From contig CADEDN010000030.1 in assembly GCA_902826095.1 (NCBI GenBank), positions 1 through 41,891 of the forward strand: a stretch of DNA of 41,891 nt, in the 5' to 3' direction. Below are positions 1 through 41,891 of the stretch, in pieces. The notes below the pieces were generated by a model. It was not told where the DNA came from. It made no database searches and saw only the letters and a list, made by a program, of their open reading frames with translations. The translations under genes were made by a program, and so were the position numbers. The first letter of the stretch is position 1. Each line of letters begins with the position of its first letter. The stretch comes from an uncultured Alphaproteobacteria bacterium (lineage in GTDB: Bacteria; Pseudomonadota; Alphaproteobacteria; Caulobacterales; Parvularculaceae).

Positions 1-39
1 TGGAACTTCTTCAAGGCGCAAAACTATGTTGCAGTTTAA
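1..39 (+). CDS. Possible 3' end of an upstream gene (partial)
   Basis: Frame 1 from the first base reads 12 codons ending in TAA at 37-39 (WNFFKAQNYVAV). It would converge on ahpD with a 12-base gap, which matches the tight convergent spacing elsewhere in the window. The piece is too short to assign a family, and it could be chance open frame. Confidence 0.2.
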   Translation, partial: WNFFKAQNYVAV

Positions 40-51
40 TTGCGCGAGGCT

Positions 52-576
52 CTAGGCGGCCTCGGCGTCCATCACCGCGGCGGCGGCGCTGACGACGGCG
101 GCGATGCGCAGCGCCGCCTGGACCTGGTCGGCGGAAAGCCCGGCCTTGCGCAGGACTTTTTCATGGCTGTCGAGACACATGCCGCAGCCGTTCACCGCGG
201 AAACCGCCAGCGACCAGAGTTCAAAGTCGACCTTGTCGACGCCGGGGTTCGCGATGACGTTCATGCGCAGTTTCGCCGGCATTTTCCGGTACTCGTCCGA
301 CGACAGCAGATGCGTCGCCCGATAGTAGACATTGTTCATCGCCATGATGGCGGCGGCGGCCTTCGCGGCGGATTTGGCGTCAGGCGACAATTTGTCATCA
401 GTCCACTGAGCGATCGCCCTGGTGACCGCCGCATTGCGCGCGCCGCAAGCCGAAGCGAGGAAGGCGCCGTATTTCTGCTGGTCGGTAAGGACCGTTTCAG
501 CGGCGATCGTTCCAAGATTGAGACGAATGTCCTTGGCGTGGTCGGGGATGGCGTCGCGCAGCGCGTCAAGGCTCAT
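52..576 (-). CDS. ahpD: Alkyl hydroperoxide reductase AhpD
   Basis: A 174-residue carboxymuconolactone-decarboxylase-fold protein of the usual AhpD length. The active-site signature is visible as CGMC at residues 131-134 followed by a histidine at 138 (CLDSHEK), the arrangement known for the AhpD thiol centre and its proton-relay histidine. In the known system AhpD regenerates the peroxiredoxin AhpC in the cytoplasm, using reducing equivalents from a lipoyl-protein adaptor. It lies directly downstream of ahpC on the same strand, separated by 87 bases that hold a hairpin (609-646). It is therefore probably co-transcribed with ahpC and controlled from the ahpC-oxyR intergenic region. I see no defect. 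Confidence 0.93.
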
Positions 577-608
577 GAGGGGCCTCCATTTCAGGTTGAT
601 AGGGGCGC

Positions 609-646
609 AAAAAGGGCGCGCCTGCGCCTTCGCGGGCGCGCCCTTT
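609..646 (-). terminator. Hairpin terminator or attenuator between ahpC and ahpD
   Basis: A 12-bp perfect stem pairs 611-622 with 635-646, with a 12-base loop. On the minus strand it is followed by a short T run (complement of the A's at 609-613). It sits after the ahpC stop and before ahpD. It could end most ahpC transcripts and so set ahpC above ahpD, or protect the ahpC mRNA 3' end. Confidence 0.65.
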
Positions 647-663
647 CCGCCGTTCCGTCGCTG

Positions 664-1209
664 TTAGAGCGTCTCGCCGCCGATCGGGCGGTTGCACGGA
701 CAAAGTTCGTCCGTCTGCAGAGCGTCAAGAACGCGGAGCGTGTCTTGCGGGTTGCGGCCGACGCTGAGGCTGTTGACGGTCACATGCTGGATGACGTTGT
801 GCGGATCGACGATGAACGTCGCCCGCAGCGCGACGCCCTGCGGCGCCCTGACGCCGAGCCCGTCGATGAGCGCGCCGGTGGTGTCGGCGAACTGCCAGGC
901 CGGATGGTCTTTCAAGTCCTTGTGGTCGCGCCGCCAGGCGAGCTTGCAGAATTCATTGTCCGAGCTTCCGCCGAGGACGACGGCGTCGCGATCCGCGAAC
1001 TCCTTCGCCAGGCGGCCGAACTCGGCGATTTCGGTCGGGCAAACGAAAGTAAAGTCTTTCGGATAGAAATAGATGATCTTCCATTTGCCGGGGAAGCTGC
1101 TTTGTGTGATGTCTTCGAAAGCGGACTGACCGTTTTCTTCGTGACTGTTGAATTTCGGCTTGACGCCGACGACTTTGAAATCGGGAATACGGTCGCCTAC
1201 TCCGAGCAT
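664..1209 (-). CDS. ahpC: Peroxiredoxin AhpC
   Basis: A 181-residue 2-Cys peroxiredoxin that reduces hydrogen peroxide and organic hydroperoxides in the cytoplasm. The peroxidatic cysteine is C57 in DFTFVCPTEI. The C-terminal ELCPCNRPIGG carries C170 and C172 as resolving-cysteine candidates, the pattern of AhpC proteins that work with AhpD. The frame stays open far upstream, but the domain begins here. The ATG ending at 1209 is preferred because AGGAG lies six bases upstream; the in-frame ATG two codons earlier (ending at 1215) abuts that AGGAG. The gene is followed by ahpD and is divergent from oxyR, so peroxide induction through the shared intergenic region is likely. Confidence 0.93.
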   Translation of the reverse strand: MLGVGDRIPDFKVVGVKPKFNSHEENGQSAFEDITQSSFPGKWKIIYFYPKDFTFVCPTEIAEFGRLAKEFADRDAVVLGGSSDNEFCKLAWRRDHKDLKDHPAWQFADTTGALIDGLGVRAPQGVALRATFIVDPHNVIQHVTVNSLSVGRNPQDTLRVLDALQTDELCPCNRPIGGETL

Positions 1210-1300
1210 GGGCATCTCCTGATTGATGGACGCGATTGGCCTTTGGCGGCGCGTTCCGCCCCGCCTTGCAACAGCTAGGTAGGGCCGGCTTGTGGATTTA

Positions 1301-1320
1301 TCAAATAGATAATATCTAAC
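1301..1320. promoter_or_regulatory. Probable OxyR binding site in the ahpC-oxyR intergenic region
   Basis: The AT-rich stretch contains ATAG (1305-1308), seven bases, then CTAA (1316-1319). This is one mismatch from the ATAG-N7-CTAT OxyR core, inside the near-palindrome TAGATAATATCTA. It lies about 35 bases upstream of oxyR and about 90 upstream of ahpC, in the only AT-rich patch of the intergenic region. The assignment rests on the neighbouring oxyR and on motif resemblance. Confidence 0.5.
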
Positions 1321-1353
1321 AGCCCAATCGATTTTTACGATGAACAAAGGCTG

Positions 1354-2298
1354 ATGATCCCGCTCCCCACCTTGCGCCAGCTGCAGTTTTTCCTCGCGCT
1401 CGTGCGGCGCCAGTCTTTCTCCAAAGCGGCGAGCGATTGCCTCGTTTCGCAGTCGACCCTGTCCTCGGCGATCAAGGAGCTTGAGGCGGGCCTTGGCCGG
1501 CTGCTCGTCGACCGGTCGACGCGCCATTTTTCGCTGACCCCGGCGGGCAAGGACGTCGCCGAACGCGCCGCCGCCATTCTCGCGCTGACCGAGGATCTCG
1601 CGCGCTCCGTATCGGCGCGAAAGCCGCTCGAAGGGCCTTTGCACCTTGGCGTCATTCCGACGATCGCGCCGTTTCTGCTGCCGGAAGCGACGCCGGGCCT
1701 TTCCCGGAAATTTCCGAAACTCGAATTGTACCTGCGGGAAGATTTGACGGCGGCGCTCGCCGAGCGGCTCGCCGACGGCTCTCTCGACGCGGCGCTTCTT
1801 GCATTCCCCTATGATCTTCCAGGGCTCGATTGGATCGAGATCGGCGAAGACCCGTTTTTGCTGGCCGCGCCCGCCGGAAGTCCGCTGACGGAGCGAAAGG
1901 CGGTGAGAACCGCGGACCTGAAAGAGGCGCGCCTCTTGCTCCTTGAGGACGGACACTGCATGCGCGACCACGCGCTTGAGGCGTGCAGGCTTCGTGCTGA
2001 CGACGTCGCCGGCTCATTCGGCGCGACAAGCCTCTTTACGTTGACGCAGATGGTGCGCGCGGGCATCGGCGCGACACTGCTTCCGAAAATGGCGGTCGAT
2101 GCGGGCCTCGCGGCAAACGCCGGGCTTTCCGTCGCGCCGCTCGCGGCCCCTGCGCCGGCGCGCATGATCGGGCTCGCCTGGCGCAAGGGATCGGGACGGC
2201 GCGAGGATTGCGCGCTCCTCGCCGATTATTTTCGCGGCGCGCTCGCCAAGCAATCGGATCGCGCTAAAACGCGCCGGCGCCAGTCGGCGAAGGCCTGA
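1354..2298 (+). CDS. oxyR: LysR-type peroxide sensor OxyR
   Basis: A 314-residue LysR-family regulator. An N-terminal winged helix-turn-helix spans about residues 5-65 (SFSKAASDCLVSQSTLSSAI). A substrate-binding-like domain follows from about residue 93. The redox motif EDGHCMRDHALEAC puts cysteines at 202 and 211, matching the C199/C208 disulfide pair of E. coli OxyR in sequence and spacing; this separates OxyR from other LysR proteins. It is divergent from ahpC-ahpD and is expected to activate them on oxidation and to autoregulate. ATG 1354 starts the conserved N-terminus. An AAAGG just upstream is a weak ribosome site. The gene ends three bases before the convergent permease. Confidence 0.94.
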   Translation: MIPLPTLRQLQFFLALVRRQSFSKAASDCLVSQSTLSSAIKELEAGLGRLLVDRSTRHFSLTPAGKDVAERAAAILALTEDLARSVSARKPLEGPLHLGVIPTIAPFLLPEATPGLSRKFPKLELYLREDLTAALAERLADGSLDAALLAFPYDLPGLDWIEIGEDPFLLAAPAGSPLTERKAVRTADLKEARLLLLEDGHCMRDHALEACRLRADDVAGSFGATSLFTLTQMVRAGIGATLLPKMAVDAGLAANAGLSVAPLAAPAPARMIGLAWRKGSGRREDCALLADYFRGALAKQSDRAKTRRRQSAKA

Positions 2299-2301
2299 TC
2301 G

Positions 2302-3477
2302 TCAGCCGTCGCCTATAGTCTGCTGGGCTGGCGCGGGATTGAGCGGCGCATGTTTGATCGCGGCGATCTCGCCGCTGTCCGAGAGCAAAATGGCGATCGG
2401 CCGCGTCGATTCGAACTGCGTCAGGATGATCATGATCGTGACCGTGATCGGCACGGCGAGCAGCATGCCGGCAAAACCCCAAAGCGAGCCCCACACCGCG
2501 AGGGAGAGGAGGATGACGAGTGGGCTGAGATTGAGGCTCTTGCCGATGAGGCGCGGCTCGATCGCCGAGCTCATGGTCTGCTCGGCGCCGACGAGCAGCG
2601 CAAGGCCAAGAAGCGCGGTCTTCACGCCGCCGCCCTCCGGCTGCACGAGCGACAAGATGACCGGCAGCGAAATCGCGCTGATCGCCCCGACAATCGGGAT
2701 GAAATTGAGGGCGAAGATCAGCAGCGCCCAAAACCCGGCGAAGTCGATGCCGACGAAGATCATGATGAAATAGCTGACGGTCGCCGTGATGAGATTGGTG
2801 ACGGTCTTCACCGTGATGTACTGGCGCACCAGGAACGCGATGTCGGCGATCGTTTCATTGACCGCCTGGCGCCGCTCGGGATCGGCGCTGAGAAGATTGA
2901 TCTTCTTGAAAATCCGCCCGCGCTCGAGCAGCATGAAGACGGTGTAAAGGAAAATCGTCACCGAATTGCCGGTGATCGCGCGCAGGGCCGATCCGACCTG
3001 CGCGAGAAACGGATTGATCAGCGACAGCGCCGTCGAGCGGAGCTGATCGACGCCGCCGACAAAATTCTCTGGGAGGAAGCCCGATTCGTTGAGGTAGCGG
3101 ACGCCGTCCTGCGTGAATTTGCGCAAGCGCTCTTCATATTGCGGCGCCGCCTCCAGCAACGCCTCCACATTGCCGCGAATGATCTCGATGAACAGAACGA
3201 ATATCGAAATGATGAGCGCGAAGGCGAAAAGATAGCAGAGCCAGTTCGGCATGAACCGGCCGACAAGCGGTCCGCGCCGGATCGTTTCCTTCAAGGTGTA
3301 GATCAGAAAGCTCAGGAATCCCGCAATGATGACCGGAATGAAAATCGAGCGGCCGAAATAGGCGATGATCGCGAACAAGGTCGCAAGCCCGAGGCCGTAA
3401 AACAGACGCGCGGCGCCCTTGAGACGAACGGCGACGTCCGGGCGAAGTTCCGCTTGCAACCCGCCGGGCGCCTCCAT
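2302..3477 (-). CDS. AI-2E family (PerM/YdiK-like) membrane transporter
   Basis: A 391-residue polytopic inner-membrane protein. Paired hydrophobic helices lie near the N-terminus (about residues 20-60 and 75-100), then a soluble segment (about 110-180), then several helices in the C-terminal half including FAGFWALLIFALNFIPIVGA. The motif around NFIPIVGA and the later AIEPRLIGKSLNLSPLVILL are hallmarks of the AI-2E transporter family (PF01594). Characterised members export autoinducer-2, antiport sodium and protons, or have unknown substrates, so no substrate is proposed. The start at 3477 has GGAGAG five bases upstream. A GTG two codons earlier is possible. Divergent from pabB with about 73 bases between, and convergent with oxyR. 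Confidence 0.86.
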   Translation of the reverse strand: MEAPGGLQAELRPDVAVRLKGAARLFYGLGLATLFAIIAYFGRSIFIPVIIAGFLSFLIYTLKETIRRGPLVGRFMPNWLCYLFAFALIISIFVLFIEIIRGNVEALLEAAPQYEERLRKFTQDGVRYLNESGFLPENFVGGVDQLRSTALSLINPFLAQVGSALRAITGNSVTIFLYTVFMLLERGRIFKKINLLSADPERRQAVNETIADIAFLVRQYITVKTVTNLITATVSYFIMIFVGIDFAGFWALLIFALNFIPIVGAISAISLPVILSLVQPEGGGVKTALLGLALLVGAEQTMSSAIEPRLIGKSLNLSPLVILLSLAVWGSLWGFAGMLLAVPITVTIMIILTQFESTRPIAILLSDSGEIAAIKHAPLNPAPAQQTIGDG

Positions 3478-3550
3478 ATTCACTCTCCAATGCCGACAAA
3501 ACGGCCGGGTAGGCTGATTTGCAAGCTGAAGCCAGATCGCGGCCGGCGCC

Positions 3551-4930
3551 ATGGAGACAATGCATCGGATCGAGATCCCGTGGCGTTCGCCGCTCGACGC
3601 GTTCGCGCCGCTGGCGCGTCGCGCCGGCGCCGTCCTTCTCCATGGCGGCGAGCGCGCGAGCGACGCGCCATGGTCATTCGTCGCGGCGGAGCCGCGCTCG
3701 ATCATCGAACGGCGCCAGCGGGAAACGCGTGTCGACGAAGTTCTGACCGACCTGTCGCCGTTTGAGGCGTTGAGGCGAGCCCATCTCGACCGCCGCCTCC
3801 CGTCGGCGCCGCCGCCGGAGGCGCCGTTCATGACGGGTCTCATCGGGTTCGCCGGCTATGAATGCGCGCCTTTCGTCGAGCCCGGCGCGCCGACGCTGCG
3901 CTCGCCCTATGAGACGCCGGATTTCTGGTTCGGCGCCTATGACGCGGTCGCCGCGTTTGATCGGCGCCGTCGCCGCGCCTTCGTCGTCGGTCGTGCGCAA
4001 GCAACGGCCGCGCGCTTCGCCGCGATGATCGGCGACGACGGCGCCGGCGGAACGGCCGCAGACGGCGCGATGGCGCTGATCGGCTCGAATTTCACAAAAG
4101 ACGACTATTGCGCCGCGGTTGACGAAATCATCGGGCGAATTCGAAGGGGCGATCTTTTTCAGGCGAACATTTCGCAGCGGCTGACGCTGGCGCCGGAATT
4201 CCCGGTTGATCCGTTCGATCTGTTCCGCAACGCCTCCGCGCGCAGCAGCGCGGCGTTCGGCGCTTTTCTCAGTTTCGGCGACGCCGCGATCCTGTCGCTT
4301 TCTCCCGAACGCTTTTTTCGCGTCGAAGCCGGCGTATCGGGCGCGCGAATCATCCGCGCCGAGCCGATCAAGGGGACGCGCCCGCGCAGCGACGATCCGG
4401 CCGAAGACGCGCGGCTCCTGGCGGCGCTGACGAGCGACGCCAAAGACCGCGCCGAAAACATCATGATCGCCGACCTGACGCGCAATGATCTCTCGCGCAT
4501 CTGCGATGACTATTCGATCCGCGAAGAGGCGATCTGCGAGGCGGTGTCGCATGCGAGCGTTCATCATCTTGTTTCGAGGATCAGCGGCCGGCTCCGGGAC
4601 GACGTCAATGCAGTCGACGCGCTGACGACGATGTTTCCTTGCGGCTCCGTGACCGGGGCCCCTAAAGTCGAGGCGATGCGGGTGATCGCCGACATTGAGC
4701 GATCGGGGCGGGGGCCTTATTGCGGCGCAATCGGCTATATGGACGATCGCGGCGGCGCGGATTTTTCCGTCGCGATACGTCTCGCGATCGCCGAGGGCGG
4801 GAAATTCATCGTCCCCGTCGGCGGCGGGATCACGCTTCGCAGCGATCCGCAAGCGGAGTATGACGAAACGCTCGACAAGGCGGCGCATTGGCTCCGCTTG
4901 CCAGGGCCGCGGGAGCGCAGGGCGTCGTGA
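3551..4930 (+). CDS. pabB: Aminodeoxychorismate synthase component I
   Basis: A 459-residue chorismate-binding enzyme that, with PabA, converts chorismate and glutamine to 4-amino-4-deoxychorismate for folate synthesis. The catalytic domain occupies roughly residues 180-450, with RIRRGDLFQANISQR, PIKGTRPR, RAENIMIADLTRNDL, GSVTGAPK and CGAIGY. The lysine in PIKGT is the ammonia-accepting residue that distinguishes PabB from anthranilate synthase TrpE (PIAGT). The amidotransferase is not fused but encoded next. The stop overlaps the pabA GTG by four bases (GTGA), suggesting translational coupling. ATG 3551 is used; ATG 3560 in frame is an alternative with a GGAG very close upstream. Confidence 0.93.
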   Translation: METMHRIEIPWRSPLDAFAPLARRAGAVLLHGGERASDAPWSFVAAEPRSIIERRQRETRVDEVLTDLSPFEALRRAHLDRRLPSAPPPEAPFMTGLIGFAGYECAPFVEPGAPTLRSPYETPDFWFGAYDAVAAFDRRRRRAFVVGRAQATAARFAAMIGDDGAGGTAADGAMALIGSNFTKDDYCAAVDEIIGRIRRGDLFQANISQRLTLAPEFPVDPFDLFRNASARSSAAFGAFLSFGDAAILSLSPERFFRVEAGVSGARIIRAEPIKGTRPRSDDPAEDARLLAALTSDAKDRAENIMIADLTRNDLSRICDDYSIREEAICEAVSHASVHHLVSRISGRLRDDVNAVDALTTMFPCGSVTGAPKVEAMRVIADIERSGRGPYCGAIGYMDDRGGADFSVAIRLAIAEGGKFIVPVGGGITLRSDPQAEYDETLDKAAHWLRLPGPRERRAS

Positions 4931-5508
4931 TCCTGATCATCGACAATTACGATTCCTTCGTGCACAACCTCGCGCGTTATGTCCGCGAAACAGGCCGCAA
5001 GACGCGCGTCGTGCGGAACGACGCCGGGCGCGCGGAAGACCTGCTGCAGACGCCGATCGAGGCCGTGATCATTTCGCCGGGGCCGAAAACGCCGGCGCAG
5101 GCGGGCGTGTCGATGTCGGTCATCGATCGACTGCCGCGATCAACGCCGCTGCTCGGCGTTTGCCTCGGCCATCAGTGCCTTGTCGAAGCCTTCGGCGGGC
5201 GCACCGAGGCGGCGAAGCATCCGCTCCACGGCGAAGCGAGCCTCATTCGACATGACGGGGCGGGGATTTTTGACGGCGTTGAAAACCCGATGCGGGCCGG
5301 GCGATACCACTCGCTGATCTCGGTGCTTCCGGAAGTGGGCCCGCTCCGCGCCTGCGCCTGGAGCGAGGGCGGCGAATTGATGGCGGTCCGCCACGAAACG
5401 GCGCCATGGTGCGGCGTGCAATTTCATCCGGAGTCGCTGTTGACGCCGTCCGGCCGTCGCCTGATCGCGAATTTCCTTGGTGAGATCGGACGGAGGGCGG
5501 CGGCGTGA
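4927..5508 (+). CDS. pabA: Aminodeoxychorismate synthase component II (glutamine amidotransferase)
   Basis: A 193-residue class I glutamine amidotransferase that supplies ammonia to PabB. The nucleophile C79 lies in LLGVCLGHQ, and the His-Glu of the triad in VQFHPESLLTPSG near residue 168; the start LIIDNYDSFVHNL is the typical PabA/TrpG N-terminus. The GTG at 4927 is chosen because it gives exactly the family N-terminus and overlaps the pabB stop as GTGA. The frame is open further upstream, but that part lies inside pabB. TrpG is a close relative, and these subunits can be shared between folate and tryptophan synthesis. Placement between pabB and pabC favours folate. Confidence 0.93.
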   Translation: MILIIDNYDSFVHNLARYVRETGRKTRVVRNDAGRAEDLLQTPIEAVIISPGPKTPAQAGVSMSVIDRLPRSTPLLGVCLGHQCLVEAFGGRTEAAKHPLHGEASLIRHDGAGIFDGVENPMRAGRYHSLISVLPEVGPLRACAWSEGGELMAVRHETAPWCGVQFHPESLLTPSGRRLIANFLGEIGRRAAA

Positions 5509-6344
5509 TCGTCTGGCGCGATGGGGAATTCACGCCGGGCGAAACGGCGATCTCCGCGGCGGATCGCGGCTTTCTGATCGGCGACGCGATCTTTGAAACC
5601 ATGCTGGTCGAAAACGGCGTTCCCGCGTTTCTCGACGAACATCTTCAGCGCCTTGAAATCGCCCGCGCGGTTATGAACCATCAAGCGACGATTGAACCGG
5701 ATATCCTGCGTGCGGCGATCGCCGGGCTCGCCGAGCGCAATGCCGTCGCCGGGCGGGCGGCCTGCCGGCTGACGATATCGCGCGTCGGCGGGTCGCGCGG
5801 GCTTGCGCCCTCGTTGGACGCGAAATCGCAATCGATCGTCACGCTGACGCCGATCGACCCGCCGCCGGCATTGCTCCGCCTCATCATTGCGAAAACGCCG
5901 CGCTGGTCGGCGGCGCCGACGAACGCCTTCAAATGCGCCGGCGGCTATGTCTCCAACATGCTCGCCCGCACCGAGGCGGCGGGCCGCGCTGATGAAGCGG
6001 TCATGCTCAACGAACACGGGCGCGTCGCCTGCGCGAGCGCCGCCAATATTTTTGTCATTTCCGGCGATCTGGTGTCGACGCCGCCCTTGGGCGATGGGCC
6101 GATGCCTGGCGTCATTCGCGGCGTCCTGCTCGCGGAGGCGCGCGCGCTCGGATTCGATGTCAGGGAACAGCCGATCGATCCGGCGGCGCTGCGGTCGGCG
6201 ACGCTGTTGTTGACGAACAGCCTCATCGGCGTCGCGCCGGGCGCGCTTGTCGACGCGCCCGCGCGCGAAGACGATCCGGCGGCGGCGAAGATCATCGCCG
6301 CTTGCCGCCAGCGCCTCGCCGACGCATTGGTTTCGACCAGTTGA
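5505..6344 (+). CDS. pabC: Class IV aminotransferase, probable aminodeoxychorismate lyase
   Basis: A 279-residue PLP enzyme of fold type IV. In this operon it most likely cleaves aminodeoxychorismate to p-aminobenzoate and pyruvate. The N-terminal ADRGFLIGDAIFET is the family signature. The probable Schiff-base lysine is K143 in TNAFKCAGGYVSN. LTNSLIGVAP near the C-terminus is also typical. Where many members have VxE before SxxNIF (the glutamate that contacts the PLP ring nitrogen), this protein reads VACASAANIF. I believe this substitution recurs in alphaproteobacterial homologues, but I cannot check it. D-amino-acid or branched-chain aminotransferases share the fold. GTG 5505 overlaps the pabA stop as GTGA, so the three pab genes form a coupled run. 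Confidence 0.86.
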   Translation: MIVWRDGEFTPGETAISAADRGFLIGDAIFETMLVENGVPAFLDEHLQRLEIARAVMNHQATIEPDILRAAIAGLAERNAVAGRAACRLTISRVGGSRGLAPSLDAKSQSIVTLTPIDPPPALLRLIIAKTPRWSAAPTNAFKCAGGYVSNMLARTEAAGRADEAVMLNEHGRVACASAANIFVISGDLVSTPPLGDGPMPGVIRGVLLAEARALGFDVREQPIDPAALRSATLLLTNSLIGVAPGALVDAPAREDDPAAAKIIAACRQRLADALVSTS

Positions 6345-6357
6345 GCGGAGACCTTCA

Positions 6358-7506
6358 GTGAAATCGTTCGCCCTCGCCTCGGACCAGATCGCCGCGATCG
6401 CTTCGGCGCTTTCCGTGAACGAACTCGCCGCCCGATTCGATCGCCATATCAGCGCGCTGACGGCGTCGGCCTGGTCGGCAGAAACGCCGCTTTTTGAGGG
6501 CGGGGCGGAGTTTTCGCCTGAGGAAGCGGACGCGTGCCGGGCGCGCCTCTTCCGGTTCTTCGGCCATTCGCCGCCGCCGCAAAAAACCGCCGCGACCTTT
6601 GGCGACTGGGCGGACGAGGCGGCGTTGAAAGTCGCCTCGCGGCTGACCGCCTTCACCTTCACGGCGGCCGGCGATGACGCGCAAGAGATCGAGCACCCGG
6701 CGGATTCGCTTTTCGCCGACGCGGCGGCGGCGGCGAATCTTTTGTACGGGCGCCGGCGCATCCTGTCGCTGGTCGCGCCGCACGGGCTGATCGGGTTCGT
6801 CCTGTCGACGCTGACGCCGAACCTGCTCGGATCGCCCGCGATCGACGCGCGCAAATTGGCGCCGGACGAACTGAAGAAGTCTCTGGCGTTCGGCGACGCG
6901 CTCGTCGCAACGCCGAGCCTGTGGCGATACATCATCGCGCAAGGCGTCTTCGCGCCGGATAACGCCATGGCGGTGTCTTTCGGGGAGCCGATGACGACCG
7001 AACTCGCCGCGGAAATCCGCAAGGCGGGCTTTGGCGCGCAACGGGAGATCTACGGTTCGACGGAGCAGGGCCTGATCGGCTGGCGGGATTCGCCGAGCGA
7101 TCCGTTCGCCTTGTTCGAGCAATGGCGGCGCGTCGGCGACGCGGTCGTTCGAACGCGTCCGTCCGGCGAGGCGGTCGCGACGGCGCCGATGGATGTTCTG
7201 GTCTGGGACGGCGACCGGCGATTTCGGCTGGGCGGGCGGCGCGACGGCGCCGTGCAGATCGGCGCGGTGAATGTCTTTCCGCAACGCATCGCGCAAAAAC
7301 TCGCCGAGCATCCTGACATCGCTGAATGCGCGATCACCGTCTCGCGTCATTCGGGCGGCGCCGACAGGCTGGTCGCGACGATAAGACTGAAGAAGTCCGG
7401 CCCGCCGGCTGAATCGGCGGCGCGATCGATCGACACATGGTGCCGTCAAAAGCTTCGCCCTCACGAACGGCCGCGCATCTATAATTTCGCCGACGCCGGC
7501 CCATAA
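6358..7506 (+). CDS. Degenerate acyl-CoA-ligase-like (ANL superfamily) protein, probable pseudoenzyme
   Basis: A 382-residue protein resembling the short 4-coumarate-CoA-ligase-like family of AMP-forming ligases. Matching landmarks are EIYGSTEQGLIGWRD (about 230-244, the A5 adenine-site motif), GRRDGAVQIGAVNVFP (about 293-308, A8) and EHPDIAECAI (C-terminal domain). The phosphate-binding loop, normally TSGSTGxPK, reads FTAAGDDAQE at 101-110, with the glycine/serine/threonine pattern and lysine gone. The chain also stops after RPHERPRIYNFADAGP, before the usual PRxxxGK catalytic lysine, and a terminator follows at once. Two key elements are missing from an intact frame, so this is probably a non-catalytic or repurposed homologue. 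GTG 6358 has GCGGAG about eight bases upstream and follows pabC by 13 bases, so co-transcription with pab is likely. Confidence 0.74.
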   Translation: MKSFALASDQIAAIASALSVNELAARFDRHISALTASAWSAETPLFEGGAEFSPEEADACRARLFRFFGHSPPPQKTAATFGDWADEAALKVASRLTAFTFTAAGDDAQEIEHPADSLFADAAAAANLLYGRRRILSLVAPHGLIGFVLSTLTPNLLGSPAIDARKLAPDELKKSLAFGDALVATPSLWRYIIAQGVFAPDNAMAVSFGEPMTTELAAEIRKAGFGAQREIYGSTEQGLIGWRDSPSDPFALFEQWRRVGDAVVRTRPSGEAVATAPMDVLVWDGDRRFRLGGRRDGAVQIGAVNVFPQRIAQKLAEHPDIAECAITVSRHSGGADRLVATIRLKKSGPPAESAARSIDTWCRQKLRPHERPRIYNFADAGP

Positions 7507-7534
7507 AAAAAGGCCCTCGATCGTGGGCCTTTTT
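7505..7534. terminator. Bidirectional rho-independent terminator
   Basis: The A run at 7505-7511 pairs with the T run at 7530-7534, flanking a GC stem (GGCCC with GGGCC) and an eight-base loop. It starts at the stop codon of the ligase-like gene and lies between two convergent genes, so it can serve both strands. Confidence 0.87.
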
Positions 7535-7555
7535 CCAAATCGTCCGCCGCTATCG

Positions 7556-8017
7556 TTATTCGCTCGGCGCCGAGCCGCCGGACGCCTGCTGATATTTTGT
7601 GGCGACTTGTCCTGAAATGCTGCCGAAGGCGTCCGGGCTGTCGCCGACCGTGATCGTCTGCTCGCAATTGACCATGCAGTTGTAGGTGTATCGCGCCGCG
7701 CCGCGCTGCAGCGTCAGCAAGTCGGAATTCGTCGCGCGCACGCGGACGACGAGATTGTCGATCTCGTTGCCGTCCGAGTCGAACAGGAACATGTTGGTGA
7801 GGCCCGGCGCCTTGCCGAACATCAATACCCGCGATTTGTCGCGCACCGTGATGTCCGCGATGCCCGGATTGCCGATGACGATCTGGTCGACTTCCTGTTT
7901 GAACGTGTAGGGCGTGACCTGATCCATCGTCAGCCAGACCTGTTCCGCCTGCGCCGTCGTCACGAGCGCGGCTGACGCCGCCAATGTCGCAAGCAAAGGT
8001 GTCATGAAGAATCGCAT
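7556..8017 (-). CDS. Secreted protein with a lone pilus-assembly/secretin N-terminal domain
   Basis: A 153-residue protein with a Sec signal peptide (residues 1-24, cut expected after TTAQA). The mature part (VGNPGIADITV-like strand, DSDGNEIDNLVVRV) resembles the small N-terminal domain found in front of CpaC/RcpA secretins (PF13629 type). The same order of elements occurs in cpaC of this window at about residues 60-130. There is no secretin domain. A cysteine pair, NCMVNC, near residue 113 is suited to a periplasmic disulfide. The gene is beside, but opposite to, the Tad locus, so a role as a periplasmic accessory of the pilus machine is an inference. Start at 8017; an ATG four codons later is an alternative. 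Confidence 0.78.
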   Translation of the reverse strand: MRFFMTPLLATLAASAALVTTAQAEQVWLTMDQVTPYTFKQEVDQIVIGNPGIADITVRDKSRVLMFGKAPGLTNMFLFDSDGNEIDNLVVRVRATNSDLLTLQRGAARYTYNCMVNCEQTITVGDSPDAFGSISGQVATKYQQASGGSAPSE

Positions 8018-8182
8018 CGATTTCGCTTTCTCGCAGCTTTGAGAAAGGATTTAGCTTTCAGGTGTCAAGAAAGGCTTAAATGCCCGGGTTTCGCCGCGCG
8101 CAGGCCGACGGCGATTCTTCCAATTGTACCTTTTACCGCGCCTTAAAAACTTCTTGCTCTTGTCGCGTCACCGGAGAAGATC

Positions 8183-8905
8183 ATGCTTCCAAAACCTCTC
8201 AGCGACATTCAATCGAACCAGACCGCTGAGGCGGAAGCGATCGTCGCGACCGCGCCCTTCGACGATCTTCCCGAACAGGTCGTCGCGGCGCTGGCGCAGG
8301 CCGCAAGCCTTCGCCGCTACGCCGCCGGCGAGACGATCTTCGCCATGGGGCAGTTCGACGGCTCCGAATTTCTGATCGTCCTTTCGGGCCGCATCAAGAT
8401 CGCGCACGCCGATCCGAAATCCGGCGCCATGCTGTTCGACGAAACGCATCAGGGCGAGGTCTACGGGCTCGCCGGCGCGATCGCCGGGGGCGATCCCGCG
8501 CGCCTTGCGGGAATTTCGATCACGGCCGAGCGCGACAGCGTCATTGTCGGCGTCGACGCCGAAGAGATGCGCGAGATCGCCGCCCAAAGGCCGTCGCTGA
8601 CCCGCAATCTGATGATCTATTTCGCGCGAAGCCTTGCCGGCGAAACGCGCGCCTCGGCGGAAGAAGCCTCGCCTGAACGCCGCATTTACGCGGCGCTCTC
8701 GGCCTATATCGAGCGCGACGCGGTCAACGCCGAATGGCGCATCCCGAGGATGCCCAAGCACAAGGAGCTCGCCGACCGCGCCGATGTCGATGAAGCGGAC
8801 GCCGCGAACGCGGTCGCCAAGCTCATCCAGTCGGGCGTCGCGCGGCGAAATTATCCAGGGCTCATCATCGACGATATGGCGCAGCTCAATCGCCTTTCGA
8901 AGTGA
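8183..8905 (+). CDS. Crp/Fnr-family transcriptional regulator
   Basis: A 240-residue regulator. A cyclic-nucleotide-binding-type beta barrel spans about residues 25-145 (FDGSEFLIVLSGRIKI, HQGEVYGLAGAI). A dimerisation helix follows, then a winged helix near residues 185-235 (PKHKELADRADVDEADAAN). The cysteine cluster of Fnr is absent, so a 4Fe-4S oxygen sensor is unlikely. Whether it binds cAMP cannot be told: the phosphate-cassette region reads GEVYGLAGAI rather than the canonical GELALIYGTPRAA pattern. GGAGAAG sits five to seven bases before ATG 8183. It lies immediately upstream of the flp/cpa pilus genes on the same strand and is a candidate regulator of them. Confidence 0.85.
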   Translation: MLPKPLSDIQSNQTAEAEAIVATAPFDDLPEQVVAALAQAASLRRYAAGETIFAMGQFDGSEFLIVLSGRIKIAHADPKSGAMLFDETHQGEVYGLAGAIAGGDPARLAGISITAERDSVIVGVDAEEMREIAAQRPSLTRNLMIYFARSLAGETRASAEEASPERRIYAALSAYIERDAVNAEWRIPRMPKHKELADRADVDEADAANAVAKLIQSGVARRNYPGLIIDDMAQLNRLSK

Positions 8906-8907
8906 GA

Positions 8908-8925
8908 AGCGCGCGTTAGCGCGCT
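8908..8925 (+). terminator. GC hairpin after the Crp/Fnr-type gene
   Basis: A seven-bp stem, AGCGCGC with GCGCGCT and a GTTA loop, begins three bases after the stop. No proper T run follows (GTTAACAATAATTAT), so it may be a weak terminator or an mRNA 3' stabiliser. Confidence 0.3.
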
Positions 8926-9064
8926 GTTAACAATAATTATCCGTAAACAAATAAAATGCCGAAGAGGCGCCGCTCTTTCACCGAATATTAATGTGCGGCG
9001 GTCAATATGGCGGAAGTCTGAGGGGGCGACGCCCAATCAGCGGTGCAAGAGTAAGCGTATCAAG
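8926..9064 (+). promoter_or_regulatory. AT-rich upstream region of the flp pilin gene
   Basis: About 60 bases (8926-8990) are strikingly AT-rich for this genome (TTAACAATAATTAT, AAACAAATAAAATG, AATATTAATG) and lie upstream of a gene expected to be highly expressed. It is a plausible promoter and 5' leader. I cannot fix -35 and -10 boxes or an activator site. The CAGGAG at 9065-9070 is the flp ribosome site. Confidence 0.4.
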
Positions 9065-9077
9065 CAGGAGTCGACTC

Positions 9078-9248
9078 ATGAAAGCCTTGGTCACCAAATT
9101 CATTAATAACGAAGACGGCGCGACGGCCATCGAATACGGCCTGATCGCCGCGCTCATCGCGGTCGCGATCATCACCGCGGTCCGCGCGCTCGGAACCGAA
9201 CTGTCCAACACCTTCTCGGGCGTTGAGAGCGAACTCGCCGCTTCGTAA
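9078..9248 (+). CDS. flp: Flp-type pilin subunit
   Basis: A 56-residue Flp/Fap pilin precursor, the major subunit of the Tad pilus used for surface attachment. A basic 14-residue leader (ending NNEDG) precedes the prepilin peptidase site G/ATAIEY, with the invariant Glu-Tyr at +5/+6 of the mature protein. A hydrophobic helix follows (GLIAALIAVAIITAV), then a short tail. The mature pilin would be 42 residues. ATG 9078 has CAGGAG seven bases upstream; longer in-frame starts would add an unnatural leader. The peptidase (CpaA) is encoded next. A strong terminator directly after it would let the pilin be made in excess over the assembly machine. Confidence 0.93.
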   Translation: MKALVTKFINNEDGATAIEYGLIAALIAVAIITAVRALGTELSNTFSGVESELAAS

Positions 9249-9275
9249 GCGCGACGGCGAAAGTCTTGAAGACGG

Positions 9276-9301
9276 AAAAGGAGGCTTCGGCCTCCTTTTT
9301 T
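9276..9301 (+). terminator. Rho-independent terminator after flp
   Basis: A ten-bp stem pairs AAAAGGAGGC (9276-9285) with GCCTCCTTTT (9290-9299) around TTCG. The closing C(UUCG)G gives the exceptionally stable tetraloop, and the stem runs into a T tract ending at 9301. It separates flp from the cpa genes. Confidence 0.9.
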
Positions 9302-9335
9302 CTGTTTCAAATTGAACGACCGCCTAACCCAATTT

Positions 9336-9351
9336 TAAGCGCCGCCGCTTA
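9336..9351. promoter_or_regulatory. Inverted repeat upstream of cpaA
   Basis: TAAGCG (9336-9341) and CGCTTA (9346-9351) form a perfect inverted repeat with a four-base spacer, 37 bases before cpaA and after the flp terminator. It could be an operator for a separate cpa promoter, or chance in a GC-rich stretch. Confidence 0.25.
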
Positions 9352-9388
9352 GCGTTCGCGCCAAGCAGAAAGGCGAGCGGGCGCAACG

Positions 9389-9895
9389 ATGATACCATTG
9401 ATATTCCTGTCCGCATTTCCGGCCGCGCTGATCATCGCCGCGCTTAACGACCTTTACGAGTTCAAGATTCCGAACTGGGTTTCGGCCGTTCTATTCTGCG
9501 CCTATTTCGTCGCCGGCCTCGGGCTCGGCGCGTCTCCCGCCGCGCTCCTTGAAGGGTTTTTGTTCGCCTGCGCGGCGCTTGTCGTCGGATTCGGCCTATT
9601 CGCCGGGCGCATCCTCGGCGGCGGCGACGCCAAGCTGCTCGCGGCGATCGCGCCCTGGATCGGGCCGGCGGCGCTCGCGCCTTTTCTCGTCAACACGGCG
9701 ATCGCCGGCGGCGCGTTCGCCGTCATCCTCATCGCCTTTCGCAAGGCGCCGGCGCTGCCGGTTTACGCGCAGGCGCCCTGGCTCATGCGCCTTCACCAGC
9801 GGCCGAAGGATATTCCGTATGCGGTCGCAATCTGCGCCGGCGGACTTCTTAGCTTTTCGCAAACGCCGCTCTTTCAATTGGCCTTCGGCGGTTAA
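9389..9895 (+). CDS. cpaA: Prepilin peptidase CpaA/TadV
   Basis: A 168-residue inner-membrane aspartic peptidase with about six hydrophobic segments. It cuts the Flp prepilin leader at the cytoplasmic face. The two catalytic aspartates are seen as D21 (ALNDLYEFKIPN) and D80 (GGGDAKLLAA), the second in the GxGD motif of the type IV prepilin peptidase family. The short form without an N-terminal methylase domain is typical of CpaA/TadV. It lies between the flp terminator and cpaB, 94 bases upstream of cpaB. Its substrate is most likely the pilin at 9078. Confidence 0.92.
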   Translation: MIPLIFLSAFPAALIIAALNDLYEFKIPNWVSAVLFCAYFVAGLGLGASPAALLEGFLFACAALVVGFGLFAGRILGGGDAKLLAAIAPWIGPAALAPFLVNTAIAGGAFAVILIAFRKAPALPVYAQAPWLMRLHQRPKDIPYAVAICAGGLLSFSQTPLFQLAFGG

Positions 9896-9989
9896 TGAAA
9901 GCGGTTAATAGAGTTTTGAGGACTTCACCTTACAAGAAATTACTCGAAATCCAGGGCGGATTGGCGCCGATGACGGGGCGAGGATTGAA

Positions 9990-10733
9990 ATGAACGTGAC
10001 GAGAATAGCGGTTCTTGGCGTTGCGCTTGTCGCAGGCGTCGGGGCGTTTTTCATGATGATGAACGGGAAGCAGAACTCGCCCGTCCAGGCGGTTCAGGCC
10101 GTGCAGGAAAAAACCGTGCGCGTCCTCGTCGCCGACAAGGACTTCCAGCGCGGCGAGCGTTTGACGGCTGAAGCGATCAAGTGGGTCGACTGGCCGGAGA
10201 AGGCGATGTCCGAAGCCTACATCACCGAGGCGACCGGCGGCGATCCCGCGGAGCTTGAAAAAGCCGTCGCCCGGACCTCGATCATCAAGGGCGAGCCGCT
10301 CATCGAGGCCAAAATCGTCCGCGTCGGAACGTCGGGGCTGATGGCGGCGGTGCTCGCGCCCGGCATGCGCGCGGTGACGATGCGCATCACGCCCGAGACC
10401 GGCGTTTCCGGCTTCGTGCTGCCGGGCGACCGCGTCGACATCTACTATTCGGAGACGAACAACAACAACGTCACCAAGACGGACATGATCTTCGAAGACG
10501 TGCGCGTGCTCGCGATCAACACCGTCTATTCGGAAAATCCAGAAGCGCCGGTCATCGAAGGCGCCAACGCCACGGTCGAGATGTCGCCGTCGGACGCCGA
10601 GTTTTTCATCACGACGCGCGCCTCGCGCGGTCAGATGAGCTTCGCCTTGCGAAGCGTCTTCGCGCCCGAAGAAGGCCAGGCGAAGCCGCGTCGCGACCAG
10701 AGCGTCAAGGTCATCCGTTATGGCCGCTCGTAA
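9990..10733 (+). CDS. cpaB: Flp pilus assembly protein CpaB/RcpC
   Basis: A 247-residue protein with an N-terminal signal anchor (about residues 5-25, IAVLGVALVAGVGAFFMMM). A SAF-like domain follows (VRVLVADKDFQRGERL at about 45-60), then the CpaB/RcpC core (GMRAVTMRITPETGVSGFVLPGDRVDIYY split across about 125-155). CpaB is a periplasmic component thought to work with the secretin CpaC in outer-membrane passage of the pilus. It is the usual gene between cpaA and cpaC. GAGG lies about seven bases before the ATG. I see nothing abnormal. Confidence 0.92.
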   Translation: MNVTRIAVLGVALVAGVGAFFMMMNGKQNSPVQAVQAVQEKTVRVLVADKDFQRGERLTAEAIKWVDWPEKAMSEAYITEATGGDPAELEKAVARTSIIKGEPLIEAKIVRVGTSGLMAAVLAPGMRAVTMRITPETGVSGFVLPGDRVDIYYSETNNNNVTKTDMIFEDVRVLAINTVYSENPEAPVIEGANATVEMSPSDAEFFITTRASRGQMSFALRSVFAPEEGQAKPRRDQSVKVIRYGRS

Positions 10734-10755
10734 TCATTTCCTTGAGGGGACTTCA

Positions 10756-12306
10756 ATGCGCGTCAGAGCTGTTTCAATAATCGCCGCCGGCGTCCGTCTT
10801 GGGAGCGCCGTTCTCGCGGCGGCGGCGCTTGGGTTGGCCGCTCCCGCCGCGGCGCAAAAGAGCGCGACCGTCAATCTTGGCGGCGAGGGCGCTGCGTCCA
10901 AGAGCATCGTTCTGCCCTTGAACAAGGCGGCGATCGTCGAACTGCCGCAGCCGGCCGCCGACGTCCTCGTGTCGCAGCCGACCATGGTCGACGCGGTCAT
11001 TCGCTCGCCCCAGCGCGTTTACCTGCTCGGCCTTCAGGTCGGTCAGGCGAACGCCTTCTTCTTCGACGCCAACGGCCGGCAGATACTCAATCTCGAGATT
11101 CAGGTGGAGCGCGATCTTGACGCGCTGACCGATCTCATCGGGCGGCTGATGCCGGATGCGCGCATCACGGCCGAGGCGGTCAACGACAACGTCATCCTCA
11201 AAGGCTCGGCGCCGTCCGGCGTCCAGGCGACGGACGCGGTCGACATCGCCGCGCGCTTCATCGGCGACGCCAAGAAAGTCGTCTCGATGATTTCGATCCG
11301 CGACCGCGAGCAGGTGATGCTTAAGGTGCGGGTCGTCGAAATGCAGCGATCGCTGATCAAGCAGCTCGGCCTCGACCCGACGGGCGTCGCGACCTTGTCC
11401 AACGCGACGCTTGAAGCGACCGCCTCGACGATCGTGTCGGGCGCGACCGCAGGTCTTGCCGGCTCCTTCACGCGCTTTCTCGGCGCCAATGACCAGTCCA
11501 ATCTCGGCGTCTCGTTCCAGGCGCTTGAGCGCGTCGGTCTCGTGAAGACGCTCGCCGAACCGACCCTGACGGCGGTCTCGGGCGAAACCGCGAGCTTCCT
11601 CGCTGGCGGCGAATTCCCGATCCCGGTCGGCCAGCAGGACGGCGTCATTTCGCTGGAGTTCAAGGAGTTCGGCGTCGGCCTCGGCTTCACGCCGCTGGTG
11701 CTCGGCAAAGGCCTCATCAACATCAAAGTGTCGACCGAGGTCAGCGAAATCTCCTCGCTCAACAATTTCGCGGTCGGCGGCTCCACAGTGACGATACCTG
11801 GCGAGCCGGACGAACTGATCCCGATCGACACCGACGGCGACGGCATTCCGGACGGCGTCTTTAACGTGACGGCGACCGCCGGCGTATCAAGCGCCCCGAC
11901 TGTCTTCTCGACAAACGGTCTCAACATTCCCTCGCTGACGGTTCGCCGCGCCAAGACGACGGTTGAACTTCCCTCGGGCGGAAGCCTCGTGATGGCGGGC
12001 CTCCTTCAGGAGAACATGCGCCAGACCGTGCAGGGCGTTCCGTATCTGAAAGACATCGCCGTGCTCGGCCAGCTCTTCCGCAGCCGCGACTATGCGAATT
12101 CGGAAACCGAGCTCGTCATCATCGTGACGCCCTATCTCGTCGATCCGACGCATGAATCGAAACTATCCGATCCGATGAAGGGTTTTGTCGCCGCGAGCGA
12201 CATGCAGACGATCCTTCTCGGCGATCTGGCCGCCACTTACGGACTGTCCGGCGCGGGCGTCGAAGAAAAGACGCTGCAGGGCCCGATGGGCTTCATTCTC
12301 GATTAG
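10756..12306 (+). CDS. cpaC: Outer-membrane secretin CpaC/RcpA
   Basis: A 516-residue secretin forming the outer-membrane channel of the Flp pilus. A signal peptide (about 1-34, ending APAAAQ) precedes the pilus-assembly N-domain (about 50-125), a BON-like or secretin N1 region (DAVDIAARFIGDAKKV, about 175) and the secretin core (QALERVGLVKTLAEPTLTA, FLAGGEFPIPV, VELPSGGSLVMAGLLQ, ETELVIIVTPYLV). An insertion at about 345-395 reads PIDTDGDGIPDGVFN, resembling a calcium-binding DxDxDGxxD loop, within an otherwise normal secretin domain. ATG 10756 is chosen for the GAGGGGA five bases upstream and the proper signal peptide; the frame is open a little further upstream. Confidence 0.93.
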   Translation: MRVRAVSIIAAGVRLGSAVLAAAALGLAAPAAAQKSATVNLGGEGAASKSIVLPLNKAAIVELPQPAADVLVSQPTMVDAVIRSPQRVYLLGLQVGQANAFFFDANGRQILNLEIQVERDLDALTDLIGRLMPDARITAEAVNDNVILKGSAPSGVQATDAVDIAARFIGDAKKVVSMISIRDREQVMLKVRVVEMQRSLIKQLGLDPTGVATLSNATLEATASTIVSGATAGLAGSFTRFLGANDQSNLGVSFQALERVGLVKTLAEPTLTAVSGETASFLAGGEFPIPVGQQDGVISLEFKEFGVGLGFTPLVLGKGLINIKVSTEVSEISSLNNFAVGGSTVTIPGEPDELIPIDTDGDGIPDGVFNVTATAGVSSAPTVFSTNGLNIPSLTVRRAKTTVELPSGGSLVMAGLLQENMRQTVQGVPYLKDIAVLGQLFRSRDYANSETELVIIVTPYLVDPTHESKLSDPMKGFVAASDMQTILLGDLAATYGLSGAGVEEKTLQGPMGFILD

Positions 12307-12318
12307 GAGACGCAACCG

Positions 12319-12966
12319 ATGTTGAACGCCATGAAAACGCTTCTCCTTGCAACGACCGCGATCCTCGCCGCCTCCTGCGCGCCGCATTTCAACGGTCCCG
12401 ACCAGGCGCTGACGATCGCTGAAGAGCATCCGATTTCGGTCGATGCGCAGACGGTCACGATGACGCTCGACGGCGCCCCCGGCGGCCTTTCTTCGCTCGA
12501 CAAGGCGCGTATTCGCGCTTTCGCCGACAGCTATATGCGCAACGGGCACGGGTCGCTGTCGATCACGACCCCGTCCGGCGGCGACGGCGCGTCCGTCCGC
12601 GCCGCTCTTGACGACGTCGGCGTGCCGCAATCGTCGATCGCCGAAGCCGCCTACCGCGTCGGCGAGGGCTCCGCGCGCGACGTCATCCTTTCCTATTCGC
12701 ATTATGTCGCGACGCCGAGCGCCTGCGGCATCTGGGACGGCGAGCGGGAGCGCATCTACCGCAACATGCGCACGCCGAATTTCGGCTGCGCCACGCAGAA
12801 CAATCTCGCGGCGATGATCGGCGATCCGCACGATCTCGTCGAGCCGGCGGCGATGACCGCGCCTGATTCGCAAACGCGCATTCGCGGCGTCACCAAATAC
12901 CGCAAAGGCGAAGACACATCGAGCAAGGCCAACAGCGGGTTGAATACACAGGTCGCGGATCAGTAA
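12319..12966 (+). CDS. cpaD: CpaD-family pilus assembly lipoprotein
   Basis: A 215-residue predicted lipoprotein, with lipobox LAASC at about residues 17-21. The CpaD family motif NFGCATQNNLAAMIGDPHDL lies at about residues 154-173. CpaD is needed for secretin localisation or stability in known Tad systems. Start ATG 12319 follows AGGAGA; a second ATG four codons on would also give a lipoprotein signal. It follows cpaC by 12 bases. Confidence 0.9.
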   Translation: MLNAMKTLLLATTAILAASCAPHFNGPDQALTIAEEHPISVDAQTVTMTLDGAPGGLSSLDKARIRAFADSYMRNGHGSLSITTPSGGDGASVRAALDDVGVPQSSIAEAAYRVGEGSARDVILSYSHYVATPSACGIWDGERERIYRNMRTPNFGCATQNNLAAMIGDPHDLVEPAAMTAPDSQTRIRGVTKYRKGEDTSSKANSGLNTQVADQ

Positions 12967-13007
12967 GCGACGACTAGGGGTCAGGCGTCGCCTGGAGGGA
13001 GTTTGAG

Positions 13008-14651
13008 ATGAGGAAGTCCTCAGAAGCAGCATTCGACATCGGTTTCGACGAGGAAGGCGCCGCCAACGCCGCCGCCTCGCTCGGGCCGGATGGCGGCCCC
13101 CTGAAAGGGGCGCAGGCGCTCCGCGCGAAAGACGCGGCCGTCGCGGAAGACGACGCCTGGCTCGACGATGAATTGTCGGATGAAGAACTCGCCGCGCTCG
13201 GCGAGGAAGGCTTCGACGATGAGACGCTGCTCGCCGAAGAACTCGGCGTCGACGACAGCGAAGACTTCAGTTTTGATCCGAAAGAAACGACGGCCGATCT
13301 TCCCCCGGCGCCGGCGAAAGCCAAGGAGCCGCCGCTGTCGGCCCCGAAGGCCTCGCGTCCGACGACGGCGATCGCCGCGTCGAAGAGCCAGGCGATCACG
13401 ATCGCCGACGATCAGTCCTTCGACGTCGCGGAATATGGCGACAGCGACGATGATCACCGCCCGGTTCCGCGGATCTCGATTCACGCCTTTTGCGAAACGC
13501 CGGACACGACGTCGCTGCTCGAAAAGGCGGCCGTCGACCGGCGCCTCTCGAAGACGCACCTCACCGTCCATATGGGCGGCCTCGCCAAGGCGGTCGATCA
13601 TTTCCAGACCGCCGCGACGCCTAATCTCATTATCGTCGAAACGCTTGGCGGCGGGCCGGAGCTGTTCGCGCAGCTCGGCGAGCTCGCCGAGGTCTGCGAC
13701 CCGTCGACCAAGGTCATCCTCATCGGCCGCGCCAACGACATCGGCCTTTACCGCGAATTGATGCGGCAGGGGATCAGCGACTACATCGTCCGGCCGAAAT
13801 CGCCGCTGCAGATCATCAAGTCGATCGCGACGCTCTATGTCGACCCGTCGGCGCCGCCGATCGGCCGCACCATCGCCTTTGTCGGCGCGCGCGGGGGCTC
13901 GGGATCGTCGACGCTCGCTCACAATGTCGGATGGTGCGCGGCCGAAGAGATGCAGAGCGACACCGTCATTCTCGACCTCGACCTGCCGTTCGGGACGGCG
14001 AGCCTCGATTTCGAGCAGGATCCGACCTCCGGACTCATCGAGGCTCTCGGCTCGCCGGAACGCCTCGACGACGTGCTGCTCGACCGTCTGCTGCAGAAGC
14101 ATTCCGAGCGTCTCAGCCTGTTCACGGCGCCGAACCTCCTCGATCGCGATTACGACATCGACGATCAGGCCTTTGAGACCGTCATCGACGTCGTTCGCGG
14201 CGCCGCGCCGACGATCATCATCGACGTGCCGCATGTGTGGACGGGCTGGTCGAAGCGGCTGCTGCAGTCCGCCGACACGATCGTCATCACCGCGACGGCC
14301 GATCTCGCCTCGTTCCGCAACACCAAGAACCTTGTGGACATCATCTCGGGCGCCCGGCCGAACGACGCGCCGCCGCTCCTCGTGATCAATCAGTTCGACC
14401 CGAAAGTGTCGTCGGTGCAGCCGCAGCAATACGCCGAGCATGTCGGCCTCAAGCCGTCGGCGATCTTCAACTGGGAGCCGCAGCTCTTCCACACCGCCGC
14501 GACCAACGCGGCGCCGATCATCCAGGTCGGCGCGAAGACCAAGACCGCGCAACATCTGCGCGAACTGACCTCGCTCATTCTCGGCCGCACGCAAGCGGTC
14601 GCCAAGAAGAGCAAGTTCGACTTCAAGGCTCTTCTGAAAAAGAAGAAATAG
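13008..14651 (+). CDS. cpaE: CpaE/TadZ-like pilus localisation ATPase
   Basis: A 547-residue CpaE. Residues 1-145 are acidic and rich in Ala, Glu, Asp and Pro, with no recognisable fold. Residues about 150-270 resemble a response-regulator receiver (ATPNLIIVETLGG, KVILIGRANDIGLYRELM) without a clear phospho-acceptor set. Residues about 285-530 are a MinD/ParA-type ATPase domain. Its nucleotide loop reads GARGGSGSST (about 291-300), so both lysines of the deviant Walker motif KGGxGKST are replaced. CpaE positions the Tad machine at the cell pole. The family often has an atypical loop, but this one is further degenerate. GGAG lies eight to ten bases upstream of the ATG, and cpaF follows by eight bases. 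Confidence 0.9.
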   Translation: MRKSSEAAFDIGFDEEGAANAAASLGPDGGPLKGAQALRAKDAAVAEDDAWLDDELSDEELAALGEEGFDDETLLAEELGVDDSEDFSFDPKETTADLPPAPAKAKEPPLSAPKASRPTTAIAASKSQAITIADDQSFDVAEYGDSDDDHRPVPRISIHAFCETPDTTSLLEKAAVDRRLSKTHLTVHMGGLAKAVDHFQTAATPNLIIVETLGGGPELFAQLGELAEVCDPSTKVILIGRANDIGLYRELMRQGISDYIVRPKSPLQIIKSIATLYVDPSAPPIGRTIAFVGARGGSGSSTLAHNVGWCAAEEMQSDTVILDLDLPFGTASLDFEQDPTSGLIEALGSPERLDDVLLDRLLQKHSERLSLFTAPNLLDRDYDIDDQAFETVIDVVRGAAPTIIIDVPHVWTGWSKRLLQSADTIVITATADLASFRNTKNLVDIISGARPNDAPPLLVINQFDPKVSSVQPQQYAEHVGLKPSAIFNWEPQLFHTAATNAAPIIQVGAKTKTAQHLRELTSLILGRTQAVAKKSKFDFKALLKKKK

Positions 14652-14659
14652 GATAAGCG

Positions 14660-16150
14660 ATGTTCGGACGCAAAACAGCAGAAGCCGACGCGCCTCCGCC
14701 GGCCTCGCCGCAGGCGGCGAAGCCGAAGGCGAGCGTCGCCGCGCCAAAGCCCGTCGCCGCCGCAAAGCCCGCCGCCGGCGGACCCGCGTCGGCCGCCAAG
14801 AAAGGCGCGCAAGGCGCCCAGCCGCCGCGCGTTCACGCGGTGGCGAAAGCGCAGCCGATCGAGATCGGCGGGCGCACCGACGAATATTTCCAGACGAAGA
14901 CGACGATTTTCAACGCGCTGATCGACACGATCGATCTGTCGCAGCTCGCGCAGCTCGACACGGCCTCGGCGGCCGAAGAGATTCGCGACATCGTCAACGA
15001 GATCATCTCGATCAAGAACGTGCAGATGTCGATCGCCGAGCAGGAAGCCCTGCTCCAGGACATCTGCAACGACGTTCTGGGTTACGGGCCGCTCGAGCCG
15101 CTGCTCGCGCGCGACGACATCGCCGACATCATGGTGAACGGCGCGAACCGCGTCTTCATCGAGGTCGGCGGCAAGATTCAGCTGACCAATGTGCGCTTCC
15201 GCGACAATGCGCAGCTGATGAACATCTGCCAGCGAATCGTCAGCCAGGTCGGCCGGCGGGTCGACGAAGCCTCGCCGATCTGCGACGCGCGTCTTCCCGA
15301 CGGCAGCCGCGTCAACGTCATCGCGCCGCCGCTGTCGATCGACGGCGCCGCGCTCACCATCCGGAAGTTCAAGCGGGACAAGCTTCGCATCGCCGATCTC
15401 GTGCGCTTCGGCTCGATTTCGCCGGAAGGCGCCAAGGTCCTTGAAGTCGTCGGCGCCTGCCGCATCAACACGCTGATCTCCGGCGGCACCGGCTCCGGCA
15501 AGACGACGCTGCTCAATTGCATGACGAGCTTCATCGAGCATGACGAGCGGGTGATCACCTGCGAAGACGCCGCCGAACTCCAGCTCCAGCAGGCCCACGT
15601 CGTCCGCCTCGAAACGCGCCCGCCCAATCTTGAAGGCCAGGGCGAAGTGACGATGCGCGATCTCGTCAAGAACTGCCTCCGGATGCGTCCCGAACGGATC
15701 ATCGTCGGCGAGGTGCGGGGGCCTGAGGCCTTCGACCTCTTGCAGGCCATGAACACCGGCCATGACGGATCGATGGGAACCTTGCACGCGAACAGCCCGC
15801 GCGAAGCGCTTCAGCGGATTGAATCGATGATCACGATGGGCGGCTACAATTTGCCGTCCAAGACGATCCGGGAAATGATCGTCGGCTCGATCGACGTCAT
15901 CATTCAGGCGGCGCGTCTTCGCGACGGCTCGCGCCGCATCACGCACGTCACCGAGGTGCTCGGCACCGAAGGCGACACGATCATCACGCAGGACCTCTTC
16001 GTTTTCGAAATCAACGGCGAGGATGAAAACGGCAAGCTCAACGGCCGGCACCGGTCGACCGGCATCGCGCGGCCGGCTTTCTGGGATCGCGCCAAATATT
16101 ACGGCATGGAAGAGGCGCTGGCGGAGGCGCTCGACAGCGCGGCGGAATAG
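14660..16150 (+). CDS. cpaF: Secretion ATPase CpaF/TadA
   Basis: A 496-residue hexameric type II/IV secretion ATPase that powers pilus assembly. The first 70 residues are Ala/Pro/Lys-rich linker. The core begins near residue 90. Visible motifs are Walker A SGGTGSGKTT (about 273-282), the Asp-box region CEDAAELQLQ (about 300), Walker B-type RIIVGEVRGPEA (about 345-356) and the His-box GHDGSMGTLHANSPREAL (about 370-387). All catalytic elements look intact. It sits between cpaE and the two platform proteins, as in other Tad loci. Confidence 0.95.
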   Translation: MFGRKTAEADAPPPASPQAAKPKASVAAPKPVAAAKPAAGGPASAAKKGAQGAQPPRVHAVAKAQPIEIGGRTDEYFQTKTTIFNALIDTIDLSQLAQLDTASAAEEIRDIVNEIISIKNVQMSIAEQEALLQDICNDVLGYGPLEPLLARDDIADIMVNGANRVFIEVGGKIQLTNVRFRDNAQLMNICQRIVSQVGRRVDEASPICDARLPDGSRVNVIAPPLSIDGAALTIRKFKRDKLRIADLVRFGSISPEGAKVLEVVGACRINTLISGGTGSGKTTLLNCMTSFIEHDERVITCEDAAELQLQQAHVVRLETRPPNLEGQGEVTMRDLVKNCLRMRPERIIVGEVRGPEAFDLLQAMNTGHDGSMGTLHANSPREALQRIESMITMGGYNLPSKTIREMIVGSIDVIIQAARLRDGSRRITHVTEVLGTEGDTIITQDLFVFEINGEDENGKLNGRHRSTGIARPAFWDRAKYYGMEEALAEALDSAAE

Positions 16151-16158
16151 GACTCCCG

Positions 16159-17157
16159 ATGGACTCTGAGCTGCTCTTTTCCGCGATCCTCGGCCTCGTC
16201 GGCTTCGGGGCCCTCGCCTATGTCGTGCTCGCGCCGACGCAGAGCGACAAGACGAAGAAGAGGCTGACGCAGCTCGACGCGAAAAAGAACGCCAAGCGCG
16301 CGAGCGCCGCCGCGCAAAATGACGCCGCCTCGAAGGACCGGCGGCGCAAAGTCACCGAAGCGCTGTCGAAGGTCGAGGGCAAGACCAAGGAAATCAAGAA
16401 GGCGAAGAAACGGCGCGTCACGCTCGAGCAAAAGCTCGAACAGGCCGGCCTCGCCTTCGGGCCGCGCGAATTCTACATCGGCTCGATCGTCACCGCGTGC
16501 ATTCTCGGCGTCGTCGGGCTGATTTCCGGCCAGAAACTCATCGTGACGGCCGGGATGTTCTTCATCGGCGGCCTTGGCCTGCCGAACTGGTATGTCGGAT
16601 TTGCGATTTCGCGCCGTCAGAAGAAATTCACCAACGAATTTTCAAACGCGATCGACGTTATCGTGCGCGGCGTGAAGTCGGGCCTGCCCGTCAATGAGTG
16701 TCTCAAGATCATCGCGGCCGAGGCGCCAAAACCCGTCAACGAGGAATTCGAGCAGCTGGTTGAAGGATTCCGGATCGGCCTCACGCTCGATCAGGGGATG
16801 GCGCGGATGTATGAGCGCATGCCGCTGCAGGAAGTCTCGTTCTTCGGCATCGTCTTGATGATCCAGCAAAAGACCGGCGGCAATCTCGCCGAGGCGCTGT
16901 CGAATCTCGCCGGGGTCTTGCGCGGCCGCAAGCTGATGGAAGGCAAGATCAAGGCGCTGTCGGCGGAAGCCAAGGCGTCGGCGATGATCATCGGCGCCCT
17001 GCCGTTCCTCGTCATGGGCGCGGTCAAATTGTCGTCGCCCGCTTATCTTGATCCGCTGTTCTTGACGAAAACCGGCAATTTCATCCTGCTGGGCGCCGGC
17101 CTGTGGATGAGCATGGGCATCTTCGTGATGAAGAAGATGATGCAGATCAAGGTCTAG
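16159..17157 (+). CDS. tadB: Tad pilus inner-membrane platform protein TadB
   Basis: A 332-residue type II secretion F-domain protein. An N-terminal hydrophobic helix is followed by a long Lys/Ala-rich charged stretch (about 30-95), two helices (about 110-155), the GspF-like cytoplasmic domain (FSNAIDVIVRGVKSGLPVNE, MIQQKTGGNLAEALSNL) and C-terminal helices. It forms the inner-membrane platform with TadC and is driven by CpaF. It starts eight bases after the cpaF stop. Confidence 0.92.
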   Translation: MDSELLFSAILGLVGFGALAYVVLAPTQSDKTKKRLTQLDAKKNAKRASAAAQNDAASKDRRRKVTEALSKVEGKTKEIKKAKKRRVTLEQKLEQAGLAFGPREFYIGSIVTACILGVVGLISGQKLIVTAGMFFIGGLGLPNWYVGFAISRRQKKFTNEFSNAIDVIVRGVKSGLPVNECLKIIAAEAPKPVNEEFEQLVEGFRIGLTLDQGMARMYERMPLQEVSFFGIVLMIQQKTGGNLAEALSNLAGVLRGRKLMEGKIKALSAEAKASAMIIGALPFLVMGAVKLSSPAYLDPLFLTKTGNFILLGAGLWMSMGIFVMKKMMQIKV

Positions 17158-17168
17158 GGGCGCCGTTA

Positions 17169-18143
17169 ATGGACGCGATAATCAACACAGTCACAGACCG
17201 GCAATTTCAGGTCGCGCTCCTCGTCGCGCTCGCCGCGATCGCGACCGTCTACACGGTCATCGAACCCTTCCTCGTGAAGGACAAGATGGCGGAGCGGATG
17301 AAAACCGTCGCCGAGCATCGCGAGCGCCTGCGCGCCGCCCAGCGCGAATCCTTCGCCCGCAAGACTGGCACGCTGCGCGCCGCATCCGCGCAGGGCGTGC
17401 TCAAGAATCTTGTCGAAAGCCTGAAGCTCCTTGAGGCGTTCGACGCCGAAGAAGCGCGCAAACAGCTGATGATGGCCGGCTATCGCGGCCAGCGCCCGGT
17501 GTTCATCTTCATGGCGGCGCGCATCGGCATGCCGTTTGTCGCCGCCTTCGCCTGCTGGGTTTATGTCTACATCATGAAGGGCGTCGAGCTTGACAGCTTC
17601 AGCAAGCTGATGGCGATCGTCGGGTCGTTCTTCGCGGGATTCTACATTCCGAACATCCACGTCAAGAACGCCGTTTCAAAGCGCCAGCAGAAGATTCAGA
17701 TCGCCTGGCCGGATGCGCTCGACCTCCTCCTCATTTGCGTCGAAGCCGGCATGTCGATCGAAGTCGCGCTGCAAAAAGTCGGGCAGGAAGTCGCGGGCAC
17801 CTCGCCGGAGCTCGCTGAAGAGCTTGGGCTGACGGTCGCCGAACTCTCTTATCTCCAGGAACGCAAGGCCGCCTATCAAAATCTCGCCGAGCGGACTGGT
17901 CTTGACGGCGTCAAGGGCGTGACGACGGCGCTGATCCAGTCCGAAAAATACGGCACGCCGCTCGGCCAGAGTTTGCGCGTCATGGCGCAGGAAAATCGCG
18001 ACCACCGCATGCAGGAAGCCGAGCGCAAAGCCGCGGCGCTGCCGCCGAAGCTGACCGTGCCGATGATCGGCTTCTTCCTTCCGGTCTTGTTCGCCGTCAT
18101 CCTCGGGCCGGCGATCATGTCGGTCATGGGCATGACCGAATAG
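17169..18143 (+). CDS. tadC: Tad pilus inner-membrane platform protein TadC
   Basis: A 324-residue F-domain membrane protein, paralogous to TadB. It has an N-terminal helix (FQVALLVALAAIATVYTV), a middle pair of helices, the cytoplasmic domain (AWPDALDLLLICVEAGMSIE, YGTPLGQSLRVMAQENRDHR) and a C-terminal helix (MIGFFLPVLFAVILGPAIM). The ATG at 17169 is chosen because GGGG lies at suitable distance, just past the tadB stop; the longer open frame would overlap tadB by 55 bases. It is the last Tad gene here. The usual tadD, tadE, tadF and tadG do not follow, so those must lie elsewhere. Confidence 0.92.
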   Translation: MDAIINTVTDRQFQVALLVALAAIATVYTVIEPFLVKDKMAERMKTVAEHRERLRAAQRESFARKTGTLRAASAQGVLKNLVESLKLLEAFDAEEARKQLMMAGYRGQRPVFIFMAARIGMPFVAAFACWVYVYIMKGVELDSFSKLMAIVGSFFAGFYIPNIHVKNAVSKRQQKIQIAWPDALDLLLICVEAGMSIEVALQKVGQEVAGTSPELAEELGLTVAELSYLQERKAAYQNLAERTGLDGVKGVTTALIQSEKYGTPLGQSLRVMAQENRDHRMQEAERKAAALPPKLTVPMIGFFLPVLFAVILGPAIMSVMGMTE

Positions 18144-18146
18144 GGT

Positions 18147-18575
18147 CTAAGCGAGACCGCCGTCGCGCCGCGGAAAGTCGTCGGCGGTCTCGAACCAGCC
18201 GATGCGGCTTTCGCGCCAGATGTGGAACGTCGGCGGCGCGAGCGAGGGATCGTCAAGCGTCGCTGTGTTGACGCCGAGCGTCTCCTTCGGATCGTCCTCG
18301 CGAAAGAAGAGATAAGTTCCGCAATCCCCGCAGAATTCGCGGCCCGCGCGCGCCGACGCGCGATAGGTTTTCGGCGTCCCTTTGGTCAACCAGACGCGCG
18401 CCGGCGAAACGGCGAACCAGGCGACGACCGGCGCGCCGGACTGGCGCTGGCAGGTTCGGCAATGGCAATAGCCCGATTGCGCCACGTCGCCCGCCGCGAC
18501 CATGTAACGAACGGCGCCGCAAAGGCAGCCGCCTTGGGCGTCGGCGGGTAACGTAATCGTTTTTTGCGTCGACAT
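18147..18575 (-). CDS. GFA/CENP-V family zinc protein
   Basis: A 142-residue protein of the glutathione-dependent formaldehyde-activating (GFA)/CENP-V fold. The zinc-binding cysteines appear in order as GCLCGAVRY (about 16-24), CHCRTCQRQSG (about 37-47) and EFCGDCGT (about 83-90). Most members have no proven enzyme activity, so none is assigned. The frame is open upstream, but the family N-terminus and ATG fit 18575. It is convergent with tadC (three-base gap) and divergent from the acetyltransferase at 18645. Confidence 0.85.
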   Translation of the reverse strand: MSTQKTITLPADAQGGCLCGAVRYMVAAGDVAQSGYCHCRTCQRQSGAPVVAWFAVSPARVWLTKGTPKTYRASARAGREFCGDCGTYLFFREDDPKETLGVNTATLDDPSLAPPTFHIWRESRIGWFETADDFPRRDGGLA

Positions 18576-18644
18576 GGAGCCGCGACGATAGTCTGCGCGG
18601 CGATCGCGCGCCAGTGCGGTCGGCCGGAACCGGAGACAGCCCGC

Positions 18645-19082
18645 ATGCCGATCGAATTCCGCTTTCTTGGGCGCGAAGACGCCGCCGCGCTTGACCGCGT
18701 CGCCGCCGACGTCTTCGACAATGAGATCGTTCCCCAAAGCGTCGAGGCGTTTCTCGGCGACCCTCGTCACCTCCTTGCCGTCGCCGTCGATGCGGGGCTC
18801 GTCGTCGGCATCGCGACCGGCGTCGAAATGTTCCATCCCGACAAGGCGCCGCAGCTATTTGTCGAGGAAGTCGGCGTCGCTAAGACCCATCGCCGGCGCG
18901 GGATCGGCCGGCGGCTCATGGACATGCTGTTCAGCGAAGCGAAAAGGCGCGGTTGCGATCATGTATGGGTCGGAACCGAAACCGACAATGGCGCGGCGAA
19001 CGCGCTTTACCGATCAATTCCAGACGGCGCGCCGGCGCAGGCCTTTATTCTCTATGAATGGGAATTCGACGACAACGCGTAG
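18645..19082 (+). CDS. GNAT-family acetyltransferase
   Basis: A 145-residue GNAT domain protein using acetyl-CoA. The cofactor loop is HRRRGIGRRLM (about residues 87-97, the Q/RxxGxG/A motif), preceded by the beta-4 strand LFVEEVGV and followed by NGAANALYRSI. The overall layout recalls the AAC(3)-I branch of small acetyltransferases, but this does not show aminoglycoside activity. ATG 18645 has CGGAGA eight bases upstream; the longer open frame lacks a ribosome site. It is divergent from the GFA gene and convergent with the transglycosylase ten bases away. Confidence 0.83.
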   Translation: MPIEFRFLGREDAAALDRVAADVFDNEIVPQSVEAFLGDPRHLLAVAVDAGLVVGIATGVEMFHPDKAPQLFVEEVGVAKTHRRRGIGRRLMDMLFSEAKRRGCDHVWVGTETDNGAANALYRSIPDGAPAQAFILYEWEFDDNA

Positions 19083-19092
19083 GCGAGCCGCG

Positions 19093-20811
19093 CTATTTCC
19101 CGGCCCCGTCGGCGATCTGCTCGATCGCTTCATAGAGCGGCAGCTTGCCGGCGGCGACGAGGTCGCGGCTCGTCGGCGTCTGGCCGAGGCGCTGGCTGTA
19201 GACCCAGAAATTCGTCAGCACTTTTTCGACGAAGTCCCGGCTTTCCGGATTGGGAATGCTTTCAATGAAGAGAAGCGGGTCTTCGATTGCGACTTCGCGT
19301 TTCCAGCGGCGCAAATTGCCGGGGCCGCCATTATAGGCGAGCGCCATGTCGAAGAGATCGCCGTCCGCCGTCGTCTCGATCAGGTGGTTCACATAATCCT
19401 GTCCGATCGAAAGATTGACCGCCGGATCGTAGAGCTTGTCGCGGCTTTTGCCGCGCAGGCTCTTGTCATTCGCCATGTAGCTCGCGGTGCGCGGCATCAA
19501 TTGCATCAGCCCGCGCGCGCCGACGCGGCTGGTCGCTTCGGTCTTGAATTTCGATTCCTGGCGCATCAGCGCGTAAATGAGCGCCGGGTTCGCGGTGAAA
19601 CCGTTCGACGGCGCGTAGCCCGGCACCGGAAAGAGGCCGGATTCAAACTCGCGGCCCTGATGGAACAGCGCGAGATCAAGCTGCGCGGCCGGCAAATTCA
19701 GCGCGGATTCGACCGCGAGAAGGTCGACGGCGCGCCTGTCGTCGATGCGCCCGTTGATCCAGCGGAATTCGAGTTCGGCCTCGCTGGCGCGTCCGACCTG
19801 CGCGAGCGCGACAGCGCGCTTGACGGCGGGTTCGGCGGCGGCGAGCGCGGCGAATTTTTCTTCGGTCAGCGCCGGCGCCGTCCATTGGTAGTCGTAGCGG
19901 CGGCCGAGCTGCGCGAGCGCAAGCTGTCCATAGAAGGTGAAGGGATAGGCGGCGGCGATTTCAAGATGGGGCGCGACGTCCTCGCCGCGGCCGTCAGCGA
20001 GCGCGGTGCGGGCCGCCCAGAAGCCGGCGGCCGAGCGCAGGGCGGGATCTTGTTCCTTCACGCGCGCCATCGCGGAAAACCGCTCACGAGCGGTCGAGAG
20101 GTCGCCCTCCCGAAAATGGATGAGGCCGCTGATCCAGTAGGCGAGGACCGCGCTGTCGCCGTTCTGCTTCGAGATTGCGTCGGCGATCTCCTTGGCGCGC
20201 GCCTGATAGCCCTGATAATAAAGGCTCGCCGCGACCCATGACCGCATGCGGTCGAATTGCCGCTCGGTGATCGCGCCGCGCTTCAGGTGCTTTTCGATTT
20301 CATTGAGCGCCGCGCTTGCCTGCTCCTTTTTGGTGAGATGGCGGACGCGCCCCTCGATCTGCGTCAGCAACGGCCGGCTCGTCTTCGCATAGTCGCGTTC
20401 AAGGTCGGGATGCATCGGGGGCGCCGGCTCGTCGCGCCATTTGCGCGACAGCGGCGTCAACGGCGCCGAAGCGCCCTTGGGCTTCTTGCGCCTTGCGAGC
20501 GCATGGATTTTATCCGCGTCCGGATGGTCGGCGTAATAGGCCATCCATTCCTTCAACTCGTCATAGGTCGAGCGATAGGCGGTCGGATGGAGATAGCGCT
20601 CCATTTTCACATAGCCCATCAGCGATTTGTCGCCGAGCGCGTCGATCTTGCGGTCGGCCTCGCGCCAGCGGCCGCTTTCCTGCAGATCGAAAATGTCCTC
20701 GTAGAGCGCGCGGTCTTCCTCGCTGAGGACCCGCGGCATGAAGGATTCGTCGGCCGCCGCCGCCGGGACGGCGATCAGCGCGGCAAGGAGGACGAACAGG
20801 ATTCGCAACAT
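19093..20811 (-). CDS. slt: Soluble lytic murein transglycosylase
   Basis: A 572-residue periplasmic peptidoglycan lyase. A signal peptide (1-20, ending PAAAA) is followed by a long helical superhelix region (about 40-390) and a C-terminal SLT domain (about 405-540). The catalytic glutamate is near residue 419 in ALMRQESKF; GARGLMQLMP, LSIGQDYVNHLI and MALAYNGGPGNLRRW are the other family motifs. It cuts glycan strands to form 1,6-anhydromuropeptides. AAGGGA stands about seven bases before the start at 20811. The uracil-DNA glycosylase gene is 54 bases upstream on the same strand. Confidence 0.92.
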   Translation of the reverse strand: MLRILFVLLAALIAVPAAAADESFMPRVLSEEDRALYEDIFDLQESGRWREADRKIDALGDKSLMGYVKMERYLHPTAYRSTYDELKEWMAYYADHPDADKIHALARRKKPKGASAPLTPLSRKWRDEPAPPMHPDLERDYAKTSRPLLTQIEGRVRHLTKKEQASAALNEIEKHLKRGAITERQFDRMRSWVAASLYYQGYQARAKEIADAISKQNGDSAVLAYWISGLIHFREGDLSTARERFSAMARVKEQDPALRSAAGFWAARTALADGRGEDVAPHLEIAAAYPFTFYGQLALAQLGRRYDYQWTAPALTEEKFAALAAAEPAVKRAVALAQVGRASEAELEFRWINGRIDDRRAVDLLAVESALNLPAAQLDLALFHQGREFESGLFPVPGYAPSNGFTANPALIYALMRQESKFKTEATSRVGARGLMQLMPRTASYMANDKSLRGKSRDKLYDPAVNLSIGQDYVNHLIETTADGDLFDMALAYNGGPGNLRRWKREVAIEDPLLFIESIPNPESRDFVEKVLTNFWVYSQRLGQTPTSRDLVAAGKLPLYEAIEQIADGAGK

Positions 20812-20865
20812 GGAGGGGTCCCTTGTTCGGCGCGCGCGCCTTTCGCGATCGTAATGATCCCAGCG

Positions 20866-21654
20866 TTAAGCATCTCTTAACCGGACGGCAAGTGTTTGAA
20901 GATCCGCCCAGGCGAGGCGCTTCTGGGAAGGCTGGCGCAACAAAAACGCCGGATGGAAGACGGGGATCGCCGGGACTTTCATCCCGGACGGGAGAATGAT
21001 GTCCCGCCATTGGCCGCGCGCGCGCATGATGCCGGCGACGCCGAGCAGGGCGCCGGTCGGCGCGCCGCCCGCAAGCAAGATCGCCTTCGGCGCCGTCAGT
21101 TCGATCAGCCGTTCGACAAACGGCCTGCAGATCGCGATTTCTTCCCGCGTCGGCGTGCGGTTGCCGGGCGGGCGCCAGTAGACGACATTGGAGATCAGCG
21201 CGTCTCTGGTTCGAGAGCGTCCGATCGCCGCCAGCATCTTGTCGAGAAGCTGCCCGGCGCGTCCGACAAAGGGCTTGCCGACAGCATCCTCGTCCCGGCC
21301 CGGCGCTTCGCCGATGACGAGCAGGGACGACCCCGGAACGCCGTCCGTAAAGCAGGTGTTGCGCGCGCCGGCCTTCAGCGCGCAGCCGTTGAAAGCGGCG
21401 ACGGCCGCCGCAAGCTCATCAAAACTGTTGCAGGCGGCGGCGGCCGTAGCGGCGTGCGCCGCCGCCTCATCGGCGCTCGGGCCGGACGCCGCCGCGATGA
21501 CCGCGACCGGCGCCGGCTGGAGCTTCGGTCTTGTCGGCGGCTCGACGGCGCGCGGCTTGAACTGGTCGACCGGATCGGGCGCGACCGCCTCATCGACGCC
21601 GGCGTCGACATACCATCGCAACAGCGCGCGCGCTGCGTCCGTTCTGTCCTGCAT
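20866..21654 (-). CDS. Uracil-DNA glycosylase, family 4-like
   Basis: A 262-residue DNA repair enzyme of the family 4/5 uracil-DNA glycosylase group. The domain spans about residues 85-262 after an Ala/Pro-rich N-terminal arm. Motifs seen are VIGEAPGRDEDAVGKPFVGR (active-site region, about 113-132), WRPPGNRTPT (about 160-169) and IPVFHPAFLLRQ (about 230-240, with the C-terminal catalytic histidine). Only C91 and C176 occupy positions of the four cysteines that hold the 4Fe-4S cluster in thermophile enzymes: C91 is followed by ALK rather than CxxC, and a tryptophan precedes RPPGN. This variant seems usual for alphaproteobacteria, so cluster binding is uncertain. Confidence 0.87.
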   Translation of the reverse strand: MQDRTDAARALLRWYVDAGVDEAVAPDPVDQFKPRAVEPPTRPKLQPAPVAVIAAASGPSADEAAAHAATAAAACNSFDELAAAVAAFNGCALKAGARNTCFTDGVPGSSLLVIGEAPGRDEDAVGKPFVGRAGQLLDKMLAAIGRSRTRDALISNVVYWRPPGNRTPTREEIAICRPFVERLIELTAPKAILLAGGAPTGALLGVAGIMRARGQWRDIILPSGMKVPAIPVFHPAFLLRQPSQKRLAWADLQTLAVRLRDA

Positions 21655-21699
21655 CGCCCGTTTGCATCACGCCTTCGGCCCGCCGTCAAACGCTGATCG

Positions 21700-22374
21700 T
21701 CAAACGCTGATCGCGAACAGGCATTGCGACGCGTAATAAAGCGGCAATCCCCAGAGGCGGTTGAAAAACGCGCGCGCGCGGAACTGGTCGCGCGCGACCG
21801 AAAGGTCCGAAACAGCAAAGCCGGCGGCGGCGAGGGCGAACTGCGCGCTTTCCCGTGAGGGCGCCGCCGACCAGTGGCCGACGCTTGCGGCGACCATGAC
21901 GCTGATGATGAGGGAATAGAAGATGACCGGCCCGCGAAAGGCCTTGAGGTCGCGCCAGAGCCAGGCGAGCAATCCGATGGCGAAGACCGCGGCGGCGAGG
22001 GCGGCGCTGATCGCCGCCGGCGTGACGGCGACGCCGCCGATCAGGAACGCGGCGACATAGGCGGCGTGCCCGGCGGCGAAGGCGCCCATGCCGGCGAGGA
22101 AAGATCGCGGCGCGCGCGCAATCAGCAGCACGTCGCCGGCGGCGCAAAGGACGAGACCCGCCAGGATCGCCCGGCCAAAGGCGCTGTCCGGCGCGCCGGC
22201 CGCGATTCCCGCCAAGATGAACGCCAGCGACGCCGCGGGCTTGAAAACGCTCTTCAGGCGGACGCTCTCGCGCCGTTCGGCGTAGAGCAGGCCGCCGACA
22301 AGCGCGCCGCACAGCCCGACAAACACCATGGCGGACGACATCCAGGGGCCCCACGCTGACAGACGAATTGGCAT
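21700..22374 (-). CDS. YhhN/TMEM86-family membrane protein (lysoplasmalogenase-like)
   Basis: A 224-residue polytopic membrane protein with about seven or eight hydrophobic segments. Family motifs visible are KSVFKPAASLAFIL (about 42-55), LCAAGDVLLI (about 76-85), GHAAYVAAFL and FAVSDLSVARDQF (about 185-197). The conserved acidic residues of the YhhN fold are present in GD and SD. Vertebrate members hydrolyse lysoplasmalogens; the bacterial role is poorly known. The ATG at 22374 gives the family N-terminus with a weak ribosome site; a downstream ATG (MSSAMVF) is possible. Divergent from ETF-QO across 69 bases. Confidence 0.82.
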   Translation of the reverse strand: MPIRLSAWGPWMSSAMVFVGLCGALVGGLLYAERRESVRLKSVFKPAASLAFILAGIAAGAPDSAFGRAILAGLVLCAAGDVLLIARAPRSFLAGMGAFAAGHAAYVAAFLIGGVAVTPAAISAALAAAVFAIGLLAWLWRDLKAFRGPVIFYSLIISVMVAASVGHWSAAPSRESAQFALAAAGFAVSDLSVARDQFRARAFFNRLWGLPLYYASQCLFAISV

Positions 22375-22443
22375 TTGCCGATGAATTTTGCCAAAAGCAA
22401 ACGCCGCTGCGAGACAGCAGGGCGATACGGGAAGGACCTCTGC

Positions 22444-24123
22444 ATGGCTGACGACGCGCCCGAACGCGAACGCATGGACTTCGACGTCGTCGTCGTCGGC
22501 GCCGGCCCGGCCGGGCTTTCGGCCGCCATCCGCTTGAAACAGCGCGCGCTGGCGGCGGGTCGGGAGCTTTCGGTCGTGCTCGTCGAAAAGGGCTCCGAAA
22601 TCGGCGCGCATATCTTGTCGGGCGCCGTGCTCGACCCGTCGGGCCTCGACGCGCTGATCCCCGATTGGCGCGAAAAGGGCGCGCCGGTGAGCGTTGAGGT
22701 CGCGTCGGAAAGCTTCAAGCTCTACGGCCCCTCAGGCGCGCTCGACCTTCCCGTGTTCGCGATGCCGCCGATGGTGAAGAACCACGGCAATTACATCGTT
22801 TCGATGGGCAATCTCTGCCGTTGGCTGGGCGGTGAGGCGGAAGCCCTCGGCGTTGAAATCTATCCCGGCATGGCGGCCTCAAAGCTCGTCTGTCGCGGCG
22901 ACGGATCAGTTGCGGGCGTCGTCGTCGGCGAAGTCGGGATCGGCAAGGACGGTCAGCCGACGGATCATTATCAGCCGGGGATGGAGCTTTGCGGCAAATA
23001 TGTCCTGATCGCCGAGGGCGCGCGCGGCTCGCTCGCCAAAGGGATCATCGAGCGCTTCGCGCTCGACGAGGGCCGCGATCCCCAGAAATACGGCATCGGC
23101 CTCAAGGAGCTGTGGGAGATCCGCCCCGATAAATCCCGCCCCGGCCACATCCAGCACACGTTCGGCTGGCCGCTTGCGAACGACGCGGGCGGCGGCTCGT
23201 TCCTTTATCATTATGACGACAACACGATCGCGCTCGGCTTCGTCGTTCATCTCAACTACAAGAATCCGCACCTTCATCCGTATGCGGAGTTCCAGAAGCT
23301 GAAGACGCATCCCGAGATCGCCGAACTGCTTGAAGGCGGCAAGCGCATCGCCTACGGCGCGCGCGCGATCACCGAAGGCGGCTTTCAGTCGGTGCCGAAG
23401 CTCGTCTTCCAGGGCGGCGCGCTGATCGGATGCGCGGCGGGCTTCGTCAACGTTCCGCGCATCAAGGGCAATCACAACGCCATGCTGACGGGGCTGATGG
23501 CGGCGGACGCGGCGTTCGACGCGATCGCCGCCGGCCGCGAGGGCGACGCGCTCGACGCCTATGAAGCGGCCTATCAGGCCTCGCCGGTCAAGCGCGAGCT
23601 CTTCAAGGCGCGCAACGCCAAGCCGCTCTGGTCGAAATTGGGCACGCTCGTCGGCGGCATCGGGCTTTCCGGCCTCGACCTCTGGACGAACACCCTCATC
23701 CCGGGATTTTCCTTCTTCGGCACGCTAAAGCACGGCAAGACCGATGCGGCGGCGACGGAGCCGGCCGTAAGGCACAAGAAGATCGACTATCCGCGGCCGG
23801 ACGGCGTCTTGACTTTTGACCGCCTGACCAATGTTTCATTTTCGGGGGCCAACCACGAGGAAAACCAGCCGGCGCATTTGCGGCTTAAGGACCCGTCAAT
23901 CCCGATCGCGCAAAACCTGCCGCGCTATGACGAGCCGGCGCAGCGTTATTGCCCGGCTGGCGTTTATGAGGTCCTGACGGAGGAAGGCGGCGCCAATCCC
24001 CGCTTCCAGATCAATGCGCAAAATTGCGTTCACTGCAAAACATGCGACATTAAGGATCCGGCGCAGAATATCGTCTGGACGACGCCCGAGGGCGGCGGCG
24101 GCCCGAACTATCCGAATATGTAG
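22444..24123 (+). CDS. Electron transfer flavoprotein:ubiquinone oxidoreductase
   Basis: A 559-residue inner-membrane-associated flavo-iron-sulfur enzyme that passes electrons from ETF (fatty-acid and amino-acid oxidation) to ubiquinone. FAD binding is shown by VVVVGAGPAGLSAAIRL (about 16-32). The membrane/quinone region lies in the middle (NVPRIKGNHNAMLTGLMAA). The C-terminal ferredoxin domain has four cluster cysteines, in RYCPAGVYEV and NCVHCKTCDIKDP. The length is normal. ATG 22444 is set by GAAGGA seven bases upstream; a more upstream TTG is open but adds an unrelated leader. Confidence 0.95.
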   Translation: MADDAPERERMDFDVVVVGAGPAGLSAAIRLKQRALAAGRELSVVLVEKGSEIGAHILSGAVLDPSGLDALIPDWREKGAPVSVEVASESFKLYGPSGALDLPVFAMPPMVKNHGNYIVSMGNLCRWLGGEAEALGVEIYPGMAASKLVCRGDGSVAGVVVGEVGIGKDGQPTDHYQPGMELCGKYVLIAEGARGSLAKGIIERFALDEGRDPQKYGIGLKELWEIRPDKSRPGHIQHTFGWPLANDAGGGSFLYHYDDNTIALGFVVHLNYKNPHLHPYAEFQKLKTHPEIAELLEGGKRIAYGARAITEGGFQSVPKLVFQGGALIGCAAGFVNVPRIKGNHNAMLTGLMAADAAFDAIAAGREGDALDAYEAAYQASPVKRELFKARNAKPLWSKLGTLVGGIGLSGLDLWTNTLIPGFSFFGTLKHGKTDAAATEPAVRHKKIDYPRPDGVLTFDRLTNVSFSGANHEENQPAHLRLKDPSIPIAQNLPRYDEPAQRYCPAGVYEVLTEEGGANPRFQINAQNCVHCKTCDIKDPAQNIVWTTPEGGGGPNYPNM

Positions 24124-24138
24124 CGCGTATTGAGGAGC

Positions 24139-25878
24139 ATGAATTTGACCTGTCGAGTTCTCGCGGCTGTCGGCGCCGCGCTGGCGATCGCCGCCTGCGC
24201 GACCGCGCCGCCGCCGTCGACCGTCGCCGGCGACTATCTTTCTGGACGCCTCGCCGCCGGTCTGAACGACATTCAGGCGGCGGCCGACAAATACGGCGCG
24301 GCGGTCGCGGCGCGGCCGGGCGAGCCCGACATTGTTCGCGGCGCGTTTCTCTATCATCTCGCGGCGGGCGAAATCGACGAGGCGAAACCCTTCGCCGAGA
24401 TCTTGGGCGCCGGCCCGGACGCCGACGGCCTTGCGGCCTTCACCCTCGCGGCGATCAAGATGAAACACGGCGATCTCGCCGGCGCGCGCGCGCTGCTCGG
24501 CGCCAAATTCGCCGACCCGTTCACGAAGTCGATCGCCATGCTCGCCGACAATTGGGCGGCGGCGGAGCTTGAAGGCCCGGACGCCGGAATCGCCGCGTTC
24601 AGCGTCGTCGACGACAAATATTTCACGGGGTTCAGTCCGACATTCAGGGCGATCCTGCTTGAAGAAAAAGGCGATATTGACGCGGCCCGCGAGGCGCATC
24701 AGCAATCGGTCGGCTCATTCGGCGGCCCGATCGGACGCGCAGCGTTCGGCGCTTTCCTCGAACGCCGCGGCGATGAGGCGGCCGCGCGGGACTTTTACGC
24801 GGCGCTCGCCAAGGAAGGGGGTCCCGCCCGCCGCCTCGCGGAAGCCGCCTTCGCGCGGCTGAAGCGCGGCGCCCCGACTAGGGCGTATACGGATGTTTCG
24901 GCGACGCAGGGGACGGCGCTCGCGCTCTATCTCTTCGCCGGCAATGTGCTTGAACAATCGGCCGGCGAACTGCGCCGCGCGGCTGACGCCGGCTTCAAGG
25001 TCGCCGAGCGGCCGTATAATCTGCCGCTCGCCCTCGCCCGGCTCGCCGTCTATCTCGATCCCGGACTTGACGACGCGCAGCGTCTTGTCGGGTCCATTCT
25101 CAACATCTACGGCAATTACGACGCGGCGCGCGCGGCTTTCGCGAAAATCGCGCCGTCGTCCCCCCATTATGAACAGGCGCAGATTGAAATCGCCGGCAGT
25201 CTCGACGCGGAAGGGCGGACGGATGAGGCGATCGCCGCGCTTCGCGCCGCGATCCGCCGCGACGACGGCGCGAACGAGGCGCGGCTGACGATCGCCGGCC
25301 TTTACGCCGGCGCCGAACGTCATGAAGAAGCCGTCAAGGCGGCTGACGCCGCGATCGCGCGATTGCCCTCGCCGCCCGACGACGACGCATGGCGCTATTT
25401 CGTCACCCGCGCTGCGTCGCTGATCGAACTCGATCAATTCGCCAAGGCGGAAATCGACCTGAAACGCGCGGTTGAGATCGCGCCGGAAGAGCCGGTGGCG
25501 CTCAACTATCTCGGCTACAGCTGGGCCGAACGCGGCGTCAATCTCGACGAAGCCTTCGCGCTGATCGAGAAAGCCGTCGCCTTGCGCCCGCAGTCCGGCG
25601 CGATCATCGACAGTCTCGGCTGGGCGCACTACCAGCGCGGCGAATACGATGCGGCGCTCCCGCATCTTGAGAAGGCGGCGGCGCTCGAACCTGGCGATCC
25701 GACGGTTACGGAGCATCTCGGCGACGTCTATTGGCGGGTCGGCCGCGTCGTCGAGGCGAAGTTTCAGTGGGAGCGGACGCTCGATCTCGAACCGACCGAG
25801 CGGCAGCGCCGGACCGTCGAGGAAAAGCTGAAATCGGGCCTCAAGCCCGAAGCGCCGCGGGCCGCCGAGAAATCATGA
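24139..25878 (+). CDS. TPR-repeat lipoprotein
   Basis: A 579-residue predicted lipoprotein, with lipobox AIAACAT near residues 15-19. It is made almost wholly of helical repeats. Clear tetratricopeptide units lie in the C-terminal third (ALNYLGYSWAERGVNLDEAF, IDSLGWAHYQRGEYDAALPH, VTEHLGDVYWRVGRVVEAKF). Such proteins scaffold envelope complexes; no partner can be named. GAGGAG sits only one base before ATG 24139, so translation might begin at the TTG two codons later (24145). The stop overlaps the ispE start (ATGA), suggesting coupling. Close pairing of this TPR type with ispE seems common in alphaproteobacteria. Confidence 0.82.
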   Translation: MNLTCRVLAAVGAALAIAACATAPPPSTVAGDYLSGRLAAGLNDIQAAADKYGAAVAARPGEPDIVRGAFLYHLAAGEIDEAKPFAEILGAGPDADGLAAFTLAAIKMKHGDLAGARALLGAKFADPFTKSIAMLADNWAAAELEGPDAGIAAFSVVDDKYFTGFSPTFRAILLEEKGDIDAAREAHQQSVGSFGGPIGRAAFGAFLERRGDEAAARDFYAALAKEGGPARRLAEAAFARLKRGAPTRAYTDVSATQGTALALYLFAGNVLEQSAGELRRAADAGFKVAERPYNLPLALARLAVYLDPGLDDAQRLVGSILNIYGNYDAARAAFAKIAPSSPHYEQAQIEIAGSLDAEGRTDEAIAALRAAIRRDDGANEARLTIAGLYAGAERHEEAVKAADAAIARLPSPPDDDAWRYFVTRAASLIELDQFAKAEIDLKRAVEIAPEEPVALNYLGYSWAERGVNLDEAFALIEKAVALRPQSGAIIDSLGWAHYQRGEYDAALPHLEKAAALEPGDPTVTEHLGDVYWRVGRVVEAKFQWERTLDLEPTERQRRTVEEKLKSGLKPEAPRAAEKS

Positions 25879-26768
25879 TTTCGGAAATCGCGCCGGCGAA
25901 GATCAATTTGTATCTTCACGTCGGCGGATTGCGCCGCGATCGGTTGCACGATCTCGAAAGCCTTTTTGTGTTCGCGGACCGCGGCGACATCCTCACCGCC
26001 GAACCCGCCCGCGATCTCGATCTGCGCCTTGTCGGACCGTTCGCGGCGCCGCTCCTTGCGGAGGCGGTCGAGAACAATCTGGTGATGCGCGCCGCACGGA
26101 TGCTGAGGGACGCAGCCGGGATCAGCGCCGGCGCGCGCCTCATTCTCGACAAGCGATTGCCAATCGCCGCCGGGATCGGCGGCGGCTCGGCGGATGCGGC
26201 GGCGGCGCTGCGCGCGCTGGTCCGTCTGTGGCGGATCGACATGTCCTTATCGGACCTCAAACGTCTCGCATTTTCTCTGGGGGCGGATGTTCCCGCCTGC
26301 CTCGATCCGCAGCCGGTCTATGTCGGCGGCGCCGGCGAACTTATTGATCCCGGCCCCTTATTGCCGCCGCTTTGGGTCTGCCTTGTCAACCCCCGCGCGC
26401 CGATGCCGACAGGTCCCGTCTTCAGGGCCTTTGACGCCGCAAATCCGGCGCCCGAGCCGCCGTTGAGGGTTCCCGTCCAGGGACCGCGTTATGCCGATGT
26501 CACACATCTTCTTGAAAACTCGCGCAACGACCTTCAGCCGATTGCCATTCGCCGCAATTGTGTGATTGAAGTCGTCCTTGAGAGGCTATCTCGCCGGCCA
26601 GGCGCGCTCGGCGCGCGCATGTCGGGCAGCGGGGCGACAGTTTTCGGGCTATTTTCTTCGCCGGGCGCGGCGGCGCGCGCGGCGCTGGCGATGGCGGGAC
26701 GGAATTGGTGGTCGATGAGCGCCCGCATTCTCGGCGCTGCTTCGCGGTCGCCGGGAGTGGTGTCTTAG
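25875..26768 (+). CDS. ispE: 4-diphosphocytidyl-2-C-methyl-D-erythritol kinase
   Basis: A 297-residue GHMP-family kinase of the MEP isoprenoid pathway. It phosphorylates CDP-methylerythritol at the 2-hydroxyl. Seen are the substrate-binding start APAKINLYLHVGG (about 5-17), the GHMP ATP loop LPIAAGIGGGSADAAAALRA (about 95-114) and the C-terminal RMSGSGATVFGLF (about 250-262). The ATG overlaps the TPR gene stop (ATGA), and the next gene starts directly after its TAG. The pathway product feeds the polyprenyl synthase and lipid-carrier enzymes encoded alongside. Confidence 0.94.
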   Translation: MISEIAPAKINLYLHVGGLRRDRLHDLESLFVFADRGDILTAEPARDLDLRLVGPFAAPLLAEAVENNLVMRAARMLRDAAGISAGARLILDKRLPIAAGIGGGSADAAAALRALVRLWRIDMSLSDLKRLAFSLGADVPACLDPQPVYVGGAGELIDPGPLLPPLWVCLVNPRAPMPTGPVFRAFDAANPAPEPPLRVPVQGPRYADVTHLLENSRNDLQPIAIRRNCVIEVVLERLSRRPGALGARMSGSGATVFGLFSSPGAAARAALAMAGRNWWSMSARILGAASRSPGVVS

Positions 26769-27887
26769 ATGTCGATGGCGGCGGCTGTGATGATCGTGTC
26801 GGCGGCGTTGATCGCCGGCGCCTTCTCTCATGCGATCGCGCGCTATGTCGCCTGGCGGAAGATTTTCCCCGATCGCCCGAACGGCCGCTCCAACCACAAG
26901 CGGCCGACGCCGCGCGCCGGCGGCTTCGCCATTTTCGGCGGATTCTTCGCGGCGATGGTGCTCTATGCGGCGTTCTTCGCGCAAAATGACGTCCCCAATC
27001 TTTATGCGCCGCTGATCGGTTTTGCGCTCGCCGCCTTCGCGTTCGGCGCGGCGGACGACGCCCGCCCGCTCGGCGCGCGCATCAAGCTCGCGGCGCAGAT
27101 TCTGATCGCGATCGGCTTTGTCGCTGTCTTCGGCGCGGTCGAGCGCGTGCCGGCGCCGTTCGTCGGCGACATCGATCTTGGCCTCGCCGCGGCGCCGCTG
27201 ACGGTGTTCTGGATCGTCGCGTTCATGAACGCCTTCAATTTCATGGACGGGATCAACGGCATCGCGAGCGCCTGCGCGCTGTTCGTCCTGTCGGCGATCG
27301 CCGTCGCCGCGGCCGGCGGCGGCGGGGCGATGTGGGCGCCGCCCGCGGTGTTTCTCGCCTGCGCGCTGTTTGGCTATCTGCCGCTCAATTTTCCGAGCGG
27401 CCGGCTTTTCATGGGCGACGGCGGCAGCCAGTCGATCGGATTCCTGATCGCCGCTTTCGCCGTCCTGACCGCGAGCGGCTCCGGCGGGCCGGTGACGCCG
27501 CTCTTCACGCCGGTCGCGTTCATGCCGTTTTTGTTCGACGTCACATTCACGCTCGTCCACCGCTTCCGCCGCAAGCGAAATTTGTTCGAAGCCCACAAGG
27601 AGCATCTTTATCAGCTCCTTGTCCGTATGGGCCGGTCGCATGAGCAGGTGACGACGCTTTATCTGACCTTGACGGTCGTCTCGACGACGGTCGCGATCGT
27701 CGCCAACGCGATGAACCCGCGCCTGCAATTCATCGCGGTGGCGCTGCTGATCGCCCTGTTCGCGCCGCTCGCCTTCGCGATTTACAAGAGGGCGAGCGCG
27801 GCCGGATTGCTCGGCGAGCCGATCGCCAAAAGGATCAGCGAACCGCCGGTCGAGCGTTCTCATCCGCTGCCGGCGGCGGCCGAATAA
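26769..27887 (+). CDS. WecA/WbpL-like polyprenyl-phosphate sugar-phosphate transferase
   Basis: A 372-residue membrane protein of the MraY/WecA superfamily with about ten hydrophobic helices. It transfers a sugar-1-phosphate from a UDP-sugar to undecaprenyl phosphate, the first step of surface polysaccharide assembly. Key motifs are RSNHKRPTPRAGG (about 41-53), GAADDARPLGARIKL (about 95-109, DDxx motif), AFMNAFNFMDGINGI (about 154-168), FMGDGGSQSIGFL (about 214-226) and AHKEHLYQLLVRMG (about 275-288). The last motif is typical of the WecA/WbpL branch rather than MraY. The substrate sugar is unknown. The ATG directly follows the ispE stop. Confidence 0.88.
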   Translation: MSMAAAVMIVSAALIAGAFSHAIARYVAWRKIFPDRPNGRSNHKRPTPRAGGFAIFGGFFAAMVLYAAFFAQNDVPNLYAPLIGFALAAFAFGAADDARPLGARIKLAAQILIAIGFVAVFGAVERVPAPFVGDIDLGLAAAPLTVFWIVAFMNAFNFMDGINGIASACALFVLSAIAVAAAGGGGAMWAPPAVFLACALFGYLPLNFPSGRLFMGDGGSQSIGFLIAAFAVLTASGSGGPVTPLFTPVAFMPFLFDVTFTLVHRFRRKRNLFEAHKEHLYQLLVRMGRSHEQVTTLYLTLTVVSTTVAIVANAMNPRLQFIAVALLIALFAPLAFAIYKRASAAGLLGEPIAKRISEPPVERSHPLPAAAE

Positions 27888-27894
27888 TATAATT

Positions 27895-28926
27895 TCAGGA
27901 AACCCGCTGCGCCGACAGCGCGGCGAGATCGCCAAGCGCGGCGGCGAACGGATTTTGCGGCGCGCGCGCAAGATCGTCGAGCGCCCTCGCCGCGTAGCGC
28001 CTTGCGCAGGCGAAAGTGTCGTCAAGCGCGCGCGTCGCGACGATCAGCCGGCGCGCCCGGTCGAAATCCTCGGGGTTCTGACGGCCTTCGGCGATCGTCC
28101 GCCGCCAGAATTCGCGGTCGGCCGGCGCGGCGCGATCAAGGGCGTAAACGACCGGCAAGGTCATCTTGCCTTCGCGGAAATCGTCGCCGACGGCCTTGCC
28201 GAGCGCTTTTTCGCGGCCGGCGTAATCGAGCGCGTCGTCGACAAGCTGGTAGGCGACGCCGAGATTGCGGCCGAAGCTTCGCATCGCGTCTTCGTCCCTT
28301 GGATCGGCGCCGGCGATGACGGCGCCCGCCTGCGCTGCCGCCGCGAACAGGGCGGCGGTCTTTGATTCAACGACCGCAAGATACATCTCGAACGTCGCTT
28401 CGAGGTTCTTCTGCGTCGCAAGCTGCAGCACTTCGCCCTCGGCGATGACGCCGGCGGCGCGCGAGAGGATTTGCAGGACCTTCAGATTGCGCGCCGAAAC
28501 CATCTGCTCGAACGCCTGCGAGAAGAGATAATCGCCGACAAGGACGCTTTCCTTGTTGCCCCAAATGACGTTGGCGGTCGCCTCGCCGCGGCGAAGGCGC
28601 GAGGCGTCGACGACGTCGTCATGGAGCAGCGTCGCGCCGTGAATGAGCTCGACGGCGGCGGCGAGCTTGATGTGATCGTCGCCCGGATAGTCAAAGAGCC
28701 GCGCCGAGGCGAGCGTCAGCAAGGGTCTTAGCCTTTTGCCGCCGGCGTTGATGAGATGGCCCGCAATCTCGCCGATCATCGGGCTTTGCGACCGCATCGA
28801 CAGCGTGATCGTCTGATTGACCGCCGTCAGGTCGTCAGCGCAAAGATCGCGCAGGCCCGCAACCGCCGCAGCAAAACTGCGCTCGCCGTCGTCTTCGCGA
28901 ACCAAGGGTGAAAGGGCGAGATCCAA
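27895..28926 (-). CDS. ispB: Polyprenyl (octaprenyl-type) diphosphate synthase
   Basis: A 343-residue trans-prenyl synthase that probably makes the ubiquinone side chain. The first aspartate-rich motif is LLHDDVVD (about 92-99) with RRGEATAN after it. The second is YQLVDDALDYAG (about 215-226), here DDALD rather than DDILD. GGKRLRP (about 53-59) is the substrate-binding start. Chain length cannot be read reliably. The start is uncertain. TTG 28926 has GAGAGG four bases upstream and gives normal family length, whereas a GTG at 29019 would add 31 residues unlike the family. It is convergent with the glycosyltransferase (seven-base gap). Confidence 0.88.
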   Translation of the reverse strand: MDLALSPLVREDDGERSFAAAVAGLRDLCADDLTAVNQTITLSMRSQSPMIGEIAGHLINAGGKRLRPLLTLASARLFDYPGDDHIKLAAAVELIHGATLLHDDVVDASRLRRGEATANVIWGNKESVLVGDYLFSQAFEQMVSARNLKVLQILSRAAGVIAEGEVLQLATQKNLEATFEMYLAVVESKTAALFAAAAQAGAVIAGADPRDEDAMRSFGRNLGVAYQLVDDALDYAGREKALGKAVGDDFREGKMTLPVVYALDRAAPADREFWRRTIAEGRQNPEDFDRARRLIVATRALDDTFACARRYAARALDDLARAPQNPFAAALGDLAALSAQRVS

Positions 28927-29025
28927 TGAACCTCTCAACGGGAGCGGAAATCTCAACGTCGCGAGATTGGGCCGCAGGGTCAAACGGGTCAAGGCGCGCC
29001 CTTGCGGCCTATTCGACACATATTG

Positions 29026-29039
29026 TTGAACACGTTCAA
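29026..29039. promoter_or_regulatory. Palindromic operator-like site
   Basis: TTGAAC and GTTCAA form a perfect inverted repeat separated by two bases, in the intergenic region between the divergently oriented polyprenyl synthase and the 65-residue protein gene. The surroundings are AT-rich for this genome. No regulator can be named. The rest of 28927-29224 shows no supportable gene. Confidence 0.3.
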
Positions 29040-29224
29040 TTTACGGTCATTGGCCATGTCGCCTCCAGCCAGGATCACGATTGGCGGAAAGCTGCGCCGG
29101 ACCGGTCTCGTCCCGCGCCGCGCCGCGATTGCGCTTTGGCGAACGGCCACTATGCTTTGAGGGGTCCGGGGCGCCGGCCGCTGTTGCCGCCGGCCGCCAT
29201 CGGCGGGCAAGGAGCGCTGAACCC

Positions 29225-29422
29225 ATGAATACGACTGCGGGCATTGTCGTCGGCCTGATTGTCGCCGGCGCCGCCGTCTCGCTGATGCGCTTTGCGCGCA
29301 GCAAGGCGAACGAGGTCCGGACCGCGATCGACGAATTGCGCGGCGCAAGCGCCCGGGCATCGGGCGAGGTCCTCGATTTCGAGCGCGATCCGTCGACAGG
29401 CGTCTATCGTCGCCGGTCATAA
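29225..29422 (+). CDS. Small single-span membrane protein, unknown function
   Basis: A 65-residue protein with one N-terminal hydrophobic helix (about residues 4-21, TAGIVVGLIVAGAAVSLM). An amphipathic, charged segment follows (RFARSKANEVRTAIDELRGA, about 22-41), then a polar tail ending in YRRRS. AAGGAGC stands about nine bases before the ATG. Codon use matches the neighbours. I do not recognise the family. Short membrane proteins of this shape occur widely in alphaproteobacteria. It precedes the exonuclease gene by 33 bases. Confidence 0.7.
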   Translation: MNTTAGIVVGLIVAGAAVSLMRFARSKANEVRTAIDELRGASARASGEVLDFERDPSTGVYRRRS

Positions 29423-29455
29423 AGCGGTTTTTTTGGAAAGCGACGCAGGAAGTTC

Positions 29456-30019
29456 TTGCGGCGCGTTTTTGCGGCGCCGGCCGCGCCTTGGAGACAAGCT
29501 CTGACGTCTGACGCTCGACAGCCAAGCCGGCGGCTCGCCTTTTTCGACTTCGAGGCCTCTGGGCTCGGCGCGCGGTCGTGGCCGATCGAAGTCGGCTGGG
29601 CCTTCGCGGACGGCGCCGGCGAATCGCTGCTGATCAGCCCGGCCCCGGAATGGTCGATGGACTATTGGGACCCCAAGGCCGAACGCCTTCACGGCATCAC
29701 GCCGCGCATGCTGAGCGATCTTGGCGTCAGCGCTGACGCTGCCTGCGACCGGATCGGCGCAGCGCTTAGCGAATGCGCCGTCTATTCCGATGCGCCGGAC
29801 TGGGACGGCTTCTGGCTGATGCGCCTTTACGACGCCGCCGGCCGCAAGCCGCAAATCAGATTGCGGGAGTTCGGCCAATTGATGCCGGACATGACGCCTG
29901 AAGCGCGCGCTTTGCTTCTTCAGCAGGCGGATCGCCTGGCGCCGCGACGCCACCGCGCGGCCGAAGATGCGCTGCATCTTGGCGCCGTCTATCGTCTGGC
30001 GACGGGCGCGGCGTCGTGA
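29456..30019 (+). CDS. DEDDh (DnaQ-like) 3'-5' exonuclease domain protein
   Basis: A 187-residue ribonuclease-H-fold exonuclease. The metal-binding DxE is in LAFFDFEASGLG (about residues 27-38). A middle aspartate lies in DAPDWDGFW (about 119-127). The third motif, HRAAEDALHLG (about 168-178), provides the His and Asp of the DEDDh class. It could trim DNA or RNA; the target is unknown. There is no ATG. TTG 29456 is supported by AGGAAG three to four bases upstream, and a CTG at 29501 is the other option. The stop overlaps the hydrolase start (GTGA). Confidence 0.8.
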   Translation: MRRVFAAPAAPWRQALTSDARQPSRRLAFFDFEASGLGARSWPIEVGWAFADGAGESLLISPAPEWSMDYWDPKAERLHGITPRMLSDLGVSADAACDRIGAALSECAVYSDAPDWDGFWLMRLYDAAGRKPQIRLREFGQLMPDMTPEARALLLQQADRLAPRRHRAAEDALHLGAVYRLATGAAS

Positions 30020-30903
30020 TTGGCGAAGGATTGGCGCCGGCGCGGCGGATGCGCGTCGCGGGCAAGGACGGCGAATTCGCGCTGCTTCGCTTTGGGCGGG
30101 AAGGGGCGCCGCCGCTTCTCTTCGCGCACGCCAACGGCTTTTGCGCTTCGGCCTATCGCCAGATGCTGGAGCAGATCGGCGCGCGCCGCGACGTCTTCGC
30201 GGTCGATCTGCGCGGGCATGGACGCACGACATTGCCGACACAAGGCGCGCAAGCGCGCCGGTTTGATCTCCATGGCGCGGATGTGTCGGGGCTGTTGACG
30301 ACGCTCGGCGCGCATGTCGGGCGAGGGTTGAAATGGACGCTTTCGGGGCACAGCCTCGGCGCCGTCGCGGCGACGCTCGCCGCCGTCGGCCGGGACGATG
30401 TCGCCGCGATCCGCCTTGTCGAGCCCGTCGCCCCGCCGCCGATCTGGCGGACTTTGGCGCGCTCGCCCTTTTGGCCGATGGTCGCCGAGCGCGTTCCGAT
30501 TGTCGCCGGCGCCCGCCGGCGGCGGCGAATGTGGAGCAGTCGGGCGGACGTCCTTGCGAGCTATGCGGGCAAGCCGTTTTTTGCAGGCTGGGCGCGCGGC
30601 GTTCTCGAGGATTATCTGGCTGACGGCCTCAAGAAAGAAGGCGGCGGCGTCGCGCTTTCCTGCGCGCCGGACTGGGAGGCCGGCAATTTCGCGGCGCGCC
30701 CCGCCGATTTCTTTGGCGCGATCGCGAAGGCGCCGGCGCCCGTCGCCGTGCTCGCGGCCCGCCATCCCTCGTCGACGACGGCGGCGGCGTCGATCCGGCG
30801 ATTGCGGCGGCTTGGCGCTGTTGTCGACATGATCGAGGGCGTATCGCACCTTGCGCCGTTCGAGGCGCCGGCTGCGGCGGCCGGATTTCTGGCGCCCGAA
30901 TGA
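30016..30903 (+). CDS. Alpha/beta hydrolase
   Basis: A 295-residue alpha/beta-hydrolase-fold enzyme. The oxyanion region is FAHANGFCAS (about 36-45). The nucleophile elbow is LSGHSLGAVAAT with S113. The catalytic histidine is in GVSHLAPFEAP (about 277-287). The aspartate is probably in the strand before VVDMIEG. HANGF is typical of a large group of uncharacterised alphaproteobacterial esterase-like hydrolases; the substrate is unknown. GTG 30016 overlaps the exonuclease stop, so expression is probably coupled. A strong terminator follows at 30912. Confidence 0.86.
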   Translation: MIGEGLAPARRMRVAGKDGEFALLRFGREGAPPLLFAHANGFCASAYRQMLEQIGARRDVFAVDLRGHGRTTLPTQGAQARRFDLHGADVSGLLTTLGAHVGRGLKWTLSGHSLGAVAATLAAVGRDDVAAIRLVEPVAPPPIWRTLARSPFWPMVAERVPIVAGARRRRRMWSSRADVLASYAGKPFFAGWARGVLEDYLADGLKKEGGGVALSCAPDWEAGNFAARPADFFGAIAKAPAPVAVLAARHPSSTTAAASIRRLRRLGAVVDMIEGVSHLAPFEAPAAAAGFLAPE

Positions 30904-30911
30904 TTCTTGTC

Positions 30912-30940
30912 GGGCGGCCTTGGACGGCGCCGCCCTTTTT
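30912..30940 (+). terminator. Rho-independent terminator after the hydrolase
   Basis: A seven-bp stem, GGGCGGC (30912-30918) with GCCGCCC (30929-30935), a ten-base loop, then five T's. It begins eight bases after the hydrolase stop and separates it from sapC. Confidence 0.9.
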
Positions 30941-31021
30941 GCTAAGGCGACGCGCGACTTCGCCGGACGGTCCGGCCGCAGGCGACGGAAGCCGCTTCAA
31001 AAGTTGATTTTCGAGGAATTT

Positions 31022-31819
31022 ATGAGCCAGACCCCGATCGCGCCGCAAGTCACCGGCAAGATGTTCCTGTTCGAGCGGCCAGAGCTCTTGAGCCGTCAGG
31101 CCCATGGCGATCTCGGCCTTGACGCCGCGCCCAAGCCGTTCGCGTTTTGCGCGAAGATTCGCGCCATTCCATTGACTGTTTCTGAAATCCCGGAAGCGAG
31201 CAAATATTATCCGGTCGTCTTCATGTCGAAGGAAGAGCCGCTGCCGATCGCCGTTCTCGGCCTTAACAGCGAATTCAACCTCTTTGTCGACGACAACGGC
31301 AATTGGGAGCAGCAAGCCTATATCCCCGGCTATTTGCGCCGCTACCCGTTCGCGCTCGCTGGCGAATCCGGCGGCGGCGAGCGCATGGCGCTTGTGATGG
31401 ACGCCGCCTATGAGGGGCTCTCGCGCTCCGCAGGCCGCAAGCTGTTCGAGAATGGCGAGATGAGCGAGTTCGCCAAACAGGCGATGGAATTCACCAAGAC
31501 CTATGAACAGGACCGGCGCCTCACTGAACAGGTGATGACGCATTTGAAGAAATTCGACATCATTCAGGGACAGACCGCCCAATATACGCCGGCGGGCGCC
31601 AGCGAGCCGCGTCCGTTCGCGCAATATTTCGGCGTCGACGAGCAAAGGCTTAATGCGCTCACGGATGAACAATTCCTGGAGCTGCGCCGCATGAACGTGC
31701 TGCCGGTTCTCTACTCGCACCTCATTTCGCTCGCGAACTGGCGGAGCCTCATCTCGCGTCGCATGCAGCGCTTCAACATGACCGAGATCGAGGCGGTTGC
31801 GGGCCAAAGACTGTCCTGA
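31022..31819 (+). CDS. sapC: SapC-family protein
   Basis: A 265-residue protein matching the SapC family (PF07277). Members are found near S-layer or envelope genes and have no established biochemical role. Recognisable parts are SKYYPVVFMSKEEPLPIAVL (about 60-79), NLFVDDNGNWEQQAYIPGYL (about 86-105), RRYPFAL and the terminal SHLISLANWRSLISRR. No signal peptide is evident, so it is likely cytoplasmic. ATG 31022 has GAGGAA six to nine bases upstream; the longer open frame has no ribosome site. The preceding terminator makes it the start of a new unit. Confidence 0.85.
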   Translation: MSQTPIAPQVTGKMFLFERPELLSRQAHGDLGLDAAPKPFAFCAKIRAIPLTVSEIPEASKYYPVVFMSKEEPLPIAVLGLNSEFNLFVDDNGNWEQQAYIPGYLRRYPFALAGESGGGERMALVMDAAYEGLSRSAGRKLFENGEMSEFAKQAMEFTKTYEQDRRLTEQVMTHLKKFDIIQGQTAQYTPAGASEPRPFAQYFGVDEQRLNALTDEQFLELRRMNVLPVLYSHLISLANWRSLISRRMQRFNMTEIEAVAGQRLS

Positions 31820-31911
31820 CCGCAGGCGCGGGGTTCACGACTTGGCGAGACGGTCAGGGCCGGGCGCGGCCGATATTGGCGGCGGGCGCGGCCTCGCGTA
31901 ATCAATTCCGG

Positions 31912-33960
31912 ATGCGGCTGCTGACGTATTTGCCGGGGGCGCTTGTTTCCGGGGCTCTGGCGCTCATTCTCGCGTCCGCGAGCGCGTCGACGAGCGTCGT
32001 CACCGATCATGCGAAGACGCGGCTTGTTGCCGAAACGACCGGGGTTGCGCCCGGCGAAACGGCGGTCCTTGCTTTTGCGCAGGCGCTTGATCCCGGCTGG
32101 CATGTCTACTGGAAGAATCAGGGCGATTCGGGCCTGCCGCTCGAATTCGTCTGGACGCTGCCGGACGGGGCGAGCGCCGGCGCTATCGATTATCCAACGC
32201 CGGAGCGGATCGCGATCGGCCCGCTCGTCAATTTCGGCCATGAAGGCGAGCCGGTCTTCCTGACCAGCGTCGCCGCGCCGAAAGACGCGGCGGTCGGCTC
32301 GACGCTCGACATCGGCCTTGAGGCGACATGGCTCATTTGCGCCGATATCTGCGTGCCCGAGACCGGCGCATTTTCCTTGTCGATTCCTGTCGTTGAAAAA
32401 TCGCAGCCGGACGCCGCGCAAATCCCGCTCTTTGAACGCGCGCGCGCCGCCCTGCCGTCGCCCCTCGACGGCGACGCCTATTACGCCGTCAACGGATCAA
32501 CATTGACCCTCGACGCGCCCTTTGCGGGCGACGCCGACGGCGCTTATTTCTTTCCGTCGGCGGCGGGCGTTTCCGAGCCCGCCGCCGAGCAGAAATTTCG
32601 CCGGTCGTCCGGACGTCTCGGCCTGACGATCAAGGGCGGGTCTTCGCTGTCGGCGGCGTCGGAGAGGCTCGACGGCGTCCTCGTCGTCGAGCGCGACGGC
32701 GTCAAAGAGGGCTACGCCGTCGCCGCCTCGCGCAAGGAGACGGGCGGCGCGCCGTCCGGCGCGGCCGCGCTCGGCGGCTTTCTGCTGGCGGCGTTTCTTG
32801 GCGGCGCGCTTCTCAACCTCATGCCCTGCGTTTTTCCGATCCTCTTCGTCAAGGCGGCGTCGATGGCGAACGCCGCGGCGGGCGACAAGGGCGCGCTTCG
32901 GCGCCACGGCCTCCTTTATGCGGCGGGCGTCGTCGCGAGTTTCGCCGCGCTCGCCGGAGCGCTGCTTGCGCTGCGCGCCGGGGGCGAGGGGGTCGGCTGG
33001 GGCTTTCACCTTCAATCGCCGATCGTCGTCGCATTGTCCGCCTACGTTCTTTTCGCCGTCGGCCTCAATCTCGCCGGCGCGTTTTCGATCGGATCGAGCC
33101 TCCAGAATTTGGGAGCGAACGCCGTCGCCGGAATATCGGGGGATATGACGGCGTTCTTGACCGGCGTCCTCGCGGTCGTCGTCGCGGCGCCTTGCGTCGG
33201 GCCGTTCCTGACGGCGCCCGTCGGCGCGGCGGCGGTGCTGGCGCCGGCGGCGGGGTTCTCGATTTTCATCGCGATGGGCCTCGGGCTCGCGACGCCCTAT
33301 GTCGCGCTTTCTTTCTGGCCCGGCGCGCGCCGCCTGCTGCCAAAACCCGGTCCCTGGATGGAGCGGTTCCGTCAGGCGCTCTCTTTTCCCGTATTCGCCG
33401 CGGCGGCGTTCTTCCTGTGGGTGCTCGCGCAGCAGACAGGCGGGCGCGGTCTCGCGCTGGCGTTCGGCGGCGTCATTCTGGTCGCGCTCGCCGCGCGCCT
33501 TTGGGAATGGGGAAAGGGCGCGGGATGGGGCCGGATCGGCGCCGCTCTCGCGCTTGTCGCCGCACTGGCGCCGGTCGCGATGCTGCGGCCGACGCCGGCG
33601 GCGGCGCATTCCGTCGCCGCCGGCAAGGTCGCGTTTGATCCCGCCGACGTCGCGCGGCGCCGGCAGGCGGGCGAGGCGGTCTTCATCGATTTCACCGCGG
33701 CGTGGTGCGTCACTTGCCAGATGAACAAGCTGACGGTCTTGTCCTCGCAGAAGGTGAAAGCGGCCTTCGCCGCGGCGAACGTCACTCTTGTCATCGCGGA
33801 CTGGACGAACCGCGATCCGGCGATCGAACGGGCGCTGGCCGAGTTCGGCGCGAATGGCGTCCCACTCTATGTCTATTATCCGCCGGGCGGCGAGGCGATC
33901 ATCCTCCCGCAGCCGCTCACCGAACGCGCCCTGATCGAAATCCTGGTCCCCGCAACATAG
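31912..33960 (+). CDS. DsbD/ScsB-like thiol:disulfide interchange protein
   Basis: A 682-residue membrane reductase that carries electrons from cytoplasmic thioredoxin to the periplasm. A signal peptide (1-26) leads into a periplasmic N-domain with the redox pair CADIC (about 143-147). Next is a transmembrane domain of about eight helices (about 280-560), with its cysteines in NLMPCVFPILF (about 304) and VVAAPCVGPFL (about 427). Last is a thioredoxin-like C-domain, FIDFTAAWCVTCQMNK (about 590-605). This three-module cascade with CxxxC in the first domain fits the ScsB/DsbD-alpha group. ATG 31912 gives the signal peptide but lacks a clear ribosome site; a TTG 12 codons earlier is possible. The redoxin follows by seven bases. 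Confidence 0.9.
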   Translation: MRLLTYLPGALVSGALALILASASASTSVVTDHAKTRLVAETTGVAPGETAVLAFAQALDPGWHVYWKNQGDSGLPLEFVWTLPDGASAGAIDYPTPERIAIGPLVNFGHEGEPVFLTSVAAPKDAAVGSTLDIGLEATWLICADICVPETGAFSLSIPVVEKSQPDAAQIPLFERARAALPSPLDGDAYYAVNGSTLTLDAPFAGDADGAYFFPSAAGVSEPAAEQKFRRSSGRLGLTIKGGSSLSAASERLDGVLVVERDGVKEGYAVAASRKETGGAPSGAAALGGFLLAAFLGGALLNLMPCVFPILFVKAASMANAAAGDKGALRRHGLLYAAGVVASFAALAGALLALRAGGEGVGWGFHLQSPIVVALSAYVLFAVGLNLAGAFSIGSSLQNLGANAVAGISGDMTAFLTGVLAVVVAAPCVGPFLTAPVGAAAVLAPAAGFSIFIAMGLGLATPYVALSFWPGARRLLPKPGPWMERFRQALSFPVFAAAAFFLWVLAQQTGGRGLALAFGGVILVALAARLWEWGKGAGWGRIGAALALVAALAPVAMLRPTPAAAHSVAAGKVAFDPADVARRRQAGEAVFIDFTAAWCVTCQMNKLTVLSSQKVKAAFAAANVTLVIADWTNRDPAIERALAEFGANGVPLYVYYPPGGEAIILPQPLTERALIEILVPAT

Positions 33961-33967
33961 GAGTCTC

Positions 33968-34576
33968 ATGATGATCAAGACCGCTCTTCTCGCCGCAGCG
34001 ATTTCCCTTGCAGCGAACGTCGCCGCCGCTTCGCCCGCGATCGACGCCCCGGCGCCGGCCTTCACGGGAACGGCGTCAAACGGCGCGATCCTCTCGCTCG
34101 ACCAGTTCAAGGGACAGACCGTGGTCCTCGAATGGACGAATGACGGCTGCCCCTTCGTCCAGAAGCACTACGAGACCGGCAATATGCAAAAGACCCAGAA
34201 GGCGGCCAATCAAGTGGGCGTCGTCTGGATCACGGTGATTTCCTCGGCCCCGGGAAAACAGGGCCATGCCGACGCGACGCGCGCCAATCTGCTGACGGAA
34301 GAACGCGGCGCCGAGCCCGATTTCGTGCTGCTTGATGAAGACGGCGCCGTCGGCAAGGCCTATGGCGCGAAGACGACGCCGCAGATGGCCTTGATCGATA
34401 GGGACGGCGTCCTTCGCTATCAGGGCGCGATCGACGACAAGCCGTCAGCCAATCACGCCTCGGTGACCGGCGCGACGAACTATCTCCTCGCGGCGCTTTG
34501 GAGCGTCAACGCCGGAATGCCGGTCGCGGTGAAGGAATCCAAGCCCTATGGCTGTTCGGTGAAGTACAAATCCTAG
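33968..34576 (+). CDS. Secreted thioredoxin-fold redoxin
   Basis: A 202-residue periplasmic protein of the redoxin/AhpC-TSA group. A signal peptide (about 1-21, ending AAAS) precedes a thioredoxin-like domain. The likely redox cysteine is in EWTNDGCPFVQKHYE (about 57), with a single Cys-Pro rather than CxxC. A second cysteine lies near the C-terminus in YGCSVKY. This pattern (NxxCPF...YGCxxKY) marks a family of putative periplasmic peroxiredoxin-like proteins. Coming directly after a DsbD/ScsB-like reductase, it is probably that protein's electron acceptor. TAGGAG precedes two adjacent ATGs (33968 and 33971). Confidence 0.85.
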   Translation: MMIKTALLAAAISLAANVAAASPAIDAPAPAFTGTASNGAILSLDQFKGQTVVLEWTNDGCPFVQKHYETGNMQKTQKAANQVGVVWITVISSAPGKQGHADATRANLLTEERGAEPDFVLLDEDGAVGKAYGAKTTPQMALIDRDGVLRYQGAIDDKPSANHASVTGATNYLLAALWSVNAGMPVAVKESKPYGCSVKYKS

Positions 34577-34579
34577 GAA

Positions 34580-34759
34580 CTAGCGCGCCGCCAGCGTCAT
34601 CAGTTCGGGATCCGGCGCCGGGCGATGCTCGGCCGCCTTGAATCCGAAAATCGCGGTCACCGCGACCGCGACGACGAGATTGCGGACGAGGCGTTCGGCG
34701 ATGCGGCGGTTCTTTGCGGTCATGGCGGATGCGTTTAAGGGGTCCCGATTAAGATCCAT
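34580..34759 (-). CDS. Small membrane protein of 59 residues
   Basis: A short frame with good signals. The ATG ending at 34759 has AGGAAGG seven bases upstream and runs 60 codons to TAG at 34580. The protein has a polar N-terminus, a basic stretch (TAKNRRIAERLVRN, about 14-27), one hydrophobic helix (LVVAVAVTAIFGF, about 28-40) and a Pro-rich tail (EHRPAPDPELM). Charges favour an N-in single-span topology. It is convergent with the redoxin (three-base gap) and divergent from pgi, filling what would otherwise be a 228-base gap. I do not recognise a family. Its size makes it easy to miss. Confidence 0.6.
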   Translation of the reverse strand: MDLNRDPLNASAMTAKNRRIAERLVRNLVVAVAVTAIFGFKAAEHRPAPDPELMTLAAR

Positions 34760-34804
34760 TGAGGCGCCTTCCTAAAATCCCGATCTCTTAAGGTTAATCC
34801 GGCA

Positions 34805-36472
34805 ATGGCGAGCATCACCGCGACGAAATCCTGGCGCCGACTTGAGACGCTTGCTGAAGCCTCGCGCAAGCATCGGACCATTGATCTCTTCGCGGCCGAT
34901 CCCGGCCGCGCCGACGCCTTTTCGATCGCGGCGGCGGGGCTTCATCTCGATTATTCGAAGAACAAAATCTCGCGCGAGGCGATGGCCGCGCTCTTCGATC
35001 TCGCGCGCGAGGCGGGTCTTGAAGGCGCGATCCGCCGCATGGTTTCCGGCGAGAAGATCAACGCGACCGAAGAACGCGCTGTCCTGCACGTCGCGCTGCG
35101 CGATTTTTCCGCGCGCGCCTACAAGGTCGACGGCGTCGATGTCGCGCCGCAGATCGCGGCGGAACGCGCGAAGATGAAGGTCTTCGCCGATCGCTGTCAG
35201 CGGGGCGATCTCAAGGGGTTTTCCGGCGCGCCGATCGATACGATTGTGAATATCGGCATCGGCGGCTCGGATTTGGGGCCCTTGATGGCGGTCGAGGCGC
35301 TGCGTCCCTATTGGCTCGCCGGCAGGCGCGCCTTCTTCGTCTCCAATGTCGACGGCCAGCATCTTTCCGACACGCTGGAGCGCGTCGATCCCGCCCGCAC
35401 GCTGTTCATCATCGCCTCGAAGACGTTCACGACGCAGGAAACGATGACCAACGCCGAAAGCGCGAAGGCGTGGTTTCTCGCCCATGGCGGCAAGCCGGCG
35501 GATGTCGCCAGGCACTTCGTCGCGCTCTCGACCAATGACAAGGCCGTCCGCGCCTTCGGCGTCGCGCCGGAGAACATGTTCGTCTTCTGGGATTTCGTCG
35601 GCGGCCGCTATTCGATGTGGTCGGCGATCGGCCTTTCAATCGCCCTGCAATGCGGATTTTCAGCGTTTGAGGCGATGCTCGCCGGCGCGCATGCGATGGA
35701 CGAGCATTTCCGCGCCAGCCCGCTCGACCGCAACATGCCGGCGATCCTTGCGCTCGCCGGCGTCTGGAACCGCAATTTCATGGGCGCCGGCGCGCAGGCG
35801 ATCCTCCCTTACGATCAGCATCTTCACCGTCTGCCGGCGTTTCTCCAGCAGCTCGACATGGAATCGAACGGCAAGTCGGCGACGCTTGACGGCGCGCGCG
35901 CCGCTTGCGCGACCGGGCCGATCCTCTTTGGCGAGCCCGGGACCAACGGCCAGCACGCCTTCTACCAGCTGATCCATCAGGGGACGGATCTCGTCGCCGC
36001 CGACTTCATCGCGGCGGCGAATTCGGCCGCGCCGGTCGCCGACCATCACGAGAAACTGCTCGCGAATTTCCTTGCGCAGCCGGAAGCCCTGATGCTTGGC
36101 AAGGATGAAGCGACAGCGCGCGCCGAACTCGCGTCGGAGGGGAAGAGCGCGGCGGAAATCAACCGCATTGCGCCGCACAAAATGTTTCCCGGCGACCGGC
36201 CGACCAACGCCATTTTGGTTGAGAAATTAACGCCCGCGACGCTTGGCGCGCTCATCGCGCTCTATGAGCACAAGGTCTTCGCGCAGGGCGTGATCTGGGG
36301 TATCAACCCGTTCGATCAATGGGGGGTCGAACTTGGCAAAACGCTTGCAGGACGCATTCTTCCCGAGATCGCGCGGGCGGGGGAGAAAAAGCCGCCGCCA
36401 AAGGGCCATGACGGATCGACCAATCGGCTCCTCGGCCTGATCAACGCGATGCGGGAAAAAGACCGGCGCTGA
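34805..36472 (+). CDS. pgi: Glucose-6-phosphate isomerase
   Basis: A 555-residue cytoplasmic enzyme interconverting glucose 6-phosphate and fructose 6-phosphate. Conserved blocks include IVNIGIGGSDLGPLMAVEAL (about 148-167), FIIASKTFTTQETMTNA (about 202-218), the PGI signature region FWDFVGGRYSMWSAIGLSI (about 260-278) and a C-terminal WGINPFDQWGVELGK (about 498-512) with the conserved lysine. QLDMESNGK and GTNGQHAFYQLIHQG carry the catalytic glutamate and histidine. The length matches the long bacterial form. ATG 34805 is preceded by AAGG at about ten bases. Confidence 0.96.
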   Translation: MASITATKSWRRLETLAEASRKHRTIDLFAADPGRADAFSIAAAGLHLDYSKNKISREAMAALFDLAREAGLEGAIRRMVSGEKINATEERAVLHVALRDFSARAYKVDGVDVAPQIAAERAKMKVFADRCQRGDLKGFSGAPIDTIVNIGIGGSDLGPLMAVEALRPYWLAGRRAFFVSNVDGQHLSDTLERVDPARTLFIIASKTFTTQETMTNAESAKAWFLAHGGKPADVARHFVALSTNDKAVRAFGVAPENMFVFWDFVGGRYSMWSAIGLSIALQCGFSAFEAMLAGAHAMDEHFRASPLDRNMPAILALAGVWNRNFMGAGAQAILPYDQHLHRLPAFLQQLDMESNGKSATLDGARAACATGPILFGEPGTNGQHAFYQLIHQGTDLVAADFIAAANSAAPVADHHEKLLANFLAQPEALMLGKDEATARAELASEGKSAAEINRIAPHKMFPGDRPTNAILVEKLTPATLGALIALYEHKVFAQGVIWGINPFDQWGVELGKTLAGRILPEIARAGEKKPPPKGHDGSTNRLLGLINAMREKDRR

Positions 36473-36499
36473 GCGCGTCGGCATCGAAGAGGGGACGAC

Positions 36500-37234
36500 A
36501 TGGGACGGAACGGTTTGCGCCACTTTGCGGCGCTGATTGGATTGGCGGCGCTCGCATCGTGCGGCGGCAAGTCCGACGCCCCGGCTGCGGGCGAGCCGCC
36601 TGCCGCCGCTTCATCGACGCAAGAATCAGGCGCCGATGCGGCCGCCGCGCCGGCGACGACGGCGCCGGCGGGCCCAAGCCTTGGCGAGAATTTCGCCTGG
36701 CCGAAGACGACGCTCTTCGCCAAGATCGCGACCTCGAAAGGCGACATCCTGGTCGAGCTTTACCCGGAACAGGCGCCGCGCACCGTCGGCAATTTCCTCG
36801 AATATGCCGAGGCGGGGTTCTACGACCGGCTGATTTTTCATCGCGTCGTCGCGGGATTCGTCATCCAGGGCGGCGGCTATAATCAATATTACGCCGAACG
36901 GCCGACTGGAAAATCGATCCCCTATGAAGGCGACAACGGCCTCAAGAATTATCGCGGGACGATCGCGATGGCGCGCGGCAGCCACCCGGAAAGCGCAACG
37001 TCGCAATGGTACGTCAATCTGAAGGACAATGAAGGACTCGACCATTTCGTCAACGACCTTGGACCCCGCTACGGATATGCCGTGTTCGGACGGGTGATCG
37101 AGGGCATGGAAGTCGCGGACGCGATCGGCGCGATCGCGACCGGCGCCGGCGGCCCCTTCGACAAGGAAGTCCCGGTCGAAACCGTCACCATCTTGCGCGT
37201 CGACAAGATCGACCAGAGCGCGCCGGCGCCGTAG
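36500..37234 (+). CDS. Cyclophilin-type peptidyl-prolyl isomerase (lipoprotein)
   Basis: A 244-residue predicted lipoprotein, with lipobox LAALASCGG at about residues 15-23. An Ala/Pro/Ser-rich linker of about 35 residues is followed by a bacterial cyclophilin domain (about 70-240). Seen are the active-site arginine/phenylalanine block FHRVVAGFVIQGGGY (about 113-127), TIAMARG (about 153), SATSQWYVNLKDN (about 164-176) and YAVFGRVIEGMEV. It assists proline isomerisation of envelope proteins. GAGGGGA stands about five bases before the ATG. It is the last gene of normal composition before the low-GC segment. Confidence 0.92.
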   Translation: MGRNGLRHFAALIGLAALASCGGKSDAPAAGEPPAAASSTQESGADAAAAPATTAPAGPSLGENFAWPKTTLFAKIATSKGDILVELYPEQAPRTVGNFLEYAEAGFYDRLIFHRVVAGFVIQGGGYNQYYAERPTGKSIPYEGDNGLKNYRGTIAMARGSHPESATSQWYVNLKDNEGLDHFVNDLGPRYGYAVFGRVIEGMEVADAIGAIATGAGGPFDKEVPVETVTILRVDKIDQSAPAP

Positions 37235-37253
37235 GTCCGCATTGGGCAGCAAG

Positions 37254-37265
37254 GCGAGTACTCGC
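37254..37265. promoter_or_regulatory. Perfect 12-bp palindrome upstream of the ammonia-lyase gene
   Basis: GCGAGTACTCGC is fully self-complementary. It lies 58 bases before the lyase ATG, in an AT-rich leader (37280-37311) that plausibly holds the promoter. GGGGAG at 37312-37317 is the ribosome site. It may be an operator, but no regulator gene is adjacent. Confidence 0.35.
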
Positions 37266-37323
37266 ATCTACCTCTAGCCTGTGATAGTAATGTGCAAATT
37301 ATTTACTTTTAGGGGAGCAATGC

Positions 37324-38961
37324 ATGACGAATTCTCTAAGCATTTTGCTCACTCACGATGGCGCTCTGAAGCTGCACGACATTGAAGCGGTCGCGCATGC
37401 GAACGCGAAGGTGGCGTTAGAGCCAAAGACACGAGAGCGATTGAGGACGTCTCGCCACGTTGCGGAACAACATATCAAAGACCATCCAGAAAAACGCGTA
37501 TATGGCGTCAATACGGGTTTTGGCAGCAATTACAAAGATTATGTTAGTGCGGAAAGTCTGAAGCAGCTTCAAAAGAATCTCATTCTCTCGCACTGTGTTG
37601 GAGTCGGTCCGTACGCGCCAGCAGCAGTAGTGCGCGCGACCATATTGTTGCGGGCAGCTTCTCTTTCGCGCGGGCGCAGCGTTGTGCGGCCCGAGGTTGT
37701 TGAGACTTTGATTGCGATGCTGAACGAGAATGTAATTCCAGCTGTTCCTCGTTACGGCAGCGTGTCCGCAAGTGGCGATCTCGCGCCATTGTCGCATATT
37801 GCTGCGGTCGTTATCGGATCCGGGCGCGTGCTCGCAGGCGACGGAGGTGTCGTATCGACCACCAGTAAAGGCACATTCAAACCGATTGAGCTGGAGATGA
37901 AGGAAGGTTTGGCGCTGAACAACGGTTGCCAATATGCAAATGCTTGGGGTGCATTGGCCACAGCTGCAATGATCCGATTGGCCGAAACTTCCGCGCTTTC
38001 AACTGCGCTGCATCTCCAAGCGCTTCGAGGTATGGGGAGGCCGTTTCGGCCGGATCTACATGAATTGCGGCCGCACCCTGGTTCCGTTTTGTTCGCGCGT
38101 TGGGTGTTTGATTTGTTGGATGGTTATTCATTCAGAGATGTTTCGACCGACGTCAAATTTGAACACGACGGGCAAATTCAAGACCCCTACAATTTGCGTT
38201 GCGCCGCGCAAGTGTTAGGGCCATGCCTTGATCTTATCCGCCGCGCCGAGCAAACTATGGAGATAGAGGCTCGCAGCGTCACAGATAATCCAATTGACCT
38301 CAATTCAGATTTGCAAAATTATGACCTAGATAAAATAACTTCAGGCGGCCATTTTCACGGCATGCCACTCGCGATTGATGTATTCGGTTTGCTTCAGGCG
38401 GCTGGCATTATGGCGCGCCTCTCCAATCTTCGTTGCGCACGCATTGTCGACGAAAAGCGCAACAAGGGGCTCGGGCCACAGGTTCGTGGCGATCGTCGCG
38501 AGCCGACAGAATCTGGCCTGATGATAGCCGAATATACGACTGCCGGCTTGTGCAATCATATTTGGGGCCTCACTATGCCTTCGCATCTGATGTCTTTGTC
38601 AACTGATTCCGGCCAAGAAGATCATGTTAGCATGGCCGCAAATGTCGCCATGCGTTCGTATGAGGCAGCTGAACGCTTGGGCCAGATACTCGCAATCGAG
38701 CTCGCGTTTGCCTCGCAAGCCGAGTGCATCCGCGCAGGAAATCTGAGCGAGAAGCCCGTTCAGCGCAGTGATAAGCTCACGGAGGCGCTCAAGGAGATCG
38801 GCGCAGCATTTCCACCTTGGCGATCGGCCTCCGAAGAGGTTGGTTTATCTGCCGATGCTAGCGGTGACCGCGAACTGAGTTTGGACATCGAAAAGCTAGC
38901 CAAAAAGGTGCTCGGCGGCGACATTACGCGAGCTTGCGGCTACAAGTTCGATCGCGATTGA
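37324..38961 (+). CDS. Histidine-ammonia-lyase-type aromatic amino acid lyase
   Basis: A 545-residue lyase of the HAL/PAL/TAL family. It most likely removes ammonia from histidine to give urocanate. The self-processing MIO triad Ala149-Ser150-Gly151 is in SVSASGDLAPLSH. The substrate pocket reads LILSHCVGVG (the Ser-His of histidine lyases, not the HL or FL of tyrosine and phenylalanine lyases). VYGVNTGFG, QDPYNLRCAAQ and SGQEDHVSMA (with the HAL-type glutamate) agree. It is somewhat longer than typical HutH (about 510). No hutU, hutI or hutG is near; instead hisS follows after 70 bases. Composition is low-GC and foreign. HAL specificity is inferred from motifs and should be held loosely. Confidence 0.85.
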   Translation: MTNSLSILLTHDGALKLHDIEAVAHANAKVALEPKTRERLRTSRHVAEQHIKDHPEKRVYGVNTGFGSNYKDYVSAESLKQLQKNLILSHCVGVGPYAPAAVVRATILLRAASLSRGRSVVRPEVVETLIAMLNENVIPAVPRYGSVSASGDLAPLSHIAAVVIGSGRVLAGDGGVVSTTSKGTFKPIELEMKEGLALNNGCQYANAWGALATAAMIRLAETSALSTALHLQALRGMGRPFRPDLHELRPHPGSVLFARWVFDLLDGYSFRDVSTDVKFEHDGQIQDPYNLRCAAQVLGPCLDLIRRAEQTMEIEARSVTDNPIDLNSDLQNYDLDKITSGGHFHGMPLAIDVFGLLQAAGIMARLSNLRCARIVDEKRNKGLGPQVRGDRREPTESGLMIAEYTTAGLCNHIWGLTMPSHLMSLSTDSGQEDHVSMAANVAMRSYEAAERLGQILAIELAFASQAECIRAGNLSEKPVQRSDKLTEALKEIGAAFPPWRSASEEVGLSADASGDRELSLDIEKLAKKVLGGDITRACGYKFDRD

Positions 38962-39031
38962 CGCGTGCTCGTTTCGCACGATTTGCGGTCACGCCGACTC
39001 GCATAGACAACAGCCGTCTGGGATTGACGAA

Positions 39032-40507
39032 ATGAGTATCGAATCAAGGTTGATTACTGCGAAAAAGCCGCGCGGATTTGTCGATCGACGAGGCTCCGAG
39101 GCTGCCGCCGAGGAGGCAATCGTTTCGACGGTTGGGCGTGTCTATGAGAAATGGGGCTTCGAGCGACTTGAAACGTCAGCGATCGAGTTTACAGAGGCAC
39201 TGGGCAAGTTCCTGCCTGATCTTGATCGGCCGAATGAGGGAGTGTTTTCATTCCTGGATGACAATTGCTGGCACTCGTTGCGGTACGATCTTACCGCCCC
39301 GCTCGCAAGGTTCGCCGCCGAGGAACGCATCGCGCTGCCAAAGCCCTATCGCCGCTGGCAAACCGGACCCGTGTGGCGAAATGAGAAACCCGGCCCTGGT
39401 CGATTTCGCCAGTTTACTCAATGCGACGCAGACACGGTGGGGTCTGACAATCCCGCCGCAGACGCCGAAATGGTGGCGATGGCGAGCGAAGCGCTCGAAG
39501 CAGTCGGAGTGCCGAGATCTGGGTATGTTTTCAAGATCAACTCGCGACGCGTTCTCAACGGCGTGATGGAGAGCATAGGGCTTTCGGGCTCCGAGCGCAC
39601 ACGCCTTACTGTGATGCGAGCATTGGACAAGCTGGATCGTGTGGGCGTCGAAGGAGTGGCTTCCCTCTTAGGTCAAGGACGCAAGGATGACTCTGGAGAT
39701 TTTACGGAAGGCGCAAAACTCGATTCTAAAGCCATTCAGCACCTAATAGAATTCATTACGCTTCCCACTAACTCGCGCGCTGGAGTACTGGCCGGGGTGG
39801 AGAGGCTAGCTGGGGGAAATGAAGAAGGGCATGCCGGGCTAAAGGAACTTCAAAGAATAGACGACGTTCTTGGCGCGCTTGGCGTTGATGATTCTCGTGC
39901 GCGGTTTGACCCTTCGATTGTTAGAGGATTGGAGTACTACACCGGTGCGGTTTACGAGGCCGAACTAACGATGACGACCGTAGAAGATAATCGCGCGGTC
40001 GCTTTCGGTGCCGTAGGCGGCGGAGGTCGCTATGATGATCTTATCGCGCGGTTTACCGGCGAGCGAGTGCCCGCGACCGGGTTTTCAATTGGAGTTAGCC
40101 GGCTTGTTGCTGCGCAAGCGTTGCTGGGTCAGCGGGCAATCGATGAATTAGGCCCCGTAATATTGCTTGCGCTGGAAGCAGATCAAATGGCCGTATATTT
40201 CCGCATGGCAATGGAGTTGCGCGCGGCTGGCATCCGCTCGGAAGTATATTTGGGTGCTGGCGGCATGAAGGCGCAGATGAAATACGCCGACAAGCGGGCG
40301 GCGCCTGTCGTCGTCATTGTGGGCGGCGACGAGCGCGCCAGAGGCGAAGTCACGATCAAGGACATGCGTCTCGGCGCGGCGCTCTCGAAAGAAATCGGCG
40401 ACAACGCCGAATGGCGCGAAAGCGGCAAGGCGCAAATTTCGGTCGCACGCGCGGCCCTTGTCGATGAAGTGAAGCGCGCGCTCGCCAGGGCCGAAAAACA
40501 GCGCTAG
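39032..40507 (+). CDS. hisS: Histidyl-tRNA synthetase, alphaproteobacterial type, mosaic gene
   Basis: A 491-residue class II synthetase. Motif 2 is RRWQTGPVWRNEKPGPGRFR with RQFTQCDADTVGS after it (about 107-136). The histidine motif is IVRGLEYYTGAVYEAE (about 296-311), and motif 3 lies in ATGFSIGVSRL (about 350-360). These are the divergent forms seen in alphaproteobacteria, whose HisRS is known to differ in tRNA-His recognition. All catalytic motifs look intact. Codons up to about residue 408 are of the low-GC kind; the last 80 or so, in the anticodon-binding domain, use the local GC-rich style. The gene is thus probably a recombinant between two alphaproteobacterial alleles. It follows the lyase gene and precedes a dipeptidase. 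Confidence 0.92.
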   Translation: MSIESRLITAKKPRGFVDRRGSEAAAEEAIVSTVGRVYEKWGFERLETSAIEFTEALGKFLPDLDRPNEGVFSFLDDNCWHSLRYDLTAPLARFAAEERIALPKPYRRWQTGPVWRNEKPGPGRFRQFTQCDADTVGSDNPAADAEMVAMASEALEAVGVPRSGYVFKINSRRVLNGVMESIGLSGSERTRLTVMRALDKLDRVGVEGVASLLGQGRKDDSGDFTEGAKLDSKAIQHLIEFITLPTNSRAGVLAGVERLAGGNEEGHAGLKELQRIDDVLGALGVDDSRARFDPSIVRGLEYYTGAVYEAELTMTTVEDNRAVAFGAVGGGGRYDDLIARFTGERVPATGFSIGVSRLVAAQALLGQRAIDELGPVILLALEADQMAVYFRMAMELRAAGIRSEVYLGAGGMKAQMKYADKRAAPVVVIVGGDERARGEVTIKDMRLGAALSKEIGDNAEWRESGKAQISVARAALVDEVKRALARAEKQR

Positions 40508-40533
40508 AGAGCGCAGAATCAAGCGAGAATAGC

Positions 40534-41796
40534 ATGAAACTGAAATTGGCCGTCGCGGCGGCGCTGACATCGACATCGTTGAACGCCGCCCCGCTTGAAG
40601 ACGCCGCGCTCGAAGCCAGGGCGCGCGCCGTTCATGACAAGGTGATCGCGCTCGACACCCATGTCGACATTCCGCTCGATTACGCGACGGCCGCCGTCGA
40701 TCCCGGCGGCTTCACCAAGGGCCAGGTCGACCTGCCGAAGATGCGCGCGGGCGGGCTCGACGCGGCGTTCTTCATCGTCTTCACGCCGCAGGGGCCCCTG
40801 ACCGACGAAGGCTACGCGAAAGCGCATGAGATCGCGTCGACGCGGCTTTCGGCGATCCATCGCATGATCGGCGCCTACCCGAAGGAGATCGCGCTCGCTT
40901 CAAGCGCGGCCGACGCGCGCAAGATCGCAAGATCCGGGCGCAAGGCCGCGTTCATCGGCATGGAGAATTCGTTTCCGCTCGGGCCGTCGCCGACGCAAGG
41001 CGACATCGACGCGATGCAGCGCGCGGGCGTCCGCTACGCGGGCGTCGCGCATTTCGGCCACAACCAGTTCGGCGATTCGTCGAATCCCAACATTGAAGGC
41101 GGCGACGCGGAGGAAAAATGGGGCGGGCTGTCGCCCGCGGGGCGCGATCTCATCGCGATGCTGAACCGCGCAGGGATCATGGTCGACGTCTCGCATTCCG
41201 GCCGCAAGACGATGATGCAGACGATCGAGGCGTCAAAAGCGCCGATCATCGCCTCGCATTCCGGCGTCAAGGCGATCGCCGACAGCCCGCGCAATCTCGA
41301 CGACGAGCAATTGCGCGCGCTCGCGAAAAACGGCGGCGTCGCGCAGATCGTCGCGCTCGACGTTTATGTGAAGGCGCTGAGCGACGCGCAAAAAGCGCTG
41401 CAGGAAAAAGTGCGCAAGGACATGGGCCTTCAAACCGCCGCCGCGCGCGCGGCGATGAGCGCTGAAATCGAGGCCGACTACAACAAGCGCCTCGAAGCGA
41501 TGTGGGACATCGCCCCGCGCGCCAGCGTCGCCGATTTCGTCGATCACATCGATCACGCGGTGAAAATCGCCGGGATCGACCATGTCGGCATCGCCTCCGA
41601 TTTCGACGGCGGCGGCGGCGTCGTCGGCTGGACCGACGCCAGCGAGACCTTGAACGTCACCCGCGAACTGGTGAAGCGCGGCTATGCGGAAGAACAGATC
41701 GCCAAACTCTGGAGCGGCAATCTGCTGCGCGTCCTCGCCGAAGTCGAACAGACGGCGAAAGCGCTCGCAAAGGAAGCGGCCGCTGTCGGCGGCTGA
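40534..41796 (+). CDS. Membrane-dipeptidase-like peptidase (family M19)
   Basis: A 420-residue zinc peptidase of the renal dipeptidase family, probably exported (short hydrophobic N-terminus LKLAVAAALTSTSLNA). Metal ligands can be followed in order: IALDTHVDIP (HxD, about 40-49), FIGMENSFPLG (bridging glutamate, about 140-150), VDVSHSG (about 217), IIASHSG (about 238) and the aspartate of IASDFDGGGG (about 355-364). It cleaves dipeptides, possibly including D-residue substrates. Composition is again that of the host genome. ATG 40534 lacks a strong ribosome site; hisS ends 26 bases upstream, so co-transcription is possible. Confidence 0.9.
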   Translation: MKLKLAVAAALTSTSLNAAPLEDAALEARARAVHDKVIALDTHVDIPLDYATAAVDPGGFTKGQVDLPKMRAGGLDAAFFIVFTPQGPLTDEGYAKAHEIASTRLSAIHRMIGAYPKEIALASSAADARKIARSGRKAAFIGMENSFPLGPSPTQGDIDAMQRAGVRYAGVAHFGHNQFGDSSNPNIEGGDAEEKWGGLSPAGRDLIAMLNRAGIMVDVSHSGRKTMMQTIEASKAPIIASHSGVKAIADSPRNLDDEQLRALAKNGGVAQIVALDVYVKALSDAQKALQEKVRKDMGLQTAAARAAMSAEIEADYNKRLEAMWDIAPRASVADFVDHIDHAVKIAGIDHVGIASDFDGGGGVVGWTDASETLNVTRELVKRGYAEEQIAKLWSGNLLRVLAEVEQTAKALAKEAAAVGG

Positions 41797-41891
41797 TGCG
41801 CGGTATACGGAGCACGCTGCGAAGCCTTCGCCCCCGCCCTGTCATGTGTGGACGGCCCCGGTTGGGCAAGAGGTTTTTTTGATGATTGCGT
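41797..41891. other. Non-coding tail of the window
   Basis: No supportable gene. A short GCCC/GGGC hairpin around 41855-41867, followed by a T run at 41874-41880, could be a weak terminator for the dipeptidase gene. Confidence 0.3.

Follow-up and report, generated by a model that had tools for sequence, protein, structure and literature searches.

The window analysed here is the whole stretch of 41,891 nucleotides from an uncultured alphaproteobacterium, and all coordinates refer to it. A lyase gene and the gene for histidyl-tRNA synthetase (hisS, product HisRS) lie in it between a cyclophilin gene and a dipeptidase gene. On our preferred reading the locus is made up as follows, with the basis of each assignment given in brackets.

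36500..37234, + strand: cyclophilin-type peptidyl-prolyl isomerase, native left flank (translation; GC3; synteny in the same genus)
37235..37323, no strand: left junction interval, from the cyclophilin stop to the lyase start (composition; only short imperfect repeats)
37324..38961, + strand: imported MIO-type lyase, predicted histidine ammonia-lyase of a divergent subfamily (PF00221; donor matches)
39032..40507, + strand: hisS, 491 aa, chimeric (TIGR00442, 360.9 bits vs a cut-off of 286.75)
39032..40117, + strand: imported part of hisS, catalytic core, codons 1-362 (PF13393 at 15-358; donor identity; tree; profile test)
40118..40282, + strand: crossover interval of hisS, codons 363-417 (codon usage and amino acids jointly)
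40283..40507, + strand: native 3' part of hisS, remaining anticodon-binding domain (GC3 0.783 from codon 410; profile test; PF03129 at 380-446)
40534..41796, + strand: M19 membrane dipeptidase, native right flank (PF01244; synteny; GC3)

The cyclophilin gene matches the NCBIfam peptidylprolyl isomerase models below their cut-offs. The lyase matches PF00221 (Lyase_aromatic) with an E value of 8.4e-134 and lies below both NCBIfam hutH cut-offs (398.2 vs 539.15 bits for TIGR01225 and 417.6 vs 524 for NF006871). Its MIO motif Ala-Ser-Gly (A149-S150-G151) is invariant in three aligned rows, and the active-site residues of histidine ammonia-lyase (HAL), which we take to be Tyr53, His83, Asn195, Gln277, Tyr280, Arg283, Phe329 and Glu414 in the P. 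putida enzyme, are identical in it when the alignment with 1gkm is read by eye. Judged from its sequence, the enzyme is probably a histidine ammonia-lyase of a divergent kind. Its relatives sit in hut operons: when six neighbour genes from five loci were scanned, five passed the cut-offs (HutU twice, HutI, FtcD and HutC) and a HutG-like one fell below. Relatives are also found beside other types of hisS, and the window genome has a separate hut locus besides the hisS-linked lyase. It may be added that a candidate motif was seen upstream of the lyase by eye only (GGTTTACGYTAG in the donors, ATTTACTTTTAG in the window).

From 37235 to 40258 the GC content is 0.547, against a minimum of 0.606 and a mean of 0.648 for the 34,211 placements of the same length elsewhere on the contig. 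GC3 is 0.546 in the lyase gene and 0.557 in hisS codons 1-409, and then 0.783 in codons 410-491; 20 other chosen ORFs of the contig span 0.697-0.858, and the flanking cyclophilin and M19 dipeptidase genes have 0.776 and 0.831, respectively. The original prediction had placed a shift of composition right after the cyclophilin stop and a return near 40255, and both were recovered. The left-hand boundary falls somewhere from the cyclophilin stop (37234) to the lyase start (37324). If a single change point of GC3 is sought within hisS, the best one comes after codon 409 (nt 40258/40259); when the codon order of hisS was shuffled 2000 times, 8 shuffles gave an equally strong change. On recounting, the 60-base lines outside the segment agreed with the earlier counts (38 G+C at 36961-37020 and 43 at 40321-40380); two chosen lines inside it have 24 (37261-37320) and 30 (37321-37380). 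The relatives do not share this step, the N and C parts of hisS having GC3 values of 0.75-0.82 and 0.78-0.81 in six same-genus rows and of 0.69-0.92 and 0.72-0.77 in seven donor rows. One donor (L135) even has a step of opposite sign (0.92 to 0.73), and no measured row has one of the window's sign and size.

HisRS residues 1-408 are 71-77% identical to those of seven genomes of g295, a genus code in family f4 (titled Hyphomonadaceae in 5 of the 7). All seven carry the same lyase directly upstream of hisS, with 64.9-69.2% identity to the window lyase. The low GC3 of the imported segment occurs in no sampled donor; the GC3 of the sampled g295 genomes is too high for any of them to be the immediate donor, and hence the donor is named only to clade. 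We infer that the immediate donor was an unsampled low-GC bacterium near the g295 clade, and that the transfer went from such a bacterium to the window lineage.

The affinity of HisRS changes along the protein. The window HisRS shares 75.0% of residues 10-408 with the seven donor rows and 55% with its own family; for residues 409-488 the values are 48.7% and 60.5-63.1%, respectively. Already at residues 10-80 the six same-genus rows have a mean identity of 89.8% to each other and the window only 59.2% to them. The original prediction had proposed a foreign catalytic core with a native end of the anticodon-binding domain, which separate trees of the two parts would distinguish. In the tree of the N part the window joins the donors (SH-aLRT 98), and the AU test rejects a tree that groups the window with its own family (p-AU 1.4e-5). 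The C part has too few columns (76) for its tree to rule out a placement with the donor genus (p-AU 0.44), and in the unconstrained tree the own family does not form a single clade, whether the window is counted in or not. The case for a native C part is accordingly built on composition, the profile test and synteny. In the profile test residues 10-365 score 625.6 with g295 and 427.7 with the own family, and residues 410-488 score 77.3 with g295 and 117.9 with the own family. Other alphaproteobacterial orders reach 110.7 for the latter part, near the own family's value, and members of these other orders were assigned to their own group in only 14 of 18 checks. The two parts thus have different closest relatives and the proposed hybrid holds up, although the tree of the C part by itself did not separate the candidates. 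The truncated locus L153 was left out of the N and C trees, the AU tests and the identity, crossover and profile-test rows.

These C-part results also bear on the alternative that survives best, which we nevertheless consider improbable: that the whole of hisS came with the lyase from an unsampled lineage having a C part of ancestral alphaproteobacterial type, only the composition changing at codon 409. It draws on the AU result and on the closeness of the other orders, and also on L155, in which a lyase-linked core near the donors is paired with a C part outside g295. Yet in the profile test the C part scores highest with the own family, and GC3 goes from 0.557 to 0.783 within one frame, up to flank level, a step seen in none of the measured rows.

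The right crossover is placed jointly by codon usage and amino acids at codons 363-417 (best 366). Codon usage alone gives codons 406-424 (best 409, nt 40258) and amino acids alone give 362-369. Because residues 366-409 have imported codon usage and no clear amino-acid affinity, the incoming hisS allele may itself be mosaic. The joint predicted at about residue 408 stands as a step of codon usage, the switch itself being placed only to codons 363-417. This crossover falls within hisS. On the left side the native spacers and the donor upstream DNA were compared by eye only, and no clear homology was seen.

In all six same-genus loci the cyclophilin gene is upstream of hisS with no lyase between. 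The M19 dipeptidase gene follows hisS in 5 of the 6 (69-77% identity); in the sixth (L030) it was not found within 1.5 kb beyond hisS. No lyase match above 41% was found in 61 other genomes of the own family. The search of the window genome, which is rated 98.67% complete and 0.07% contaminated, gave one hisS match, and a second, native copy was not found. The flanking order is therefore kept around a single hisS match, as in an exchange of alleles in place. A misassembly or binning chimera that joined a foreign fragment to the contig could be entertained as several of the relatives compared are metagenome assemblies, but it is very improbable: it would need two joins within 3 kb, one of them in frame inside a gene, and both the usual order of the flanks and the one hisS in so complete and clean a genome speak against it. 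A local constraint or relaxed codon selection that lowers GC, with no transfer, for which we found no supporting point, is hardly credible and was rejected because the relatives lack the step (that of L135 being opposite), the lyase is absent from the site in relatives and the protein is displaced in the tree.

We therefore favour, with a probability of roughly 0.88, the replacement of about 3 kb from after the cyclophilin stop into hisS by DNA from a bacterium near the g295 clade, bringing the lyase. The incoming DNA would pair with the resident hisS, and the right crossover would take place somewhere in codons 363-417, where the anticodon-binding domain begins or within that domain, such that a single open frame joins the foreign catalytic core to the native end. 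A left crossover in the spacer after the cyclophilin gene would add the lyase. The recombination was presumably of RecA type, and the chimeric HisRS presumably works. Besides the lyase and hisS frames the interval contains only short spacers, and the repeat scan gave only short imperfect repeats; in agreement with the original prediction, nothing pointing to an integrase, a transposon or a repeat-borne insertion was seen in the ORF list. The prediction had further taken the event to be a homologous replacement of hisS that brought the lyase along. Composition, synteny and the change of affinity bear out the replacement; as to which gene led, hisS may equally have followed the lyase.

When a tree is built from hisS residues 1-84, the 14 lyase-bearing loci included all group together, plus one lyase-less locus, and further along hisS four of them leave the group (L156, L157, L159 and the Heimdallarchaeota loci were excluded from these trees, and L153 is absent from the middle one). 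This pattern makes hisS look like the homology arm that the lyase uses in spreading. Together with the 5' end of hisS, the lyase has apparently been taken up by further genomes, the right crossover lying at different points, and judging by this recurrence hisS came along with the lyase no less than the lyase with hisS. Other settings are also seen: in L156 the lyase lies upstream of another hisS type, and in two Rhodospirillales-like genomes it is convergent with a bacterial-type hisS. In Heimdallarchaeota the gene of L173 passes the hisS cut-off (306.1 vs 286.75) and not the hisZ cut-off, so for L173 HisZ was rejected in favour of HisRS. It is conceivable, though rather doubtful, that HisRS and a histidine ammonia-lyase function as a pair (e.g. 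as a valve for histidine coupled to how much charged tRNA-His is available), assembled more than once, perhaps also in Heimdallarchaeota, and spreading among alphaproteobacteria with hisS as a landing pad, leaving graded hybrid synthetases.

The motif 2 loop, read by eye, is EKPGPGRF in the window HisRS vs ERAQAGRY in L092, Gly replacing Gln. The genome's own tRNA-His (Rfam tRNA search) has C at -1 and A73, and that of two g295 genomes (G499 and G519) has T at -1 and A73; the tRNA-His type is thus alike in the window genome and these two, which is in keeping with the proposed transfer. With A73, presumably a trait of RRCH-type tRNA-His, Gly in the motif 2 loop and no G-1, the window HisRS and tRNA-His fit the RRCH type.

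Synthetase genes are used to trace descent, and it is common to regard them as being transferred whole. In the window genome, and apparently in several others, an accessory gene instead travels with the 5' part of an essential one and hybrids result; the case offers a known donor clade, both joints and a passenger gene. It also raises the question why a histidine-degrading enzyme repeatedly adjoins the enzyme that charges tRNA with histidine. Judged by titles and the starts of abstracts, no description of a link between hisS and histidine ammonia-lyase, or of such a mosaic synthetase, was found in the literature.

Compared with HutH of the Pseudomonas putida type, the window lyase is alike in the Pfam Lyase_aromatic match, the MIO Ala-Ser-Gly and the aligned active-site residues, and unlike in being divergent, below the NCBIfam cut-offs, outside a hut operon and beside hisS. 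Mosaic genes that arose by interspecies homologous recombination, such as penA of Neisseria and those of Campylobacter introgression (cf. PMC10926701 and PMC3139442), also have foreign and native stretches in one frame, no sign of an integrase and a crossover in homologous sequence, for the window on the right side; likewise the parts of the window hisS have different nearest relatives (tree and AU test for the N part; profile test for the C part, its tree giving p-AU 0.44). Unlike in those cases, the gene is an essential aminoacyl-tRNA synthetase, an accessory neighbour was imported alongside, and the donor is of a different family. A similar case is the acquisition of HisRS by the ancestor of the RRCH alphaproteobacteria, accompanied by an altered tRNA-His (Ardell and Andersson 2006, cited in PMC3937112): there too HisRS moves between lineages, and the alphaproteobacterial HisRS/tRNA-His type is the same. 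That transfer, however, was ancient and the tRNA rules changed, whereas the one in the window is within the clade, partial and with the tRNA type unchanged. Fragmentary lateral transfer within genes (cf. PMC2639706) has in common with the window that units of transfer ignore gene ends, while for the window one can name the donor clade, both joints and the gene that was transferred along with hisS.

Four genes are concerned, in this order:

cyclophilin gene, ending at 37234
37324-38961, lyase gene
39032-40507, hisS, coding for a HisRS of 491 aa
40534-41796, M19 dipeptidase gene

The 3,024 bases at 37235-40258 have a GC content of 0.547, as against a mean of 0.648 and a minimum of 0.606 in the 34,211 placements of equal length elsewhere in the contig. 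The lyase gene has a GC3 of 0.546, and hisS one of 0.557 up to codon 409 and 0.783 over codons 410-491; in 20 other ORFs picked from the contig the range is 0.697-0.858. The strongest GC3 change point in hisS follows codon 409 and was equalled in 8 of 2000 shuffles. The original prediction had noted a composition step into this segment and out of it inside hisS, and had read it as homologous replacement of hisS that brought the lyase along. The two line counts named for the sequence before and after the segment were exact on recount, and the step stands at the above values. The main interpretation also holds, given the donor clade, the change of affinity along HisRS and the lyase-free locus of the relatives: the best explanation is that about 3 kb with the lyase and the 5′ part of hisS was replaced by foreign DNA, with a crossover inside hisS.

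hisS has one match in the window's own genome. In all six same-genus loci the cyclophilin gene lies upstream of hisS with no lyase, and in five the M19 dipeptidase lies downstream; the 1.5 kb examined in the sixth (L030) showed none. No lyase match was obtained in 18 family loci (6 from the same genus and 12 from other genera, some ending at a contig edge), and when 62 family genomes (61 and the window's own) were searched with the lyase, only the window's gene exceeded 41% identity. The second lyase match of the own genome (35%) is on a separate contig near hutU and hutI and is probably hutH. It may be noted that the spacer before hisS is 652 nt in L094 and 1066 nt in L097, both same-genus loci, with other short frames inside; these short genes between cyclophilin and hisS (L094 2871-3523, L097 6741-7807), one of them methyltransferase-like by eye, show that the spacer accepts insertions.

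HisRS residues 1-408 were compared with 398 genomes of the order, and seven genomes of genus g295 (family f4) matched at 71-77%, the next best at 62% or less. These donors are all metagenome-assembled (five recorded as Hyphomonadaceae bacterium and two as Alphaproteobacteria bacterium), and each has the lyase directly upstream of hisS. Their identity to the window is 67-70% in the part of the lyase examined, 71-77% in the HisRS N part (before the joint) and 48.7-56.2% in the C part (after the joint). Because GC3 of the donors' N part is 0.69-0.92, the immediate donor, if its GC3 was near 0.56, is outside the sampled genomes. One donor (L135) shows the reverse of the window's step, its hisS GC3 falling from 0.92 in the N part to 0.73 in the C part.

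Over residues 10-408 the identity of the window HisRS is 75.0% with the seven donors, 55.5% with the same genus and 55.0% with other family rows, and over residues 409-488 the respective values are 48.7%, 63.1% and 60.5%. At residues 10-80 the same-genus rows have a mean identity of 89.8% among themselves and 59.2% to the window. On building trees of 69 rows for each part, the window's N part groups with the donors (SH-aLRT 98), while its C part falls in a 31-row set (SH-aLRT 93) of the own family and other orders with zero g295 rows. An N-part clade of the window and its own family can be rejected by 145 log units (p-AU 1.4e-5). For the C part, which is too short for such a decision, the test rejects neither grouping: p-AU is 0.44 for a clade with g295 and 0.43 for one with the own family. 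The value is 0.076 for the window with the seven donors alone and 0.27 when the own family by itself is made a clade. In a profile test, for which each group was thinned to four rows, residues 10-365 scored 625.6 for g295 and 427.7, the lowest value, for the own family. At residues 410-488 the scores were 117.9 for the own family, 110.7 for other orders, 100.0 for f4, 97.1 for family f5, 77.3 for g295 and 72.8 for family f3, and leave-one-out over this stretch placed the own group best in 17 of 18 family, 16 of 16 g295, 7 of 7 f4, 10 of 10 f3 and 14 of 18 other-order cases. Matched with residues 1-408 of the window HisRS, five f5 genomes of genus g15 (G032, G537, G739, G742, G763) reach only about 1e-39 to 1e-43, whereas their congener G692 reaches 1e-137, so this genus may have two HisRS types.

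Donor affinity by amino acids stops at codons 362-369 and codon usage changes at codons 406-424; taken jointly, these place the crossover within codons 363-417 (best 366). Residues 366-409 combine imported codon usage with an ambiguous affinity (f5 55.6, own family 53.9, f4 52.6), and hence the incoming allele may itself be mosaic there. By Pfam, the catalytic domain spans 15-358 and the anticodon-binding domain 380-446; the joint is between the two domains or inside the latter. The imported interval is filled by two frames (lyase and hisS), and the only repeats found in it are short and imperfect. According to PMC3937112, the RRCH group of alphaproteobacteria shares a derived type of tRNA-His, together with a HisRS in which Gly replaces Gln in the motif 2 loop. 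By eye, this Gly is present in the window HisRS. The tRNA-His has C at -1 and A73 in the own genome, and T at -1 with A73 in G499 (a donor) and G519 (a lyase-less g295 genome). Since the Gly-type HisRS and A73-type tRNA-His agree, the foreign core should, judging by sequence, be able to charge the resident tRNA-His.

The lyase is present in 10 of the 16 g295 loci examined and absent from 6. Identity between donors and lyase-less g295 rows rises from 62% in the N part to 77% in the C part, stepping up near residue 400. HisRS is donor-like only to about residue 85 in G580 (L138), G630 (L137) and L152, and to about residue 110 in G523 (L136). Near 160-290, moreover, L136 and L152 resemble neither group. 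L152 and L138 are nearly identical save at about 161-290, where two bins have 55 and 36% identity, as though another segment had been exchanged in L152. In the residues 1-84 tree, which is short with long branches, all 14 lyase-bearing loci given group together (SH-aLRT 99, in a set of 15 including the lyase-less L139) and their single clade is not rejected (p 0.52). At residues 112-362 the lyase-bearing L136, L137, L138 and L152 group with lyase-less rows, and a tree that forces the 13 lyase-bearing rows used into one clade is rejected (p-AU 0.012). As the lyase-less rows are closer than the donors to other f4 rows in the first 110 residues, the lyase seems to have been gained rather than lost. 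The simplest reading is that hisS acts as a homology arm for entry of the lyase into genomes, with right crossovers at differing points. The hisS 5′ end of the g295 locus L139 (6706-8389) is of the lyase-linked type with no lyase found, perhaps by later loss, and in L137 (5872-7646) the lyase is split over two frames, being either an assembly error or a broken gene.

The window lyase is an MIO-type aromatic amino acid lyase (PF00221) in which the active-site residues of histidine ammonia-lyase are matched in alignment; it does not reach the NCBIfam hutH cut-offs. At the loci of five relatives (L158 Oligoflexia, L161 SAR324, L164 Desulfovibrio, L166 Pseudodesulfovibrio and L171 delta), five of the six neighbour genes scanned passed hut-pathway cut-offs, a HutG-like gene being below; neighbours in other relatives, such as the KSB1 locus L163, were assigned by eye only. 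Such gene contexts support histidine as the probable substrate. Among 32 lyase loci, obtained with a query alignment whose hisS-linked members favour finding more such, the lyase precedes a same-strand hisS in 13 and is convergent with a bacterial-type hisS in 2 (L157, L159); in 2 from Heimdallarchaeota (L173, L174) a few kb contain two lyases together with a HisRS-like gene. In the other 15, some on short contigs, hisS is absent from the flank examined. The convergent pairs (L157 5992-9207, with a near-zero gap, and L159 6001-10540; from genomes titled Rhodovibrionaceae and Rhodospirillaceae) belong to one lineage (hisS 90% identical). In the lyase tree, the hisS-linked L156 is in the hut half and L160, hisS-free within 6 kb, in the other; therefore linkage to hisS arose or disappeared on at least two occasions, given labels partly set by eye. 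At L156 (5992-10618), in an alphaproteobacterial genome from a metagenome, the lyase gene, hisS and a gene resembling HisRS, probably HisZ, stand in a row. The Heimdallarchaeota histidine ammonia-lyase at L173 5992-7710 has a rubredoxin-like insert mid-enzyme (residues 277-324).

The lyase and HisRS pair may have a joint function. Homologous replacement is a familiar mechanism; the novel points in this case are the donor clade, an essential gene serving repeatedly as homology arm, and the recurrent association of histidine ammonia-lyase with HisRS.
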